A stretch of DNA of 64,000 nt from NCBI RefSeq assembly GCF_006351965.1, contig NZ_CP040932.1, positions 2,170,001-2,234,000 of the forward strand, written 5' to 3'. Below, piece after piece: positions 1-64,000 of this stretch. Both the position numbers and the translations under genes were made by a program. How positions within the stretch are numbered: the first letter of the stretch is position 1; each line of letters starts with the position of its first letter. The notes under the pieces are model-generated. The model worked only from the letters and a program-made list of their open reading frames with translations. It made no database searches and was not told the origin of the DNA. This stretch comes from Oceanicola sp. D3. Lineage in GTDB: Bacteria; Pseudomonadota; Alphaproteobacteria; Rhodobacterales; Rhodobacteraceae.

Positions 1-1064
1 ACAGGCACCGCCACGGCGGCGAGCCGGGCCAGCAGGGCCAGCGCGATGGCGGAGACTGCAGAGACGAGGAAGCTGGCGTCGAAGGTGACGGCGAAGATCT
101 CTACCCCGATCAGCAGGAAGAGCACGGCGTTGAGGATCTCGTCGATCAGTTTCCAGAAGGCATCGACATATTCGCGGGTTTCCGAGGACATCGCATCGCG
201 GTAGCTGACCTCACCGACGAGCAGCCCGGCGCAGACCGCCATGATCGGGGCGGAGACGTGCAGCCAGATCGCCAGCTCGTAGCCGCCGAAGGCCAGCGCG
301 AGGGTGATGAGCACCTCAAGCGAGTAGTCGTTGATCCGGCGCATGACCCGCCATGTAAGCCAGCCGAGGATCATCCCCAAGGCCGCGCCGCCCAGCGCCT
401 CTTGGGCAAAGAGCACGGCGGCGCCGGTGAGCGCGTCGGCGGTGCTTAACGTGTGCTCTGCGCCGTGGGCCGCGGCTTCACTCTCGCCATGACCACCCGC
501 GCCGGGAAAGGCGAGGCCGATGAGGACGAGGAAGACGACATAGCCCACGCCGTCATTGAACAGGCTTTCGCCGGCGATCTTGGTTTCCAGCCGCTTGTTC
601 AGGTTGGCCTCGCGCAGCACGCCCAGCACCGCCACCGGATCGGTGGGCGAAATCAGCGCGCCGAACACGAGCGCGATCATCAGCGGCATGCCGGTGATCC
701 ACGAAAAGCCCACGCCCGCGATGACGGTGGAGAGGCCGACGCCGATGGTGGCCATCATCAGCACGGCGGGCCATTCGGCGCGCAGATCGGCGATTTTGAC
801 GTGGAGCGCCCCGGCGAAGAGCAGGAGGCCGAGCATGCCCTCAAGCAAGGCATCGGAAAACTCGATGCCTTTCACAACGGCAGTGATGCTCTCTTCGACG
901 GTGGAGGCGGGATAAATGAAATCAAAGGCCAGAACGCCGAGCGAGGCCAGCAGCGCCACGACGAGGATGCCGATGGCGGAGGGCAGCTTGAACACCAAGT
1001 AGTTGATGGTGCCGAAGGCGGCGGCGAGCACGATGAGCAGCGAAGCGATCTGGAGGAGGGTCAT
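1..1064 (-). CDS. CPA1-family Na+/H+ (cation:proton) antiporter, 3' end cut by the window
   Basis: The reading frame runs without a stop from an ATG at 1064 to the window edge (354 codons), so the C-terminus is missing. The protein is almost entirely hydrophobic helices, as in a 10-13 helix antiporter of the inner membrane. Residues 139-143 read SPTDP and residues 166-172 read ESLFNDG. This pair is diagnostic of NhaP/NhaA-type CPA1 exchangers and carries the ion-binding Asp/Asn-Asp. A histidine-rich loop follows at about residues 191-205. Known family role: exchange of cytoplasmic Na+ or K+ for protons, for pH and salt homeostasis. The gene is divergent from the EamA transporter with about 86 bp between starts. 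Ion specificity cannot be read from the sequence. Confidence 0.88.
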   Translation of the reverse strand, partial: MTLLQIASLLIVLAAAFGTINYLVFKLPSAIGILVVALLASLGVLAFDFIYPASTVEESITAVVKGIEFSDALLEGMLGLLLFAGALHVKIADLRAEWPAVLMMATIGVGLSTVIAGVGFSWITGMPLMIALVFGALISPTDPVAVLGVLREANLNKRLETKIAGESLFNDGVGYVVFLVLIGLAFPGAGGHGESEAAAHGAEHTLSTADALTGAAVLFAQEALGGAALGMILGWLTWRVMRRINDYSLEVLITLALAFGGYELAIWLHVSAPIMAVCAGLLVGEVSYRDAMSSETREYVDAFWKLIDEILNAVLFLLIGVEIFAVTFDASFLVSAVSAIALALLARLAAVAVP

Positions 1065-1150
1065 GGAACGTCTCTTGCTTGCGCCCCCTCGGGGCTTGTG
1101 AACATCTGGCGGGGCTGGCCCGGGATTGGGCTGTTATAGGCGAGGGGGCG

Positions 1151-2050
1151 ATGGAGCGGAAAGATCGAATTGATGCCTTCGGGGCCGCTTCGCTGGTGAC
1201 CTTCTCGTTGGTGCTCGGGTTTGGGCAGGTCATCATCAAGGTGGGCAATGAGGGGTTTGGCCCGGTGTTCTTTGCCGGGATGCGCTCGGTCGTCTCGCTT
1301 GCCTTTCTGCTCGGCTGGATGCGGCTGAGGGGCCTGCCGCTGGAGGTGGCGCGGCCGCTTTGGGGTGTGGGACTTGCGCTGGGGCTGTGCTTTTCGCTGG
1401 AGTTCCTGATGCTCTTCATCGCGCTCGATCTCACCACCGTGGCCCGCTCGGCGCTGATGTTTTACACCATGCCGGTGTGGCTGGCGCTAATGGCGCATTT
1501 TCTGCTGCCCGGCGAGCGGCTGACGGCGGTGAAGGCGGCCGGGCTGGCGCTGGCCTTTGCGGGCGTGTCGATTGCGCTGCTGAGCGGGCGGAGCGGCGGG
1601 CAGGGTGCCATAATCGGGGATATTTGCGCCTTGCTGGGGGCATGGGGCTGGGCGGGGATTGCCTTGATCGCCCGGGGCACGCGGATGCGGGAGGTGCGGG
1701 CGGAGAGCCAGCTGTTTTGGCAGCTTGTCGTCTCTGCCGTTGTACTCTTGGCCGTGGCTCCGCTGTTTGGCGCGGTGCTGCGAGAGCCGGGCCTGCTGCA
1801 TTGGGGCATTCTGGGCGTGCAGGGCGTGGTGATCTCGGGCGCGGCGTTTTTGTTCTGGATGTGGATCCTGAAGTATTACCCGGCGAGTTCGGTGGCGAGC
1901 TTTGGCTTCTTGACCCCGGTGTTTGCCGGTGTGCTGGGCTGGCTGGTGCTGGGTGAAGAGCTGCGGCCTGCGGTGCTGGTGGCGCTGGTGCTGGTGGCGG
2001 CGGGGCTTTGGCTGGTGAACCGCCCGGCGGGGCGGGTTCGGGTGGTTTGA
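1151..2050 (+). CDS. DMT-superfamily (EamA) transporter
   Basis: The protein has 299 residues and about ten hydrophobic helices arranged as two similar EamA halves, the usual size and build of a drug/metabolite exporter. The second half contains the helix-loop KYYPASSVASFGFLTPVF, typical of the second EamA repeat. I chose the ATG at 1151 because a GGGGG-rich Shine-Dalgarno lies just upstream and the protein then begins with a short basic N-terminus before helix 1; a TTG at 1079 would add 24 unlikely residues. Role by family: inner-membrane efflux of metabolites or amino acids. The substrate is unknown. It is convergent with selO. Confidence 0.85.
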   Translation: MERKDRIDAFGAASLVTFSLVLGFGQVIIKVGNEGFGPVFFAGMRSVVSLAFLLGWMRLRGLPLEVARPLWGVGLALGLCFSLEFLMLFIALDLTTVARSALMFYTMPVWLALMAHFLLPGERLTAVKAAGLALAFAGVSIALLSGRSGGQGAIIGDICALLGAWGWAGIALIARGTRMREVRAESQLFWQLVVSAVVLLAVAPLFGAVLREPGLLHWGILGVQGVVISGAAFLFWMWILKYYPASSVASFGFLTPVFAGVLGWLVLGEELRPAVLVALVLVAAGLWLVNRPAGRVRVV

Positions 2051-2071
2051 GGGGCCGAAAGGCGGCTGGGG

Positions 2072-3472
2072 TCAGGTGCCGCAGAAGGTGGCCTGAACCT
2101 CCTCGTGGGGTGCGGGCGGCAGGCGCAGATCCTCGGTGCCCTCAGGGGGATCGAAGGGGGTGGCCAGAGCTTTGATCAGCCGGGCGGATGGGCCGAGATC
2201 ACCTGACACGGCGGCTTGAATGGCCTCTTCTATGCGGTGGTTGCGCGGGATGATGGCGGGGTTGGCCCGCAGCATGACATCCTCGGACGGCGCACGGGCC
2301 TGCCATTTTGCGTGCCATGTGGCGAAGGGCAGGCTCTCGGGCAGGGGATTGTGGCCCTCGCTTAGCGCCCGGAAGGTGTTGGTGAAGTCGGCCTCTTCCT
2401 GTGCCATGAGTTCGAGCAGTTCGGTGATGAGGGGCAGGTCATCGGGCGTGGGCGTGGCAAGGCCGAGCTTGGCGCCGAAGCGGGCGAGGTAGGCGGCCTG
2501 ATAGCTGTCGCGGAAGGTGTTGACGCAGGCGGTGGCCTCGGGAATGGCCTCTTCGCCGCCCATGACGGGCAGGAGCGCGGAGGCGAGCTGGGCGAGGTTC
2601 CAACCGGCGATATTGGCTTGCTGATCATAGGCATAGCGGCCCATCCGGTCGATCGAGCTATAGACGGTTTGCGGGTGATACCTGTCGATAAAGGCGCAGG
2701 GGCCGTAGTCGATTGTCTGGCCCGATATCGCCATGTTGTCAGTGTTCATCACGCCGTGGATGAAGCCGAGGGACATCCAGTGGGCGACGAGCTGCGCCTG
2801 CGCTTGGACGACGGCGGCGAGCAGGCCCATTGGCCCGTCGGCCTCAGGGTAGTGGCGGTGCAGCGCGAAGGCGGCGAGCGCTTCCAGCGCCTCGGCATCG
2901 TTGCGGGCGGCGAAATACTGGAAGGTGCCGACACGGATGTGGCTGGCGGCCACGCGGGTGAGGATGGCACCGGGCAGCGGGCCCTCGCGGCGCACGGTTT
3001 CGCCCGTGGCCACGGCAGCGAGGGCGCGGGTTGTGGGCACGCCGAGGGCGTGCATCGCTTCGCTGACGATATACTCACGCAGCACCGGGCCGAGCCATGC
3101 CCGGCCATCGCCGGAGCGGGAAAACGGGGTGCGGCCGGAGCCTTTGAGCTGAAGGTCAAAGGTGCCATTGGGGGTTTCGATGTCGCCCAAAAGCAGCGCG
3201 CGGCCATCGCCAAGCTGGGGCGACCAGCCGCCGAACTGGTGCCCGGCGTAGACCTGCGCGATGGGGCTGTGCTGGGCCGGGGGCGCGTTGCCGGACAAAA
3301 GCGCAACGCCCTCGGGGGATTTCAGCGCCTCCGGGTCAAGGCCAAGCTCCTGCGCCAGCGGTTCGTTGAGCAGCAGCAGCTCGGGGGCGGCGACGGGGTC
3401 GGCCTCCTGCGCGTGAAAGAAGCGGGGGCCGAGCGCGGTGTAGCTTTGGGAGAGGGGGAGATGCAGGGTCAT
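2072..3472 (-). CDS. selO: SelO/YdiU family protein adenylyltransferase (pseudokinase fold)
   Basis: The protein has 466 residues. The SelO signature is clear: [12 protein letters not shown] at about 88-99, [19 protein letters not shown] at about 108-126 (ATP-binding lysine), TDNM at 244-247 and DYGP at 255-258 (metal-binding Asn and Asp). It ends in FCGT, where the cysteine sits at the place of the selenocysteine in animal SelO. Known function: transfer of AMP from ATP to Ser/Thr/Tyr of target proteins, linked to redox stress. Its start codon overlaps the stop of the upstream GNAT gene (ATGA, 3469-3472), so it is the last gene of a translationally coupled three-gene unit. It is slightly shorter than E. 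coli SelO (about 480 residues). Confidence 0.95.
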
Positions 3473-3936
3473 GCCTTGGGTGTGTTTCCGAGTTCCTTTG
3501 ACATGAGGAAATAGCGCTCGCGCGGCTGGAAGCCAGCGCGGGAGTAGAGCCGTTGGGCCTTGTCATTCTCGCGGTCGACTTCGAGATGCATGAACCGCAC
3601 GCCAGCCTGACCGAGGGCGGCCAAGACCTTGTGCAGCGCTTCCATGCCGATGCCACGGCCCCGGACGGAGGGGCGGACCCAAAATTCATCAATGAAGCCG
3701 TCGATGCCGCCGAGCTCGATGGCCCAGCCGAAGCAGACGCAGATATAGCCGACCGGCGCGCGGCGGGGGCCGATGAGGTAGATGGCACCGAGCGGGTTGC
3801 CCTCCAGCAAGGGCATGATGGCGCGGGCGCGGTGCTCGTCGCTCAGGTCCAGCCCGAGTTCCTGATGGAAGCGGTAGACCATGGAGAGCAGCCGCTCGGC
3901 GTCTTCCGGGGTGGCAAGGTGGATTTGGGCGCTCAT
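3469..3936 (-). CDS. GNAT-family N-acetyltransferase
   Basis: The protein has 155 residues, one GNAT domain. The acetyl-CoA binding motif A is visible as [20 protein letters not shown] (Q/RxxGxG/A type), followed by [20 protein letters not shown], the usual C-terminal strand-helix with the conserved Asn and Tyr. The start at 3936 overlaps the stop of the nucleoside hydrolase gene (ATGA, 3933-3936), and the stop overlaps the start of selO. The three genes are therefore probably one transcript with coupled translation. The acceptor substrate cannot be deduced; it could acetylate a small molecule or a protein N-terminus. Confidence 0.88.
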
Positions 3937-4874
3937 GGCAGGCGGGCCAGACGTTCGGTGAGCAGGGCGAAGAAACCGGGCGCGTCGATGGTGCCCATGA
4001 AGGTGGCGTTGGGTGCGCGGTCGGTGACGCCCCACCAATCGGCCACGGTCATGCCCCGGGTGAGCGGGCTTTGGGTTTCGATCTCGACGTTGATGTGCCG
4101 CCCGGTGAAGAGCGTTGGGTTGAGCAGGTAGGCGATGGTGGTTGGGTCGTGGAGGGGGCCGCCCTCGGAGCCGTATTTGGCCACGTCGAAGCGCTCGAAG
4201 AAGCCGACCCAGCCCGCCACGGCCCCGCCAGCGGCATTGCCGAGCGCCGCAAAGGCGGCGTGGCGGGGGCGGGTGACGAGGGCTTTGTGGGTGACGTCGA
4301 GCGACATGACGGTGATTGGGACGCCGGACTTGAACGTGATTTCAGCGGCTTCGGGATCGACGTAGATATTGAACTCGGCGGCGGGCGTGATGTTGCCGAC
4401 CTCGAAGTAGGCGCCGCCCATCAGCACGATCTCGGCGATCTTTGGCGCGATATCAGGCGCGCGCTGGAGGGCGGTGGCGATGTTGGTGAGCGGGCCGAGC
4501 GGGCAAAGGGTGACGGTGCCCGGTGCCTCTGCCCGGAGCGTTTCGATGATGAAATCGACCGCATGGGCGCTTTGCAGGGGGAGCTGCGGCGCGGGCAGAT
4601 CGGCCCCGTCGAGGCCGGTTTTGCCGTGGACGTGCTCGGCGGTGGTGAGGCTGTGGGCCAGTGGCTTTTCGCAGCCTGCGAAGACAGGCACATCGGTGCG
4701 GCCGGAGAGTTCGACCACCTTGCGGGCGTTGAGCGAGGTCAGCGCGAGCGGCACGTTGCCGGCGACGGCGGTGACGCCGAGAACCTCCAGCTCGGGCGAG
4801 GCGAGGGCCAGCAGGATGGCCACGGCGTCATCCTGTCCGGGGTCGGTATCTATGATGATCTTGCGGGGGGACAT
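3933..4874 (-). CDS. Inosine-uridine preferring nucleoside hydrolase
   Basis: The protein has 313 residues. Residues 9-17 read DTDPGQDDA, the calcium-binding DTDPGxDD signature of the family. Near the C-terminus GGPLHDPTTIAYL supplies the catalytic His and another metal-binding Asp. Known reaction: hydrolysis of the N-glycosidic bond of purine and pyrimidine ribonucleosides to base and ribose, for salvage. The ATG at 4874 is preceded by a GGAG-type Shine-Dalgarno. An open frame continues upstream to 5660, but it is proline/serine-rich antisense noise over the neighbouring gene. It is the first gene of the unit that continues into the GNAT and selO genes. Confidence 0.92.
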   Translation of the reverse strand: MSPRKIIIDTDPGQDDAVAILLALASPELEVLGVTAVAGNVPLALTSLNARKVVELSGRTDVPVFAGCEKPLAHSLTTAEHVHGKTGLDGADLPAPQLPLQSAHAVDFIIETLRAEAPGTVTLCPLGPLTNIATALQRAPDIAPKIAEIVLMGGAYFEVGNITPAAEFNIYVDPEAAEITFKSGVPITVMSLDVTHKALVTRPRHAAFAALGNAAGGAVAGWVGFFERFDVAKYGSEGGPLHDPTTIAYLLNPTLFTGRHINVEIETQSPLTRGMTVADWWGVTDRAPNATFMGTIDAPGFFALLTERLARLP

Positions 4875-5074
4875 GGGTGCTCCTTTGGGCGCGGAGAGTG
4901 GCGGCGAGGTGGCGGGATGTCCAGTGGGGGTGCGCGGGCTCGGCGGGTGCGCGCGGCGGCAAGGTTTGGGTGAGGGCAAGAAAATCGGCGCGGGCGCGCG
5001 TAAACCTTGATTTGGGGTTAATGCGGGGCGATGGGGGCGGTAAAGGCTGCGGGAGACACAGGCAGGGGACGGGT

Positions 5075-5953
5075 ATGCGGGCAGTGATGCGGGTGGTGGT
5101 GGTTTTGGGGCTTTTGGCCCTTGGGGCGAGCTTTGCCGGGCGCTGGTGGGCTTGGGGCGACAGTTTGGCGGTGGCGCGCAGCTGGGTGGGGCTTGGCGGG
5201 CTGGTTTGGCTGGCGCTGTGCGGTGCTGCAGGCGCGCTAACGTGGCGCTGGGTTGCTGCGCTGTGGCTAGTGGTGCTGGCGGCGCTTGCCCCGGTGGGGT
5301 GGGACAAGTGGCGGCCTGAGCCCGGCGGCGCGGCGGCGTTGGTGATCTATCAGAAGAACATGAACTTTCGGATGCCTTCGGTGGCACCGCTGGTGGAAGA
5401 TGTCCAAGCTGTCGGGCCCGATATGGTGACCCTTCAGGAAGTGGATGCGGAGAACCAAGCGGTGATGGCGGCGCTGGTAGAGCGCTACCCCGGCCAGCAT
5501 TATTGCGCATTCTCGGCGGTTGGGGGGCAGGCGGTGATGGCTCGCTGGCCTGCGCTGGAACGCCGGTGCGGCTATGGCTGGGCGGGGATGCAGGTGGATG
5601 CGCCGGGTGGCCCGGTTTGGCTGGTGTCATTGCACTTGCACTGGCCTGCGCCCCATTCACAACATGCGCATCTGGCCAAGGCCCTGCCGGAACTGGCGGC
5701 GCTGGAAGGGCCGGTGTTTTTGGGGGGAGACTTCAACATGGTGCCATGGTCGGGGGCGATGGCACGGGTGGAGGAGGCGATTGGCGCGCGGCACATGGGG
5801 CGGGCGCGGCTGAGCATTGAGCAGTTTGGCGGCAAGCTGTGGTTGCCGATCGACCATGTGCTGGCGCCGGAAGGCTGGGCCGGGCGGACGGTGATCCGGC
5901 CACAGCTTGGGTCGGATCACTTTGGGGTGGTTATGGAGTTGGTTGCGCCGTGA
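5075..5953 (+). CDS. Membrane-anchored endonuclease/exonuclease/phosphatase (EEP) family protein
   Basis: The protein has 292 residues. The first 75 form about three hydrophobic helices (roughly 5-22, 38-54, 58-74). An EEP domain then fills 85-292, with the metal and catalytic residues in order: N95 (QKNMNF), E122 (LQEVD), H187/H189 (SLHLHW), D219 and N221 (GGDFNMVP), D260-H261, and D281-H282 (GSDHFG). Family members hydrolyse phosphodiesters of nucleic acids, lipids or inositol phosphates. The topology puts the catalytic domain on a membrane anchor, probably facing the periplasm. The start at 5075 has a GGGGA-type Shine-Dalgarno; upstream in-frame codons belong to the divergent promoter region. 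Confidence 0.85.
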   Translation: MRAVMRVVVVLGLLALGASFAGRWWAWGDSLAVARSWVGLGGLVWLALCGAAGALTWRWVAALWLVVLAALAPVGWDKWRPEPGGAAALVIYQKNMNFRMPSVAPLVEDVQAVGPDMVTLQEVDAENQAVMAALVERYPGQHYCAFSAVGGQAVMARWPALERRCGYGWAGMQVDAPGGPVWLVSLHLHWPAPHSQHAHLAKALPELAALEGPVFLGGDFNMVPWSGAMARVEEAIGARHMGRARLSIEQFGGKLWLPIDHVLAPEGWAGRTVIRPQLGSDHFGVVMELVAP

Positions 5954-5964
5954 GCGCGGCGATG

Positions 5965-5990
5965 GGGTGGGCAGATTGCCCACCCTACGG
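5965..5990. repeat. Dispersed palindromic repeat, copy 1 of 3
   Basis: An 8-bp inverted repeat (GGGTGGGC at 5965-5972, GCCCACCC at 5978-5985) with an AGATT loop, followed by TACGG. The 25-base core from 5966 is identical to copies at 13662-13686 and 37961-37985. This copy lies between two convergent genes just after the EEP stop codon, where it could act as a transcript-end hairpin. Confidence 0.85.
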
Positions 5991-6007
5991 GATTGCGCCT
6001 AGCCCGA

Positions 6008-6802
6008 TCAGCCGTCGATGGCGGTGCCCATGATGGCGAGGCTCTTTTGGTAGACGGTGGCGGCGTTCCATTCCTTCAGGACGCGGAAGTTGTGGGTGCC
6101 TTCACCGTAGGGCTGGCCGGGCTTCCAGCCCTTGGCGCGCAGGTAGTTGGCGGTTGAGGCCAGCGCGTCGGACGGGTTGTTGAGATCAAGACGCCCGTCT
6201 CCGTTGCCGTCCACGCCGTATTTGAGCGCATTGCCGGGCAGAAACTGGGTGTGGCCCAGCTCGCCGTGCTTGGCGCCGATGGCATTGGGGGACATGATCC
6301 CGCGGTCGATCATTTTGAGCGCGGCAATGGCGTGGGGCAGGAAGAAGGCCGGGCGGCGGCAGTCATAGGCCAGCGTAACGGTGGCGTTCAGCACGTTGCT
6401 GTCGCCCATGAAATTGCCAAAGCCGGTTTCCATCCCGTGGATCGCGATGATGACGCCGGCGGGCACGCCGAAGCGGCTTTGCAGGCCGTTGTAATAGTTG
6501 GCATTGCGGGCGCGGCGCTTTTTGCCTTGGGCGATGATGGTGTTGGAGCCGCGGATCTGCATGAATTTTTGCAGGGAGTATTTGAAGCTCTTCTGGTTGC
6601 GGTCGGCGGCGATGGTGCGTTTGGCGTAGCGTGTTTGCGCGAGGGCTTGCAGGCCGCGCTGGCCAACGCCGTTTTGCTGGGCCACCTTGGCAAAGTCGGC
6701 CTTCCAGGCCTCAAAACCATTCGCGTTTTTGCCGCACCCGATGGCGGATGCGGCGGCTGGCGCAAGGGCAAGGAGGGCAGCGGCAAGGAAGGGTTTGAAC
6801 AT
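6008..6802 (-). CDS. Exported lytic murein transglycosylase, MltB-like (SLT_2 domain)
   Basis: The protein has 264 residues. Residues 1-20 form a signal peptide (basic start, hydrophobic core, ASA cleavage site). The SLT_2/MltB catalytic region is seen in AIHGMETGFGNFMGDSNVLN, with E125 as the probable catalytic acid, then the conserved HGELGHTQFLPGNALKYGVDGNGDGRLDLNNP block. MltB enzymes cut the MurNAc-GlcNAc bond of peptidoglycan and form a 1,6-anhydro product in the periplasm. Most family members have W or another aromatic residue where this protein has H two residues before the ME. There is no lipobox, so the protein should be soluble or loosely attached. Confidence 0.9.
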   Translation of the reverse strand: MFKPFLAAALLALAPAAASAIGCGKNANGFEAWKADFAKVAQQNGVGQRGLQALAQTRYAKRTIAADRNQKSFKYSLQKFMQIRGSNTIIAQGKKRRARNANYYNGLQSRFGVPAGVIIAIHGMETGFGNFMGDSNVLNATVTLAYDCRRPAFFLPHAIAALKMIDRGIMSPNAIGAKHGELGHTQFLPGNALKYGVDGNGDGRLDLNNPSDALASTANYLRAKGWKPGQPYGEGTHNFRVLKEWNAATVYQKSLAIMGTAIDG

Positions 6803-6949
6803 CGGAAAATACCTCGTGAAAATGACGTCTGTGACAGGTTAATCGGTGGGCTGTAAATGGCCAAGTCACAAAGCGGCTATGGCGGAAACTTGCCGGGGCG
6901 GCCCAGGCAAGAGAGGCACCAAGAGAGGCGGCGAGAGAGGCGTGTGGAG

Positions 6950-7711
6950 ATGAGCGTGATTTTGCAGGAGCGGTTGGGCGCGTTGCCGCCGGCGTTTGGG
7001 CGGCTGCCGGGCGCGGCCCCGCTGGATATGGAGCGGTGGCTCATGGTCGATGAGGCTTATGGGGCGCAGATGGCCGAGCGGGAGCGGCTTTTGGCGGAGC
7101 GGCGCAACGAGGTTGTGGCCCTGGAGGCGGGGCGCGAGCCGGTGGCGCTGGAGGCGCTGGAGATGGTGCTGGCGCATATCGCTGGCCGGGACGCGTGGCA
7201 AGTGGAGGGGCGGCGCGTGCGCTGCCCCGATGGCCGCCGGGTGGAGGTGGATGAGGAAGATCCGCTGGGCAGTTTGGGGCGGCTGATTACCGAGGACATC
7301 TGCCTGCTGGAGGCGCGGGACGGCGCGCAGGTGCTGGTGGGGGCCGTGCTGTGCTTTCCGTCCCGCTGGGTGCTGGCGGAGAAGATGGGCCGGGCGATGC
7401 TGCGCATTCACGCGCCAGTGGAGGTGTATGGCGAGGAGCTGAACACGCGGGTGGAGCGGATGATGGTGGCCCTGAAACCGGGGCGGGGCCTGTGGCGGGC
7501 CAATGGGCATTTTCACTCTGACCCGAGCCTGTTTTATCCGCGCGCGGAGGTGGCGGAAAAGAAGTGGGAGCCGGAGGCGCGGTATTTCAGGAGTGAGCGG
7601 CAGGCGCTGATCCGGATGCCGCAGACGGGGGCAACGCTGTTTTCCATCCACACGACGGTGGTGGAGGCAACGGCGCTGAGCGCGGCGCAGCGGGCTTTGG
7701 TGGGCGGGTAG
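6950..7711 (+). CDS. DUF3445 / heme-dependent oxidative N-demethylase-like protein
   Basis: The protein has 253 residues. The pattern matches DUF3445: an N-terminal ERLLAERRNEVVALE region, then LGRLITEDICLLE, then LCFPSRWVLAEKMGRAMLRIHAPV, then ERMMVALKPGRGLWRANGHF, and LFSIHTTVVE at the end. Characterised members of this family carry heme with an embedded PAS fold and take part in oxidative demethylation of methylamines. No partner gene of a dimethylamine monooxygenase is nearby, so the substrate is open. The ATG at 6950 has a GGAG-like Shine-Dalgarno (GTGGAGATG). An upstream in-frame ATG at 6857 would add an unusual Arg/Glu-rich stretch and is rejected. Confidence 0.8.
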   Translation: MSVILQERLGALPPAFGRLPGAAPLDMERWLMVDEAYGAQMAERERLLAERRNEVVALEAGREPVALEALEMVLAHIAGRDAWQVEGRRVRCPDGRRVEVDEEDPLGSLGRLITEDICLLEARDGAQVLVGAVLCFPSRWVLAEKMGRAMLRIHAPVEVYGEELNTRVERMMVALKPGRGLWRANGHFHSDPSLFYPRAEVAEKKWEPEARYFRSERQALIRMPQTGATLFSIHTTVVEATALSAAQRALVGG

Positions 7712-7726
7712 CGGAGAACCTAGCGC

Positions 7727-9259
7727 TTAGAACAGGCCGCCGAGAAGCGCGCCGATGCCGCTGCTGGTTTCGCCATAGGTTTCATATTGGTCGCGCTGGA
7801 CGAAGTTGGTTGCCTCGCGCCCGGAGCTGGCGCCAAAGAGCGCCGCATCTTCGCCGAGGATCAGCGAGAAGATATCCATATAGCCAAGCGCGGGGTCGGC
7901 CCCGGTCAAGCTGGCCCCGAAAACCACGAGCAGGGCAATGCCGCCGTAGACGTAGTAGGGCAGCGGGCGGGCAAGGTGGATGGCGATGATGACCAAGGCC
8001 GCGATGGGGTGCACGAGGGCCACGGCAAAGGCGGCGAGCCAGGGCGTGAATTTTTGCATGCCGGGCGAGGTGGCGGCGGTTTGCCGGCCGGGCAAGCCAG
8101 CGCCGAAGAGGAAGCCGACCCATTGCACCTGTTTGACGTGGGCCTGGGATTTGCGCTTGTCGCGCTCGACCCGTTCGCGGGAGGCCTCGCGGAGCTTTTC
8201 CAGACCGTCCGGGGCGCTTATGGCAGCAGCGCCGCCGCCACCGCCACCACCAAGGCCGCTCATCGCCATGCCGCCGCCGGTGCCGGACTGCCCGATGCGC
8301 TCGCGGGCGGCGGCGTCGGGGGTGGAGAAAAAGTCATCCACCGCGTTGCCGGTTTTACCGCCGGTGGGCAGGGGGCCGGAGGGGGCGCTTTCGGGGCGGG
8401 CGTCGGCCATGCCTTCGGGGCTATGAGCGCCTTCCGGTTGCAGTTGAAAAACGCCTTCGCGATCCCGCAGGGTCAGCTCGATATGGCCTTGGGGATATTC
8501 CACTGACGGCGGTTTCATGGCCACGGCGATCACCTCGCCGGGCCCGGCGCCGAACTGGGCCCCATCGCCAAGGATGCGGCCAGCCTCGCGGCAGTGGTCG
8601 ATGAAGGCATAGGCGCGGTCGAGCAGGTAGGGCAGGCGGGCCGGGGCCTCGCGGAAGAGCAGCGGGCGGCCAAGCACCTCTTCGGCGTGATCGAGGCGGA
8701 AGCCGATGACCTGTGTGCCCTCTGCCACGCGGCCCGAGGAGAAGGGCCGGGGGTGGCAGAACAGCGGCAGCGGAAACAGCACATCTGCCATGGCGAGGAA
8801 CCGCTCGGGCGAGAAGAGCTGGTCGGACTGGCCCCAGTGGACCGCCAGAGGCTCGGCCTCGATGGCGATGTGGCTGGCGGCAATCTGGGTGAGGGCGAGC
8901 AGGGTTTCGAAGGTGTCCTGACTGCCGGCATTGAACCCCTTGGCCTCGGCCACCACGGCAATGAAGGCACCGTGGGCCGCAACATCCACGCCCGCGTTCA
9001 TCCCGGTGAGGCGGGTATATTCGGAGGCCATCGCCTTGGTGAGGCGGCTCTCGGTGAGCCGTTTGCCCGCCTGCGCAATGGTGAGGCTGAGCCCCTCGGC
9101 CTCAAGCTTCGCGCCTTGGCCGGGCTTGTGCATGGTGGTCTGCAGATCAATGCCGGAGGGTGCCATGATTTCTTTGACACTGTTTGCAATGCCCTCGAAA
9201 TCCACCTCCGGCGGGGCGGGATAGAGAAGCGCGGCATCGGTCCGGCTGGGGAGGGGCAT
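7727..9259 (-). CDS. Uncharacterised protein with C-terminal membrane segments
   Basis: The protein has 510 residues. The first 290 or so look like a soluble globular domain (about 20-290), with a run reading FCHPRPFSSGRVAEGTQVIGFR near the middle and AVHWGQSDQLFSPERFLAMAD before it; this vaguely resembles DUF4261-type proteins, a low-certainty impression. Then comes a Gly/Ser/Pro-rich linker with a run of seven glycines, a charged segment (REASRERVERDKRKSQAHVKQ), and two or three hydrophobic helices near the C-terminus (roughly 405-460). The start at 9259 follows a short basic-neutral N-terminus with no signal peptide. It is convergent with the DUF3445 gene (about 15 bp apart). Function unknown. 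Confidence 0.75.
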   Translation of the reverse strand: MPLPSRTDAALLYPAPPEVDFEGIANSVKEIMAPSGIDLQTTMHKPGQGAKLEAEGLSLTIAQAGKRLTESRLTKAMASEYTRLTGMNAGVDVAAHGAFIAVVAEAKGFNAGSQDTFETLLALTQIAASHIAIEAEPLAVHWGQSDQLFSPERFLAMADVLFPLPLFCHPRPFSSGRVAEGTQVIGFRLDHAEEVLGRPLLFREAPARLPYLLDRAYAFIDHCREAGRILGDGAQFGAGPGEVIAVAMKPPSVEYPQGHIELTLRDREGVFQLQPEGAHSPEGMADARPESAPSGPLPTGGKTGNAVDDFFSTPDAAARERIGQSGTGGGMAMSGLGGGGGGGAAAISAPDGLEKLREASRERVERDKRKSQAHVKQVQWVGFLFGAGLPGRQTAATSPGMQKFTPWLAAFAVALVHPIAALVIIAIHLARPLPYYVYGGIALLVVFGASLTGADPALGYMDIFSLILGEDAALFGASSGREATNFVQRDQYETYGETSSGIGALLGGLF

Positions 9260-9362
9260 GTTGTGTGCCTCTTTTGGTTCACTGCTTGGCCCGCGTGATG
9301 CCACGGCAATCTGGCCTTAGTTGGGCGAGGTGAGGGCAGAGGCGCGGCTTGGGATGGCGGAG

Positions 9363-9674
9363 TTACCCGTGCATGGCGTGGTGAAAAGCGATGAGCCCCT
9401 CGACCCAGTGGGTGAAGCGCGCGGGGCCGGAGGATTTGTCTTTCAGATGCACGGCGCAGCCTTTGTGGGCGGTGAGCGCGGCCTCCGCGATGGCGAGGCG
9501 TTCGGCCATGGGGGTGCCTGCGCCCATGATGACGGCATCGAGCGGGTGGGCGGCGATGGCGGCCTTTGCCTCGGCAAGCGTGGTGGCCGGGTGGCAATGG
9601 GCGCGGGTCGCGAGGGCGGCACAGGTTTGGGCGATGACGTCAGGGCGGGAGCCGACGAGCAGAAGGTGGAGCAT
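9363..9674 (-). CDS. Small uncharacterised protein, receiver-like pattern
   Basis: The protein has 103 residues. It opens with MLHLLLVGSRPDVIAQTCAAL, then alternating strands and helices (HPLDAVIMGAGTPMAERLAIAE). The layout recalls a truncated response-regulator receiver domain or a nucleotide-binding alpha/beta fold, but the acidic pocket and conserved Lys of true receivers are not clear. It sits between two other uncharacterised genes on the same strand. The function is unknown, and it could be spurious, although the alternating hydrophobic pattern and codon bias look coding. Confidence 0.5.
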   Translation of the reverse strand: MLHLLLVGSRPDVIAQTCAALATRAHCHPATTLAEAKAAIAAHPLDAVIMGAGTPMAERLAIAEAALTAHKGCAVHLKDKSSGPARFTHWVEGLIAFHHAMHG

Positions 9675-9752
9675 GGGCGGGCCTTGCGTGTTGGATGCCG
9701 CGAGGGTGCCATGGCGGGGAGGGGGAGGCCAGTGGAGGAGGCGGTGCGGCCG

Positions 9753-10487
9753 CTATCGGACGTATCGGGCGAGAGCGATTCCGTCGTCGGCCAGCCTGAG
9801 CTGCCAGCCGCCTTGCCACAGCTCATAGAGCGCGGTGTGGAGGCGATCTTCTGTTTGGCCGTGCAGGGGGGCACAGATCCACTCGCCGGGCGTGTAGAAA
9901 TTGCCGGCGGCGGCGTAAAGCGGCTCTGAGAGGAAAGACGATGCCGCTTGGCCGGGAAGGGCTTCGGGCGGCGTGGAGGCCAAGAGGTTGCCTTCGAGCA
10001 GGACGGTTATGTCATCGGTCTGGCGCATGGCGGCCTCGCCCTCCTGCGTCCAGCGTTCGATCACGGTCAGTTGGGTGAAATCCACCTCTTCGTTGGGGCC
10101 GACCTCTTTAAACAACGCGGCGATGGCCGGAATGCGGGCGCGGGCCTCGGCTTCGGGCAGGAGTTGGGGCGCTGCGGAGAGGAAGGCCTCCGTCCGGCGG
10201 AAGAGCTCGGCCCCGAGGGGCAGGAGGGCAAGGCAGGCGCGGCGGGTTTCCGGGGTGGCACGGGAAAACTCGTGGATCAGGCGGTTGTCCTGCATTAGAT
10301 CGTCGGGAAGCGGATCGTCCCGGTGGCTGCCTTCGGCGGTCAGGGCCGGGTCTTGATCGAAGAGATCATGCCAGGCCAGTTGCCATTCGCGGTGGCGGGC
10401 CTTGACCCAGACGTTCTGCTCGGCGCGATCGGTGGGGAGGGCTTTGGTGCGGGCACCGGGGAAAAGGGCTTTGAGCCAATTGGGCAT
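9753..10487 (-). CDS. Uncharacterised protein
   Basis: The protein has 244 residues, soluble, without a signal peptide or membrane helix. It begins MPNWLKALFPGARTKALPTD. The middle is helical and charged (DLMQDNRLIHEFSRATPETR), and the C-terminus ends in LWQGGWQLRLADDGIALARYVR. The ATG at 10487 is preferred to the in-frame ATG at 10568, because the longer version adds a Pro/Arg-rich stretch that overlaps the glnA terminator. I do not recognise the family. It lies downstream of glnA on the same strand but is separated from it by a terminator. Confidence 0.65.
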   Translation of the reverse strand: MPNWLKALFPGARTKALPTDRAEQNVWVKARHREWQLAWHDLFDQDPALTAEGSHRDDPLPDDLMQDNRLIHEFSRATPETRRACLALLPLGAELFRRTEAFLSAAPQLLPEAEARARIPAIAALFKEVGPNEEVDFTQLTVIERWTQEGEAAMRQTDDITVLLEGNLLASTPPEALPGQAASSFLSEPLYAAAGNFYTPGEWICAPLHGQTEDRLHTALYELWQGGWQLRLADDGIALARYVR

Positions 10488-10557
10488 TGGGGGCCTTCGT
10501 CTGTTTGGTCGTGGGCATATGGAAACGGAGAGCGATCCGAGGCGCAAGGAGGAAAGC

Positions 10558-10586
10558 AAAAGGGGCACCCCGTGGAGCGCCCCTTT
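10558..10586 (-). terminator. Intrinsic terminator of glnB-glnA
   Basis: An 8-bp stem (AAAGGGGC at 10559-10566, GCCCCTTT at 10579-10586) lies 25 bases past the glnA stop codon; on the minus strand the stem is followed by a T-rich tract. Confidence 0.8.
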
Positions 10587-10610
10587 CTTGTTTCACTGTC
10601 CCTGCCGCGA

Positions 10611-12017
10611 TCAGCAGCTGTAGTACATTTTGTACTCAACCGGGTGCGGGGTGTGCTCGTAGGCGTAGATCTCTTCCCACTTGAGGTCCATGTAGCCCTC
10701 GATCTGGTCCTTGGTGAAGACGTCGCCGGCGGTGAGGAAGTCCATGTCGGCTTCCAGCTCGGTCATGGCTTCACGCAGCGAGGCGCAGACGGTGGGGATG
10801 CCGGCGAGTTCTTCGGGCGGCAGGTCGTAGAGGTCTTTGTCCATGGCTTCGCCGGGGTGGATCTTGTTCTTGATCCCGTCGAGGCCGGCCATCAGCAGGG
10901 CCGAGAAGCACAGGTAGGGGTTGCCTGCCGGGTCGGGGAAGCGGGCCTCGACGCGCTTGGCCTTGGGGTTTTCGGCCCACGGAATACGCACGCAACCCGA
11001 GCGGTTGGACGCGGAGTAGGCGCGCAGAACCGGAGCTTCAAAGCCCGGGATCAGGCGCTTGTAGCTGTTGGTCGAGGGGTTGGTGAAGGCGTTGAGCGCC
11101 TTGGCGTGCTTCAGGATGCCGCCGATGTAATACAGCGCCTCGTCGGAGAGGTCGGCGTATTTGTCGCCGGCAAAGAGCGGCTTGCCATCCTTGAAGATCG
11201 ACATGTTGACGTGCATGCCGGTGCCGTTGTCGCCCGCGATGGGCTTGGGCATGAAGGTGGCCGACTTGCCGTAGGCGTTGGCCACGTTGTGGATGACGTA
11301 CTTGTACTTCTGAAGCTCGTCGGCCTGCTTGGTGAGCGAGCCGAAGATCAGGCCCAGCTCGTGCTGACAGGAGGCCACCTCGTGGTGGTGCTTGTCGACC
11401 TTCATGCCCATGCGCTTCATGGTCGAGAGCATCTCGGAGCGCAGATCCTGCGCGTCGTCGATCGGGTTGACCGGGAAGTAGCCGCCCTTGATGCCGGGAC
11501 GGTGGCCCATGTTGCCCATGTCGAACTCGGCGTCGGTGTTCCAGGCTGCGTCGCCTGCGTCCACCTGGTAGCTTACCTTGTTCATCTCGACGGAAAAGCG
11601 CACGTCGTCGAAGAGGAAGAACTCGGCCTCGGGGCCCCAGTAGGAGGTGTCACCGATACCGGTGGACTTGAGGTAGGCCTCGGCCAGCTGTGCGGTGCCG
11701 CGCGGATCGCGGTTGTAGGCTTCGCCGGTGTCGGGCTCGACAACGGAGCAGTGCACGCAGAGCGTTTTCTCGGCGTAGAACGGGTCCATGTAAGCCGAGG
11801 AGCCATCGGGCATCAGCTTCATGTCGGATTTGTCGATCGACTTCCAGCCAGCGATGGAGGAGCCATCGAACATGAAGCCTTCTTCGAGGAAGTCCTCGTC
11901 GACCTGGTCGGACATAACGGTGACGTGCTGCAGCTTGCCACGCGGATCGGTGAAGCGGATGTCGACGTATTCGACGTCTTCATCCTTGATTGTCTTGAGA
12001 ACGTCCTTGTTGCTCAT
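10611..12017 (-). CDS. glnA: Type I glutamine synthetase
   Basis: The protein has 468 residues, the normal length for GSI-beta. Recognisable parts are the N-terminal [15 protein letters not shown], the EAEFFLFD metal-binding segment, the ATP-binding [16 protein letters not shown], the NRSGCVRIP region, and the adenylylation loop [10 protein letters not shown] near residue 400, whose Tyr is the AMP acceptor. Reaction: glutamate + NH3 + ATP to glutamine, the main route of ammonium assimilation. It follows glnB by about 50 bp on the same strand. Regulation is probably through GlnE adenylylation and GlnB, as in other alphaproteobacteria; GlnE is not in the window. Confidence 0.98.
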
Positions 12018-12070
12018 GATGACTTCTCTTTCTCCTTGCTGAAAGTTTCTCGGGCGATGCGGCCGGGCGC

Positions 12071-12439
<369 letters not shown>

Positions 12440-12511
12440 CTAGGGGTGAGAACACTTATCGCAGGGGGCGGCAACGGGGCCGCCTCACGGGCGGGTGAGC
12501 GTCTCGGGGGA

Positions 12512-12540
12512 ATTCTCGGGTGTGATGAAAAAATGTGCAA
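12512..12540 (-). promoter_or_regulatory. Candidate sigma70 promoter of glnB-glnA
   Basis: On the minus strand, TTGCAC (12540-12535) and GAGAAT (12517-12512) are separated by 17 bases, about 100 bp upstream of glnB. The -10 match is 4 of 6. No clear -24/-12 sigma54 element was seen. Confidence 0.4.
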
Positions 12541-12587
12541 GTCGATTTGCGCATGGGCGTTTTGGAAACTTTTTGGGCGGAGAGCGC

Positions 12588-14186
12588 ATGGAACTTCTGA
12601 CATCTGCACAAATGCGCGCCATCGAGCAGGCCGCGATCGAGGCCGGAGAAGTCACCGGGCTGGAGCTGATGGAACGCGCCGGGCGGGGCGTGGTGGAGGC
12701 GGTGTTTGAGGAATGGCCGGAGCTGGCGGCCGGGTCGTTCCGCGCTGTGGTGCTCTGCGGGCCGGGGAACAATGGCGGCGATGGGTTCGTGGTGGCGCGG
12801 GTATTGAAGGAGTGGGGGTGGGCGGTCGAGGTGTTTCTGTATGGCGATCCGGCGAAGCTGCCGCCGGATGCGCGTGTGAATTATGAGCGGTGGGGGGAGA
12901 TGGGGGAGGTGGTGCCAGGGTCCGCCTTTGAGGGCCGCGACGGTTGGCGCTGTGATCTTTTGGTGGACGCACTTTTTGGCACCGGGCTAACCCGTCCCTT
13001 GGCAGGGTATGGCAACCTGCTCTGGGAAATTGGGGATATGGTGCGCAGCTTCGTGCCTATCTTTGGTCACAAGCGCGGACGCCCGGCTGTTGTGTCTGTC
13101 GATGTTCCGAGCGGCATATGTGCAGATAGTGGTCGCACCCTGGAGAATGCCGAACCACAGAACCCCCATGCCGCTTGCGCGAACCTAACTGTGACGTTCC
13201 ATTCCGAGAAGCTTGGGCACCGGCTCGGTGACGGGCCGGAAGCTTGTGGAAAGGTTGTTGTAAAAAGCATCGGTCTTGAGCGCGCGTTAATTGAGGGTGT
13301 GGTTTCGCTGAGCAAAGTTCCCAATCACCTCCTGAAGTGCGGCGGCGCGCACAAGTTCTCCCACGGGCACGCACTTATCCTCGCAGGCGGCGCGGGCAAG
13401 GGCGGTGCGGCGCGGATGGCGGCGCGGGGGGCGTTGAGGATCGGGGCAGGGCTGGTCACGGTGGCGCCGACGCCGGGGGCGTTGCAGGAGAATGCGGCGC
13501 GGCTGGATGCGGTGATGTTGCAGGCGGTGGGGGACGCAGAGGCTCTGGCGCGGGTGCTGGAGGATCGGCGGATCAATGCGGTGTGTGTCGGGCCGGGCTT
13601 GGGGGTTGAACGGGCGCGGGAGATGGTGCCAGTGGTTCTTGGTCGGGGTGGTGGGCTGGATGGTGGGCAGATTGCCCACCCTACGGTGTTGGACGCGGAT
13701 GCGCTGTCGGCTTTTGCGGATGAGCCGGAGGCGCTGTTCGGAATGCTGCACGAGGGCTGTGTGCTCACGCCCCATGGCGGGGAGTTTGCGCGGCTCTTTC
13801 CGGACATTGCCGAGAAACTGGCGGCCCCGGCGGTGACCGGCGCGGCCTTTTCGAAGGTGGATGCGGCACGGGAGGCGGCGGCGCGGGCGGGATGCGTGGT
13901 GCTGTTCAAGGGACCGGATACGGTGATTGCGGGGCCGGATGGCGCGTGCTCGGTGAATGCGGCGGTCTACGAGCGGGCTGCGCCCTGGCTGGCGACGGCG
14001 GGGGCGGGGGATGTGCTGGCGGGGTTCATCACCGGGCTGATGGCGCGGGGGTTTGCGCCGATGCGGGCTGCAGAGGCGGCGGCATGGCTGCACGTGGAAT
14101 GTGCGCGGGCGTTCGGGCCGGGGCTGATTGCAGAGGATTTGCCGGAGGTTTTGCCGCGGGTTTTGGCCGGGTTGGAGAATGGATAG
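12588..14186 (+). CDS. nnr: Bifunctional NAD(P)H-hydrate epimerase / ADP-dependent NAD(P)H-hydrate dehydratase
   Basis: The protein has 532 residues, two domains. The YjeF_N epimerase domain (about 1-220) shows LLTSAQMRAIEQ, LCGPGNNGGDGFVVAR and SVDVPSGI. The ribokinase-like dehydratase domain (about 245-532) shows AGGAGKGGAARMAARGALRIGAG (cited in part), VLDADAL, LTPHGGEFARLF and TAGAGDVLAGFITG. Together they repair damaged NADHX and NADPHX. The start at 12588 has a GGAGAG Shine-Dalgarno. Two oddities: residues about 133-261 use A/T-ending codons (ATA, GTA, TTA, AAA) that are rare in the flanks, and a dispersed palindromic repeat is embedded in frame just before VLDADAL. Both are discussed as findings. 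Confidence 0.95.
   Translation: MELLTSAQMRAIEQAAIEAGEVTGLELMERAGRGVVEAVFEEWPELAAGSFRAVVLCGPGNNGGDGFVVARVLKEWGWAVEVFLYGDPAKLPPDARVNYERWGEMGEVVPGSAFEGRDGWRCDLLVDALFGTGLTRPLAGYGNLLWEIGDMVRSFVPIFGHKRGRPAVVSVDVPSGICADSGRTLENAEPQNPHAACANLTVTFHSEKLGHRLGDGPEACGKVVVKSIGLERALIEGVVSLSKVPNHLLKCGGAHKFSHGHALILAGGAGKGGAARMAARGALRIGAGLVTVAPTPGALQENAARLDAVMLQAVGDAEALARVLEDRRINAVCVGPGLGVERAREMVPVVLGRGGGLDGGQIAHPTVLDADALSAFADEPEALFGMLHEGCVLTPHGGEFARLFPDIAEKLAAPAVTGAAFSKVDAAREAAARAGCVVLFKGPDTVIAGPDGACSVNAAVYERAAPWLATAGAGDVLAGFITGLMARGFAPMRAAEAAAWLHVECARAFGPGLIAEDLPEVLPRVLAGLENG
13658..13686. repeat. Dispersed palindromic repeat, copy 2 of 3, inside the NADHX dehydratase gene
   Basis: GGTGGGC (13662-13668), an AGATT loop and GCCCACC (13674-13680) are followed by CTACGG. 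The 29 bases are identical to those at 37957-37985. The copy keeps the reading frame and is translated as DGGQIAHPT between the loop after VVLGRGG and the conserved VLDADAL. Confidence 0.9.
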
Positions 14187-14232
14187 GGGGTGACGGGCCA
14201 CGGTTTGGGCCTGAGATCTCCTGGGGGGAGGT

Positions 14233-14283
14233 CCTCGGGTCGGGCCCGAGGATGACGGCCCGAGGATGACGGCCGCGGATGAC
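14233..14283. repeat. Intergenic hairpin with tandem 14-bp repeat
   Basis: CCTCGGG (14233-14239) and CCCGAGG (14245-14251) form a 7-bp stem. From 14245 the 14-mer CCCGAGGATGACGG occurs twice in direct tandem (14245-14258, 14259-14272), followed by a degenerate third unit (CCGCGGATGAC, 14273-14283). It lies between the convergent nnr and Hint-protein genes. Confidence 0.8.
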
Positions 14284-14291
14284 GCTATGCG

Positions 14292-14789
14292 TCAGGCGGC
14301 TTGGGCGGCCTCGTCGGGCTCGAAGGCGCATTCGAGCATGCCGATGTAGAGGATTTCGGGCGCGTCGAAGAGCAGCGTTACCATCTCCATCCCCTTGAGC
14401 CGGGGCGTGCGGGTTATATAGCCGTTGTCGACCAGCGCGGCGGCAGGGGCGAGGGCGGCGGAACTGCCGTAGAGCAGCTTGGCGCGCCAGTCGCGCAGCA
14501 GCAGCTTTTGCGCCGGGGTGACGTGGACGAGATCAGACGGCTTGCCGTTGCCGAGGGCATGCGGGGCCAGCGCGATCGGGATGACATCGCAGGTGAAGCG
14601 CGACAGGCCTGCGAGCCGGACCATGCCCGAGCTGCGCGACACGAGCCTGTCACCGGGCTCCAGCTCGCCAAGACGGCGCTCGCCACGGGCGGTGAGAATC
14701 CGGGCGGAAGCGGAAATGCCCGCTGGCCCGAGATCGGGAGTGAACACCTGCGCTGCCCGGCGCAGGCCTCCCATGTTCATATCAGACAT
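14292..14789 (-). CDS. Hint-domain (Hedgehog/intein-like) protein
   Basis: The protein has 165 residues. SARILTARGERRLGELEPGD followed by LVSRSSGMVRLAG is the start of a Hint_2 module, and VHVTPAQKLLLRD has the place of the block-B histidine region (here THxxH is reduced to VTPAQK). The autoprocessing Cys/Ser expected at the first strand is not clear, and no C-terminal HN splice junction is seen, so this is not an active intein. In Rhodobacteraceae such modules often sit in secreted or surface proteins; this one is free-standing and has no signal peptide. The role is unknown. Confidence 0.7.
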   Translation of the reverse strand: MSDMNMGGLRRAAQVFTPDLGPAGISASARILTARGERRLGELEPGDRLVSRSSGMVRLAGLSRFTCDVIPIALAPHALGNGKPSDLVHVTPAQKLLLRDWRAKLLYGSSAALAPAAALVDNGYITRTPRLKGMEMVTLLFDAPEILYIGMLECAFEPDEAAQAA

Positions 14790-14887
14790 GGGGTGCTCTT
14801 TTGAAACTGCCTCGTTTTTCTTTCACGCTAGCGTAAAGAAACTGTTGATGGCCACTATTTTCCGAGGGGTGATCTGCATTTTCGGGC

Positions 14888-14916
14888 TTTCGTGCCGCGA
14901 GAGGCACTGTTAGATA
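14888..14916 (+). promoter_or_regulatory. Candidate promoter of tRNA-Leu
   Basis: TTTCGT (14888-14893) and TAGATA (14911-14916) with 17 bases between them, ending 15 bases upstream of the mature tRNA 5' end. Confidence 0.4.
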
Positions 14917-14931
14917 CCGCTCCCACGGAAA

Positions 14932-15013
14932 GCGGGTGTGGCGAAATTGGTAGACGCACCAGATTTAGGTTCTGGCGCCGCAAGGCGTGGGGGTTCAAGT
15001 CCCTCCACCCGCA
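14932..15013 (+). tRNA. tRNA-Leu (anticodon UAG)
   Basis: This is a class II tRNA. The acceptor stem is GCGGGTG (14932-14938) with CACCCGC (15006-15012) and discriminator A. The anticodon stem is CCAGA/TCTGG with the anticodon TAG at 14966-14968, reading CUN codons. A long variable arm (CGCC, GCAA loop, GGCG) is typical of tRNA-Leu. The T loop is TTCAAGT. CCA is not encoded (CCG follows). It lies 58 bases upstream of the CHAT gene. Confidence 0.97.
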
Positions 15014-15071
15014 CCGAAATTCTTCCATAGCAGGTCTTTAGCACGGCCCGGGGCGCTGATAGCCTTGGGGC

Positions 15072-18035
15072 ATGGGGATGACTGTTTTGACATTGACGCG
15101 CGGCCTTGCCGCATTGGTGCTTGTGGTGCTGCTGGCGGGCGGGGCGCGGGCGGAGGGGTCGATTTACGAAGAGCTGGGCGCGGCCTATGGGCAGATTGCG
15201 CAGGATGCCCCGGCCGCCGCCGCGCGGTTGGGTGAGCTGGTGGCGCGGTATGATGCCGAAGGGGTGCAAGACCCGTTTCTTCTGTCGGACATCTACCTTG
15301 CATTGGTGTTGGCGCATCACGCGGCCGGGCAGGCGAGCGCGGCCTTGGCGCGGCTTGATGAGGCGGGTGCGCGGCAGCCGATGCTGACGAAGCGCATTCC
15401 GGAGATGGCTTATTTGCGTGGGGAGATCCTTTCGGGGTTCGGGCTCTTTCTGCAGGCGAGCGTGGCCTATGAGCAGGCGGCGGATTTCATGGAGATGTCG
15501 GGCTGGTCGGCGCGGTTTGACGATGCGGCGCGGGCGCGGATGCGGCTGTTTGAGGTGCATGCGAAGGCGCGGGCCTCTTGGGTGGCGGATGGCGGCAAGC
15601 GGGTGACGGAGGCGGAGGCGTTGCTTGGTCCGCTTGCGCCGATGATCGCCCAGCCTGGGGGCGCGGTGCTGCGGGTGCTGCCGCTTCGGATGCGGGAATA
15701 CCGGGGTGATCTGCTCACGGCGCGGGAGGGCTACATGGCGCAGGCGGCGGGCAGTGACAGCCGCGCCGGGCTGCTTGCGCTGGCGGCGCTGGCAGACTGG
15801 CGATTGGGGCGGAGAGCGTTTGCCCGCAAGGAGGCCGAGGCCGCGCTGGCGGATGGCGGGCTTGGGCCGAAGCGGCGCGCGCTGATGGAGGCGGTGGTGC
15901 TGCTGACGGAGGAGGGCGTGCCGGAGTTGGAGGCGCTGGCCCCGCTGATCGAGACGTTCCGCCCGGCGCCGGGGGCGGATTACCAGCATGCCGATATGGT
16001 CGATCTGCTGGAGTTGATGGCGATGCTTGTGGAAGTTGTGGCGCAGGTGCCGGAGGGCGAGCGGCCCGCTGTGGCTGCGCTTCAGGTGCCCGAGGCTTTG
16101 CTGGATTTCGAGACCATGGCGCAGGATGGCTATGGGCGGCGGTTGATCTCCGGGGTGCGGCTGGATCTGGCGCGGATGTTGGAGGCTGAGGGGCAGCATG
16201 ATGCGGCGCGGGCGCATTATCAGGCGGTGCGGTTGCGGGCGGATGTGACGCTGAGCGAACTGGCCGCAGCACTTGGCGGGCTGTCACGCGTAGGGCTGGA
16301 TGCGCCGCATGACCGGCCTGATGCCGTCTCTGGGCTGGCCTATAGTGCGGCGCAGGTGGCGCGGGGGCAGGTTGAGGCCGTGCCGTCGCGGCTGGGCGCG
16401 GAGGCGCGGCGACAGCTTGAGGCCTATGCAACGCTCTTTGAGGGGGGTGTTGATGCGCTCTACGACCAGATGGAGGCGCGCCCGCCGATTGGGCCGATGG
16501 GCGCGCCGCATGTGGAGGGCTTTGACCAGAAGGGCCCCTATGTCTTTCCGTGGCGCGAGACCGATGGCTATGTGCCGCTGGATGCGGGCGATTACTGGCG
16601 GGACAGGCTGGATGAGGCCTTCGGGATGATGCAATCGGCCCGCCAGAGCGCGGCGGGCCGGGCGATTGAGGCGATGACGGCGCGGCTGGCCGCAGGGGGC
16701 GGCGAGGTTGGACGGTTGCTGCGTGACAGGGATGCGGTGCTGGCGCGGCGCGAGGCGCTGGTTGCGCGGGGGCCGGTGGGGCAGGCCGAGGTGGCGGCTG
16801 TGGATGCGGAGCTTGACCGGATCGAGGCCGCGCTGGCCGAGGCGGCGCCGGAATGGAAGAGCAGCGCTGCGCCGGAGCCCTTGGGGCTGGAGGAGGCGCG
16901 GGATCTGCTTGGTGAGAACGAGGCGCTGCTGGTGCAATTGCAGACGGCGCGGGGCTTTCATGTGTTTATCGTGACGCCAGAGGCGGTTGTCTGGCAGCGC
17001 CGGGCGGTGACCGAGGAGGAGGTGAGCGGAGGCGTGCGCGAGTTGCGGCGGGCCCTGGACCCATCTGGCCCGCAGCGCTCTGCGGTTGCCCTGAAGGCTG
17101 CCGAAGACGCGCCGACCGCCTTCAATCCGGCCACCGCGCATGATCTGCACCGGGCTGCGCTGGGGGCAGCGGTGGGTTTTGTGCCGGAGGGAGCGGTGAT
17201 CTTTGCGGTGCCTGACGGCGCGTTTCAGGCGCTGCCTTTGGGTGTGCTGGTAGCCAAACCAGCGGGCGACGGGGCCGCTTGGGGCGAGATCGACTGGGCG
17301 ATCCGGCATCATGCCTTTGCCACGCTGCCCTTGCCCGCGTCGCTCAGGGCCTTGCGGAGGGAGGCTGGCGTGAGCGCGGGCGCGCTGCCGTTTCTGGGGA
17401 TCGCGGACCCGGCCTTTGGCGCGGATATCGCCGGGCTTCAACTGGCGCGATTGCCGGAGTCGGTGGGCGAGGTGGAGGCGCTCAACCAAGCCGTTGCGGG
17501 CGGCGCGGGGGAGGTTGTCACCGGCGCAGCGGCGCGGGAGGCCGAGATGGGTGGTGCGATCCGCCTTGGTGCGGCGCGGGTGCTGGCCTTTGCCACCCAC
17601 GGGCTGCTGGGCGGGGAGGCGGCGGGGCTTTCGGAGCCAGCGCTGGCGTTGGCGGCTCCGGGGGCCGGGTTTGACGGGCTCTTGAGCGCCAGTGAGATCG
17701 CGGTTCTGGACCTCGACGCGGATTGGGTGCTGCTCTCGGCCTGCAACACCGCCTTGGGGCCGGGCGGCGAGGGGGCAGAGGGGCTTTCGGGGCTGGCGCG
17801 GGCGTTTCTTTATGCGGGGGCGCGGCGATTGCTGGTGAGCCACTGGGCGGTGGATTCACTGGCGACGGTGGAGCTGACCACGGGCATGTTTGAAGCGATG
17901 GCGGAGGCTGAGCCGGGGCCAGGGGCGGGTGCGCGGGCGCTGCGTCGGGTGATGCTGGAGATGATCGACAGCCCGGCGCGTGCGCGATACGCGCATCCCG
18001 CAGCTTGGGGCCCATTTGTGACCGTGGGCGGATAG
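15072..18035 (+). CDS. Secreted CHAT-domain (caspase-like) protein with TPR-like helical repeats
   Basis: The protein has 987 residues. Residues 1-27 form a signal peptide (hydrophobic core, ARA cleavage site). About 40-560 is a run of amphipathic helix pairs like degenerate TPRs (DIYLALVLAHHAAGQASAAL and later copies). The C-terminal 350 residues are a CHAT domain: PDGAFQALPLGVL, LARLPESVGEVEAL, FATHGLLG with His843, LLSACNTALG with Cys891, then GLARAFLYAGARRLLVSHW. The His-Cys dyad is intact, so protease activity is possible. CHAT proteins are caspase/separase relatives. Here the signal peptide points to the periplasm. No CRISPR or known partner gene is adjacent. It starts just after tRNA-Leu. 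Confidence 0.9.
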   Translation: MGMTVLTLTRGLAALVLVVLLAGGARAEGSIYEELGAAYGQIAQDAPAAAARLGELVARYDAEGVQDPFLLSDIYLALVLAHHAAGQASAALARLDEAGARQPMLTKRIPEMAYLRGEILSGFGLFLQASVAYEQAADFMEMSGWSARFDDAARARMRLFEVHAKARASWVADGGKRVTEAEALLGPLAPMIAQPGGAVLRVLPLRMREYRGDLLTAREGYMAQAAGSDSRAGLLALAALADWRLGRRAFARKEAEAALADGGLGPKRRALMEAVVLLTEEGVPELEALAPLIETFRPAPGADYQHADMVDLLELMAMLVEVVAQVPEGERPAVAALQVPEALLDFETMAQDGYGRRLISGVRLDLARMLEAEGQHDAARAHYQAVRLRADVTLSELAAALGGLSRVGLDAPHDRPDAVSGLAYSAAQVARGQVEAVPSRLGAEARRQLEAYATLFEGGVDALYDQMEARPPIGPMGAPHVEGFDQKGPYVFPWRETDGYVPLDAGDYWRDRLDEAFGMMQSARQSAAGRAIEAMTARLAAGGGEVGRLLRDRDAVLARREALVARGPVGQAEVAAVDAELDRIEAALAEAAPEWKSSAAPEPLGLEEARDLLGENEALLVQLQTARGFHVFIVTPEAVVWQRRAVTEEEVSGGVRELRRALDPSGPQRSAVALKAAEDAPTAFNPATAHDLHRAALGAAVGFVPEGAVIFAVPDGAFQALPLGVLVAKPAGDGAAWGEIDWAIRHHAFATLPLPASLRALRREAGVSAGALPFLGIADPAFGADIAGLQLARLPESVGEVEALNQAVAGGAGEVVTGAAAREAEMGGAIRLGAARVLAFATHGLLGGEAAGLSEPALALAAPGAGFDGLLSASEIAVLDLDADWVLLSACNTALGPGGEGAEGLSGLARAFLYAGARRLLVSHWAVDSLATVELTTGMFEAMAEAEPGPGAGARALRRVMLEMIDSPARARYAHPAAWGPFVTVGG

Positions 18036-18043
18036 CAGGCGGC

Positions 18044-18071
18044 GGGAGGGGCCTCTGGCGAGGCCGCTCCC
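18044..18071 (+). terminator. Hairpin after the CHAT gene
   Basis: A stem of 11 pairs with one mismatch (GGGAGGGGCCTC with GAGGCCGCTCCC, loop TGGC) starts 8 bases after the stop codon. There is no strong T-run, so it may act on both convergent transcripts or only stabilise the mRNA end. Confidence 0.5.
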
Positions 18072-18085
18072 TTGAGTTGGCGCGC

Positions 18086-19630
18086 TTAAACGTGCTCGGG
18101 GTCGAGCGTGGTGGCCCAGAGCTCGGTATTGGCACGGTCCATCAGGCGCACGGTGAGCTGCTCGGTCGCGCCGTCGATCTCGACCAGACCGAAGAATTGC
18201 AGCCCGGCGGAGGGGGGCAGGTTGACCTGCCCGGCCTCGGGCGCCTTCACGTAGCGGACCTCGGGGCCGAAAGTCATATCGAGATCGTTGGGGCCGAAGG
18301 TGCCGGCGTGGATCGGGCCGGAGACGAACTCCCAGAAGGGTGCGAAATCCTGAAACTGGGCGCGATCGGGGCTGTAGTGGTGGGCGGCGGTGTAGTGGAC
18401 ATCGGCGGTGAGCCAGACGGTGTTTTTGACCTCCGCCGCCTTGATGAACCGCAGAAGATTGGCGATCTCCAGCTCGCGGCCCTTGGCGGTGCCGTTATCT
18501 CCATTGGCGACCGCCTCCGCGCCGCCGCCGACGACGAGGCCGATGGGCATGTCGGAGGCGATGACCTTCCATGTCGCGCGGCTGTTGGTCAGCTCGCGCT
18601 TGAGCCATGCCATTTGCTCGGCCCCGAGGATGCGGCTTTCATCCGTCAGCTCATCCTGCATGTTGTCGGTGTTGGGGCCGCGATAGCTGCGCAAGTCGAG
18701 GAAGAAGATGTCGAGCATCGGGCCGTAGCTGATTTTGCGATAAACGCGGCCCGGCTCGGCGGGCGTGTAGCGGATCGGCGCCATCTCGTGGAAGGCCTGA
18801 GCAGCGCGAGCGGCGAGGACGTGGATGTTTTTCTCCGAATAGCGCTCGTCTTCCATGATCGAGCGGGAGGAGGACCAGTTGTTGATGACCTCGTGATCAT
18901 CCCACTGGAAGAAGGTGGGCACTTCGGCGTTCATCGCCAGCACGTGCTCGTCCATCATGTTGTAGAGCCACTGGCCGCGATATTCATCGAGAGTTTCGGC
19001 GACCTTGCGCTTGGCGTCGGTGTTGACCGTGTTGCGCCAGATCACGGCGCCGCTCTCATCGGTGACTTCATCTTCCAGCGGGCCGTCAGCGTAGATGGTG
19101 TCGCCCGAGTGCAGGAAGAAATCGGGCTGGTGGGAGGCCATGGTGCTGTAGCAGGCCATGCCGTCTTCGTTGATGCCCCAGCCCTGACCGGCGGTGTCGC
19201 CGGACCATGCGAACTTGACCGAGCGGCGCGAGCCGGGGGCGGTGCGGAAGCGGCCCACCAGCGGCTCGGAGGTGGCGTTTACGTCGTTCAGGTCCATCGC
19301 GGTGAAGCGGTAGAAGATGTCTTGATCGGAGGGCAGCCCCTCGACCAGCCGCTTGATCGCCATGTCGGAGCCGGGCAGGGCGTTCATCGGGGCGAGTTGA
19401 CGGGCGTTGGAGAAGCTCTCGGTGGTGGCGACTTCCATCATCACCTTGGCGGGGCGGTCGGTGCGGGTCCAGATCATGCCCGACGACGCATCGACATCGC
19501 CCGACTGTACGCCGTGGGTGAACACGGGGCGGCTCTGGGCGCGCGAGATCGCGGGCATGGCGAGGGTGGTGGCGAGGGCGGAGCCCCCGATCAGGACGTT
19601 GCGGCGGGAAAGGGAATGAAGCTTGGGCAT
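18086..19630 (-). CDS. phoD: Tat-exported PhoD-type alkaline phosphatase/phosphodiesterase
   Basis: The protein has 514 residues. The Tat signal SRRNVLIGG (twin Arg at 9-10) leads into a hydrophobic stretch ending at SRAQ. PhoD features follow: [20 protein letters not shown] (N-terminal PhoD domain), [44 protein letters not shown] and [11 protein letters not shown]. Known members use Ca/Fe and release phosphate from phosphomonoesters and diesters in the periplasm under phosphate limitation. The start at 19630 is set by the Tat motif; upstream in-frame codons are Arg/His-rich antisense noise. No pho box was identified by eye. Convergent with the CHAT gene. Confidence 0.92.
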
Positions 19631-19809
19631 ATCTGTCCTCTGGCGTGTGCTGCGATGCTGGTGACTGCGCTCTGCGCGGTGCCGGGACGCTCCACCCGGG
19701 CGATGACGGGAGCGTGACCGGGAGCCTACAGTTTTTTGAAAGCCCGCCTTGTGAGCGAAACGCCGCCGGAGGCGCTTGGGCCCGGCCCGTGGCTGCTGCG
19801 GGAATGTGG

Positions 19810-19838
19810 TTGCATCGGCGCAATGCTGCACATACAAG
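19810..19838 (+). promoter_or_regulatory. Candidate sigma70 promoter of tig
   Basis: TTGCAT (19810-19815), a 17-base spacer and TACAAG (19833-19838), about 68 bases upstream of the tig start. Spacing and both hexamers are good for a housekeeping promoter. Confidence 0.55.
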
Positions 19839-19853
19839 GCGCCTGATTTATCA

Positions 19854-19874
19854 CCCCCTCGGGCACCGAGGGGG
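19854..19874 (+). promoter_or_regulatory. 5'-UTR hairpin of tig
   Basis: A perfect 9-bp stem, CCCCCTCGG with CCGAGGGGG and a GCA loop, falls in the predicted leader 31 bases before the start codon. It could influence mRNA stability or translation. No T-run follows, so it is not an obvious terminator. Confidence 0.5.
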
Positions 19875-19905
19875 TTGCGGTGCTTATACGAAGAAGGATG
19901 CAGGA

Positions 19906-21231
19906 ATGCAGGTCACCGAGACCCTGAACGAAGGGCTGAAACGCGGCTACGAAATCACCATTCCGGCCAGTGAGCTGGATGCAAAGGTGACCGGCAAGCT
20001 CGAAGAAGCCCGCCCCGACGTCGAGATGAAAGGCTTCCGCAAGGGCAAGGTGCCGATGGCCCTCCTGAAGAAGCAGTTTGGCCCGCGCCTTTTGGGCGAA
20101 GCCATGCAGGAAACCATCGACGGCGCGATGGAAAAGCACTTTGAAGAGAGCGGCGACCGCCCGGCGCTTCAGCCTGAAGTGAAAATGACCAATGAAGACT
20201 GGAAAGAAGGCGACGATGTTGTCGTTTCCATGTCTTACGAAGCGCTGCCCGAGATCCCCGATGTGGACCTCAAGGGCGTGAAGCTGGAGAAGCTCGTGGT
20301 CAAGGCCGATGAGGCCGCCGTGACCGAGGCGCTGGAAGGGCTGGCCGAGCAGGCCAAGTCGTTTGAGACCAAAAAGGGCGCGGCCAAGGACGGCGATCAG
20401 GTGCTGATGGACTTCCTCGGCAAGGTTGACGGCGAGGCCTTCGAGGGCGGCGCGGCAGAAGACTTTCCGCTGACGCTCGGCTCGGGCCAGTTCATCCCCG
20501 GCTTTGAAGAGCAGCTGGTGGGTGTGAAGGCTGGCGACGAGAAGAACGTGGAAGTGTCCTTCCCCGAGGAATACCAGGCCGAGCATCTGGCCGGTAAGGC
20601 TGCCGTGTTTGAGTGCAAGATCAAAGAAGTGAAGAAGCCTGCCAAGGCCAAGCTTGACGACGATCTGGCCAAGCAGTTCGGCGCTGAGGATATGGAAGCC
20701 CTGAAGGGCCAGATCAGCGAGCGGCTGGAAGCGGAGTACGCCGGGGCCTCGCGCGCGGTGATGAAGCGCACGCTGCTGGACGAGCTGGACAAGCTGGTGG
20801 ACTTCGAGCTGCCGCCGACCCTGCTGGAGGCCGAGGCCGGGCAGATTGCGCATCAACTGTGGCACGAGGAAAACCCCGAGGTTGAGGGCCACGATCACCC
20901 CGAGATCGAGACCACCGAAGAGCACAAGACCCTCGCCGCCCGCCGGGTGCGCCTTGGCCTGCTGCTCGCCGAGATGGGCCGCAAGAACGAGATCGAAGTG
21001 TCTGACGCCGAGATGACTCAGGCGATCATGGCGCAGGCGCGTCAGTATCCCGGTCAGGAGCGCGAGTTCTTCGAGTTCGTGAAGAACAACGCGCAGGTGC
21101 AGCAGCAGATGCGTGCGCCGATCTTCGAAGACAAGGTTGTGGATTACATCTTTGAGCTGGCTGAGGTTTCCGAGAAGGAAGTTTCGAAGGACGAGCTGAA
21201 GGATGCGGTGGACAAGCTCGAAGACGAGTGA
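19906..21231 (+). CDS. tig: Trigger factor, ribosome-associated chaperone and prolyl isomerase
   Basis: The protein has 441 residues, normal length. The N-terminal ribosome-binding domain carries [17 protein letters not shown] (the GFRxGKxP signature). The central FKBP domain is seen in [17 protein letters not shown] and [20 protein letters not shown] (cited in part), and the C-terminal helical arms follow. It binds at the ribosome exit tunnel and folds nascent chains. The ATG at 19906 has an AGGA Shine-Dalgarno. The codons are C/G-optimised, as for a highly expressed gene. It is followed by a clear terminator, so it is monocistronic. Confidence 0.98.
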
Positions 21232-21253
21232 GCTTTGCCGGATTGATCTAGCG

Positions 21254-21281
21254 AAGGGCCGCCCGCTTGGGTGGCCCTTTT
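21254..21281 (+). terminator. Intrinsic terminator of tig
   Basis: AAGGGCC (21254-21260) pairs with GGCCCTT (21273-21279), followed by TT, 22 bases after the stop codon. Confidence 0.75.
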
Positions 21282-21298
21282 GCGTTGGAGGGAATGGG

Positions 21299-22237
21299 AT
21301 GGATTTTTTTGAGGCGTTGACGGGGTTTGCGGAGCGCGGGCCGGAGGAGGTGCGCGAGAAGCTGGTGGTGGAGGATGGCCACCTGCGCTCGGTGGTGAAC
21401 GGGCGGGTGATGCGGCCCGGGGTGCTGGAACTGGTGACCTCGGCCGATTTGGGGCCGGTGCCGCAGCGCGGGCGCAGCCGGTTTGCCCAAGTGGTGGGGG
21501 ATGCGCAGGCGCTGCATCTGGCCCATCCCGGCGCGCTGTTTCAGGTGGCCTCGCAGTTCAACCTGCTGGAGATGGTGGGGCCGGATGTAAGCCCGGCTGA
21601 TGGGATCACCCGCTACCAGTGGGACCGCACGCAGGGGCCGGCCTGTGCGATGGCCTGCGCCGCCGGGACGATCTGGCGGAACTACTTTGTGGAGCATGGT
21701 GGGCATGTCGGCCAATGTGAGCGGCAAATTGACTGCTTGGAACCGCTGGGGCGGGCGCTTGGCAATGAGTATGGGGCGCTTTGGGAGATGCGCAACGGCT
21801 ACGCGCTGCCGCACCCGGGCGGGCTTGAGGCTGTGGAAGAGCGGCTGCGGGGGCAGTTTGATGCGTTTCGCGGGCGGCTGCAGGTTGGCTTGCAGCGCGA
21901 TACGGAGGTGACGCTGGAGGGCGGCGGGCATGATGTGCACCAGGTCTATTGCTCGGCGCTGCCGGTGGCCTATGGCGGTGCGGGCGCGTGGCAGCTGTTT
22001 GCGCGGCTGGTGCTGGAAGAGGCCTATGAGATCACGCTGGGGCTGGCGGCAAGGTTGGAGGTGCCGGTGTTTTTGACGCTGCTCGGGGGCGGGGCATTTG
22101 GCAATGAGACATGGTGGATCACCGAGGCGATGCGGCGGGCGTTTGCGCTTTATGGAAATGCCGGGCTGAATGTGACCGTGGTCAGCTATGGGGCGCCGAA
22201 CCGGGAGGTGACGGCGCTGCTGGAAGAGTTCGGCTGA
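21299..22237 (+). CDS. Uncharacterised protein with macro-domain-like motifs
   Basis: The protein has 312 residues. It contains FQVASQFNLLEMVGPDV, then TRYQWDRTQGPACAMACAAG with IWRNYF, and near the end VPVFLTLLGGGAFGNETWWI. The QFNLLEM block and the GGGAFGN loop look like the two ends of an ADP-ribose-binding macro domain, with a long insertion between them. I infer a possible role in ADP-ribose or NAD-derived ligand binding or hydrolysis; this is not established. The ATG at 21299 has a GGAGGG Shine-Dalgarno 9 bases upstream. It lies between tig and rsgA, and no partner is obvious. Confidence 0.65.
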   Translation: MDFFEALTGFAERGPEEVREKLVVEDGHLRSVVNGRVMRPGVLELVTSADLGPVPQRGRSRFAQVVGDAQALHLAHPGALFQVASQFNLLEMVGPDVSPADGITRYQWDRTQGPACAMACAAGTIWRNYFVEHGGHVGQCERQIDCLEPLGRALGNEYGALWEMRNGYALPHPGGLEAVEERLRGQFDAFRGRLQVGLQRDTEVTLEGGGHDVHQVYCSALPVAYGGAGAWQLFARLVLEEAYEITLGLAARLEVPVFLTLLGGGAFGNETWWITEAMRRAFALYGNAGLNVTVVSYGAPNREVTALLEEFG

Positions 22238-22322
22238 GGTTGAAGCACTGGCGCGAGGGACGCGGGGGCGCTAAACCGAAGTATCCGGCCCGGTTGGGGC
22301 GCGGACGGCGGGGAGTGGGCCG

Positions 22323-23396
22323 ATTACACGCGACTATTCGCAGTTTCTGACGCCGCCGACGGGGGCAGGCAAGACGCCGGGCTCGGTGCTACAGGGCCTC
22401 GGGTGGCGCAACTTCTTTGCCCAGCAGACTGATGCCGATGAGATGGCGGAGACCCCGCCGGTGCGGGTGACGCAGGTGCATCGCAACGGGCTGCATGTGG
22501 TGGGAGATGGCATCGACGAGCTGGTGCCGCCGGGGCCGGAAGCGACGGTGGGCGACTGGCTGATGCTGAACCGTGAGGCCCCGGCGCAGAGCCGGGTGCT
22601 GGAGCGGACCAGCCTGATCAAGCGGCGGGCGGCGGGGCTGGAGCGGCAGGTGCAGATGATTGCGGCCAATCTCGATACGGCCTTTATCGTCACCTCCTGC
22701 AATCAGGATTTCAACATCGCGCGGCTGGAGCGCTACATCGCGCTGGCGATGGAGGCGGAGGTTGCGCCGGTGATCGTGCTGACCAAGCCCGACATCGCGG
22801 ATGATCCGGAGCGCTTTGCCGAGGAGGCGCGGACGATTTCTGACCGGGTGCCGGTGGTGGTGGTGAACGCCAAGGGCGAGGCCGTGGCGGAGGCGCTGGC
22901 GGCGTGGTGCAGGCCGGGGCAGACGGTGGCCTTCATGGGCTCGTCCGGGGTTGGCAAATCGACCCTGACCAACGCACTTTCGCAGGGCGAGGCGATTGAG
23001 ACGCAGGCGATCCGCGAGGGGGATGCGCGGGGGCGGCACACGACCACGCGGCGGCAATTGCATTTTGTGCCTAGCGGCTGCGCGGTGCTGGACACGCCGG
23101 GGATGCGCGAGTTGCAGATGACGGATGCGGAGACGGGGATTGGCGATCTGTTCTCGGACCTGCGCGACTTGGGCGAGGCCTGCAAGTTTCGCGATTGCGC
23201 CCATGAGACGGAGCCGGGCTGCGCGGTGCTGGCGGCGCTTGAGCGCGGCGAGATTGACGCGGCGCGGATCAAGCGGTGGAAGAAGCTGGTGGCGGAAGAG
23301 CGGTTCAACTCCGAGAGCCTTTCGGAGCGGCGGATGCGCGACAAGAGCTTTGGCAAGATGGTGCGCAAGGTGGTGAAGAACAGCCGCAAGAAGTAG
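22323..23396 (+). CDS. rsgA: Ribosome small-subunit-dependent GTPase A
   Basis: This is a circularly permuted GTPase. The OB-fold N-terminus (VTQVHRNGLHVV) is followed by G4 (LTKPD), then G1 (GSSGVGKSTLTNAL), then G3 (DTPGM), and a zinc knuckle with CKFRDCAHETEPGC near the C-terminus. RsgA matures the 30S subunit and is stimulated by ribosomes. The start is a problem. The first usual start in frame is GTG at 22386 (336 residues), but the frame is open from 22275 and reads TRDYSQFLTPPTGAGKTPGS before it, which looks like genuine RsgA N-terminus. The only start-like codon there is ATT at 22323, with GGAG 8 bases upstream (357 residues). Confidence 0.9.
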   Translation: MTRDYSQFLTPPTGAGKTPGSVLQGLGWRNFFAQQTDADEMAETPPVRVTQVHRNGLHVVGDGIDELVPPGPEATVGDWLMLNREAPAQSRVLERTSLIKRRAAGLERQVQMIAANLDTAFIVTSCNQDFNIARLERYIALAMEAEVAPVIVLTKPDIADDPERFAEEARTISDRVPVVVVNAKGEAVAEALAAWCRPGQTVAFMGSSGVGKSTLTNALSQGEAIETQAIREGDARGRHTTTRRQLHFVPSGCAVLDTPGMRELQMTDAETGIGDLFSDLRDLGEACKFRDCAHETEPGCAVLAALERGEIDAARIKRWKKLVAEERFNSESLSERRMRDKSFGKMVRKVVKNSRKK

Positions 23397-23418
23397 CGCC
23401 CCGCCGAAACGGGGCGCT
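23395..23418. terminator. Bidirectional terminator between rsgA and the cpdB-type gene
   Basis: A 9-bp perfect stem AGCGCCCCG / CGGGGCGCT with a CCGAAA loop. It overlaps the rsgA stop codon and sits 7 bases from the end of the convergent gene. Confidence 0.65.
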
Positions 23419-23424
23419 GCTGGC

Positions 23425-25374
23425 TTAGAGGGTGATGCGGAAGGCGGCGAAACCGTCTGCGCCATCGCCTGCGGGTTCGATGGTGACGCCCTCGACGGAG
23501 GCGGCGTAGTCAGCGGCTTTGGGGCCGGTCTCGAACAGGACGGTGGTGTTTTCCAGCGGTGCGAAGGTCCAGTTGGCGTCGGCGGCGGGGGCGATCTCTC
23601 CCTTGTCGACGATGTAGCGCACGATCACGTCGCGGTTGGTGTCGGGGCCTTCGAAGATCACGGTGGAGCCATCGGCACCGGGGAAGCTGCCGCCGCCGGA
23701 GGCGCGGTAGTTGTTGGTGGCGACGACGAATTTTTGCGCCGGATCAATGGGCTGGCCGTTGAACTGGAGGTTCCTGATGCGGTTGGCATCGGGGTTTTCC
23801 AGCTCGCCCTTGGGGCCGTATTTCGACGGCTCGGAGAGGTCGATCTGGTAGGTGACGCCATCCATGATGTCGAAGTTGTAGCTCGGGAAATCGGGGTTGA
23901 GCAGGGTGGCGTCCTGCGCGCCGGGTTCGATCTGGTTGAACATGCCTGCGGAGCGCTCGAGCCAGTCCTTCACCATTGCGCCGTCGATCAGTACGGCGCG
24001 GACGGTGTTGGGGTAGAGGTAGAGGTCGGCCACGTTTTTGATGGCGACGGCACCGGGGGCGACATCGGTGTAATACTCCGGTCCGCCCCGGCCACCGGCC
24101 TTGAAGGGGGCGGCGGCGGAGAGGATGGGCAGGCCTTCCCATTCGGTGCCCTGCATCATCTGCTCGATGTACCAGGTCTGGGCATTGCTCACGATCTGGA
24201 CCGAGGGATCATCGGCCACCAGCGCGAAGTAGCTGTGGAGCGGCACGGCGGTGGTGCCGACGGCGCGGCGGACGTATGCGAGCGTGGCTTCGTGGTCTGC
24301 TTTGACGGCTTCGAGCACGGCAGGATCATCCTCGACCAGCGCGGTGATCGAACGGTCTTCCTCGCGCTTGGAGATTGGCCGGGCCTCGGAGCTGTGGCCC
24401 GTAACGCGCCAGCTGCTGCCGTCTTTCTCCAGCATCAGGTCGATCAGGCCGAGGTGGCTGCCCCAGAAGCCGGCCATGGCGGCGGGCTTGCCGTGGATGG
24501 TGCCGGCCTCGGCATCGACCGCGGCAAAATCGGCGTAGGTGGAGGAGGGGAAGACGAGGTGGCTGTGGCCGGTGAGGATTGCGTCGATGCCCTCGACGGC
24601 GGCCAGCGGCACGGAGGCGTTTTCCATCATGTCGGCCTCATCCGCCGCGCCGATGCCGGAGTGGGAGAGGGCGATGACGATATCGGCGCCTTTCTCTTTC
24701 ATCTCGGGGACGAGGGCGCGGGCGGTGGCGACGATATCCTTGGCTTCGACGTTGCCTTCGAGGTGCTTGCGATCCCAGTTCATCACCTGGGGCGGGACGA
24801 AGCCGATGATGCCGATCTTGATCGGGTGGGCCTCGCCTGCGCCATCGGTGATTTCGCGCTCAAGGATCACGTAGGGCTCGAGCAGGGTCTCGGAGCTGCC
24901 GGGCTTGGTGATGTTGGCGCAGACGACCGGGAAGCCGGAACCGGCGAGGGCCTTGGTGAGGAACTCGAGGCCGTAGTTGAACTCGTGATTGCCGAGCGTG
25001 GAGGCCTCGATGCCGACGGTGTTCATGGCGGTGATGACGGGGTGGCTATCGCCCTCCTTCATGCCGCGCTCGTAGGCGATGTAATCGCCCATCGGGTTGC
25101 CTTGCAGGAAGTCGCCATTGTCGAGCAGGAGGGAGTTGGTGGCCTCGGCGCGGATTTCGTTGACGATGGAGGCGGTGCGCGACAGGCCCACGGTATCGAC
25201 CTCGCGGTCGGCGTAATAATCGTAGGGGTAGACGTGGACGTGCAGGTCTGTGGTTTCCATCAGGCGGAGGTGGGCCTGACCGGCAGCGGCGCGCAGCGAG
25301 AAGGGGTGGAGGGCGATGAGGCCCCCGGCGGCGGTTGAGGCGAGGAAGCTACGGCGCGAGAGATTGAGGGGCAT
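23425..25374 (-). CDS. cpdB: Tat-exported 2',3'-cyclic-nucleotide 2'-phosphodiesterase/3'-nucleotidase
   Basis: The protein has 649 residues, the family length. A twin-arginine signal SRRSFLAST at 5-13 is followed by a hydrophobic stretch. The metallophosphoesterase domain shows METTDLHVHVYPYDYY, LLLDNGDFLQGNPMGD, STLGNHEFNYG, and ILTGHSHLVFPS. The C-terminal 5'-nucleotidase domain carries ATNNYRASGGG. It hydrolyses 2',3'-cyclic nucleotides and 3'-nucleotides in the periplasm for phosphate and nucleoside scavenging. Together with the PhoD gene 5 kb away and the cytoplasmic nucleoside hydrolase, it fits a phosphate/nucleotide scavenging lifestyle (inference). Confidence 0.93.
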   Translation of the reverse strand: MPLNLSRRSFLASTAAGGLIALHPFSLRAAAGQAHLRLMETTDLHVHVYPYDYYADREVDTVGLSRTASIVNEIRAEATNSLLLDNGDFLQGNPMGDYIAYERGMKEGDSHPVITAMNTVGIEASTLGNHEFNYGLEFLTKALAGSGFPVVCANITKPGSSETLLEPYVILEREITDGAGEAHPIKIGIIGFVPPQVMNWDRKHLEGNVEAKDIVATARALVPEMKEKGADIVIALSHSGIGAADEADMMENASVPLAAVEGIDAILTGHSHLVFPSSTYADFAAVDAEAGTIHGKPAAMAGFWGSHLGLIDLMLEKDGSSWRVTGHSSEARPISKREEDRSITALVEDDPAVLEAVKADHEATLAYVRRAVGTTAVPLHSYFALVADDPSVQIVSNAQTWYIEQMMQGTEWEGLPILSAAAPFKAGGRGGPEYYTDVAPGAVAIKNVADLYLYPNTVRAVLIDGAMVKDWLERSAGMFNQIEPGAQDATLLNPDFPSYNFDIMDGVTYQIDLSEPSKYGPKGELENPDANRIRNLQFNGQPIDPAQKFVVATNNYRASGGGSFPGADGSTVIFEGPDTNRDVIVRYIVDKGEIAPAADANWTFAPLENTTVLFETGPKAADYAASVEGVTIEPAGDGADGFAAFRITL

Positions 25375-25434
25375 GGGGGCGTCTCCTTGTTGGGCGTTGC
25401 CGCCGGTTTGGCCCGGCGTTGTAACGGGGGTGTG

Positions 25435-25911
25435 TCAGCTGCGCAGGCCAGTCTCGTAGAGTAGGCCGAGGCGCTTGGCCTCGTAGTAGTATCCGCGGGC
25501 ATACCAGCCGATCGCCTCGTCAATGTCGCCACCGGACACGATCCATGCGCCTTTGAGATACTTCCCGGCGTATTTGAGGTTGGTCTCTGCATCGAGCAGG
25601 TCGGCAGGGGCGCCGCGAAAGCCCATGGTGCGGGCGGTCTGGGGCAGAACCTGCATGAGGCCATAGTAGGGGCCGTTGCGGGCGCGGGGGTTGTGGGTGC
25701 TTTCGCGGATGCAGACCCGGTGGATCAGCTCGCGAGGGATGTCGTGGATCTCGGCGTATTTGTTGATCAGCGCGCGCAGCTCGGGGGTTTCTTGCGGGTA
25801 GAGCGGCGGATTGAAATTGTCACGCGAGGTGTCCGGCTCTCGGTCCGAACTGCCACAAGCGGCGAGCGGGAGGGCGGCGATGAGGGCGAGGGCTGTGCGG
25901 CGAGTCGTCAT
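25435..25911 (-). CDS. Small lytic transglycosylase (SLT domain) lipoprotein
   Basis: The protein has 158 residues. A lipoprotein signal with lipobox LAAC ends at about residue 19. The SLT domain follows: CIRESTHNPRARNGPYYGLMQVLPQTARTMGF (cited in two parts: E of RES is the catalytic acid, GLMQV is the substrate motif), then NLKYAGKYLKGAW and WYARGYYYEAKRLG. It cleaves peptidoglycan in the periplasm. It is shorter than Slt70 or MltC, with only the catalytic core. The start at 25911 is set by the lipoprotein signal; an upstream in-frame ATG at 26001 would precede the signal by 30 residues. Confidence 0.88.
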   Translation of the reverse strand: MTTRRTALALIAALPLAACGSSDREPDTSRDNFNPPLYPQETPELRALINKYAEIHDIPRELIHRVCIRESTHNPRARNGPYYGLMQVLPQTARTMGFRGAPADLLDAETNLKYAGKYLKGAWIVSGGDIDEAIGWYARGYYYEAKRLGLLYETGLRS

Positions 25912-26058
25912 GGTGCAAGGTTGGCACCGGGGCGGCGGCTTGGCGAGGGGTGCTGATGTGACAGGGGGGAAATTTGCCGAGGTACGAGCGCGGTTGCCCA
26001 ACTAATGCCCCAATTCAAATGCTGGGATGGCCCAAAGAACGACTCGTAGGGGCAGAGC

Positions 26059-26793
26059 ATGGGCATGGCGCAACACGGCACGGTTGAAGCATTTTTCGAG
26101 GCGGCACCGGCGGATAGTGGCGCCTGCCTTTCGGAATGGCTGGCTGCCCAATCCCAGGAAGTCTGGGCCCATGTGATCCGAGGGCTGGAGCGCCAAGGCG
26201 GAACGCCGGAGGCGCGGGCGCTGGAGTGGATGGTGGGGCGTAGGGAACTTGACCGCTCCAATGCGGTGCGGCTGTTTTGGAGCCTTTTCAACGCAGAGGT
26301 CTGGATGGGCACGCGCGAGGATGAGCGGCTGGCGGCGGTTATGACACGGCTGGTGGAGCGCTTTGAGGCCGGGTTTTACACGGTTCAGGCGCTGGAAGTG
26401 ACGCGGGCGGAGGCCTTTTGTTTTCGACACCGGCTGCGCCGGGTGGTGCGGCGGGCGCGGTTTGAGGGATGGGATGAAGGCGGTGCGCTGTTTGTCATCC
26501 CCAATGCCTTCGTGCGACCGATGCCGGGCCTGCCGGTGGGCGAAGCGCCGGGGCTGCATCCCTCGCGCAGCCTTACGGGTGAGGCGCGGCGGGCGGCCGA
26601 GGGGCTGGGCGCCGGGTTGATGGTGGCCGGGCGCGGTGTGATGGCCGCGCGGCGACGCGAGGCTTTGCGGGGCTGGTGCAAGCTGAGGGTGCTACAGGGC
26701 GCGGCGCTGGCGGGGTTGGTTGTTGCGGGGGCCGGAAGCTGGGCGTTTTTGAACCACGACATGCGGATGATGCTGGCGATGGTGGGATATTGA
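26059..26793 (+). CDS. Uncharacterised protein with one C-terminal membrane helix
   Basis: The protein has 244 residues. The first 130 or so are soluble and helical (LSEWLAAQSQEVWAHVIRGL, then RALEWMVGRRELDRSNAVRL), a pattern that loosely recalls DUF4274. A basic Arg-rich segment follows (CFRHRLRRVVRRARF), and a single hydrophobic helix at about 212-232 lies close to the C-terminus, so it is probably tail-anchored. There is no signal peptide. A terminator follows and is shared with the convergent ribosomal protein operon. Function unknown. Confidence 0.65.
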   Translation: MGMAQHGTVEAFFEAAPADSGACLSEWLAAQSQEVWAHVIRGLERQGGTPEARALEWMVGRRELDRSNAVRLFWSLFNAEVWMGTREDERLAAVMTRLVERFEAGFYTVQALEVTRAEAFCFRHRLRRVVRRARFEGWDEGGALFVIPNAFVRPMPGLPVGEAPGLHPSRSLTGEARRAAEGLGAGLMVAGRGVMAARRREALRGWCKLRVLQGAALAGLVVAGAGSWAFLNHDMRMMLAMVGY

Positions 26794-26840
26794 CCGCGGT
26801 CACCTTTAGCCGCAGCAGTTAACCACTCCCCTAAAAACGA

Positions 26841-26870
26841 AAAAGGCCGCCCCGGATGGAGCGGCCTTTT
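26841..26870. terminator. Bidirectional terminator
   Basis: A perfect 10-bp stem AAAAGGCCGC / GCGGCCTTTT with a 10-base loop, A-rich on the left and T-rich on the right. It serves both the gene ending at 26793 and the rpsF-rpsR-rplI operon. Confidence 0.85.
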
Positions 26871-26890
26871 CTGTTCTTTGCCTGTTGGTC

Positions 26891-27529
26891 TCAGGCGTTT
26901 TCTTCGTCGTCCCCGGCGGTGTCTTCAACCGCTTCGGCAGCGGGGGAAGGCTCGTCGCCAAAGTCTTCGTTGGCGGCTTGGCCGATGTCGTCGAAGAGTT
27001 CGGAGATTTCGAACTCGGCAGCGGCTTCTTCCTCGGCGGCGAGATCCTGAATGGATTTGCCGGAGGCCTGAAGCTCGGCCTCTTCGTTGGAACGGGCCAC
27101 GTTGAGCGAGATCGTGGCTTCGACCTCTGGGTGCAGCTGAATGTGCACGTCGTGCAGGCCCAGCTCCTTGATCGGTGCGGCGAGCGCGATCTGGCGCTTG
27201 TCGACCGAGAAGCCCTCGGCGGTTGCAGCATCGGCGGCGTCACGGGGGGTGACGGAGCCGTAGAGCGAACCGGAGTCGGAGGCCTGACGAATCACGATGA
27301 AGGTCTGGCCGTCGAGCTTGGCGGCGAGGCTGTCTGCCTCTTTCTTGGTTTCGAGGTTGCGGGCCTCAAGCTGTGCCTTCTCGGTTTCGAAACGAGCGAT
27401 GTTGTCGTCGTTGGCACGCAGCGCTTTGCCCTGCGGGAGCAGGTAGTTGCGGGCGTAGCCTTCTTTGACGTTCACCACTTCGCCCATTTGGCCGAGCTTG
27501 GCGACGCGTTCGAGCAGGATGATTTCCAT
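26891..27529 (-). CDS. rplI: 50S ribosomal protein L9 with acidic C-terminal extension
   Basis: The protein has 212 residues. The N-domain is [19 protein letters not shown] followed by [16 protein letters not shown], the L9 signature. The C-domain ends near residue 150 ([13 protein letters not shown]). Beyond it are about 55 extra, strongly acidic residues (for example [17 protein letters not shown]) not present in E. coli L9 (149 residues). L9 binds 23S rRNA near the L1 stalk. It is the last gene of the S6-S18-L9 operon, 12 bp after rpsR. Confidence 0.97.
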
Positions 27530-27541
27530 GGATATCTCTCC

Positions 27542-27769
27542 TTACTTAACGGCGTAGGGCAGCAGGGCGAGGAAGCGGGCGCGCTTGATGGCGCGAGCGA
27601 GTTCACGCTGCTTCTTGGCCGAGACTGCGGTGATGCGGGAGGGCACGATCTTGCCACGCTCAGAGATGTAGCGCTGAAGCAGACGGGTGTCCTTGTAGTC
27701 GATGGCGGGCGCGTTCTCACCGGAGAACGGGCAGACCTTGCGACGGCGGAAAAACGGTTTGGTAGCCAT
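27542..27769 (-). CDS. rpsR: 30S ribosomal protein S18
   Basis: The protein has 75 residues, standard length. [19 protein letters not shown] and the [19 protein letters not shown] ending are diagnostic of S18. It binds 16S rRNA together with S6, encoded just upstream. Middle gene of the rpsF-rpsR-rplI operon. Confidence 0.98.
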
Positions 27770-27797
27770 AGCTTACTGTCCTTTTCTCAGGTTTCGA

Positions 27798-28151
27798 TCA
27801 ACGGCGCTCGCGGCGCGGTTCGCGCTCGTCGCGCTTTTGCATCTGCACGGAGGGGCCTTCGGCGTGCTCATCGACCTTGATGGTCAGAACGCGCATCACG
27901 TCGTCGTGCAGGCGCATCAGGCGCTCCATTTCCTGCACGGCAGGCGCGGGGGCCTCGGTGCGCAGGAAGGCGTAGTGCCCCTTGCGGTTCTTGTTGATCT
28001 TGTAGGCCATGGTCTTCACGCCCCAGTACTCATGTTCGACGACCTTGCCGCCATTGTCACCGAGAACGGAGGAGAAGTGTTCGATCAGGCCCTCGGCCTG
28101 GGCGCCGGACAGATCCTGGCGCGAAATGAAAACATGCTCGTAGAGCGGCAT
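27798..28151 (-). CDS. rpsF: 30S ribosomal protein S6
   Basis: The protein has 117 residues. MPLYEHVFISRQDL and the EYWGVKTMAYKINKNRKGHY segment identify S6. The basic tail KRDEREPRRERR is an extension common in alphaproteobacteria. The start at 28151 has an AAGGAA Shine-Dalgarno. In-frame codons further upstream (to 28355) lie in the promoter region and are not used. First gene of the operon. Confidence 0.97.
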   Translation of the reverse strand: MPLYEHVFISRQDLSGAQAEGLIEHFSSVLGDNGGKVVEHEYWGVKTMAYKINKNRKGHYAFLRTEAPAPAVQEMERLMRLHDDVMRVLTIKVDEHAEGPSVQMQKRDEREPRRERR

Positions 28152-28257
28152 GCGGCAGTTCCTTTTGTTTCGAGCGGGCTTCAAAGCCTGGGCGAGGTCT
28201 CTTCGCGGCCCCGGCACGAGTGGCTCCGCTGTGAATAAGTGTGCGAAGAGATGCGGC

Positions 28258-28285
28258 CTTATACGCGAGGCGGCGCATGATGCAA
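28258..28285 (-). promoter_or_regulatory. Candidate promoter of rpsF-rpsR-rplI
   Basis: On the minus strand, TTGCAT (28285-28280), a 16-base spacer and TATAAG (28263-28258), giving a leader of about 100 bases. The rest of the 288-bp gap up to 28439 shows no gene. Confidence 0.55.
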
Positions 28286-28439
28286 CCCCGGCTGGGCGCA
28301 GGGGGCTGTTGCTCAAAGGACTCGCGTGGAAACGAAGCCGGGGGCGCGCGTTCATTTTGCCTTAAATCCGGCAGGTTAAGCGGCAAGATGGGCGCGAGAG
28401 CAGAGCTGACGACACAATAAGCGAGAGGATAATCTGGCG

Positions 28440-28982
28440 ATGGCGTCTATTGAAATGCACAAGAGTGATGTGCGGGCTGCCTTGCAGTCTGCGGTGACCG
28501 GATTGCGCACCACCGAGCGCGCGGGCGGCTATGTGCTGTCGGAAGACGGTGAGATTGTGGCCTCGCGGGTGATGGGGCGGCTGATTGGTGTCAGCTTCAT
28601 TCTGGCCGGGCTGGGCTTGCTGGCGTTGCCGGTGGTTGCAGGGGCGATCGGCAAGGCGATTGTGGGTGTGGCTCTGGTTGCGGGCGGCGGCTTTTTGGCC
28701 ACCCGTTCTGGCAAGACACCGAGGGGCGAGCTTGAGGTGGACCTTGAGAAGGGCCTGCTGCGCAAGCGTGAGCTGACCACGGATGGCGGCACCCGGCTTG
28801 TGGCGCAGTGGAGCTTTGACGAGATCTCGGGGCTCGATCTGGACAGTGAGGCCGGGCGGGGCGTGCTGATTTTGGAGACGGGCAAGCGGCGCGGCACTGT
28901 GCTGCGCGGTGCGCCGGATGCGCTGCGGCATGCCGCGCAACGGATTGGGGCTGACCTGCTGCGGAGCCGGGCCGAGGGCTGA
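28440..28982 (+). CDS. Uncharacterised membrane protein
   Basis: The protein has 180 residues. Two close hydrophobic helices (about 46-65 and 70-88, read from GVSFILAGLGLLALPVVAG and IGKAIVGVALVAGGGFLA) follow a soluble N-terminus. The C-terminal half is soluble and strand-rich (RGELEVDLEKGLLRKRELTT, later ISGLDLDSEAGRGVLILE), resembling the PH-like fold of small bacterial membrane proteins. Function unknown. It is divergent from the S6 operon. Confidence 0.7.
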   Translation: MASIEMHKSDVRAALQSAVTGLRTTERAGGYVLSEDGEIVASRVMGRLIGVSFILAGLGLLALPVVAGAIGKAIVGVALVAGGGFLATRSGKTPRGELEVDLEKGLLRKRELTTDGGTRLVAQWSFDEISGLDLDSEAGRGVLILETGKRRGTVLRGAPDALRHAAQRIGADLLRSRAEG

Positions 28983-29108
28983 GAGGCTTTGATCACGCGC
29001 ACATGATGCGCGATTTACAACAGCTGTTGTGCGGTGGCGCGCGTTGCATTCTGCAGCGCGGCGTCTGATGTCTCGGGGGAACACCCATTTACCCGAGAGG
29101 ACCACAAC

Positions 29109-29687
29109 GTGTTGAAATCCCACTTCCTTGGCGCTGCAATCGCCATTGCCGCCACCCCTGTTTTTGCTGAAGCAGAGAAATACGCGCTGGACGCCAGCCA
29201 CAGCCAGATCGTCTTCAGCTACGATCACTTCGGCTTTTCCACCACCACCTCGATGTTCTCCGGCTTTGACGGTGAGATCATGTGGGACAAGGAAGACCCG
29301 GCAGCCTCCAGCGTGACCGTGACCTTCCCCGAAGCCAGCCTCATCACCGGCTGGGACGAGCGCACGCAGCACCTGATGGGCGGCGACTTCTTTGGGGCCG
29401 ATGAGGGCGAAGATGTGAGCTTTGCCTCCACCTCGATCGAAGTGACCGGCGATGACACTGCGCTGATCACCGGCGATCTGACGATCAACGGCGTGACCAA
29501 GGAAGTGGTGCTGGATGCCAAGCTGAACGGTCAGACCGACAGCCACCCGATGGCCGGTGTGCCTTGGGCCGGTTTCAGCGCCACCACCACGCTGACCCGC
29601 AGCGACTTCAACCTTGGTGCCTTCGCGCCGATGGTGAGCGACGAGGTTGCGGTGGAGATTTCGGTGGAAGCCGGCAAGGCCGAGTAA
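29109..29687 (+). CDS. Periplasmic YceI-family lipocalin-like protein
   Basis: The protein has 192 residues with a signal peptide (LKSHFLGAAIAIAATPVFAEA). The YceI beta-barrel shows YALDASHSQIVFSYDHFGFS, the conserved GDLTINGVTKEVVLDAKL and the FSATTTLTRSDFNLG end. YceI proteins bind isoprenoid-type lipids such as polyprenyl pyrophosphate or ubiquinone precursors. The start is GTG at 29109 (or TTG at 29112), preceded by GAGAGG; no ATG fits the signal peptide. A strong terminator follows. It is convergent with a second gene that contains another YceI domain. Confidence 0.9.
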   Translation: MLKSHFLGAAIAIAATPVFAEAEKYALDASHSQIVFSYDHFGFSTTTSMFSGFDGEIMWDKEDPAASSVTVTFPEASLITGWDERTQHLMGGDFFGADEGEDVSFASTSIEVTGDDTALITGDLTINGVTKEVVLDAKLNGQTDSHPMAGVPWAGFSATTTLTRSDFNLGAFAPMVSDEVAVEISVEAGKAE

Positions 29688-29711
29688 GCCTGCACACGCG
29701 TTTGAAAAGAG

Positions 29712-29744
29712 AGGGCCGCCGGGGTGATCCGGCGGCCCTTTTTT
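29712..29744 (+). terminator. Strong intrinsic terminator after the YceI gene
   Basis: An 11-bp stem AGGGCCGCCGG / CCGGCGGCCCT with a 6-base loop is followed by six T residues, 25 bases after the stop codon. Confidence 0.9.
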
Positions 29745-29771
29745 GTTGCTGGTGACGGGGGGAAACGCGCC

Positions 29772-31016
29772 TTACCGGGTGGCGGTGATCTCGATGGAGA
29801 TCTCGACCGGGAAGGCGAGGGAGCCTTCGTCTGTCATGCTGTCACCGATGTGGAAGGTGCGGCGATCGACGGTGGTGGTGCCGGAGGCGGTGGCTGTGTT
29901 GCCGTCGATGGTGAGGGTGAAGGGGAGCGGCACCTCGGCGCTGTGGCCCTTGATCGAGAGCGTGCCGTCAAGGCGCAGGTTGCCATCTTCGCCTGCGATG
30001 ATCGGGCCGCTGTAGGTGGCCGTGGGGTGCTCGGCGCTGTCGAAATAGTCCGGACCTTGGGCCTGCGCCGCGACGGACCCGAGGACGAGCGTGGCGATGT
30101 TTATCTCGAGGGAGGCCTCGCCCTTGGTGGGGCCGGTGGCTTCGGGGTTGTAGCTGATGGCGGCTGTGAACTCAGGGAAGGTGCCGCTGACGGCTTGGCC
30201 CATTTGCTGGATGGTCAGGCCGATGGTGCCGCTTTCGACCGTCCAGACCGGGGCTTCACCGGTGGGCTCGGTGGTTCGCGCCGTTTGAGCAGGTGCCTCG
30301 GCGCTTTCGGCAGCCTCGGCGGAGGTTTCCGTGGTGGCGGCGGCCTCTTCGCCTGCGATGAAGGGGAAGGCGAGGGCGATGGCCAAGGCGCCGGTGGCGA
30401 TGACCGCCGGGGCGGGTCCGTGGCCTTTGGTGGCGGGCGGTGTTGGCGGTGCTTTCTTGGTGAACCACATGCGAGACATGATGCCGTCCCGATCTATCAG
30501 CGCGTGCTTTAGCGCGCCTGCGACGTGGAGCCCGACAGCGCCGAGGATGACCCAGGTGAGGGCAACGTGCATATGGGCGAAGGCCACCGCAAGGTCGACG
30601 TCTTTGGGAATGAACGGCAGGCCTTGGCCGAAGGGCCAGAGAATGGGGGCGTAGCCGGTGGAGGCGGCGTGCTCGATCCAGCCGGTGACGGGCAGGGCGA
30701 TGATGGAGCCGTAGAGCACCCAGTGAACAACCTCTGCGGCGAGGCTCTCCACCCGGTTTTCGCCGTTGAGCAGGCGGGGGTGGGTTTGGGTGAGGGCCCA
30801 GATCACACGCAGGATGGCGACAGCGAAGAGGATCACGCCGAAGGTTTTGTGCAGCGAGAACAGGAGCCACTTGGTGTCGAAGGCAGCCTGGGTATCATAG
30901 GGCCACCAATTGGCGAACCATCCGAGCGGCCAGAGGGTGAGAATGAGCAGCACGGTGAGCCAGTGAAAGGACTTGGCGACAGTGCCATAGCGGGTTTGGG
31001 TATTGGCGAGCGACAT
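29772..31016 (-). CDS. Cytochrome b561 - YceI fusion protein
   Basis: The protein has 414 residues. Residues 1-185 are a cytochrome b561 domain with four hydrophobic helices and heme-ligand histidines (SFHWLTVLLIL, SLHKTFGVILF, VHWVLYGSIIALPVTGW, HMHVALTWVILGAVGLHVAG). A linker and a fifth helix follow at about 210-228, then an Ala/Glu/Thr-rich spacer, and a periplasmic YceI domain at about 255-414 (IKGHSAEVPLPFTLTIDG, RRTFHIG). Probable role: membrane electron transfer coupled to a bound quinone-like lipid. The start at 31016 is the first Met before the b561 domain. It is longer than a stand-alone b561 (about 180 residues). Confidence 0.92.
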   Translation of the reverse strand: MSLANTQTRYGTVAKSFHWLTVLLILTLWPLGWFANWWPYDTQAAFDTKWLLFSLHKTFGVILFAVAILRVIWALTQTHPRLLNGENRVESLAAEVVHWVLYGSIIALPVTGWIEHAASTGYAPILWPFGQGLPFIPKDVDLAVAFAHMHVALTWVILGAVGLHVAGALKHALIDRDGIMSRMWFTKKAPPTPPATKGHGPAPAVIATGALAIALAFPFIAGEEAAATTETSAEAAESAEAPAQTARTTEPTGEAPVWTVESGTIGLTIQQMGQAVSGTFPEFTAAISYNPEATGPTKGEASLEINIATLVLGSVAAQAQGPDYFDSAEHPTATYSGPIIAGEDGNLRLDGTLSIKGHSAEVPLPFTLTIDGNTATASGTTTVDRRTFHIGDSMTDEGSLAFPVEISIEITATR

Positions 31017-31207
31017 GAAAAACTCCGGTTGTTGGGCGCAAGATACCCTTGTGCGCAACCGCGGAGTAGTGGGAGCATGCGCGTATGACTTGTGCAAATA
31101 CTCACCGAATAAATCGCAGGCATGGGACGTAAGCCCTCTGGCGCGGGGCGCACTTGTGGCACCATGCGCGACACGCTAGGACGGGCAGCAACTTACAGGA
31201 GGGGGCC

Positions 31208-32149
31208 ATGAGAGCATTCGTATTTCCCGGGCAGGGGGCTCAGGTGATCGGGATGGGCAAGGCGCTGGCCGATGCTTATCCGGAGGCGGCGGCGGCTTTT
31301 GAAGAGGTCGACGAGGCGCTCGGAGAGAAGCTGAGTGCGCTAATCTGGGAGGGCGAGGCGGAAGAGCTGACGCTGACGGCCAATGCCCAGCCCGCGCTGA
31401 TGGCAACCTCGATGGCGGCGATGCGGGCGCTGGAGGCCGAAGGCGTGGACGTGACGGTGGCCAAGTTCGTGGCCGGTCACTCCTTGGGCGAATATTCGGC
31501 GCTCTGCGCGGCGGGCACCCTGAGCCTTGCAGATACCGCGCGGCTGCTGCGCAAGCGCGGCGCGGCGATGCAGGCGGCGGTTCCGGTGGGGGAAGGCGCG
31601 ATGGCTGCGATCCTCGGGCTGGATTTTGACGCGGTTGTCGCGGTGGCCAAGGATGCTGCCGAGAATGGCATTTGTCAGGCGGCGAATGACAATGACCCAT
31701 CGCAGGTGGTGATTTCGGGCAGCAAGCATTGCGTGGAAGCGGCCTGCGACATTGCCAAGGAGCGCGGCGCAAAGCGGGCGATGCTGTTGCCGGTTTCGGC
31801 ACCGTTCCACTGCGAGCTGATGGGGCCTGCGGCCGAGGCGATGGCGGTGGCGCTCTCTGAGGTGGATATGAAGAACCCCAAGGTGCCGCTGGTGACCAAT
31901 GTGCTGGCCCATGCCACGAGCAACCCCACCACGATCCGCTCGCTGTTGGTGGAGCAGGTCACAGGCCGGGTGCGCTGGCGGGAATCTGTGCAATTCATGG
32001 CCCATGAGGGCGTGACGGAGATCTGGGAGATCGGGGCGGGCAAGGCGCTGAGCGGCATGATCCGTCGGATCGACAAAGAGGTGGCGACCCGTGCGGTGGG
32101 CTCGCCTGACGATGTAAAGGCGGCCGTAGCGTCGCTGAACGAGGAGTGA
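31208..32149 (+). CDS. fabD: Malonyl-CoA:ACP transacylase
   Basis: The protein has 313 residues. MRAFVFPGQGAQVIGMGKAL and the nucleophile elbow GHSLGEYSAL (catalytic Ser) identify FabD, and VSAPFHCELMGPA carries the catalytic His. It loads malonyl groups onto acyl carrier protein, the entry to fatty-acid elongation. The ATG at 31208 has a GGAGGGGG Shine-Dalgarno. Seven bases separate it from fabG, so the two are co-transcribed. Confidence 0.97.
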   Translation: MRAFVFPGQGAQVIGMGKALADAYPEAAAAFEEVDEALGEKLSALIWEGEAEELTLTANAQPALMATSMAAMRALEAEGVDVTVAKFVAGHSLGEYSALCAAGTLSLADTARLLRKRGAAMQAAVPVGEGAMAAILGLDFDAVVAVAKDAAENGICQAANDNDPSQVVISGSKHCVEAACDIAKERGAKRAMLLPVSAPFHCELMGPAAEAMAVALSEVDMKNPKVPLVTNVLAHATSNPTTIRSLLVEQVTGRVRWRESVQFMAHEGVTEIWEIGAGKALSGMIRRIDKEVATRAVGSPDDVKAAVASLNEE

Positions 32150-32156
32150 GCGAGAG

Positions 32157-32894
32157 ATGTTTGATCTGACGGGCAAATGCGCCCTTGTGACGGGCGCGAG
32201 CGGAGGGATTGGCGGCGAGATTGCCAAGGCGCTGCATGGTGCGGGCGCGACCGTGGGGCTGAGCGGCACCCGCGAGGAGCCGCTGAAGGCGCTGGCCGCC
32301 GAGTTGGGCGAACGCGCCCATGTGCTGCCCTGCAACCTTGGCGATGCAGATGCGGTCAACGCCCTGCCCAAGCAGGCGATCGAAGCGATGGGCAGCTTGG
32401 ATATTCTGGTCAACAACGCCGGTGTCACCCGCGACAACATCTTCATGCGGATGAGCGAAGAGGAATGGGCACAGGTGATCGAGGTGAACCTCACCGCGGC
32501 CTTCCGGCTCTGCAAGGGTGTGCTGCGCGGCATGATGAAGAGCCGCTGGGGGCGGATCATCAACGTGTCTTCGGTGGTGGGGGCCACGGGCAACCCGGGG
32601 CAGGCCAATTACGCCGCCTCCAAGGCCGGGCTTGTGGGCATGTCCAAGAGCTTGGCCTATGAGGTTGCCAGCCGGAACATCACCGTGAACTGCATCGCGC
32701 CGGGGTTCATCACCACCGCGATGACAGACAAGCTGAACGACGATCAGAAGGAGGGGATCATGAAGCAGATCCCCGCCGGTCGGATGGGCGATGCTGGCGA
32801 GATCGCCGCCGCCGCCCTATATCTGGCAAGTGACGAGGCCGGATACACCACCGGAACCACCTTGCACGTCAATGGCGGCATGGCCATGATCTGA
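32157..32894 (+). CDS. fabG: 3-oxoacyl-ACP reductase
   Basis: The protein has 245 residues, the classical SDR length. The NADP-binding GASGGIGGEIA, NNAGVTRDN, the catalytic NVSSVVGATGNPGQANYAASK (cited in part: Ser, Tyr and Lys of the SDR triad) and the C-terminal GGMAMI are all present. It reduces 3-ketoacyl-ACP with NADPH. It lies between fabD and acpP in the usual fab order. Confidence 0.97.
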   Translation: MFDLTGKCALVTGASGGIGGEIAKALHGAGATVGLSGTREEPLKALAAELGERAHVLPCNLGDADAVNALPKQAIEAMGSLDILVNNAGVTRDNIFMRMSEEEWAQVIEVNLTAAFRLCKGVLRGMMKSRWGRIINVSSVVGATGNPGQANYAASKAGLVGMSKSLAYEVASRNITVNCIAPGFITTAMTDKLNDDQKEGIMKQIPAGRMGDAGEIAAAALYLASDEAGYTTGTTLHVNGGMAMI

Positions 32895-32930
32895 CGGCGG
32901 AGGGCCTGGTTTGGCCCCTCGCGAAAGCGT

Positions 32931-32958
32931 TTGCGTCCGTCTGAGAACATGCTATAGG
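32931..32958 (+). promoter_or_regulatory. Candidate promoter of acpP
   Basis: TTGCGT (32931-32936), a 16-base spacer and TATAGG (32953-32958), about 120 bases before the acpP start. This gives acpP its own strong promoter in addition to read-through from fabDG. Confidence 0.55.
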
Positions 32959-33085
32959 CGGCGCACATTTCGAGCGGTCTGTCGATAATGACAGGTCAGC
33001 AGGCAGGGCCCGGCGGCACGAGAGAGCCAATGGGGCAAGGGACACGGACGGGGCGGAAGCTCCTGGAAACAGACGGAGATTTTTC

Positions 33086-33319
33086 ATGAGCGATATCGCT
33101 GATCGGGTCAAAAAGATTGTGGTGGAACACCTCAGCGTCGAAGAGTCGAAAGTGACCGAGAACGCCTCGTTCATCGACGACCTGGGCGCCGACTCCCTCG
33201 ACACTGTCGAGCTGGTCATGGCCTTCGAAGAAGAGTTCGGCATCGAGATTCCGGACGACGCAGCCGAGACCATCCAGACCTTCGGCGATGCGGTGAAGTT
33301 CATTTCCGAAGCTGCCTGA
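33086..33319 (+). CDS. acpP: Acyl carrier protein
   Basis: The protein has 77 residues, very acidic. [20 protein letters not shown] contains the DSL motif whose Ser takes the 4'-phosphopantetheine arm. It carries acyl chains for FabD, FabG and FabF encoded on either side. Its codons are highly optimised. An own promoter and a terminator 35 bases downstream suggest a short abundant transcript. Confidence 0.98.
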
Positions 33320-33353
33320 AGCCTCGGAAACCGCATAGACGGATTTTTGAAAG

Positions 33354-33378
33354 CGGCGTCCTTCGGGGCGCCGTTTTT
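33354..33378 (+). terminator. Intrinsic terminator of acpP
   Basis: An 8-bp stem (CGGCGTCC with GGGCGCCG region, TTCG tetraloop) is followed by TTTTT. The rest of the 244-bp gap to fabF shows no gene. Confidence 0.85.
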
Positions 33379-33563
33379 GCGTTTGTCGCGGTGATGGCCG
33401 GGATTAGGGCTGGGCGGTGGCTGGCACCTCTGCGGTAACGCGAGGTTTGGGGCTGGCCTTGGCAAATACCTGTGATGAGGGCGGTTTGCCGCGCGGCGGC
33501 ATGGATCGTGCCTTGCCGCGCCAGTGCAAATCCGTGTATTTGGAGCACCAGAAAAGAGCTTGA

Positions 33564-34853
33564 ATGGGGGCCGAGCAGATGGCTGACAGCACGCGGCGTG
33601 TCGTGATTACCGGGTTGGGGATGGTTACTCCGCTGGCCTGTGGTGTTGAAGAGACGTGGAGCCGGATTTTGGCGGGCCAGTCCGGGGCGGGTACGATCAC
33701 CCGTTTTGACGCCTCGCACCTTGCCACCACCTATGCCTGCGAGATCCCGATGGGCGATGGCTCGGATGGCAGCTTCAACGCTGATGACTGGATGGCGCCG
33801 AAGGACCGCCGGAAGGTGGATGACTTCATTCTCTACGGCGTTGCTGCCGCGATTCAGGCGGTTGAGGATGCAGGCTGGACGCCCGAGGACGAAGAGAGCC
33901 TGCTGCGCACTGGCGTGATGATTGGCTCCGGCATTGGCGGGCTGAACTCGATTGCCGATACCGCCGTGCTCCTCAAGGAGCGCGGGCCGCGGCGGGTGAG
34001 CCCGTTCTTCATTCCGGGCGCGCTGATCAACTTGGTGAGCGGGCAGGTGAGCATCAAATACGGGTTCAAGGGGCCGAACCACGCTGTGGTGACGGCCTGC
34101 TCCACGGGTGCTCATGCGATTGGCGATGCCGCGCGGCTGATTCAGTGGGGCGATGCCGATGTGATGGTGGCGGGCGGCACCGAGAGTCCGATCAGCGAGA
34201 TCGGGATTGCCGGGTTCAACGCCTGCAAGGCGCTTTCCACCAAGCGGGGCGATAGCCCAGAGACGGCGAGCCGCCCCTATGACGAGGACCGTGACGGGTT
34301 TGTCATGGGTGAGGGTGCTGGCATCGTTGTGCTGGAAGAATACGAGCACGCCAAGGCGCGGGGCGCGAAGATCTATGCCGAGGTGATCGGCTATGGCCTG
34401 AGCGGCGATGCCTATCATATCACCGCCCCGAGCGAGGATGGCGAAGGCGGCTATCGGGCGATGGAAGCGGCGATCAACCGGGCCGGGATCAGCCCGGCGG
34501 AGATTGACTACATCAACGCGCACGGCACCTCGACCATGGCCGACACCATTGAACTTGGCGCGGTGGAGCGGATGATGGGCGATGCTGCGAGCAAGGCGAC
34601 CATGTCATCCACCAAATCCGCGATCGGCCACCTGCTGGGAGCGGCGGGCTCGGTGGAGGCGATCTTTGCGACGCTGGCGATCCGCGATCAGGTGGCGCCG
34701 CCGACGATCAACCTCGACAACCCTGCGGTGACGCCCAAGCTGAACCTCGCGGCCAATGCCAAGCATGAGCGCGAAATCGACGTGGCGCTCTCTAACAGCT
34801 TTGGTTTTGGCGGCACCAACGCCTGCCTTATCCTGCGGAAAGTTAACGACTGA
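33564..34853 (+). CDS. fabF: 3-oxoacyl-ACP synthase II
   Basis: The protein has 429 residues. RRVVITGLGMVTPLACGVEE starts the synthase; the catalytic triad is in VTACSTGAHAIG (Cys), INAHGTSTMAD (His) and KSAIGHLLGAAGS (His). It condenses malonyl-ACP with growing acyl-ACP, including the step that makes cis-vaccenate. Two starts are possible: ATG at 33564, or 33579 five residues later (MADSTRR); the latter fits homologues slightly better. The stop codon overlaps the mltG start by one base. Confidence 0.97.
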   Translation: MGAEQMADSTRRVVITGLGMVTPLACGVEETWSRILAGQSGAGTITRFDASHLATTYACEIPMGDGSDGSFNADDWMAPKDRRKVDDFILYGVAAAIQAVEDAGWTPEDEESLLRTGVMIGSGIGGLNSIADTAVLLKERGPRRVSPFFIPGALINLVSGQVSIKYGFKGPNHAVVTACSTGAHAIGDAARLIQWGDADVMVAGGTESPISEIGIAGFNACKALSTKRGDSPETASRPYDEDRDGFVMGEGAGIVVLEEYEHAKARGAKIYAEVIGYGLSGDAYHITAPSEDGEGGYRAMEAAINRAGISPAEIDYINAHGTSTMADTIELGAVERMMGDAASKATMSSTKSAIGHLLGAAGSVEAIFATLAIRDQVAPPTINLDNPAVTPKLNLAANAKHEREIDVALSNSFGFGGTNACLILRKVND

Positions 34854-36010
34854 TGTGGCGTTCATTGGCCTCCAATGGCCTGACAATCATCATCGTCTTG
34901 ATGATCGGTCTCGCCGTGGGCGTGACCTGGGCTCAGAAGCAATACACCGGCCCCGGCCCGTTGGCAGAGGCGATCTGTTTGCAGGTCCGGCCCGGCTCGA
35001 ACATGGGCGCGGTCAGTGACGAGCTTGTGGAGCGCGGCGCTGTCAGCAATGGCATGATCTTTCGGATGGGTGCGGAATATACCGACCGGACGCAACTGCT
35101 GAAGGCGGGCTCTTTCCTCGTGCCGGAGGCCTCCTCGATGCAGGAGATCGTCGAGAGCATCACCACGGCGGGCCGCAGCACCTGCGGGACCGAGGTGAAC
35201 TATCGCATTGGCGTGTTGCGGGCCGAGCTGGTGATGCGCGAGCTGGACCCGGCGACGCAGGAATACGTTGATGTGGCCAAGTACAACCCCGCCGAAGAGG
35301 AAGCCCCTGCCGAATACGTAGAGGGCAGCGCTGGCGCCGATGTGCGGTTTCGGGTGACGCTGGCCGAGGGGGTGACGAGCTGGCAGGTGGTTGAGAGCCT
35401 GAAGGTCTGGGGCTTCATGGAGGGCGAAACCGAAGTGCCCGCCGAGGGCAGCCTTGCGCCAGACAGCTACGAGGTGCGGCGGGGGTCTGACATGGCCGCG
35501 CTGATCGAGCGGATGCAGACGGCGCAGCAGTCGATCCTTGCAGAAGCGTGGGCGGAGCGGGCGGAGGGCTTGCCCTATGACAGCCCGGAAGAGGCGCTGA
35601 TTATGGCCTCGATCGTCGAGAAGGAGACCGGGGTTTCGGAGGAGCGGGGGCAGGTTGCCAGCGTTTTCGTCAACCGGCTTGAGCGGGGCATGAAACTGCA
35701 GACGGACCCGACGGTGATTTATGGTGTGACGCAGGGCCGGGGCGCGTTGGGCCGGGGCCTGCGGCAGAGCGAACTGCGGGCGCGGACGGATTACAACACC
35801 TATGTGATTGACGGGTTGCCGCCGACACCGATTGCAAACCCGGGCCGGGCGAGCATTGAGGCGGCGCTGAACCCGGATACCACGCCCTACATCTTTTTCG
35901 TGGCCGATGGCACCGGCGGCCACGCTTTTGCCGAGACGCTGGAAGAGCACAACGAGAACGTCGCCCGCTGGCGCGAAATCGAGGCGGAGCGGGCCGAGGG
36001 CAACAATTAG
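34853..36010 (+). CDS. mltG: Endolytic murein transglycosylase MltG
   Basis: The protein has 385 residues. One N-terminal membrane helix (about 9-27) is followed by a LysM-like region and the YceG domain: IMASIVEKETGVSEERGQVA with the catalytic Glu, then VFVNRLERGMKLQTDPTVIY and the ending PPTPIANPGRASIEAALNP. MltG cuts nascent glycan strands at the inner membrane and sets chain length. The start codon overlaps the fabF stop (TGATG), so translation is coupled. The GTA cluster begins about 270 bp downstream. Confidence 0.96.
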   Translation: MWRSLASNGLTIIIVLMIGLAVGVTWAQKQYTGPGPLAEAICLQVRPGSNMGAVSDELVERGAVSNGMIFRMGAEYTDRTQLLKAGSFLVPEASSMQEIVESITTAGRSTCGTEVNYRIGVLRAELVMRELDPATQEYVDVAKYNPAEEEAPAEYVEGSAGADVRFRVTLAEGVTSWQVVESLKVWGFMEGETEVPAEGSLAPDSYEVRRGSDMAALIERMQTAQQSILAEAWAERAEGLPYDSPEEALIMASIVEKETGVSEERGQVASVFVNRLERGMKLQTDPTVIYGVTQGRGALGRGLRQSELRARTDYNTYVIDGLPPTPIANPGRASIEAALNPDTTPYIFFVADGTGGHAFAETLEEHNENVARWREIEAERAEGNN

Positions 36011-36054
36011 GACCGGCTGCTGAGGCCTTCTGGGGCACGGGAAAATGCTTACAT

Positions 36055-36085
36055 AAAGAGAGGTCCGGCGGTTGCCGGGCCCTCT
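36055..36085 (+). terminator. Hairpin after mltG
   Basis: A long stem (AGAGGTCCGGC with GCCGGGCCCTCT, one bulged base, GGTT loop) lies about 45 bases after the mltG stop codon. No T-run follows, so it may be a weak terminator or an mRNA end-stabiliser. Confidence 0.45.
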
Positions 36086-36156
36086 AGCCCCAAAGGGGAT
36101 GGTTAAGAAACCCCTAACGAAACAACCGCTTAGCCCGCGCAACTCGCCGAATTGGC

Positions 36157-36185
36157 TTGACTCTGCGAACGGTCTCCTCTATAGG
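36157..36185 (+). promoter_or_regulatory. Candidate sigma70-like promoter upstream of the GTA cluster
   Basis: TTGACT (36157-36162), exactly 17 bases, then TATAGG (36180-36185). This is the best promoter match in the mltG-g1 gap. The predicted transcription start is near 36192, only about 20 bases before a terminator-like hairpin and about 90 bases before g1. Confidence 0.6.
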
Positions 36186-36210
36186 TTGTGACACGATGAG
36201 AGAGGTGGGC

Positions 36211-36243
36211 GCGGCAACCCTTGTGGGGGTGGGCCGCTTTTTT
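36211..36243 (+). terminator. Terminator-like hairpin in the GTA leader
   Basis: GCGGC (36211-36215) pairs with GCCGC (36233-36237), and inside it ACCC (36217-36220) with GGGT (36227-36230); six T residues follow at 36238-36243. It lies between the candidate promoter and g1, so it could end a short RNA of about 50 bases or attenuate GTA transcription. Confidence 0.65.
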
Positions 36244-36280
36244 ATTGCCGGTTACGCAGGACACCGGCCTCTAGCGAGAC

Positions 36281-36679
36281 ATGACCATGGATGATCGACC
36301 CGACCGCGAGGGCGGGGCCGCAGGCGGCATGCTTCCTGCGGCGGAGCAGCTTTTGGCCGACGGCGCGGGGGCGCTGGTGGCGAGCATCGCGCGCAAGGGC
36401 GGAGGCACGTCACGGCGCGCCAGAAGCGGGCTGGCGGAAATCCGTCAGCTTCGCCGGGTGCTTCTGGCGGCCTATCAGGAGAGAGAACTTGTTGAGGAAC
36501 ACCAGACCCGAGGCGGCGACAGCCGCGCCAGCGGGCGATCCGGCAATGGAGCGCCCGATGGAGACAAGTCAGACGGCGTGCTCGACCTCGACGCCGCAAG
36601 GGATGAGATCGGGCGCCGCCTGGCTCGCCTCCGCGCCGCAGGCGATGCAGGAGAGCTTTCTGGAGAGCCTGAGCCCTGA
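36281..36679 (+). CDS. GTA g1-like protein, probable small terminase subunit
   Basis: The protein has 132 residues, highly charged. A helical N-terminal part (AEQLLADGAGALVASIARKG) and an Arg-rich helix pair (SGLAEIRQLRRVLLAAYQER) are followed by a disordered Gly/Ser-rich linker and a helix (LDLDAARDEIGRRLARLRAAG). Its place directly before the large terminase, overlapping it by 77 bases in another frame, is that of RcGTA g1 (TerS), which recruits DNA to the large terminase. Sequence similarity alone would not prove this. The starts at 36281 and 36287 are equally possible. Confidence 0.65.
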   Translation: MTMDDRPDREGGAAGGMLPAAEQLLADGAGALVASIARKGGGTSRRARSGLAEIRQLRRVLLAAYQERELVEEHQTRGGDSRASGRSGNGAPDGDKSDGVLDLDAARDEIGRRLARLRAAGDAGELSGEPEP

Positions 36680-37949
36680 GGCGCTGGCGGCCCTGCCGTG
36701 GCTCTTTGAGTTTTGGGCGTTGCCACATCAGCTGCCGCCCGAGGGCGACTGGCGGGCGTGGGTGATCCTCGGTGGTCGCGGGGCAGGCAAGACGCGGGCG
36801 GGCGCGGAGTGGGTGCGCGCGCAGGTGGAGGGCTCTGGCCCGTTTGACGAGGGGCGATGCCGCCGGATGGCGCTGGTGGGCGAGACCATCGACCAGGCCC
36901 GCGAGGTGATGGTGTTTGGCGAGAGCGGCATTTTGGCCTGCTCGCCCCCTGACCGGCGCCCTGAGTGGAAGGCCGGGCGAAAGCAGTTGGAGTGGCCCAA
37001 CGGCGCGGTGGCGCAGCTTTTCTCGGCCCATGATCCGGAGGCGCTGCGGGGGCCGCAGTTTGACGGGGCGTGGGTGGATGAGCTGGCGAAGTGGAAGAAG
37101 GCGCAGGAGGCGTGGGACATGCTCCAGTTCGGCCTTCGGCTGGGCGACAGCCCCCGGATGTGCGTGACGACGACGCCGCGCAAGCAGGCGTTGCTGCGAG
37201 ACCTGCTGGAGCGGCAGAGCACGGTTGTGACCCGTGCGGGCACGGAAGCGAACCGAGCCTGGCTTGCCCCGGCCTTCCTTGAAGAGGTCAGGGCGCGGTA
37301 CGGCGGCACCCGGCTGGGCCGGCAGGAGCTGGATGGCGTGATGCTGGATGACGTTGAGGGCGCGTTGTGGCGGCATGAGGCGCTTGAGGCGGCGCGGCTG
37401 GGCGAGGTGCCCGAGCTTGACCGGATCGTGGTGGCGGTGGACCCGCCGGTGACCGGGCATAAGGGATCGGACGCCTGCGGAATTATCGTCGCCGGGCTGG
37501 AAGCGGCTGGCTCGGAGCCCAAGGACTGGCGGGCGGTGGTGCTGGAGGATGCCTCGGTGCAGGCCGCGTCGCCGCTGGACTGGGCCGGCGCCGCGCTGAG
37601 GGCCGCCGAGCGCTATGGCGCGGATAGGGTGGTGGCCGAGGTGAACCAGGGCGGCGACCTTGTTGAAACGCTGATGCGGCAGATTGATCCGACGGTGGCC
37701 TTCCGCGCAGTGCGGGCCTCGCGCGGGAAGGCGGCGCGGGCCGAGCCGGTGGCGGCGCTTTATGAGCAGGGGCGGGTGCGGCATGTGGCCGGGCTGACCG
37801 AGTTGGAAGACGAGATGGGCCGAATGACGGCGCAGGGCTATCAGGGCAGCGGCTCGCCGGACCGGGTGGATGCGCTTGTTTGGGCGCTGACCGAGCTGAT
37901 CCTCGACCCGGCGGCCACATGGCGGCGGCCAAAGATGCGGAGCCTCTAG
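36603..37949 (+). CDS. GTA large terminase subunit (g2)
   Basis: About 448 residues from ATG 36603. ESLSPEALAALPWLFEFWAL precedes the ATPase core: Walker A ILGGRGAGKTRAGAEW, Walker B-like DGAWVDELAKW, and the C-terminal nuclease domain with VVAVDPPVTG and VDALVWALTEL. It pumps DNA into the prohead and cuts it at headful length. The start is uncertain: ATG 36558 has a better Shine-Dalgarno (GGAG, 6 bases away), and 36645 is also in frame. The frame stays open back to 36291, but that part is the g1 coding region read in a shifted frame. Confidence 0.93.
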   Translation: MRSGAAWLASAPQAMQESFLESLSPEALAALPWLFEFWALPHQLPPEGDWRAWVILGGRGAGKTRAGAEWVRAQVEGSGPFDEGRCRRMALVGETIDQAREVMVFGESGILACSPPDRRPEWKAGRKQLEWPNGAVAQLFSAHDPEALRGPQFDGAWVDELAKWKKAQEAWDMLQFGLRLGDSPRMCVTTTPRKQALLRDLLERQSTVVTRAGTEANRAWLAPAFLEEVRARYGGTRLGRQELDGVMLDDVEGALWRHEALEAARLGEVPELDRIVVAVDPPVTGHKGSDACGIIVAGLEAAGSEPKDWRAVVLEDASVQAASPLDWAGAALRAAERYGADRVVAEVNQGGDLVETLMRQIDPTVAFRAVRASRGKAARAEPVAALYEQGRVRHVAGLTELEDEMGRMTAQGYQGSGSPDRVDALVWALTELILDPAATWRRPKMRSL

Positions 37950-37956
37950 GCGGGGC

Positions 37957-37985
37957 GGATGGTGGGCAGATTGCCCACCCTACGG
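37957..37985. repeat. Dispersed palindromic repeat, copy 3 of 3, between GTA g2 and g3
   Basis: GGTGGGC (37961-37967), an AGATT loop and GCCCACC (37973-37979), then CTACGG. It starts 8 bases after the terminase stop codon and ends 21 bases before the portal start, within the GTA operon. The 29 bases match copy 2 exactly. Confidence 0.9.
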
Positions 37986-38006
37986 ACAATCGAAAAGGAG
38001 AGACGG

Positions 38007-39191
38007 ATGGTCTTCGACTTCCTCAAGCGGGAGCCGGGCGGCAGCGCTGTGCCCGAGCAAAAGGCATCGGCGACCGGCCCGGTGATTGCCTACCACGGCG
38101 CGGGCCGGGTGGCGTGGAGCCCGCGCGACACGGTTTCGCTCACCAAGACGGGGTTCACTGGCAATCCGGTGGGGTTCCGGGCGGTGAAACTGATTGCCGA
38201 GGCGGCCACGGCGGTGCCGCTCATCTGCCAGGACGCGGAGCGGCGCTACGAGACGCATCCGGTGGCCGACCTGCTGCGGCGGCCCAACCCGGCGCAGGGG
38301 CGGGCGGAACTGCTGGAGGCGCTTTACGGGCAGCTGCTTCTTTCGGGCAATGGCTATGTGGAGGCGGTTGCGGGCGATGCCGGGTTGCCGGTGGAGCTGC
38401 ATGTGCTGCGCAGTGACCGCATGAGCGTGGTGCCCGGCAGCGATGGGTGGCCGGTGGCCTATGAATACGCGGTGGCCGGGCGGAAACACCGCTTTGATGT
38501 GAGCGGAGAGGCGAAGCCGGTTTGCCATATCAAGGCGTTCCATCCGCAGGATGACCATTACGGCCTTTCACCGCTCAAGGCTGCCGCCAATGCGCTGGAT
38601 GTGCACAACGCGGCATCGAAGTGGTCCAAGGGGCTGCTCGACAATGCGGCGCGGCCTTCGGGGGCGATTGTTTATCGTGGGGCGGATGGCAGCGGGCAAC
38701 TGAGCGGCGACCAATACGACCGGTTGATTGACGAGATGGCCGCGCACCATCAGGGCGCCGCCAATGCGGGCCGCCCGATGCTGCTGGAAGGTGGGCTGGA
38801 CTGGAAGCCGATGGGCTTCTCGCCCTCGGATATGGAGTTTCAGAAGACCAAGGAAGCGGCGGCGCGGGAGATTGCCACGGCGTTTGGGGTGCCGCCGATG
38901 ATGCTCGGGATCCCGGGCGAGGCGACCTATGCCAATTACCAGGAGGCCAACCGCGCCTTCTATCGGCTCACCGTGCTGCCTCTGGTGGCGAAGGTGGCCG
39001 GTGCGCTGGGGGATTGGCTCTCGGGCCTTGCGAATGCGGCGGTGGATCTGAAGCCGGATCTCGACGGGGTGCCTGCACTGGCCGCCGAGCGCGAGGCGCA
39101 GTGGCGGCGGGTGAGCGATGCGGCGTTTCTGACAGCGGCGGAAAAGCGGGCCTTGCTTGGGCTTCCGCCGGTGGAGGCGGGCGATGAGTAA
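38007..39191 (+). CDS. GTA portal protein (g3), HK97 family
   Basis: The protein has 394 residues. FTGNPVGFRAVKLIAEAATA, then RPNPAQGRAELLEALYGQLL, DHYGLSPLKAAANALDVHNA and the C-terminal FGVPPMMLGIPGEATYANYQ are typical of HK97-type portals. Twelve copies form the ring through which DNA enters the head. The ATG at 38007 has an AAAAGGAG Shine-Dalgarno. The frame is open upstream through the palindromic repeat, but those codons are unlikely to be translated. Confidence 0.95.
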   Translation: MVFDFLKREPGGSAVPEQKASATGPVIAYHGAGRVAWSPRDTVSLTKTGFTGNPVGFRAVKLIAEAATAVPLICQDAERRYETHPVADLLRRPNPAQGRAELLEALYGQLLLSGNGYVEAVAGDAGLPVELHVLRSDRMSVVPGSDGWPVAYEYAVAGRKHRFDVSGEAKPVCHIKAFHPQDDHYGLSPLKAAANALDVHNAASKWSKGLLDNAARPSGAIVYRGADGSGQLSGDQYDRLIDEMAAHHQGAANAGRPMLLEGGLDWKPMGFSPSDMEFQKTKEAAAREIATAFGVPPMMLGIPGEATYANYQEANRAFYRLTVLPLVAKVAGALGDWLSGLANAAVDLKPDLDGVPALAAEREAQWRRVSDAAFLTAAEKRALLGLPPVEAGDE

Positions 39192-39207
39192 CGGAGAAAG
39201 GCAAGTG

Positions 39208-39777
39208 ATGGCAAAGGATTACGGGCCGCAGCTGGAGCATAAATTCTGTGCGCCGGAGGCCAAACTGGCGGTGGACGACAGCTTTGAGATTGCGGGCTAT
39301 GCCTCGCTTTTCGGCGCTGCGGATCAGGGCGGGGATGTGGTCGTGTCGGGAGCCTATGGGCGCTCGCTCAAGGCGCTCGCCGCCAACGGCCAAGCGGTCA
39401 AGATGCTTTGGCAGCATGACCCTTGCGAGCCGATCGGGATTTGGGATGAGGTGCGCGAGGATCGGCGGGGCCTTTATGTAAAGGGGCGCCTGCTGAAGGA
39501 CGTGGCGCGCGCGCGGGAGGCGGCGGCGCTGATCAATGCGGGGGCCATCGACGGGCTCTCCATTGGCTATCGCACCAAGCGGGCGGAAAAGGACACGCAG
39601 GGGCGCAGGCTGCTGCACGATCTGGAGCTTTGGGAGGTGTCGCTTGTGACCTTCCCGATGCTTCGCGAGGCGCGGCTTTCGGGGGCCAAGGGCGATGAGA
39701 TGACGCCCGAGGCTGACGAAGGCTGGCAAGAGCTGGCGGAGGCGCTCCGCGCGGCTCGCCGGGCGCTGGCGGGCTGA
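39208..39777 (+). CDS. GTA prohead protease (g4), HK97 family
   Basis: The protein has 189 residues. FEIAGYASLFGAADQGGDVV, MLWQHDPCEPIG (catalytic His), INAGAIDGLSIGYRT (catalytic Ser) and LWEVSLVTFPM are the classical U35 prohead-protease motifs. It trims the capsid N-terminus during maturation. Starts at 39184 (overlapping the portal stop) and 39208 both have a Shine-Dalgarno (GGAGG and AAAGG); I give the shorter. No room is left for the g3.5 gene found here in R. capsulatus. Confidence 0.94.
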   Translation: MAKDYGPQLEHKFCAPEAKLAVDDSFEIAGYASLFGAADQGGDVVVSGAYGRSLKALAANGQAVKMLWQHDPCEPIGIWDEVREDRRGLYVKGRLLKDVARAREAAALINAGAIDGLSIGYRTKRAEKDTQGRRLLHDLELWEVSLVTFPMLREARLSGAKGDEMTPEADEGWQELAEALRAARRALAG

Positions 39778-39840
39778 GGCCGGCCTGAACCTTCGGAGGC
39801 CGCAGGGCTTTCGACCAATCTCAAGAAAGGAAGGGTTGCC

Positions 39841-41049
39841 ATGAGCACTCCCGAGACTGGGTCCGGGGGCGGGCGGAGCGTGCCCGAAACCAAGACCCGA
39901 AAGCAGGCAACGCCGGTGGCTGAAGTGGCCTCGGCACTCACGGAATTTCTGGGCGAATTCAAATCGTTCCAGAACGACCTCGATACCCGCGTTCAGAAAC
40001 AGGAAGAGCGACTGACTATGCTTCACAAGAAGAACATTTCCGCCGGGCGGCCCGCCCTTGCCGCCTCCAATGAGGCCGGTGCACCGCATCAGAAAGCCTT
40101 CAATGCCTATCTGCGCAACGGCGATGACGATGGGCTGCGCGGGCTGGAGTTGGAGGGCAAGGGCCTTTCCACCGCTGTGGCTGGCGATGGTGGCTATCTG
40201 GTGGATCCGCAGACGTCGGACACGATCAAGACCGTTCTGTCCAGCACGGCGAGCCTGCGGGCGGTTGCCAATGTGGTCACTGTCGAGGCGACCTCGTTTG
40301 ACGTGCTGATCGACCGGGCCGACCTTGGCGCGGGCTGGGCCACCGAGACGGGGGCCAGCGTGGAGACCGATACGCCGCAGATCGAGCGCATCACCATTCC
40401 GCTCCACGAGCTTTCGGCCCTGCCCAAGGCGAGCCAGCGGCTTCTGGACGACTCGGCCTTCGATATCGACGGTTGGCTGGCGGACCGGATTGCCAAGAAG
40501 TTTGCCCGGGCTGAAGCCGCGTCTTTCATCAACGGGGATGGCAGCGACAAGCCGACCGGTATTCTGGAGCACACCATCGTGGCTGAGGGCACCCAGACCT
40601 GGGGTGAGCTGGGCTATATCGCGACCGGGGCGGATGGCGACATTGGCGACACCGACGGGCTTGTTGATCTGGTCTATTCGCTCGGGGCGGAATACCGCGC
40701 CAATGCGACCTTCGTGATGAACTCGAAGACCGCCGGGTCGATCCGCAAGCTGAAGGATGCGGACGGGCGCTTTATGTGGTCGGACGGGCTGGCGGCCGGT
40801 GAGCCGGCGCGGCTGCTGGGCTACCCGGTGCTGATTGCCGAGGACATGCCCGACATCGCCACCGATGCCCATGCCATCGCCTTTGGCGACTTTCAGGCCG
40901 GCTACACCATTGCCGAGCGCCCCGATCTGCGGGTGCTGCGGGATCCGTTCTCGGCCAAGCCGCATGTGTTGTTCTACGCGACCAAGCGCGTCGGCGGGGA
41001 CGTGAGTGACTTCGAGGCGATCAAGCTCCTGAAGTTCTCGGCCTCCTAA
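39841..41049 (+). CDS. GTA major capsid protein (g5), HK97 fold
   Basis: The protein has 402 residues. The N-terminal third is a charged coiled-coil delta domain (EFLGEFKSFQNDLDTRVQKQ) that the g4 protease should remove. The HK97 shell domain begins near residue 95 (GLSTAVAGDGGYLVDPQTSD) and continues through VETDTPQIERITIPLHELSA (cited in part) to GFQAGYTIAERPDLRV-like DFQAGYTIAERPDLRVLRD and FYATKRVGGDV. Codons are optimised, as expected for the most abundant particle protein. It has a GGAAGG Shine-Dalgarno. Confidence 0.97.
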   Translation: MSTPETGSGGGRSVPETKTRKQATPVAEVASALTEFLGEFKSFQNDLDTRVQKQEERLTMLHKKNISAGRPALAASNEAGAPHQKAFNAYLRNGDDDGLRGLELEGKGLSTAVAGDGGYLVDPQTSDTIKTVLSSTASLRAVANVVTVEATSFDVLIDRADLGAGWATETGASVETDTPQIERITIPLHELSALPKASQRLLDDSAFDIDGWLADRIAKKFARAEAASFINGDGSDKPTGILEHTIVAEGTQTWGELGYIATGADGDIGDTDGLVDLVYSLGAEYRANATFVMNSKTAGSIRKLKDADGRFMWSDGLAAGEPARLLGYPVLIAEDMPDIATDAHAIAFGDFQAGYTIAERPDLRVLRDPFSAKPHVLFYATKRVGGDVSDFEAIKLLKFSAS

Positions 41050-41243
41050 GGGCCGGGGAAGGCCCGGGTGGCGCGGCTGCGCTGCCCGGGACGCGACACG
41101 GGCGTGCGCCGGGGCGGTCGGGTTTCCGGGCGCGCCATGCGGTGCCGATGCTGCTCCCCTCCGTCCGGGTGGCGCATGGGGCGTGCGCCCGTGGCCACCC
41201 GCGAGGTGCGGGGGAGGGCTGAGTGATTTCGGGAGACAGACAC
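41050..41243 (+). other. Structured non-coding gap between GTA g5 and g6
   Basis: This is the longest gap inside the GTA cluster (194 bases), very G+C-rich with several inverted repeats: GGGCC / GGCCC right after the capsid stop, CCCGGG repeated around GCGCGGCTGCGC, and GGGCGTGCGCC / GGGCGTGCGCCC direct copies. No open frame with a ribosome site was seen. It may be a partial terminator or processing site that raises capsid over connector expression. Confidence 0.5.
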
Positions 41244-41840
41244 ATGATATTGACCGAGCTGACCTCGGTGCAGGCGGCGGCGCTGCCGGTGACCGAGTTC
41301 AAGGCGCATCTGCGCATGGGCACCGGCTTTTCTGACGAGGGTGCGGAGGATGGGCTGCTTGAGTCGCTCCTGCGTGCGGCCCTTGCGGCGGTGGAGGCCT
41401 GGACTGGCAAGGTATTGCTGGAGCGGGATTTTCGATGGGTGCTCGCCCATTGGCGGGGCGATGACACGATGGCGCTGCCGGTGGCCCCGGTCAGCGGCAT
41501 CACGGCGGTTAAGACCGTCGATCTGCTGGATTGGGAGAGCGTTGTTGAGCCGGGAAAATACCGGCTTGAACCCGATACCCATCGCCCGCTGATCCGGGCG
41601 ACAGGCACGGCTTTTCCTTCGGTGCCGAAGGGCGGGAAGATCGTGATTGAGTTCGATGCGGGGTTTGGCCCGGCGTGGAGCGATATCCCCGCCGATCTGG
41701 GGCAGGCGGTGCTCCTGCTGGCCGGGCACTACTACGACTATCGCCATGAGGCGCGGCCGGGGGAAGGGGTGATCCCTTACGGGGTGTCTGCGCTGATCGA
41801 GCGTTGGCGCTCCATTCGGATCACCGGGGGGCGGACATGA
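41244..41840 (+). CDS. GTA head-tail connector (g6), gp6-like
   Basis: The protein has 198 residues. MILTELTSVQAAALPVTEFK and HLRMGTGFSDEGAEDGLLES then AALAAVEAWTGKVLLERDFR match the phage gp6-like head-tail connector (phiE125 gp8 type). It docks under the portal ring as the adaptor. The ATG at 41244 has GGGAGA upstream. Its end overlaps the next gene by four bases (ATGA). Confidence 0.9.
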   Translation: MILTELTSVQAAALPVTEFKAHLRMGTGFSDEGAEDGLLESLLRAALAAVEAWTGKVLLERDFRWVLAHWRGDDTMALPVAPVSGITAVKTVDLLDWESVVEPGKYRLEPDTHRPLIRATGTAFPSVPKGGKIVIEFDAGFGPAWSDIPADLGQAVLLLAGHYYDYRHEARPGEGVIPYGVSALIERWRSIRITGGRT

Positions 41841-42178
41841 AACGGCCCCCCGCGCTGAACCGCAAGCTGGTGCTGGAAGCCCCCGAGCGGATGCCGGACG
41901 GGCTGGGCGGCTGGAGCCAGACATGGGCCGAGTTGGGCCAGCTATGGGCTGAGGTCAAGTCGGGCAGCGGATGGGAGAAGGCGGATGAATTTCTGACGGT
42001 TTCATCCGTGCCCTACCGCATCACCGTGCGCGCGGCGCCGCCCGGCGCGACGAGCCGCCCGAAACCTGAGCAGCGGTTCAGGGATGGGCAGAGGATTTAT
42101 CGGATCTTGGCGGTGGCCGAGCGCGATGAGTTTGGCCGCTATCTGACCTGCTACGCGCGTGAGGAGGTTTCGGCATGA
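41837..42178 (+). CDS. GTA head-tail adaptor / head completion protein (g7)
   Basis: The protein has 113 residues. LNRKLVLEAPERMPDGLGGW and PYRITVRAAPPGATSRPKPE then GQRIYRILAVAERDEFGRYL are typical of the SPP1 gp16-like head-closure family. It forms the ring below the connector. ATGA overlaps join it to g6 and g8. Confidence 0.88.
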   Translation: MKRPPALNRKLVLEAPERMPDGLGGWSQTWAELGQLWAEVKSGSGWEKADEFLTVSSVPYRITVRAAPPGATSRPKPEQRFRDGQRIYRILAVAERDEFGRYLTCYAREEVSA

Positions 42179-42582
42179 GTTATGGAGCCTCTGCGGCGCT
42201 TCAGGCCGCGGTTTATCAGCATATTCAGGCCGATCCCGGTGTGGCGGCCCTTGTGGGCAGCGACATCTACGATGCGGCCCCGCCCGGCACGCCACCGGGC
42301 ACCTATGTGAGCCTCGGGCCGGAAGAGGTGCTCTCGCGTTGCGACTGCACGGGGGAGGCGGCGCTGCATCGGTTTACGGTGAGCGTTGTCACGGATGCGG
42401 CAGGGTTTGGCAGCGCCAAGCAGATTGCCGGGGCGATCAGTGATGCGCTGCTCGACGCCGAGCTTTCGCTCAGCCGGGGCACTTTGGTGAGCCTGAAATT
42501 TGAACGTGCTCGCGCCCGCAGGGTGGGCGAGGGCGACCAACGTCGGATTGATCTGCGCTTTGCGGCGTGGATCGACGACTGA
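42175..42582 (+). CDS. GTA tail terminator (g8), DUF3168
   Basis: The protein has 135 residues. MSYGASAALQAAVYQHIQAD, PPGTPPGTYVSLGPEEVLSR and KQIAGAISDALLD fit DUF3168, the tail-terminator fold. It caps the tail tube and joins it to the head connector. The start overlaps the g7 stop (ATGA). Confidence 0.9.
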   Translation: MSYGASAALQAAVYQHIQADPGVAALVGSDIYDAAPPGTPPGTYVSLGPEEVLSRCDCTGEAALHRFTVSVVTDAAGFGSAKQIAGAISDALLDAELSLSRGTLVSLKFERARARRVGEGDQRRIDLRFAAWIDD

Positions 42583-42607
42583 CCTCTCATCCTGAAGGAG
42601 AACGCAA

Positions 42608-43021
42608 ATGGTTGCCCAGAACGGCAAAGACCTTTTGATCAAGATGGACATGACCGGCAGCGGGCTGTTCGAAACCGTGGCCGGCCTGCGGGCGACGCGG
42701 GTGAGCTTTAACGCGGAGAGTGTGGATGTCACCAGCCTTGAGAGCCAGGGCGGTTGGCGCGAATTGCTGGCTGGTGCGGGGGTGAAGAGCGCCAATATCA
42801 GTGGCTCGGGGGTGTTTCGCGACGAGGACAGCGACGAGCGGGCGCGTCAGATCTTTTTTGACGGCGAGACGCCGGAGTTTCAGGTCATCATTCCAGATTT
42901 TGGCGTGGTGGAGGGAGCGTTTCAGATCACCAGTGTGGAATACGCGGGCAGCCACGATGGCGAGGCGACCTATGAGTTGGCGCTGGCCTCGGCGGGCGCG
43001 CTGAGCTTCACGGCGATCTGA
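42608..43021 (+). CDS. GTA major tail tube protein (g9)
   Basis: The protein has 137 residues. MVAQNGKDLLIKMDMTGSGL, FETVAGLRATRVSFNAESVD and the C-terminal ATYELALASAGALSFTAI match the TP901-1-like major tail protein family. Hexamers stack to form the short GTA tail tube. It has an AAGGAG Shine-Dalgarno 8 bases before the ATG. Confidence 0.93.
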   Translation: MVAQNGKDLLIKMDMTGSGLFETVAGLRATRVSFNAESVDVTSLESQGGWRELLAGAGVKSANISGSGVFRDEDSDERARQIFFDGETPEFQVIIPDFGVVEGAFQITSVEYAGSHDGEATYELALASAGALSFTAI

Positions 43022-43023
43022 CC

Positions 43024-43344
43024 ATGGTCAATCCTTGGGCGGGAGAGGCGGTGCTGGTGCTGGATGGCACGGAGCACCGCTGCAAGCTGACGCTGGGTGC
43101 GTTGGCGGAATTGGAGGAGGCGCTGGAGACCAGCACCTTGATGGAGCTGGTTGAGCGCTTTGAGGCGGGGCGGTTCAGCACGCGCGACGTGCTGGCGCTG
43201 CTGGTGGCCGGGTTGCGGGGCGGTGGCTGGAATGGCAGCGCCGCCGACCTGCGCACCGTTGAGATCGGCGGGGGGCCGGTGGAGGCCGCCCGTGTTGCCG
43301 CTGAGTTGCTGGCGCGGGCCTTCGCCTTGCCCAAGGGGGCCTGA
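43024..43344 (+). CDS. GTA g10-like protein, probable tail assembly chaperone
   Basis: The protein has 106 residues. MVNPWAGEAVLVLDGTEHRC and KLTLGALAELEEALETSTLM are typical of the small GTA protein encoded after the tail tube gene. Its position before the tape measure gene corresponds to the paired tail-assembly chaperones of siphophages (gpG/gpGT), although no frameshift signal is evident here. Confidence 0.85.
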   Translation: MVNPWAGEAVLVLDGTEHRCKLTLGALAELEEALETSTLMELVERFEAGRFSTRDVLALLVAGLRGGGWNGSAADLRTVEIGGGPVEAARVAAELLARAFALPKGA

Positions 43345-43527
43345 GTGGATTGGGCAGGCCTGCTGCGACGGGGCCTGCAGGAGCTGCGGCTGAAGCCTGC
43401 CGAGTTTTGGGCGCTGACCCCGGTGGAACTGATGGTGATGCTGGGGCTGGAGCAGGCGGCCCCGCCGCTCACACGGTCGCGGCTGGCCGAACTGGCCGCC
43501 GCTTTCCCTGACCAACCGAAGGAATGA
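43345..43527 (+). CDS. GTA g10.1-like small protein (tail assembly chaperone partner)
   Basis: The protein has 60 residues. The GTG start at 43345 directly follows the g10 stop codon (TGA-GTG), so translation is probably coupled. LKPAEFWALTPVELMVMLGL is the conserved core of this family (phage tail assembly chaperone, TAC). It lies just before the tape measure gene. Confidence 0.82.
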   Translation: MDWAGLLRRGLQELRLKPAEFWALTPVELMVMLGLEQAAPPLTRSRLAELAAAFPDQPKE

Positions 43528-43531
43528 TCTG

Positions 43532-44194
43532 ATGGCAGATTTCGATGGGGCCGAGGCCCTTGAGGCGCAGGTGGATGCGCTGGAAGGCGCCTTTGTGGGC
43601 GCCGCACAGATGGCTGCGGCCTTTGATGGCGAGCTTATGCGGATGCAGTCGAGCCTTACGGTGACACAGGCAAATGTTGGCCAGCTCTCAAGCCAGATCG
43701 GGCGCGGGCTGCGCAAAGCGTTTGACGGGCTGATCTTTGACGGGATGCGGCTTTCGGAGGCGCTGCGCACGGTTGCCGAAGCGATGATCAACGCGACCTA
43801 CAACGCCGCGATGAAGCCGATCACCAACCACTTTGGCAGCCTGATCGGGCAGGGGGTGGAGAGCTTCATCACCGGTGGGATGGCCTTTGAAAAGGGGGGC
43901 AGCTTTTCGCAGGGGCGAGTGCAGCCCTTTGCGCGGGGTGGGGTGGTTTCATCGCCTACCTACTTCCCGATGCGAAACGGGCGCGGGCTGATGGGCGAGG
44001 CGGGGCCTGAGGCGATCATGCCGCTGGCGCGGGGCGCGGATGGCTCGCTTGGGGTGAAGACCCAGGGCGGGGGGCGGCCTGTCAACGTGGTGATGAACAT
44101 TTCGACGCCGGATGTGAGGGGGTTTGAGCGCAGCCGTGCGCAGGTTGCGGCGCAGATGACGCGGGCCTTGGCGCAGGGGCAGCGCAACCGCTGA
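43532..44194 (+). CDS. GTA tape measure protein (g11)
   Basis: The protein has 220 residues, very short for a tape measure protein, in line with the short GTA tail. The N-terminal helical part (DFDGAEALEAQVDALEGAFV) is followed by a Gly-rich C-terminal region: GGSFSQGRVQPFARGGVVSS, MRNGRGLMGEAGPEAIMPL, and RGFERSRAQVAAQMTRALAQ. It sets tail length and may enter the recipient envelope. Confidence 0.92.
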   Translation: MADFDGAEALEAQVDALEGAFVGAAQMAAAFDGELMRMQSSLTVTQANVGQLSSQIGRGLRKAFDGLIFDGMRLSEALRTVAEAMINATYNAAMKPITNHFGSLIGQGVESFITGGMAFEKGGSFSQGRVQPFARGGVVSSPTYFPMRNGRGLMGEAGPEAIMPLARGADGSLGVKTQGGGRPVNVVMNISTPDVRGFERSRAQVAAQMTRALAQGQRNR

Positions 44195-44228
44195 GGCTTG
44201 CAGAGCAGCAATTGGAAGGATGGAGCAG

Positions 44229-44861
44229 ATGGGTTTTCATGAGGTGCGGTTTCCGGCGAGCCTGAGTTTTGGCTCGGTCGGCGGGCCGGAACGGCGGACA
44301 GAGATCGTGACGCTGGCGAACGGGTTCGAGGAGCGCAATACGCCCTGGGCACACTCGCGGCGCAGGTATGATGCCGGGCTGGGCATGCGCTCAATGGATG
44401 ATGTGGAAACCTTGCTGGCGTTCTTCGAGGCGCGGCGCGGCCAGCTTTATGGGTTTCGCTGGAAGGATTGGTCGGACTTCAAGACCGGTGCCGCCAGCGC
44501 AACGCCGGGCTGGCAGGACGAGGTGATTGGGACTGGGGATGGGGTGACCCGGAGCTTTCAGCTTTCGAAAACCTATGCCTCGGGTGGGGCCTCTTATACC
44601 CGGCCGATCCGCAAGCCGGTTTCTGGCTCGGTCACGGCGGGGATCGAAGGAACCTACTACCGGGAGGGGCTTCATTTTGAGGTCGATACGGCGACCGGGA
44701 TGATCACTTTCGAGGATGCGCCCTCTATCGGGTTTACGGTGACGGCAGGGTTTGAGTTTGACGTGCCGGTGCGGTTTGACACCGACCGGATTCAGACCAG
44801 CGTGGCCAGCTTCAAGGCCGGCGACGTGCCGACGGTGCCGGTGGTGGAGTTGCGGCTATGA
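44229..44861 (+). CDS. GTA distal tail / baseplate protein (g12), DUF2460
   Basis: The protein has 210 residues. MGFHEVRFPASLSFGSVGGP and FEARRGQLYGFRWKDWSDFK are diagnostic of DUF2460 (TIGR02217 GTA family). It forms the baseplate ring at the end of the tail tube. The ATG at 44229 has GGAG 4-7 bases upstream; the ATG at 44220 lacks spacing for a Shine-Dalgarno. The stop overlaps g13 (ATGA). Confidence 0.93.
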   Translation: MGFHEVRFPASLSFGSVGGPERRTEIVTLANGFEERNTPWAHSRRRYDAGLGMRSMDDVETLLAFFEARRGQLYGFRWKDWSDFKTGAASATPGWQDEVIGTGDGVTRSFQLSKTYASGGASYTRPIRKPVSGSVTAGIEGTYYREGLHFEVDTATGMITFEDAPSIGFTVTAGFEFDVPVRFDTDRIQTSVASFKAGDVPTVPVVELRL

Positions 44862-45784
44862 GCGGGGCGGAGGCGCTGCATGCGCATCTTGGCGGGGGAA
44901 TTACATCGGTTTGCCGCTGCTGGTCGGTCACGCGGGCTGATGGCGCGGTGCTCGGGTTTACAGATCATGACGAGAGCGTTGCGTTTGATGAGATCTCCTT
45001 TCGGGCCAACAGCGGGCTGACGGCGAAGGCGCTGGTGCAGGGCACGGGGCTTGCGGTGGACAACACCGAAGCGCTGGGGGCTCTGATGAGCGAGGCGATC
45101 ACCGAGGAAGACCTTTTGGCCGGTCACTATGACGGGGCCGAGGTGCGCGCCTGGTTGGTGAATTGGGGTGATCCCTCTGCCCGGATGATGCTGTTTCGGG
45201 GGACGATTGGCGAGGTGTCGCGGGCCAATGGTGCCTTTGAGGCGGAGCTGCGCGGCCTGACCGAGGCGCTGAACCAACCGCAGGGCCGGGTGTTTCAGCC
45301 GCAGTGCAGTGCTGTGCTGGGTGACGGGATGTGCCGCTTTGACCTTTCTGCACCCGGCTATCGCGCCGATCTGGCGGTTGAGGCGGTGGAAGACGGCAGG
45401 GTGTTTCGCTTTGCCGGGCTCGATGACTATGAGCCACGTTGGTTTGAGCGCGGAAGCCTGCGTGTTGTAAGCGGCGCGGCGGAGGGGCTTGTCGGGATCG
45501 TCAAGAATGACAGGCTTTCCAACGATGGGCGCGTGGTTGAGCTGTGGGAGCAACTGCCTGCGCAGATCGAGGCCGGAGACATGATCCGGCTTGAGGCTGG
45601 CTGCGACAAGCGAGCGGAGACCTGCAGGCTCAAGTTTGACAACTTCCTGAATTTTCGCGGCTTCCCATACATCCCCGGCGAGGACTGGCTGATGAGCTAC
45701 CCGAAACGCGGTGGTGTGAACGAAGGCGGGAGCAAGTTCCGGACCCTTCTGTCGGAGGCATTTGATGGCCTGCAAGATGAATGA
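44858..45784 (+). CDS. GTA hub protein (g13), DUF2163
   Basis: The protein has 308 residues. ADGAVLGFTDHDESVAFDEI and RGTIGEVSRANGAFEAELRG are typical of DUF2163 (phage BR0599 family). Four cysteines in two pairs, FQPQCSAVLGDGMCRF and AGCDKRAETCRLKF, agree with the metal-cluster-binding hub described for the RcGTA particle structure. FRGFPYIPGEDWLMSYP follows. The hub seals the tail tip and holds the peptidase and megatron proteins. Confidence 0.93.
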   Translation: MSGAEALHAHLGGGITSVCRCWSVTRADGAVLGFTDHDESVAFDEISFRANSGLTAKALVQGTGLAVDNTEALGALMSEAITEEDLLAGHYDGAEVRAWLVNWGDPSARMMLFRGTIGEVSRANGAFEAELRGLTEALNQPQGRVFQPQCSAVLGDGMCRFDLSAPGYRADLAVEAVEDGRVFRFAGLDDYEPRWFERGSLRVVSGAAEGLVGIVKNDRLSNDGRVVELWEQLPAQIEAGDMIRLEAGCDKRAETCRLKFDNFLNFRGFPYIPGEDWLMSYPKRGGVNEGGSKFRTLLSEAFDGLQDE

Positions 45785-46235
45785 GCCGGGGGGCGTTATG
45801 CCTGCGCAGGCCGTGCGGGTCGCGCGCAGCTGGATTGGCACACCGTACCGCCACCAGGCGTCGTGCAAAGGGGCTGGCTGCGACTGCCTTGGGCTTTTGC
45901 GGGGCGTCTGGCGGGAGCTTTGGGGGCATGAGCCCGAACAGGTGCCCGCCTACAGCCGCGATTGGTCGGAGCCGACGCGCGAGGAAGCGCTTTGGGCCGC
46001 AGCGCGGCGGCATCTGCGTGAGAAAGCTCTAACCGAGGCGTCGCCCGGGGACGTGATCTTGTTTCGGATGCGCGATGGCGCCGTGGCCAAGCATTTGGGG
46101 CTGCAGGCGCGGGTTGGCGAGAGCGCCTCGTTCATTCACGCCTATTCCGGGCATGGCGTGGTGGAAAGCTCGTTTACCCGGCCGTGGATGCGGCGGGTGG
46201 TAGCACGATTTGAATTTCCCGAAGGGGGTGGCTGA
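45765..46235 (+). CDS. GTA NlpC/P60 family peptidase (g14)
   Basis: The protein has 156 residues. ARSWIGTPYRHQASCKG, then GCDCLGLLRGVW with catalytic Cys41, AKHLGLQA with the catalytic His, and SFIHAYSGHGVVESSFT show an intact cysteine peptidase. It probably cuts peptidoglycan peptide stems of the recipient during DNA delivery. The best Shine-Dalgarno (GGAGG, 6 bases) precedes ATG 45765, which overlaps g13 by 20 bases; ATG 45777 and 45798 are alternatives. Its stop codon shares a base with the g15 start. Confidence 0.93.
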   Translation: MACKMNEPGGVMPAQAVRVARSWIGTPYRHQASCKGAGCDCLGLLRGVWRELWGHEPEQVPAYSRDWSEPTREEALWAAARRHLREKALTEASPGDVILFRMRDGAVAKHLGLQARVGESASFIHAYSGHGVVESSFTRPWMRRVVARFEFPEGGG

Positions 46236-49200
46236 TGGCGACGATTATACTTTCGGCAGCGGGCGCTGCGCTTGGCTCGTCGCTTGGTGGCACATTTCTT
46301 GGCCTGTCGGGCGCGGTGATTGGCCGTGCGATTGGAGCAACGCTCGGGCGGGTGATCGACCAGCGCTTGATGGGGCAGGGCAGCCAGGTTGTGGAAACCG
46401 GCAAGGTTGAGCGGTTTCGGGTGACGGGCGCCAGTGAAGGTGCGCCGATCGGGCAGATCTACGGGCGGATGCGCGTGGGTGGGCAGGTGATTTGGGCGAC
46501 CCAGTTCAAGGAGACCGTTCGTGAGGAAGACACTGGCGGCAAGGGGGCCCCGTCGGGCCCAACCGTGCGCAGTTACTCCTATTCGATCAGCCTGGCCGTT
46601 GCGCTTTGTGAAGGAGAGATCAGCCGGGTTGGACGGATTTGGGCCGATGGGGTGGAGCTTGCGCCGGATGATCTGAACATGCGGGTTTATACCGGGAGCG
46701 AAGGTCAGCTGCCGGACCCGAAGATGGAGGCCGTTGAGGGAGAGGGCCGTGTGCCTGCATATCGCGGGGTGGCTTACGTGGTGCTTGAGGATCTTGAACT
46801 GGGAGATTTTGGAAACCGCGTTCCGCAACTCTCATTTGAGGTTGTTCGCCCGGTGAGCGAGGAGGCCGATACGCCGGAAGCCCGAAGCCTGAGCCGCGTG
46901 GTCAAGGCCGTGGCGTTTGTGCCCGGCACCGGCGAATACGCCTTGGCGACAACACCTGTGCACTATGATTTCGGGCTTGGGGAGAGCCAATCGGCCAACG
47001 TCAACTCGCCAACCGGCAGGACGGACTTCTCGGTGTCGCTCGACACTTTGAACGAAGAACTGCCGGCCTGTGGCTCGGTTTCACTGGTGGTCAGTTGGTT
47101 TGGCGATGACCTGCGCTGTGGTGCCTGCCAGATCAAGCCGAAGGTTGAGCAGGCGAACCATGACGGTAAGCCGATGGCGTGGAAGGTCAGTGGGGTGAGC
47201 CGGGCGAGTGCCGAGTTGACGCCGCAAACGGAAGAGCGCCGACCGATTTATGGCGGCACCCCGGCGGATAAGGCGGTGGCCCAGGCGATTGCTGCATTGA
47301 AGGCATCTGGGCAGGAGGTTGTCTTTTATCCCTTCATCCTGATGGATCAGCTGGAAGGCAACGGCCTTGCAGACCCGTGGAGCGATGCAAGCGATCAGCC
47401 AAAGCTGCCATGGCGTGGGCGGATCACCCAATCCATCGCAGCGGGGCGCGACGGTTCGCCAGATGGCACCGCGAGCGCGGATGCTGAGGTTGCCGCGTTC
47501 TTCGGAACGGCCTCGGCTTCAGATTTCAGCGTGGCCGGAATGGCGGTGAGCTACACAGGACCGGCTGAATGGTCTTTCCGGCGGTTCATTTTGCACTATG
47601 CGCATCTTTGCGTTGCTGCGGGCGGCGTTGACGCCTTTTGCCTCGGTTCGGAGATGCGCGGGTTGACCCAGATCCGCGGGGCCAGCGGCTTTCCGGCGGT
47701 GGCTCAGATGCAGGCTTTGGCGGCTGAACTGCGCAGCATTCTGGGGCCGTCCTGCAAGATTGGCTATGCGGCTGATTGGAGCGAGTATTTTGGCTACCAT
47801 CCGCAGGATGGGTCGGGAGATGTGTTCTTTCATCTCGATCCGCTCTGGGCTGATCCCAATGTCGATTTCATCGGTATCGACAATTACATGCCGCTCTCTG
47901 ATTGGCGCGACGGTGATGAACACGCCGATGCGGCGGCGGGCGCGATTTATAACCTCGATTACCTGAAGGCCAATGTGGCAGGCGGGGAGGGGTATGACTG
48001 GTACTACGCCCATGATGCGGCACGCGACGCTCAGATCCGCACGCCGATTGTGGATCAGGCCCATGGTGAGGATTGGGTGTTTCGCTACAAGGATTTGAAG
48101 AGCTGGTGGCAGAACGAACATTTTGAGCGTGTTGGCGGGGTGCGACAGGCGCAGCCAACGGCATGGATGCCGCAGAGCAAGCCGATCTGGTTTACCGAGC
48201 TGGGTTGCGCTGCACTCGACAAGGGCAGCAATCAACCAAACAAGTTTCTGGATGCGAAGAGCTCTGAGAGCGGGCTGCCGCACTACTCGGATGGCACGCG
48301 CGATGACCTTATTCAGGCACAATACCTGAGGGCAATGTCGGCGCATTTTGATGACCCGGCAAACAACCCGGTGTCGGCAGAGTATGGCGGGGCGATGGTG
48401 GACATGAGCCGGGCGCATGTTTGGGCTTGGGATGCGCGACCTTTTCCCTATTTCCCGGCGGCGTTGGACCTTTGGAGCGATGGTGAAAACTACGCCCGAG
48501 GGCATTGGCTGAACGGGCGCGCGACGAGTGAGGCGCTTTCGGCGGTGGTTGCCGAAATCTGCCTGCGCTCGGGCGTCTCACTGGTTGCTCTCGATCTGGG
48601 CAAACTCTATGGCTTGGTGCGGGGCTTCACGGTGACCGATCTTGCCGGCGCGCGCTCCGCATTGCAGCCCTTGATGCTGGCCTTCGGCTTCGACGCGGTG
48701 GAGCGAGACGGCGTTTTGCGCTTTGCGAGCCGAACGGGCGTGCCGGTGGGCGGCATCAGCCGGGAGACGCTGGCGGTGACAGAAGATCTTGACGCCGACA
48801 TCACGCTGGTGCGCGCGCCCTCGGCGGAGACGGCAGGCAAGGTGAGGCTCAACTATGTTGAGAGCAATGGCGATTATGAGGTGCGGGCGGCGGAGGCGAT
48901 CTTTCCGGATGAGGCGACCTTTGCCGTTGCGCAGTCGGAGCTGCCGCTGGCGCTGACGCAGGCCGAGGCGCAGAGCATTGTGGAGCGCTGGCTTTCGGAG
49001 AGCAGAATTGCACGGGACACCGCGCGCTTTGCTTTGCCGCCCTCCCGTTTGAAAATCGGGGCAGGTGACGTGATCACGCTGCCGACGGAGGACCGTGCGG
49101 CCCACTACCGCGTTGACCGGGTGGAGCAGGCGGGCAGCCAGATTATTGATGCGGTGCGGGTTGAGGCCAACGTTTACAAGCCCAGCGATGCGGTTGAAAG

Positions 49201-50167
49201 CCCTGCCACGCTCGTGCCCTTCGTGCCTCCCTTGCCGGTTTATCCGCTGTTTCTCGACCTGCCGTTGCTGACCGGCGAGGAGGTGGAACATGCGCCGCAT
49301 GTTGCTGCGACGGCGCGACCGTGGCCGGGAAGCGTGGCGGTTTATGGTTCCGCCACGGGCGATGACTATGAGCTTAACCGGCTGCTCACGGCCCGCGCGA
49401 CGATTGGCGTAACAGAGACGCCCTTGGTTGCCGGGCGACCGGGGCAGTGGGAATGGGGTGAACCTTTGCGCGTGCGCCTCAGCGCGGGCGCGCTCTCCTC
49501 CGCGACCGAAGGCCAGGTTCTTGCAGGCCGCAATGCGGTGGCGATTGGAGATGGAACGCCGGGCAACTGGGAGGTGTTCCAGTTTGTTACGGCGGACCTC
49601 GTCTCAAGCCGGACGTATGAGCTGAAGCAACGCTTGCGGGGGCAGCTTGGCACGGATGGGCTGATGCCAGAGGTTTGGCCCGTTGGGAGCGAGGTGGTGC
49701 TGCTGGACAGCAGCCTTGTGCAGATCGACCTCGCCAGTTCCTCGCGGCGACTTTCTCGGCATTACCGGATTGGCCCGGCCGGGCGGCCCTATACGGATGC
49801 GTCATTTGTAGAACGACAAGAGGCATTCGATGGCAATGGGCTCCGGCCATATGCCCCTGTCCACCTCAAGGGCCGCCGGGATGAGAGCGGACATTTGCAG
49901 GTGAGCTGGATCCGGCGCACGCGGATGGACGGCGACAGTTGGGATGTGCCGGAGGTACCGCTCGGGGAAGCCAGCGAGGCCTATGTGCTGCGCGTCGTGC
50001 AGGCCGAAGCGGTGGTGCGGGAAGTGACGTTGGACGCGGTGGGTTGGACCTACACCGCCTCGCAGCAGGTCAGTGACAGCGTGACCGGCGCCTTCGAGAT
50101 TCACGTGGCCCAGATCTCGGAACGGTATGGGCCGGGGCTTTTTGGAAAGGTAGAAATCAATGGATGA
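46235..50167 (+). CDS. GTA megatron / tail tip protein (g15), host-specificity type
   Basis: The protein has 1310 residues, the largest in the cluster. The N-terminal helix (SAAGAALGSSLGGTFLGLSG) is followed by a tail-attachment region (IGQIYGRMRVGGQVIWATQF), then a glycosidase-like TIM barrel, GTA_TIM (RRFILHYAHLCVAAGGVDAF, FCLGSEMRGLTQIRG, YFGYHPQDGSGDVFFHLDPL, and IWFTELGCAALDKGSNQPNK), a phage-tail fold (about 760-1000) and a C-terminal Ig-like part. It spans hub and fibre, recognises the receptor and opens a path through the envelope. No break in the frame. Confidence 0.94.
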   Translation: MATIILSAAGAALGSSLGGTFLGLSGAVIGRAIGATLGRVIDQRLMGQGSQVVETGKVERFRVTGASEGAPIGQIYGRMRVGGQVIWATQFKETVREEDTGGKGAPSGPTVRSYSYSISLAVALCEGEISRVGRIWADGVELAPDDLNMRVYTGSEGQLPDPKMEAVEGEGRVPAYRGVAYVVLEDLELGDFGNRVPQLSFEVVRPVSEEADTPEARSLSRVVKAVAFVPGTGEYALATTPVHYDFGLGESQSANVNSPTGRTDFSVSLDTLNEELPACGSVSLVVSWFGDDLRCGACQIKPKVEQANHDGKPMAWKVSGVSRASAELTPQTEERRPIYGGTPADKAVAQAIAALKASGQEVVFYPFILMDQLEGNGLADPWSDASDQPKLPWRGRITQSIAAGRDGSPDGTASADAEVAAFFGTASASDFSVAGMAVSYTGPAEWSFRRFILHYAHLCVAAGGVDAFCLGSEMRGLTQIRGASGFPAVAQMQALAAELRSILGPSCKIGYAADWSEYFGYHPQDGSGDVFFHLDPLWADPNVDFIGIDNYMPLSDWRDGDEHADAAAGAIYNLDYLKANVAGGEGYDWYYAHDAARDAQIRTPIVDQAHGEDWVFRYKDLKSWWQNEHFERVGGVRQAQPTAWMPQSKPIWFTELGCAALDKGSNQPNKFLDAKSSESGLPHYSDGTRDDLIQAQYLRAMSAHFDDPANNPVSAEYGGAMVDMSRAHVWAWDARPFPYFPAALDLWSDGENYARGHWLNGRATSEALSAVVAEICLRSGVSLVALDLGKLYGLVRGFTVTDLAGARSALQPLMLAFGFDAVERDGVLRFASRTGVPVGGISRETLAVTEDLDADITLVRAPSAETAGKVRLNYVESNGDYEVRAAEAIFPDEATFAVAQSELPLALTQAEAQSIVERWLSESRIARDTARFALPPSRLKIGAGDVITLPTEDRAAHYRVDRVEQAGSQIIDAVRVEANVYKPSDAVESPATLVPFVPPLPVYPLFLDLPLLTGEEVEHAPHVAATARPWPGSVAVYGSATGDDYELNRLLTARATIGVTETPLVAGRPGQWEWGEPLRVRLSAGALSSATEGQVLAGRNAVAIGDGTPGNWEVFQFVTADLVSSRTYELKQRLRGQLGTDGLMPEVWPVGSEVVLLDSSLVQIDLASSSRRLSRHYRIGPAGRPYTDASFVERQEAFDGNGLRPYAPVHLKGRRDESGHLQVSWIRRTRMDGDSWDVPEVPLGEASEAYVLRVVQAEAVVREVTLDAVGWTYTASQQVSDSVTGAFEIHVAQISERYGPGLFGKVEING

Positions 50168-50870
50168 GACCACGCAGCTCAAGTTGCCGCTCTTGCAGGC
50201 CAGTCAGGCGCAAAAACATGTGACAGTGAACGCCGCGCTCATGCGGCTGGATGGGTTAGCGCAACTTCGGCTTCAGTCCGCCACAACCACAACGCCGCCG
50301 GGTGTTGTGGAGGATGGGGAATGCTGGTTTGTGCCGAGCGGCTCTGTCAACGCATGGGCAGGGCAGAGCGGGCAGATTGCCATTGGTGATAACGGTGGCT
50401 GGGCTTTTGTCGATCCGCAAGTCGGGTGGCGGGCCTGGATCATCGACACAGCAACCGACGCGCTTTGGGGCGGCACGGCGTGGCAGCCGCCGCTGATGGC
50501 CGCGAGCCCTCACGGCGCTGCGTCCAAGATGCAGATACTGGAGTTTGACCACAGCATCACAGCGGGGCCCTCCGACACGACGGCTGCGCAGGTGCCTGCA
50601 AATTCGATGGTATTTGCAGTCTCCGCGCGAGTTATTACCGAAATAACCGGGACGCTGACGGCTTGGACATTTGGCATCAACGGATCTGAAAGCCAGTTTG
50701 GCTCCGGGCTTGGGCTTGGGCAAGGGTCCTATTGCACGGGGCTGCTTGGATCGCCGACCACTTGGTATTCGGCGTCGCCGCTTAAGCTCAGCGCGGTGGG
50801 TGGTGACTTTGCAGGCGGGGCAATCCGCGTGGCAGCGCATTATTACACGATAGATCTGCCGAGCCTCTGA
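50160..50870 (+). CDS. DUF2793 protein, probable GTA head spike (GhsA-like)
   Basis: The protein has 236 residues. TTQLKLPLLQASQAQKHVTV, NAALMRLDGLAQLRLQSATT, GWAFVDPQVGWRAWI and TAWQPP are the DUF2793 signature. In R. capsulatus the DUF2793 protein GhsA is part of the head spike that binds the cell capsule, and it is encoded at a separate locus. Here it overlaps the end of g15 by 8 bases. The C-terminal 110 residues (AASKMQILEFDHSITAGPSD on) look like a separate beta-rich receptor-binding domain. It could alternatively be a tail fibre. Confidence 0.85.
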   Translation: MDETTQLKLPLLQASQAQKHVTVNAALMRLDGLAQLRLQSATTTTPPGVVEDGECWFVPSGSVNAWAGQSGQIAIGDNGGWAFVDPQVGWRAWIIDTATDALWGGTAWQPPLMAASPHGAASKMQILEFDHSITAGPSDTTAAQVPANSMVFAVSARVITEITGTLTAWTFGINGSESQFGSGLGLGQGSYCTGLLGSPTTWYSASPLKLSAVGGDFAGGAIRVAAHYYTIDLPSL

Positions 50871-51169
50871 TGCGCCCTCTACAACACTGTGACATCTGCG
50901 AGGTTGCCCGTGTGCTTTTGCCACTTGAGGCGGAGCAGCGGGCACCGGCGCTGGACCGGTTTATTGCTCTCGCGGATGCAGCGGATCGGTTTCGGCTGGC
51001 AACGGGGCGAGTGCATAAACATTGGGGCGACGGTACTCTTGGTGCCGCTGTTGGTCGGCAGCCGCGCGCTCCGGCGCGGAGCTTTGAGGATGTCGATTAT
51101 GCGCAGTGTTGGGCGATGGTGCTGGATGGGGTCGTGCGGTTTCGGACAGGGCAGGGGGTGATGCCCTGA
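50870..51169 (+). CDS. Small uncharacterised protein at the end of the GTA cluster
   Basis: The protein has 99 residues. Its start shares one base with the stop of the DUF2793 gene, so translation is coupled to the GTA cluster. MRPLQHCDICEVARVLLPLE and FIALADAADRFRLATGRVHK form two helices; a CxxC (HCDICE) at the N-terminus could bind metal. DYAQCWAMVLDGVVRF follows. The family is not recognised with certainty. It could be a GTA accessory protein. Confidence 0.65.
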   Translation: MRPLQHCDICEVARVLLPLEAEQRAPALDRFIALADAADRFRLATGRVHKHWGDGTLGAAVGRQPRAPARSFEDVDYAQCWAMVLDGVVRFRTGQGVMP

Positions 51170-51172
51170 GCC

Positions 51173-51514
51173 TCAGCCACGGGCGCAGGTGATGCAGAGG
51201 GCGGCTGCGGGGTCATGCTCTAGGCGGGCAGAGGCGATCTCTTCTCCACAATCCACACAATAGCCAAACTCCCCCTCCTCCATCCGGGCGAGCGCGGCAT
51301 TGATCCGCTGTTTCTCCGCACTCCGCATCCGGCTTGCGGCCTGAGCCATTGCCTGTGATTGCAAGGCATCCATACGGCTCAGCCGACCAACCGACTGTTG
51401 ATCCAGTTCCACGATTTTCCTGCCTTCCTGGCCGAGCACCTCCCCGTCGGACAGTTCCTGCAGCCGCGCTTGCAGGCGCCTTCTGAAGGCTTGTTGCCTT
51501 GGGTCATCCATCAC
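51173..51514 (-). CDS. TraR/DksA-type C4 zinc-finger protein
   Basis: The protein has 113 residues. A helical N-terminal part (FRRRLQARLQELSDGEVLGQ) and the zinc finger GYCVDCGEEIASARLEHDPA then ALCITCARG (CxxC...CxxC) are DksA/TraR-like. It is shorter than DksA (151), and the coiled-coil tip lacks the DxxDxA acidic motif in a clear form, so RNA polymerase binding is uncertain. Convergent with the end of the GTA cluster (3 bases apart). Confidence 0.85.
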   Translation of the reverse strand: MMDDPRQQAFRRRLQARLQELSDGEVLGQEGRKIVELDQQSVGRLSRMDALQSQAMAQAASRMRSAEKQRINAALARMEEGEFGYCVDCGEEIASARLEHDPAAALCITCARG

Positions 51515-51602
51515 GATTGGTTTTCCTCCCCATTATTCTTTGCAATTGGCCCCGTGGCCCTATTTGCGTTAGAACGCTAGCAGCACGCGCAAGGACATGA
51601 CC

Positions 51603-52412
51603 ATGGCCCAGACGAAGAGCAAGCTCAGTGAGGTGGATCCCGTATGGGACCGGATCATCCGAGAGGGTGAGGAAGCGATCAGCTTGGAACCCCTCCTTGG
51701 AGGGCTGATGCACTCCTGTGTTCTGCACCATAAGTCGATGGAGCAGGCGCTCGCGTTTCGGGTTTCGATGAAGCTCGCATCGGGCGAAATGTCTGAGCAG
51801 CTTCTGCGTGAGATCGCCGACGAAGCCTATGCTGCGGATGTAACGATCGGGCAGGCGGCAAGGGCTGATCTTGTGGCTGTTTTTGAGCGTGATCCAGCGT
51901 GCCACCGCTTTTTGCAGCCGCTGATGTATTTCAAGGGCTACCAAGCTATCCAAGCCTACCGGATTGGCCACTGGCTCTGGAAGCAGGGCCGGCAGGACAT
52001 GGCGTATTTTTTCCAGATGCGCATTTCGGAGACCTTCGGGGTCGACATTCACCCAGCCTGCCGCGTCGGCAAGGGCATCTTCCTCGACCATGCACATTCC
52101 ATCGTCTTTGGCGAAACCGCTGTAGTGGGGGACAACGTGTCGATCCTCCACTCCGTGACGCTCGGAGGCACCGGGAAGGAAGACGAGGACCGGCACCCGA
52201 AAATCGGCGATGGCGTGCTCATCGGAGCGGGCGCCAAAGTGCTCGGTAATATCACGGTCGGCTGCTGCTCGCGCATTGCTGCTGGCTCGGTGGTGTTGCA
52301 TGACGTGCCGCCAGAAAGCACCGTAGCCGGTGTGCCTGCCAAGATCGTCGGCAAGGCAGGCTGTTCACAGCCTTCGGTTTCGATGAACCAGCTTTTGGGC
52401 GGTGCTGATTAA
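51603..52412 (+). CDS. cysE: Serine O-acetyltransferase
   Basis: The protein has 269 residues. The N-terminal helical domain (DPVWDRIIREGEEAISLEPL) is followed by YFKGYQAIQAYRIGHWLW and the left-handed beta-helix: GVDIHPACRVGKGIFLDHAH (catalytic Asp/His), SILHSVTLGGTG, DRHPKIGDGVLIGAGAKVLG, and VAGVPAKIVG. It makes O-acetylserine for cysteine synthesis. The ATG at 51603 is preferred to 51597 because AAGGA then has 7 bases of spacing. cysE next to the GTA is, from memory, a conserved position in this family. Confidence 0.95.
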   Translation: MAQTKSKLSEVDPVWDRIIREGEEAISLEPLLGGLMHSCVLHHKSMEQALAFRVSMKLASGEMSEQLLREIADEAYAADVTIGQAARADLVAVFERDPACHRFLQPLMYFKGYQAIQAYRIGHWLWKQGRQDMAYFFQMRISETFGVDIHPACRVGKGIFLDHAHSIVFGETAVVGDNVSILHSVTLGGTGKEDEDRHPKIGDGVLIGAGAKVLGNITVGCCSRIAAGSVVLHDVPPESTVAGVPAKIVGKAGCSQPSVSMNQLLGGAD

Positions 52413-52435
52413 CGCAAATTCCCGAAAAGCAAAGA

Positions 52436-52463
52436 AAAAGGGCCGCTGTTGAGCGGCCCTTTT
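52436..52463. terminator. Bidirectional terminator between cysE and pdhC
   Basis: A perfect 11-bp stem AAAAGGGCCGC / GCGGCCCTTTT with a TGTTGA loop. A residues to the left and T residues to the right serve both convergent transcripts. Confidence 0.9.
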
Positions 52464-52481
52464 CGTGTTCTGTGGTGACGC

Positions 52482-53816
52482 TCAGGCGAGCATGACCATT
52501 GGATTTTCGAGGTTCTCGGTGAGCGCCTTGAGGAACTCTGCACCGAGCGCCCCGTCAATCACCCGGTGGTCGACCGAGAGCGTAACGCTCATAACCGTGG
52601 CCACGGTCAGCTCGCCATCCATCCCGACGACCGGCTTTTTCACCCCAGCGCCCACAGCGAGGATCGCACCGTGTGGCGGGTTGATGACGGCATCGAAGTT
52701 GTCAATCCCGAACATACCGAGGTTGGAAATTGCGAAGGTGCCGCCCTGGTATTCATGCGGCGCGAGCTTGCGATCACGTGCACGACCGGCAAGGTCTTTC
52801 ATCTCGGCAGAAAGTGCGGAGAGGCTCTTGGTGTCGGCATCCTTAAGCACAGGCGTAAACAGCCCGCCTTCGATTGCCACGGCCACGGCCACGTCCGACG
52901 GCTTGAGCTTCAGCACTCGGTCTCCGGCCCAAACGGCATTGCAGTCGGGCACGGATTGCAGGGCGAGGGCACAGGCCTTGATGATGAAGTCGTTCACCGA
53001 AAGCTTTACGCCACGGCCTTCAAGCTGCTTGTTCAGCTGGCTGCGGAACTTGAGGAGCGCATCAAGCTGAATGTCACGCCGCAGGTAGAAGTGCGGGATC
53101 GTCTGCTTGGCCTCGGTGAGACGGGCAGCAATGGTCTTGCGCATCCCGTCGAGCTTGACCTCTTCGTACTCGCGGCCCTCGTACATCTTGATGACGGCCT
53201 CGGTGGAGGGGCCAGCGGGTGCTGCCGCAGCAGCTGCCGGGGTGGCGGCCTTGCTTTCCTCCTTGGCGGGGGCGGCACCGGGCTTGGCGCTTTCTACATC
53301 GGCCTTCACGATCCGTCCCTTGGGGCCGGACCCCTTGATGGCAGTCAGGTCGATGCCCTTTTCCTTTGCAATCCGGCGCGCCAGCGGTGATGCGAAGACA
53401 CGCTCGCCATCTTTCTCGGGGGCTGCCGGGGCCTTTACGTCAGACTCTTCTGCTGCGCCGGACGACTTGGCGGCGGGCTCGCCCGAACGTTCCTGGCCCT
53501 CGGGTTTGGCCGAAGATTCCTCTTTCGGCGCGGAGCTGCCGGATGAGGCATCCCCAATGTCATCGGCACTTTCACCGTCTTCGAGCATCACCGCGATGGG
53601 CGTATTCACCGCCACACCTTCGGTGCCTTCCTCGATCAGGATCTTGCCGATCACACCTTCATCGACGGCCTCAAACTCCATCGTCGCCTTATCGGTCTCG
53701 ATTTCTGCCAGCAGGTCGCCGGAAGAGACGGTATCGCCTTCTTTCACCAGCCATTTCGCAAGCGTGCCTTGCTCCATGGTTGGCGAGAGGGCGGGCATCA
53801 AAACTTCGGTGGGCAT
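52482..53816 (-). CDS. pdhC: Pyruvate dehydrogenase E2, dihydrolipoamide acetyltransferase
   Basis: The protein has 444 residues. One lipoyl domain at 1-80 ([17 protein letters not shown], lipoyl Lys) is followed by an Ala/Glu/Ser-rich linker, the peripheral-subunit-binding domain [20 protein letters not shown] with [14 protein letters not shown], a Pro/Ala linker, and the catalytic domain ending in the active-site [15 protein letters not shown] (HxxxDG). It forms the core of the complex and makes acetyl-CoA. It is the last of the pdh genes in the window; E3 is not present. Confidence 0.97.
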
Positions 53817-53819
53817 GGC

Positions 53820-54062
53820 TCAGGCCTCCCTCTCAAGCTGGATCATGTTGTAAGGCGCATCGGGCGATTTGCCGGAGGTCAGCGCCGTCATGGCTTCGGT
53901 CAAGTCGTGGCTCATCGCGGCGGCCCATTCCTCTGCCTGTGCGGTAGAGTAATCGGCGTTGATTTCGCGGGCGAGCAGGGCATTGGGCACCAGCGCGCGG
54001 GCTGGGCCAAGCCCGATCCGCAGCCCATCGGGGCCGGTTCCGAGTATGTCGATCTGGCTCAT
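53820..54062 (-). CDS. Small uncharacterised protein inside the pdh operon
   Basis: The protein has 80 residues. MSQIDILGTGPDGLRIGLGP, then ALVPNALLAREINADYSTAQ and a C-terminal helix (EWAAAMSHDLTEAMTALTSG). It fits tightly between pdhB (9 bases) and pdhC (3 bases), so it is co-translated with them. It may correspond to the DUF5076 family found in alphaproteobacterial pdh operons; this is memory-based and not certain. No catalytic motif is visible. It could be a small regulatory or assembly protein. Confidence 0.7.
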   Translation of the reverse strand: MSQIDILGTGPDGLRIGLGPARALVPNALLAREINADYSTAQAEEWAAAMSHDLTEAMTALTSGKSPDAPYNMIQLEREA

Positions 54063-54071
54063 CACTCCCCC

Positions 54072-55451
54072 TTAGCGATAGGTCACTTTTTTCACCGCCT
54101 CAATCACCTCATCGGTGGTGACGAGCGCGAGCTTTTCGAGGTTGGCGGCGTAGGGCATGGGCACATCCTTGCCGGTGCAGTTGATGACCGGGGCGTCGAG
54201 ATAATCAAACGCCTCTTGCATCAGAACGGCCGAGATGTGGTTGCCGATCGAACAGACCGGGAAGCCCTCTTCTATGGTCACGCAGCGGTTGGTTTTCATC
54301 ACCGATTTGATCACCGTGGCGGTATCCATCGGGCGCAGGGTGCGCAAATCGACGACCTCGGCAGAAATCCCATCTTCGGCAAGCTTTTCAGCGGCTTCGA
54401 GCGCATACTGCATCCCTATACCAAAGCTGACCAAGGTCACATCCGTGCCCTCCCGCCAGATTTTTGCCTTGCCGAAGGGGATGGTAAAATCATCCAGCTT
54501 GGGCACGTCGAAGGACCGGCCATAGAGGATTTCATTTTCAAGGAAGACCACCGGGTTGGGGTCTCGGATCGCGGTCTTCATCAGGCCCTTCGCGTCAGCG
54601 GCGGAGTAGGGCATGACGACTTTGAGACCGGGCACCTGAGCGTACCATGCGGCATAGTCGTGGCTGTGCTGAGCGCCAACACGGGCTGCAGCGCCGTTGG
54701 GGCCGCGGAACACCATGGGCGCCCCCATCTGACCGCCAGACATGTACAGCGTTTTTGCGGCGGAGTTGATGATCTGGTCGATCGCCTGCATGGCGAAGTT
54801 GAAGGTCATGAACTCGACGATGGGGCGAAGGCCCCCGAACGCTGCACCAACGGCGATACCGGCGAAGCCGTGCTCGGTGATTGGGGTGTCGATCACCCGC
54901 TTGTCGCCGAACTCGTCGAGCAGACCTTGGGAAACCTTGTAAGCGCCCTGATATTCGGCGACTTCTTCGCCCATCAGATAGACGTTTTCGTCGCGGCGCA
55001 TCTCTTCGGCCATAGCGTCGCGCAGTGCTTCGCGAACCGTCGTTTGCACCATCTCGGTGCCTTCGGGCCAATCGGGAGACGTGTCTACCTTCAACTCGGT
55101 CGGCGCTTCGGCCTGCGGTTTGGCAGCAGCCGGGGCGGCGGTTTCTTCCTTTTCTTCAGCGGGTTCGCTGGAGCCAGAAGAGACGCTTTCGGCGGCTGAG
55201 GCGTCTTCGCCTTCCTCAAGGATCACCGCGATGGGGGTATTCACCTTCACCCCTTCGGTGCCCTCGGAAACGAGGATCTTGCCGATGGTACCTTCATCCA
55301 CGGCCTCGAATTCCATCGTGGCCTTGTCGGTTTCGATCTCGGCGAGGATGTCGCCCGAATTTACGGTGTCACCCTCTTTCACCAGCCATTTGGCCAGCGT
55401 GCCTTCCTCCATTGTCGGAGACAGGGCGGGCATGAGCAGTTCTGTTGCCAT
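54072..55451 (-). CDS. pdhB: Pyruvate dehydrogenase E1 beta subunit with N-terminal lipoyl domain
   Basis: The protein has 459 residues. A lipoyl domain at 1-80 carries [17 protein letters not shown], nearly identical to that in E2. An acidic/Ala-Pro linker (about 80-130) leads to the E1-beta domain from about 135 ([80 protein letters not shown]). It decarboxylates pyruvate with pdhA. A lipoyl domain on E1 beta is an alphaproteobacterial trait. Confidence 0.97.
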
Positions 55452-55466
55452 TGTTCGACCTCCTCC

Positions 55467-56495
55467 TCAGGCGTCTTCTTCTTGCGGCGCGACGTCCGCG
55501 TAAATGTCTGTCCAAAGCTCTTCGAGCGCGGGCTCCGGGCTTTCCTTGGCGAAGTCGGCTGAAGCGTTGACGATCTCTTTCGTCTCCTTGTCGATCGCCT
55601 TCAGATCATCCTCGGAGGCGTGCTTGCCTTCGAGCAGCATGGCGCGGACCCTTTCGATGGGGTCACGCTCCTCACGCATCTTCTGAACCTCTTCGCGGGT
55701 GCGATACTTGGCCGGGTCCGACATGGAGTGGCCACGGTAACGGTATGTTTTGACTTCCAGAATGTAGGGGCCTTCGCCTGAGCGGCAGTGCTCCACGGCT
55801 TTTTCACCGGCGGCCTTAACGGCCAGCACGTCCATGCCATCGACGATCTCGCCGGGGATACCGAAGGGCACGCCGCGGGTGTGGATGTCTTCGGTGGAGG
55901 TGGAGCGGGCCTGCGAGGTGCCCATTGCATATTGGTTGTTCTCGATGACGAAAACCACCGGCAGCTTCCAGAGCGCGGCCATGTTAAAGGTCTCGTAGAC
56001 CTGGCCCTGGTTGGCAGCACCGTCACCGAAGTAGGTGAAGGTTACGCGCTTGTTATCCTTGTATTTGTCGGCAAAGGCGAGGCCAGCGCCGAGGGGCACC
56101 TGAGCGCCGACGATGCCGTGGCCGCCGTAGAAATGCTTCTCTTTCGAGAACATGTGCATCGAGCCGCCCTTGCCCTTGGAGTAGCCGCCTTCGCGGCCCG
56201 TGAGCTCGGCCATGACGCCTTTCGGGTCCATCCCGCAGGCCAGCATGTGGCCGTGGTCACGATAGGAGGTGATGCGTTTGTCGCCTTCTTCCGCAGCGGC
56301 TTCCAGCCCGACAACAACGGCCTCTTGGCCGATGTAGAGGTGACAGAAGCCGCCGATCAGGCCCATGCCGTAGAGCTGGCCAGCCTTCTCCTCAAAACGA
56401 CGAATGAGCAGCATGTCCTTGTAGTAGGCCAGCAGCTCTTCTTTCGACGTGTTGGATTTTGCGGGTGATTTCCTGGTGGTCTTCCGAGCCGCCAT
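55467..56495 (-). CDS. pdhA: Pyruvate dehydrogenase E1 alpha subunit
   Basis: The protein has 342 residues. The thiamine pyrophosphate motif is present as GDGAANQGQVYETFNMAALW followed by VIENNQYAMGTS; the phosphorylation-loop region reads YRYRGHSMSDPAKYRTREEV. An N-terminal Lys/Thr-rich tail (ARKTTRKSPAKSNTSKEELL) precedes the catalytic domain. First gene of pdhA-pdhB-small gene-pdhC. GGGGAGGAG lies before the ATG as a strong Shine-Dalgarno. No promoter could be fixed in the 200-bp gap upstream. Confidence 0.97.
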   Translation of the reverse strand: MAARKTTRKSPAKSNTSKEELLAYYKDMLLIRRFEEKAGQLYGMGLIGGFCHLYIGQEAVVVGLEAAAEEGDKRITSYRDHGHMLACGMDPKGVMAELTGREGGYSKGKGGSMHMFSKEKHFYGGHGIVGAQVPLGAGLAFADKYKDNKRVTFTYFGDGAANQGQVYETFNMAALWKLPVVFVIENNQYAMGTSQARSTSTEDIHTRGVPFGIPGEIVDGMDVLAVKAAGEKAVEHCRSGEGPYILEVKTYRYRGHSMSDPAKYRTREEVQKMREERDPIERVRAMLLEGKHASEDDLKAIDKETKEIVNASADFAKESPEPALEELWTDIYADVAPQEEDA

Positions 56496-56697
56496 TGCAG
56501 CTTCTCCTCCCCGAGTCAGAAAAGTAGTTTAACGTTGAACCATGTCTTATCATCGCCCATCCAGGGATGCACATGAAAATTTTACGCCGCGGTGAGCTGC
56601 AGCATTCCGCTTGTGTTGACAAGAGGTTAACGCCGCGGGCGCTTAAAATGAAAGTGTCGATTGTCGCGCAGGGGAATGCTGCGGCGCAGAGAGAGGC

Positions 56698-57000
56698 TTA
56701 GCGGATAACGATCTCGTCGGCGCGGATCAGGCCGAGCACATCGCGCGCTTGCTGATCGAGCAGGTCTAGGTCGAGGTAGGTGTCAGACATGCGGTGCGTC
56801 TTGTTGCGCAGCACCGCCACCTCCGACATCAGGCGCTCGCGCTCGGCCTTCAACTCACGCGCTTCGGCCTCAATCTCGACCCGGCGAAACAGGCCATAGT
56901 CGCCCTGAACCGCCGCGAAGGTGAAATAGAGCCCAAGCGACAGGGTGACGGCGAAATAGATCACCACACCGAATGCCGGCCGTCTGCGGGAAAATGCCAT
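56698..57000 (-). CDS. FtsB/DivIC-like septum formation initiator
   Basis: The protein has 100 residues. A basic N-terminus (MAFSRRRPAFG) is followed by one membrane helix (about 11-29), then a coiled coil (RVEIEAEARELKAERERLMS, EVAVLRNKTHRMSD) and a short conserved tail (LDLLDQQARDVLGLIRADEI). This is the FtsB/DivIC build; FtsB links FtsL and FtsQ in the divisome. The 200-bp gap toward pdhA shows no gene. The start at 57000 is set by the membrane helix. Confidence 0.85.
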   Translation of the reverse strand: MAFSRRRPAFGVVIYFAVTLSLGLYFTFAAVQGDYGLFRRVEIEAEARELKAERERLMSEVAVLRNKTHRMSDTYLDLDLLDQQARDVLGLIRADEIVIR

Positions 57001-57176
57001 ACCGTCGTGCCTCGTCTTCGCGGGCCTCTTTGCGGGCCTCGTCGCACCAGATTTGCACGAAAGCGCGGGCAAGTGAATCCCTTAATCACCCAACCTGATG
57101 AAAATACCACCTTTCCTGTGGCAATTTCGTTAACACGTCGGCCCGGAGCGGATCATCCGGGCCACGGGAACGGGAT

Positions 57177-58070
57177 TTATCCCGCGACGGAGGCCGCGTG
57201 GATCGAGCTGATGGCTTCGCTGATGGTGCTGTTGAACTCGCCATCAGATTGGCTGTCTGAAAGCCCCTCGGTGAGCGCCCGGGAGAAACTGGCCACCATG
57301 CCGGTGTTTTGCGCGAGCTTGGCATTGGCCTCCTCGCGCGTGTAGCCACCCGAGAGCGCCACAACCTTCAGCACGCGCGGATGATCCACCAGCGGTTTGT
57401 AGATGTTCGCCTGCTCTGGCAGCGTGAGTTTGAGCATCACATCTGAGGTTTCTGGCAGTGCGTCGAGCCGCTTGGAGATTTCGGCGAGGAGGATTGCCTC
57501 GGCCTCGGCCTTATCGGGGGCCTTGATGTTTATCTCCGGCTCGAGAATTGGCACCAGCCCATGCTCCACCACCTGTGCGCCAAGCTCGAACTGCTGAGCG
57601 ACATTCGCGGCGATGCCTTCGGCATTGGCGGCGTGGATCACCGAGCGTTCCTTGGTGCCGAAAATGCCTTTCTCAGCGGCGCGGTTGAGCAAGTCGGACA
57701 GGCCGGGAATGGGCTTCATCAGCTGCACGCCATTGGCCTCATCTTCGAGGCCCTTGTCGATTTTCAGAAAAGGAACAACGCCGCGATCCTCCCACAGGAA
57801 CTGGGCGGAGGGCTTGCCCCCAATGTCCCGATCCATCGTTTTTTCGAAGAGGATCGCGCCGATCACCTTGTCACCTGTGAAGGCCGGGGCGGTGGCGATG
57901 CGCGAGCGCATGTCGTGGATCAGGTCAAACATTTCTTCATCGGAGCCATAGCGGCTTTCATCCACACCATAGAGCTTGAGCGCCTTGGGGGTGGAGCCGC
58001 CCGATTGATCGAGTGCGGCAATAAAGCCCTGACCTGCGGCGATCTTTTGTTTTTGCTCGGCGTTCGGCAT
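57177..58070 (-). CDS. Class I fructose-bisphosphate aldolase
   Basis: The protein has 297 residues. FIAALDQSGGSTPKALKLYG is the N-terminal Asp/Ser signature; IGAILFEKTMDRDIGGKP and VPFLKIDKGLEDEANGVQLM carry the second and Schiff-base-region motifs; LVPILEPEINIKAPDKAEAE and MLKLTLPEQANIYKPL (Lys) follow, ending with VVALSGGYTREEAN. It splits fructose-1,6-bisphosphate to two trioses. The 30 residues at the N-terminus are typical of the 296-residue bacterial class I type. It lies near pgk, so the pair forms a lower-glycolysis group. Confidence 0.93.
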   Translation of the reverse strand: MPNAEQKQKIAAGQGFIAALDQSGGSTPKALKLYGVDESRYGSDEEMFDLIHDMRSRIATAPAFTGDKVIGAILFEKTMDRDIGGKPSAQFLWEDRGVVPFLKIDKGLEDEANGVQLMKPIPGLSDLLNRAAEKGIFGTKERSVIHAANAEGIAANVAQQFELGAQVVEHGLVPILEPEINIKAPDKAEAEAILLAEISKRLDALPETSDVMLKLTLPEQANIYKPLVDHPRVLKVVALSGGYTREEANAKLAQNTGMVASFSRALTEGLSDSQSDGEFNSTISEAISSIHAASVAG

Positions 58071-58235
58071 GGGTCGTCCCTCGTAATTGACGTTTGCGCA
58101 GAGGGATAGCCGGGGCCGCCGGGGAAGGCAAAGGTGGTTGCGCTAACGTCCCGGCGGAAGCCGCAGCTAACCGAACGCGGCGTTTTGTGCTATCATGTCA
58201 GCCGACATTCCGTAGGCGTTAGAGGAGGGCGTACC

Positions 58236-59681
58236 ATGGCAAATGGAGTCCACGAGCCGGAAGCGTTTTTCGAACAGGTCGAAGGCATCCTCAAGGAGAC
58301 CGAGCGCTACTTCGCCGAAGCCGCGCTGGGGCCGCTGGCCGTGGGGCTGCGTGCGCCGGCGAAGGGCTGTATCGACGCGATCCGCGAAGAGATGAGCGAA
58401 GCGCTTGCGCTGGCCGAGGGCAACGACGAGGCCCGCGCCACGATGCTGCGCGGCCTTGCGTTGGCGGGCACCTCGCCGCTTCTGGCGCTGGCGCTGTCGC
58501 AACTGGGCGACGAGCTGGAGGATGTGGACTGGTCCAAGGTGCTTTCCACCGCCATCGACTGGATCGTAACGGCCCTCAAAAAGATTGTGGAGCTCTTGGG
58601 GGATGGCAGGCTCAAGACGGTGTTGAAAGACCTCACCATCCTGCTGCCCCAACTCAAGACCCTCATCGACAGCGGCCCTGACAAGGTCGACGAGCTCACT
58701 CTCGACGTGGAGGAACTGGAAGCCAAGGTCGAGCGCTTCCTGCATCAGGTGTTGGGCAAGCCGCTTGTGAAGGTGGACGACAAGAAGGGTGCAGAGCGCA
58801 TTCCGCCGGTGGACGGGCCGGTGGAAGAACCCGAGTTGAGCGGTTCGGTGCTGTGGGTTCTGTGGGATATTGAGCGAAAGCTCGAATATCTCTGGGCCCG
58901 CGTTCATGGTGGCGACTTTCCTCGCGCCGGGGCTGACACGCTGATCACCGATCCGCGCGATGATACTGAGAACCGGGGCAATCCGATCGGGAAGGAGCTT
59001 GATGATCTGCGCCTGCAGATCGACTGCCTGACCAAGTTGCTCGGGCGCACGCTCTACAACACCGAATGGGACTGCCTTGGCAGCATCGCCCCGCCACCGC
59101 CCGCCCCACCTGAGGGCGAGCTGCACCCTGTGGGGCCAGACGGTTTGCGCCATGAGCGGGCTATACCGCCGGTGTCGATCAAGGACGAGATCCACGAGCT
59201 GGAGCGCCTGATTGTCTGGATCATCAACATCTTCCACCCGCCTGAATGGCCACCCGAGTGGCCACCGGGCTGGCCCCCGCCCGAGAAACCGCCCGAAGAT
59301 CCGGTGATCCTGGCCGATTTGAAGCGGATCATGGTGTATGAAGAAGGCGTTTTTGAAGCCAGGCCCGGCAATGATGAAAAGACGGTTGAGGTGCGATCCG
59401 CCGCATTCGACCTTGCCGGGTGGGTCGACTTGACCGAGCTGGCCGATGGTCAGGCCGTTGTGGTGGAGATGCACGTGCTGTTGCCCGGCGGGGTGCGGCG
59501 GCTCTACCGGCAGGGGCTTTTCAGCGGCGCTGCGCAGGCGGGCCTGTATGCGCTTGGAGATATCATCGGCCCCAATATCGTGGTCGGGAACGCCATTGAT
59601 ATCGTGATGCGCCAAACTTCCGGGCCGCCGCTCGACGTGCCCTATCAATTCGTCATCGAAACCCAGCGCGTGCGGCGTTAA
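58236..59681 (+). CDS. Uncharacterised protein with a WPP-rich repeat linker
   Basis: The protein has 481 residues with no signal peptide or membrane helix. The N-terminal 170 residues are helical and acidic ([40 protein letters not shown]). A middle segment is charged ([20 protein letters not shown]). At about 358-378 a proline/tryptophan repeat reads [20 protein letters not shown], and a strand-rich C-terminal domain ends in TQRVRR. I do not recognise a family. Its stop codon overlaps the pgk stop (TTAA shared, 59678-59681). It is divergent from the aldolase gene. Good GAGGAGGG Shine-Dalgarno at the ATG 58236. Confidence 0.75.
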
Positions 59682-60856
59682 CCCCCGAGCGCGGCGACGC
59701 CGGGCAGGGTCTTGCCCTCCATCCACTCAAGGAACGCGCCGCCTGCGGTGGAGATGTAGGTGAACTGATAGCTGGCCTTGGCGTTGTTCAGCGCCGCCAC
59801 GGTGTCACCCCCGCCGGCCACGGTGATCAGCTCGCCCTTGTCGGTCAGCGCGCCGGCCTGACGGGCGGCGGCATAGGTGGCCGCGCCGAAGGGCATGATT
59901 TCGAAGGCGCCAAGCGGGCCGTTCCAGATGAGGGTTTCGCTCTCTTCGAAGACGGCACAGATGTTGGCGACCGTCTTGGGGCCCGCGTCGAGGATCATGC
60001 CTTCGGCCGGACACTCCTGCGCCGGGCAAACCTTGTGGGGCGCGCGGGCTTTGAATTCTTCAGCCACGACCACGTCGACAGGCAGGTGAATTTTGCACCC
60101 GGAGGTCTTGGCTTTTTCGAGAATTTCCAGCGCGGTGCCGGTCATTTCGGCCTCTGCGAGGCTCTGGCCAATCTCGTAGCCCTGGGCCAGCAGGAAGGTG
60201 TTGGCCATGCCGCCACCGATGATCAGGTGATCGACCTTGTCGAGCAGGTTGGAGAGCAGGGTGATCTTGGTCGAAACCTTTGCCCCGCCAACCACGGCGG
60301 CCACCGGGCGGATCGGATCGCCAAGTGCGCCTTCGAGGGCTTCCAGCTCTTCCTGCATGTTCCGGCCCACGCAGCTGGGCAGCAGGTGGGCGACGCCCTC
60401 GGTGGACGCATGGGCGCGGTGGGCGGCGGAGAAGGCATCGTTGCAATAGATGTCTCCCAGAGCGGCCAACTCCTTGGCGAACTCCGGGTCGTTGGCCTCT
60501 TCGCCGGGGAAGAAGCGCATGTTTTCAAGCAGAAGCACCTGGCCCTCGGAGAGAGTGGCCACGGCGGCATCCCAGCCGCCATCGGCGAAGGCGACCTTTT
60601 GGCCGAGCGCCTCGGAGAGCGCGGGCAGGGTGACCTCCAGCGACATTTCGGGCACCACCTTGCCCTTGGGCCGCCCGAAGTGGGCCAGCAGGATCGGCTT
60701 GCCGCCCTTGGCGAGAATGTCCTTCACGGTGGGAACGATCCGGTCGATCCGGGTGCTGTCTGTCACCTTGCCACCGTCTACGGGCACGTTGATATCGACC
60801 CGCACCAGCACTCGCTTGCCTGCAAGGTCCATGTCGTCAAGGGTTTTCCAGGCCAT
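59678..60856 (-). CDS. pgk: Phosphoglycerate kinase
   Basis: The protein has 392 residues, standard length. [88 protein letters not shown] and [13 protein letters not shown] (ATP site) are all conserved. It transfers phosphate between 1,3-bisphosphoglycerate and ADP. The start at 60856 has GGAGGTGGC upstream. In-frame codons further upstream lie over the cyclophilin gene and are not used. Convergent with the 481-residue gene. Confidence 0.98.
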
Positions 60857-60974
60857 TGCCACCTCCATCTGTTGCCCCGTTCTCGCCGGTTTGAACGGCG
60901 CGGTCAACGCGGGCCTTTCCCTCCGGCCCGTGCGCGCATAGGGTGCGCGCGACTTTGAACATGAGGAGGCGAGC

Positions 60975-61475
60975 ATGGCCGATATCAAGGATCCCGAGAA
61001 CACCATTCTGATTGAGCTGGAAGGCGGCACTGTGACCGTCGAGCTGCTGCCCGATGTGGCGCCGCAGCACAGCGCGCGGATGAAGGAACTGGCGCGTGCC
61101 GGGGCCTACGACAACGTGGTGTTTCACCGGGTGATCGAAGGCTTCATGGCCCAGACGGGCGATGTGGCCCATGGCAAGGCCGGTGGTGACACCCGGCGTG
61201 CGGGCACCGGTGGCTCTGATCTGCCCAACGTGCCTGCCGAATTCAACAAGCTGCCGTTTGATCGCGGCGTGATCGGCGCGGCCCGCAGCCAGAGCCCGGA
61301 CAGCGCGAACAGCCAGTTTTTCATCTGTTTTGATGACGTTCACTTCCTCAACGGCAATTACACCGTCTATGGCCGGGTGATCGACGGGATGGAGCATGTG
61401 GATGCGATCCCGCGCGGCGAGCCGCCTGCGAACCCGGGCGTGATGAAAAGCGTGAAGGTGGCCGCCGATGTCTGA
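60975..61475 (+). CDS. ppiB: Cytoplasmic peptidyl-prolyl isomerase (cyclophilin)
   Basis: The protein has 166 residues. [36 protein letters not shown] and [20 protein letters not shown] (FMAQTGD and NSQFFI are cyclophilin active-site motifs) are present. It has no signal peptide, so it acts in the cytoplasm. It is divergent from pgk with about 118 bp between starts. The stop overlaps the start of the next cyclophilin gene by 8 bases. Confidence 0.95.
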
Positions 61476-62073
61476 CGGCAAGGTCTTTGCGGGCGGCATC
61501 TTCGCCGTCGGGCTGGCCTTTTTGGCGGCGTTCTTCCTGTTCAGCAACGGCACCGTGAGCGAGGCCGAGGCGGCGGAAGACACCGATGGGCCGAACATCG
61601 TGATCACGGTGGCGGGCAAGGGCGATGTCGTGATCGACCTGCGCCCCGATCTCGCGCCGGAGCATGTGAACCGGATCACCGCGCTTGCGGAGGCCGGGGC
61701 CTATGACGGGGTGGTGTTTCACCGGGTGATGGAGGGCTTCATGGCCCAGACGGGCGATGTGGAGTTTGGGAAGGGCGATGACCTGAGCCGCGCGGGCACG
61801 GGCGGATCGAAACTGCCTGATTTGCCTGCGGAATTCTCTGACGAGCCCTATGTGCGCGGCACCGTGGGCATGGCCCGCATTAATGACCCGGACAGTGCGA
61901 ACAGCCAGTTTTTCATCATGTTCGCCCCGGCAACTCATCTGAACGGGAGCTATACCGTGGTAGGCCATGTCATCGAGGGCATGGAGGTTGTTGACCAGAT
62001 CACCCGCGGCGTGCCCGGCAGCGGTGTGGTGGAAAACCCCGACGTGATGCAGAGCGTCACCCTACAAGAGTGA
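61468..62073 (+). CDS. Exported or membrane-anchored peptidyl-prolyl isomerase (cyclophilin)
   Basis: The protein has 201 residues. Residues 8-27 are a hydrophobic helix (FAGGIFAVGLAFLAAFFLF), a signal anchor or signal peptide, followed by a short acidic linker. The cyclophilin domain starts at about 45 (IVITVAGKGDVVIDLRPDLA) and has [17 protein letters not shown] and [20 protein letters not shown]. It probably folds periplasmic proteins. It overlaps the cytoplasmic cyclophilin gene, which points to tandem duplication and a single transcript. Confidence 0.93.
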   Translation: MSDGKVFAGGIFAVGLAFLAAFFLFSNGTVSEAEAAEDTDGPNIVITVAGKGDVVIDLRPDLAPEHVNRITALAEAGAYDGVVFHRVMEGFMAQTGDVEFGKGDDLSRAGTGGSKLPDLPAEFSDEPYVRGTVGMARINDPDSANSQFFIMFAPATHLNGSYTVVGHVIEGMEVVDQITRGVPGSGVVENPDVMQSVTLQE

Positions 62074-62149
62074 CCTCAAGCCTGCGTGAGTGGGCTATGT
62101 GAAACGATCAGCCCATGGCATCCTTGACCTGAACGAAGGGGAGGGTGCC

Positions 62150-63118
62150 ATGGGTTTTCTTTTGCGGGCAATGGCTTGGCTGGTGCTGACGGCCGGGGTG
62201 GCGATGGCGGACCCGGGATTCTGGAAGAACGAGTGGCCGCGCACCGATTTTTCCAAGACGAGTGTTGAAAACTGGGTTGAGATCCTTTCTGGCGGGCCGG
62301 GGAAAGACGGGATTCCGGCGTTGACGGCGCCGAAGTTCATTGCGGTGAGTAAGGCGAAGCTCGCGGCGCGGGAGCCGGTGATTACACTGGAGATTGCCGG
62401 AAAAGCGCGGGCCTATCCGCTGCGGTATCTGATCTGGCATGAGATTGTGAATGACAGGTTTCAGGGCCTTCCGATTGCCGTAACCTATTGCCCGCTCTGC
62501 AATTCTGCGCTGGTTTACTACCGGAAGAACAAGCGGGAAACGCTGGAATTCGGGGTGACGGGCAAGCTGCGGAACTCGGATATGATCATGTATGATCGAC
62601 AGACCGAGAGCTGGTGGCAGCAGGCCACGGGCAAGGCGATTGTGGGCAAGCTGACCGGGGCGCAATTGTCACCGCTGCCGAGCTGGATGGAGAGTTGGGA
62701 AAGCTTTGCCACCCGCAATCCGAGGGGCGAGGTGATGGCGGAACCGAACCACGGGCGGCCCTATGGCACAAACCCGTATGAGCGGTATGACAGCTCGAAA
62801 AAACCGTTTCTTTTCAATGGCGAAATGCCGCCGCATGGCATTCCGCCGCTGGTGCGTGTGGTTCGGGTTGGCCAGCGCGCATGGCCCTTGCCGCGGATCG
62901 CGAAGGCAGGCGAGATCCGCGAAGCCGGGGTTGTGATCAACTGGACGGGCTTGCAGGCGAGCGCCCTCGACAGCGGCACCATCGCCAAGGGACGTGATGT
63001 GGGCATGATCCGGGTGCGCAACGAGAAGGGAGAGGACGTGGCGCACGACCTGCTTTTTGCCTTTGCCTTTCACGCGTTTTATCCGCGGGGAGCCTGGATG
63101 TTAGGCAAAAGCGATTGA
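62150..63118 (+). CDS. DUF3179 domain protein, probably exported
   Basis: The protein has 322 residues with a signal peptide at 1-20 (RAMAWLVLTAGVAMADPGF). The DUF3179 core shows ALTAPKFIAVSKAKLAAREP, then GKARAYPLRYLIWHEIVNDR and VTYCPLCNSALVYYR, which contains the family CPLC motif that could bind metal or be redox-active. GVTGKLRNSDMIMYDRQTES and the WWQQATGKAIVGKL run follow. Function of the family is not known. ATG 62150 has GGAGGGTG as its Shine-Dalgarno; the in-frame 62090 start precedes the signal peptide and is rejected. Confidence 0.9.
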   Translation: MGFLLRAMAWLVLTAGVAMADPGFWKNEWPRTDFSKTSVENWVEILSGGPGKDGIPALTAPKFIAVSKAKLAAREPVITLEIAGKARAYPLRYLIWHEIVNDRFQGLPIAVTYCPLCNSALVYYRKNKRETLEFGVTGKLRNSDMIMYDRQTESWWQQATGKAIVGKLTGAQLSPLPSWMESWESFATRNPRGEVMAEPNHGRPYGTNPYERYDSSKKPFLFNGEMPPHGIPPLVRVVRVGQRAWPLPRIAKAGEIREAGVVINWTGLQASALDSGTIAKGRDVGMIRVRNEKGEDVAHDLLFAFAFHAFYPRGAWMLGKSD

Positions 63119-63510
63119 GATTTCGTGAAGGGAGAGGAATACCCTGCTTTAACAGGGCCTTAGATCCAGTTTGCAAACTTTCTGCGATGCGGCGCTGCGC
63201 GAACTGCTTGGGCTGCGCTTGATGCTGAATTGGTGATATTGGTCAGGGCATTGCCCAGTGATCTTTATGCAAATGGGGTATCAAGTTACCGGGGCAACAT
63301 CCTATGCACAAGTGATGCACAACCCATGCATAGTCGAATCTTGCGAGGCGATGCTGCGGCTGCATTGCAAACTCCCCGCTCAGGCGGCGCAGGCCAATGA
63401 GGCCACCATTCGGGGGCGACAGGCCCCCGATCGCGGGCAATAACGGTTTACCGGGCCTGACGACGGCTTTCGTGCTACACTCGCCCAACAGTGGATGGGG
63501 GGAGGCGGGG
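63119..63510 (+). promoter_or_regulatory. Long intergenic region with palindrome and phased repeats
   Basis: No gene was found in these 392 bases, and the region is poorer in G+C than its flanks. It holds a short hairpin after the DUF3179 gene (CCCTG 63142-63146, CAGGG 63153-63157), a perfect 12-bp palindrome AGTTTGCAAACT (63168-63179), and three ATGCA units at 63305-63309, 63316-63320 and 63327-63331, spaced exactly 11 bp, inside an inverted repeat CTATGCA (63303-63309) / TGCATAG (63328-63334). These look like operator sites for the gene starting at 63511. Confidence 0.6.
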
Positions 63511-64000
63511 ATGGCGAAAGAGGCAGATCTGAAAACGGTCGGGATGGGGGCCTTGCTGTCGAGCGATATCTACAAGGATATTTGCTCGCGGTTTCACAAG
63601 CGCCATTTCATCAATCTTCCCTCCCATATCAGCGAAGTGAAATCGCTCGGCAAGACCCATGGCGTTGGCTTCAAATTTCAGCCGCGCGATGCGGACACCT
63701 TTGAAGCTGCGTTGAAACGCAGAGGCTTTGAGCCCGACAACCGGAACCATCTGTGCGATGCCGTTGCCGCCGGGGCCACGCAGGGCCAGGGCTATCGTGA
63801 GGTTGGGGTGCCGAGCCTGCATGTGGCGGTGTCATCGGGGAGATGCAGCGTGCATGTTGATACCTTCGGCTTTGTCGCACTGGGGCCGAATGGGGAGAAG
63901 ATCTATAACCCGGATGCCATTCAGCACATCATCGACGAGCTGATCTGGCAGGATGTGCTGCTTGGCAAGGTAGAGAAGCTCTCTCCCATGGCGGCCAATG
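63511..64000 (+). CDS. Uncharacterised protein, 3' end cut by the window
   Basis: The frame is open from ATG 63511 to the window end (163 codons plus). It begins MAKEADLKTVGMGALLSSDI, then FHKRHFINLPSHISEVKSLG and FQPRDADTFEAALKRRGFEP, later VGVPSLHVAVSSGRCSVHVD with GFVALGPNGEKIYNPDAIQH. There is no signal peptide. GGAGGCGGGG lies just before the ATG as a strong Shine-Dalgarno. I do not recognise the family. A conserved His/Asp pair (SLHVAVSSG, VHVD) may be a site, but this is only a guess. Confidence 0.7.
   Translation, partial: MAKEADLKTVGMGALLSSDIYKDICSRFHKRHFINLPSHISEVKSLGKTHGVGFKFQPRDADTFEAALKRRGFEPDNRNHLCDAVAAGATQGQGYREVGVPSLHVAVSSGRCSVHVDTFGFVALGPNGEKIYNPDAIQHIIDELIWQDVLLGKVEKLSPMAAN

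Follow-up and report, generated by a model that had tools for sequence, protein, structure and literature searches.

RcGTA is produced by only a small fraction of the cells in a population, and GafA has so far been taken as an activator of transcription initiation. For the Bartonella GTA (BaGTA), a paper on anti-termination reportedly exists. Among the described systems that most resemble the locus analysed here, the Caulobacter crescentus system of PgtaT, GafY/GafZ and terGTA also belongs to a GTA cluster and has a similar regulator, the similarity being between GafA-C and Caulobacter GafZ, and PgtaT likewise has an element in the -35/-10 spacer and a terminator to be bypassed (PMC11150451). 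Anti-termination by GafZ from this spacer element was shown in Caulobacter, and according to the authors GafZ resembles known anti-terminators neither in sequence nor in structure; they raise the possibility of an as yet unrecognised anti-termination activity of GafA (PMC11150451). The AlpA/alpBCDE system of Pseudomonas aeruginosa likewise has a promoter, a spacer element and an intrinsic terminator ahead of the first gene; its terminator, tB, at which AlpA acts as anti-terminator, begins 54 bases from the start, and its lysis genes are on in a subset of cells (PMC7969949). No GTA is involved in that system, the terminator at our locus lies nearer the promoter (at about +20), and AlpA is not known as a relative of GafA; the likeness is one of the order of parts. 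Lambdoid PR' promoters with their Q proteins, as described for 21Q, contain a succession of -35, spacer binding element, -10, -10-like element and downstream terminators for which our locus offers counterparts, the spacer and -10-like elements as candidates; 21Q has a QBE made of a direct repeat, and a single CGNNCG is found here (PMC6606751). The RcGTA promoter of Rhodobacter capsulatus has the same position relative to g1 and the same regulator family, and the action of GafA is described there as activation (PMC6363796, PMC9638019), by way of the omega subunit in PMC9638019. The words 'terminator', 'termination', 'hairpin' and 'stem-loop' are absent from the main text of PMC6363796 and PMC9638019, and a leader terminator did not come up when RcGTA papers in the open-access literature were searched by term. 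Terminators close to a promoter, of the sort seen at late promoters, are known as a kind; the putative member presented here is without description in the open-access literature searched.

The window (the whole 64,000-nucleotide stretch of Oceanicola sp. D3 DNA that was analysed) was confirmed to carry an RcGTA-type cluster, with Terminase_6N/6C, Phage_portal, Phage_capsid and GTA_TIM in one rightward cluster that follows fabF (ketoacyl synthase) and mltG (YceG). Coordinates are window positions and features are on the plus strand unless stated otherwise. The first gene of the operon, g1 (36281-36679), was assigned to the small-terminase position because it lies beside TerL, its product giving no Pfam match, and g2 (36603-37949), encoding the large terminase TerL (Terminase_6N, _6C), was given a start codon of our choice inside a longer frame; the closest named TerL was that of Vannielia litorea (93% identical). 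The mltG stop (36010) and the g1 ATG (36281) are separated by a gap of 270 bases, which holds a promoter, a hairpin and a T-run. Also in this gap, between mltG and the GTA promoter, lies a leftward terminator-like hairpin on the minus strand at 36057-36084 (AGAGGGCCCGGCAACCGCCGGACCTCT, then TTTATG). Searches against Rfam gave no match within 34000-38000 up to E 1. When the cluster itself was scanned for internal terminators, many matches were obtained at coding positions and these were not interpretable.

The promoter (36157-36185) consists of a near-consensus -35 element, TTGACT (36157-36162), a 17-base spacer and a weak -10 element, TATAGG (36180-36185). The preliminary description had placed these two hexamers, the six-T run ending at 36243, the ATG at 36196 and a 32-codon frame running to 36294 correctly; its wording of a near-ideal promoter flatters the -10 element, as TATAGG agrees with TATAAT at four of six positions and lacks the final T. 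Among 79 aligned loci the -35 element averaged 1.81 bits, and the -10 element took the family form TA[GT]A with its last two bases free. The two elements were 17 bases apart in 78/78 scored loci, a figure limited by a promoter picker that slightly favoured this spacing. Within the spacer, the motif CGNNCG (36166-36171) is a candidate GafA (ZBE-like) binding element, its four defined bases (C36166, G36167, C36170 and G36171) reaching 1.35-1.83 bits in the 79 aligned loci, and its location is that of the GafZ element of Caulobacter (PMC11150451). Transcription is predicted to start at 36192-36193, and a terminated RNA would then be about 50 bases long. At the predicted start is a -10-like hexamer, CACGAT (36192-36197; family form CANGMT near +1 to +6), which is a candidate sigma-dependent pause element and averaged 1.63 bits, with C in 77/79, A in 77/79, G in 79/79 and T in 79/79 loci. 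The hexamer begins 11 or 12 bases past the start of the -10 element in 76/78 loci, so that its placement has a little play, unlike the spacing of the core promoter elements. By comparison with these elements, the 54 bases upstream at 36097-36150 averaged only 0.27 bits (79 loci). A CtrA-like box, TTAAGAAACCCCTAAC, was observed at 36103-36118, upstream of the GTA promoter; such a box occurred -54 to -57 from the -35 element in 11/83 loci, and anywhere within 120 bases in 13/83, against 1/1660 mononucleotide shuffles used as a control. CtrA binding is reported as absent from the R. capsulatus GTA promoter (PMC6363796).

A purine-rich conserved leader (36198-36210; mean 1.35 bits) leads into the terminator, which comprises the 27-base hairpin GCGGC-A-ACCCT-TGTG-GGGGT-GG-GCCGC (36211-36237; -16.1 kcal/mol) and the T-run TTTTTT (36238-36243; mean 1.68 bits), the latter ending 37 bases upstream of g1. 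Between the T-run and g1, inspection of relatives drew attention to a second inverted repeat, GCCGGT...ACCGGC (36247-36268), whose position is taken in several other genera by a different yet self-complementary sequence, CTCGTGC...GCATGAG. The window alone made a weak case for a promoter-terminator module. A simple motif scan of the window listed neither the promoter nor the hairpin, and the folding energy of the hairpin was unremarkable against shuffles (z -0.6 to -1.6). A looser scan of both strands of the 64-kb window returned two promoter-like sites (at least 5/6 and at least 4/6), the GTA promoter and one other, both with a hairpin-plus-T match downstream, and there were 84 such matches on the plus strand of the window. 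The case for the module rests on relatives.

For this comparison 85 loci were assembled, made up of 80 named loci chosen for their close TerL and five genus loci (the window's own included); two further genus loci judged to be duplicates of the named records L002 and L003 were omitted. A promoter could be placed in 83/85 loci, the exceptions being L068 and L077. In 79/83 of these a hairpin and T-run stood no more than 95 bases from the -10 element, against 39/415 dinucleotide shuffles, which bears out the conservation of the hairpin in related GTA loci that the preliminary description had proposed to examine; the four loci with a promoter and no terminator were L015, L040, L046 and L073. In the 79 loci the T-run starts at a median of 55 bases past the -10 element (sd 3.4). 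That close relatives might lack the hairpin and promoter had been named as an observation that would speak against a leader switch; no such loss was seen, as both were kept in 7/7 genus genomes, two of them examined through L002 and L003. As a control, a terminator was found in 1/24 gafA leaders scanned, these being the 24 of 31 gafA loci that matched the anchoring pattern.

The module was then sought with a covariance model (R1), which matched 294/390 genomes at E<=0.01 and 269/390 at E<=1e-5, the latter counted by hand from the match listing, in a sample drawn entirely from the window's family; at E<=0.01 the matches covered 124/139 genera. Outside the family, a class-wide sample gave 0/380 genomes at E<=1e-5, and the 14/380 that matched at E<=0.01, all at 28.4 bits or less, are background from ordinary terminators. 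The window's genome holds a single copy of the module (64.9 bits, against 17.5 for the next match). Among the best 30 module matches, which were fetched, 30/30 lay just upstream of a GTA TerL on the same strand, and two exact consensus patterns retrieved 47 distinct viral-contig loci; in 46/47 a TerL relative follows directly downstream.

Covariation in the hairpin was assessed on two alignments. In the model-fitted alignment (A3), which is biased towards its own structure, 96.0% of cells were paired and two-sided change was seen in 8/9 pairs, with 107 two-sided cells against 31.4 +/- 3.7 in shuffled and 15-36 in slid versions. In the structure-blind MAFFT alignment (A1), 86.8% of cells were paired and two-sided change was seen in 7/9 pairs, with 72 two-sided cells against 28.8 +/- 3.8 in shuffled and 13-29 in slid versions; on two of five measures the A1 result was also reached by shuffles, namely the number of pairs (41/500) and the number of pair types (14/500). 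RNAalifold applied to the plain MAFFT leader alignment returned no MFE structure and a weak centroid. By comparison with relatives, and not by folding energy, the predicted module is clearly more than a chance arrangement.

The regulator that would act on this module is encoded outside the window, at G000:C1:1977821, by an intact gafA of 378 residues. Its C-terminal domain DUF6456 (PF20057) spans residues 232-368 (E 1.1e-62), and PF20057 was present in 388/390 family genomes. A structure model of GafA (mean pLDDT 78.8) gave middling resemblances, at the N-terminus to DnaA domain IV (Z 8.1, rmsd 2.0, 69 residues) and at the C-terminus to sigma region 4 (Z 8.0, rmsd 2.6, 80 residues), and a Foldseek search against the PDB gave no match for GafA at E<=0.001. 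DnaA-like and sigma-like domains have been described for GafA and GafZ (PMC11150451, PMC9638019), and a resemblance to sigma region 4 was reported for 21Q (PMC6606751). GafA-C of R. capsulatus binds the -35/-10/start region, 75-125 bases before g1 (PMC9638019, PMC6363796); transposed to the present locus, this interval corresponds to 36156-36206, the front half of the module. In the gafA promoters (L090 720-760, L125-L154), GAACGG often lies inside the CtrA box, and CGAACGG occurs in the GTA spacer, so that GAACGG/CGAACGG is a possible shared GafA site. Another candidate for such a site, TATATGCTGGAGA, found in the genome's own gafA promoter and similar to the GTA +1 region, was rejected, as it was absent from the other gafA promoters inspected.

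We propose, with a probability of roughly 0.6, that 36157-36243 is a late-type GTA control module of the lambda pR'/AlpA type with GafA as its anti-terminator. In its sequence anatomy, with an intrinsic terminator placed between a sigma-70 promoter and the first gene, the locus fits a Q/AlpA-type module. RNA polymerase of the sigma-70 type would start near 36192, the -10-like hexamer near +1 to +6 being placed to hold it briefly, and the intrinsic terminator, which spans roughly +20 to +52, would stop most transcripts as RNAs of about 50 bases. In cells that make GafA, GafA at the promoter would help to recruit polymerase and would load onto it as a processive anti-terminator, and polymerase carrying GafA would pass the hairpin and transcribe the GTA genes. 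CGNNCG and CANGMT stand where the binding element and the -10-like element required by Q proteins are located (PMC6606751). The Caulobacter -35 element is degenerate; when PgtaT was given a near-consensus -35, it no longer depended on GafYZ but had about one sixth of the activity (PMC11150451). Since the -35 element at our locus is already near consensus, a second gate is to be expected, and the terminator would be that gate. In Caulobacter the terminator was mapped to a repeat array that follows the first gene, whereas the terminator here lies some 20-50 bases from the start and before g1. This difference counts against the proposal, as does the reported action of GafA through the omega subunit (PMC9638019), which needs no anti-termination. 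No printed report of anti-termination by GafA or of a short leader RNA was found in the open-access literature searched. The conserved leader terminator offers a concrete target for the anti-termination role that has been suggested for GafA, and if the proposal is true, the GTAs of the family would share their logic of control with phage late genes and with the AlpA lysis switch. A broader reading, which we advance tentatively and at somewhat less than even odds, is that in most Rhodobacteraceae the GTA decision is taken at elongation, with terminated RNAs of about 50 bases made continually in all cells from a promoter with a near-consensus -35, and paused polymerase converted to a termination-resistant form only in cells that cross a threshold of GafA. 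GafA and GafZ would then add another structural class to the Q-like anti-terminators, one that in GafA is fused to its own activator domain.

The preliminary description had explained the same elements by attenuation, with translation of the 32-codon frame (36196-36294) allowing read-through. Its order of promoter and terminator was upheld, being conserved with covariation, and a switch held off by termination is likely on the sequence evidence; the translational part was not upheld. A ribosome on this frame, which exists and spans the hairpin, would block the hairpin from forming, and an ATG right after the predicted start in 48/76 loci would make a leaderless reading possible. At the position of the window's ATG, however, 67 of the 76 anchored loci have CTG or CTA (CTG 48, CTA 19, ATG 9). 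The adjacent candidate start codon reads ATG in 48 loci, AAG in 18, ACG in 7 and AGG in 3, and an ATG is hence absent there in 28/76. These counts refer to 76/83 loci, L015, L021, L040 and L046 having been dropped and L010, L027 and L063 not having been anchored. Measured to the T-run, the distance is spread over all three frames (35/23/18), and the longest frames in the leader range from 10 to 155 codons overall and from 10 to 32 within the genus, some genus frames having just 10-16 codons. The 32-codon frame was judged to be no gene, and because the leader frame is unconserved, ribosome-coupled read-through is unlikely as a shared mechanism; of the explanations weighed here it is the one we hold least probable. 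Scarcely more probable is that a trans-acting regulatory RNA of about 50 bases is the promoter's main product and that the GTA genes are read from another start; a conserved 5' end followed by a terminator is the shape of a bacterial small RNA, but the GTA start of R. capsulatus was placed in the same promoter interval by RNA-seq (PMC6363796), and the module is tied to the GTA TerL, is single copy and has no Rfam match. A small RNA would also leave the conserved promoter-spacer DNA unexplained; the spacer DNA and the first transcribed bases are conserved like the hairpin, a pattern more in keeping with a site for loading a protein than with a peptide or small RNA.

The remaining two explanations concern the hairpin region itself. 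It might merely terminate the upstream fabF-mltG operon or insulate against read-through, and a scan from the mltG stop to g1 showed it to be the one rightward intrinsic terminator there; but it stands downstream of the GTA promoter at the near-fixed distance given above, a spacing for which an insulator has no need, a further scan match lies upstream of the -35 element in 27/83 loci (8 at -17 kcal/mol or better), and the bases from promoter to hairpin are conserved as well as the hairpin, all of which makes this explanation unlikely, if less so than the other rivals to the proposal. It might instead be an element of the read-through RNA, in which termination is weak and an outer helix protects the 5' end of the mRNA or acts directly on polymerase in the manner of HK022 put RNA. 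Within 36198-36249, bases of the leader could pair in most relatives with bases past the T-run in a 7-bp outer helix, for which 91.7% of A1 cells were paired against 49-64% when slid, but shuffled columns paired at 89.3% and two-sided changes were few (12, against 6-19 in slid versions), so that the predicted pairing is weakly supported. The outer helix, moreover, can form only once polymerase is beyond the T-run, and conservation of the T-run counts against such an element, to which we give the same very small probability as to the small RNA.

The proposed control by GafA at a leader terminator was further viewed in the light of relatives in which the module is lacking. R1 gave no match at E<=0.01 in 96/390 family genomes, and 19 TerL-bearing genomes of this subset were inspected, L174 (genome G238) having been excluded from the no-match set on account of a model match at E 9.4e-9. 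Hairpin and T-run were still present in 5/19 (L157, L160, L161, L162 and L166), and no terminator was found in the expected interval in 14/19 at the main threshold (L155, L156, L158, L159, L163-L165 and L167-L173) or in 13/19 at a looser one. At least two terminator-less genomes (L171, L173) kept a good promoter. The terminator is absent from 14/19 although GafA is present in 388/390, which indicates that it is dispensable in some lineages; judged by these comparisons, certain lineages have lost the putative switch or never had it. A GCTRRA core resembling the hexamer region occurred in 10/19 of the no-match intervals, lying past the leader in two (L161, L162), and the +1 element may therefore matter apart from the terminator. 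GafA scored lower where the module was lacking, with a median -log10 E of 51.7 (23 genomes) against 60.5 (64 genomes), in a comparison that ignored kinship, covered genomes G007-G100 only and omitted seven with weak module matches.

Outside the family, a TerL relative was detected at E<=1e-70 in 89/380 genomes, some of which may be phages. In 26 upstream intervals from these genomes, terminator matches were scattered, and of five inspected only L216 had promoter-like bases before the terminator. In that locus, about 489 bases before the TerL match and upstream of the terminase genes, promoter-like bases are followed by a strong terminator (-26.9 kcal/mol), and L216 is possibly an independent case of the promoter-terminator layout.
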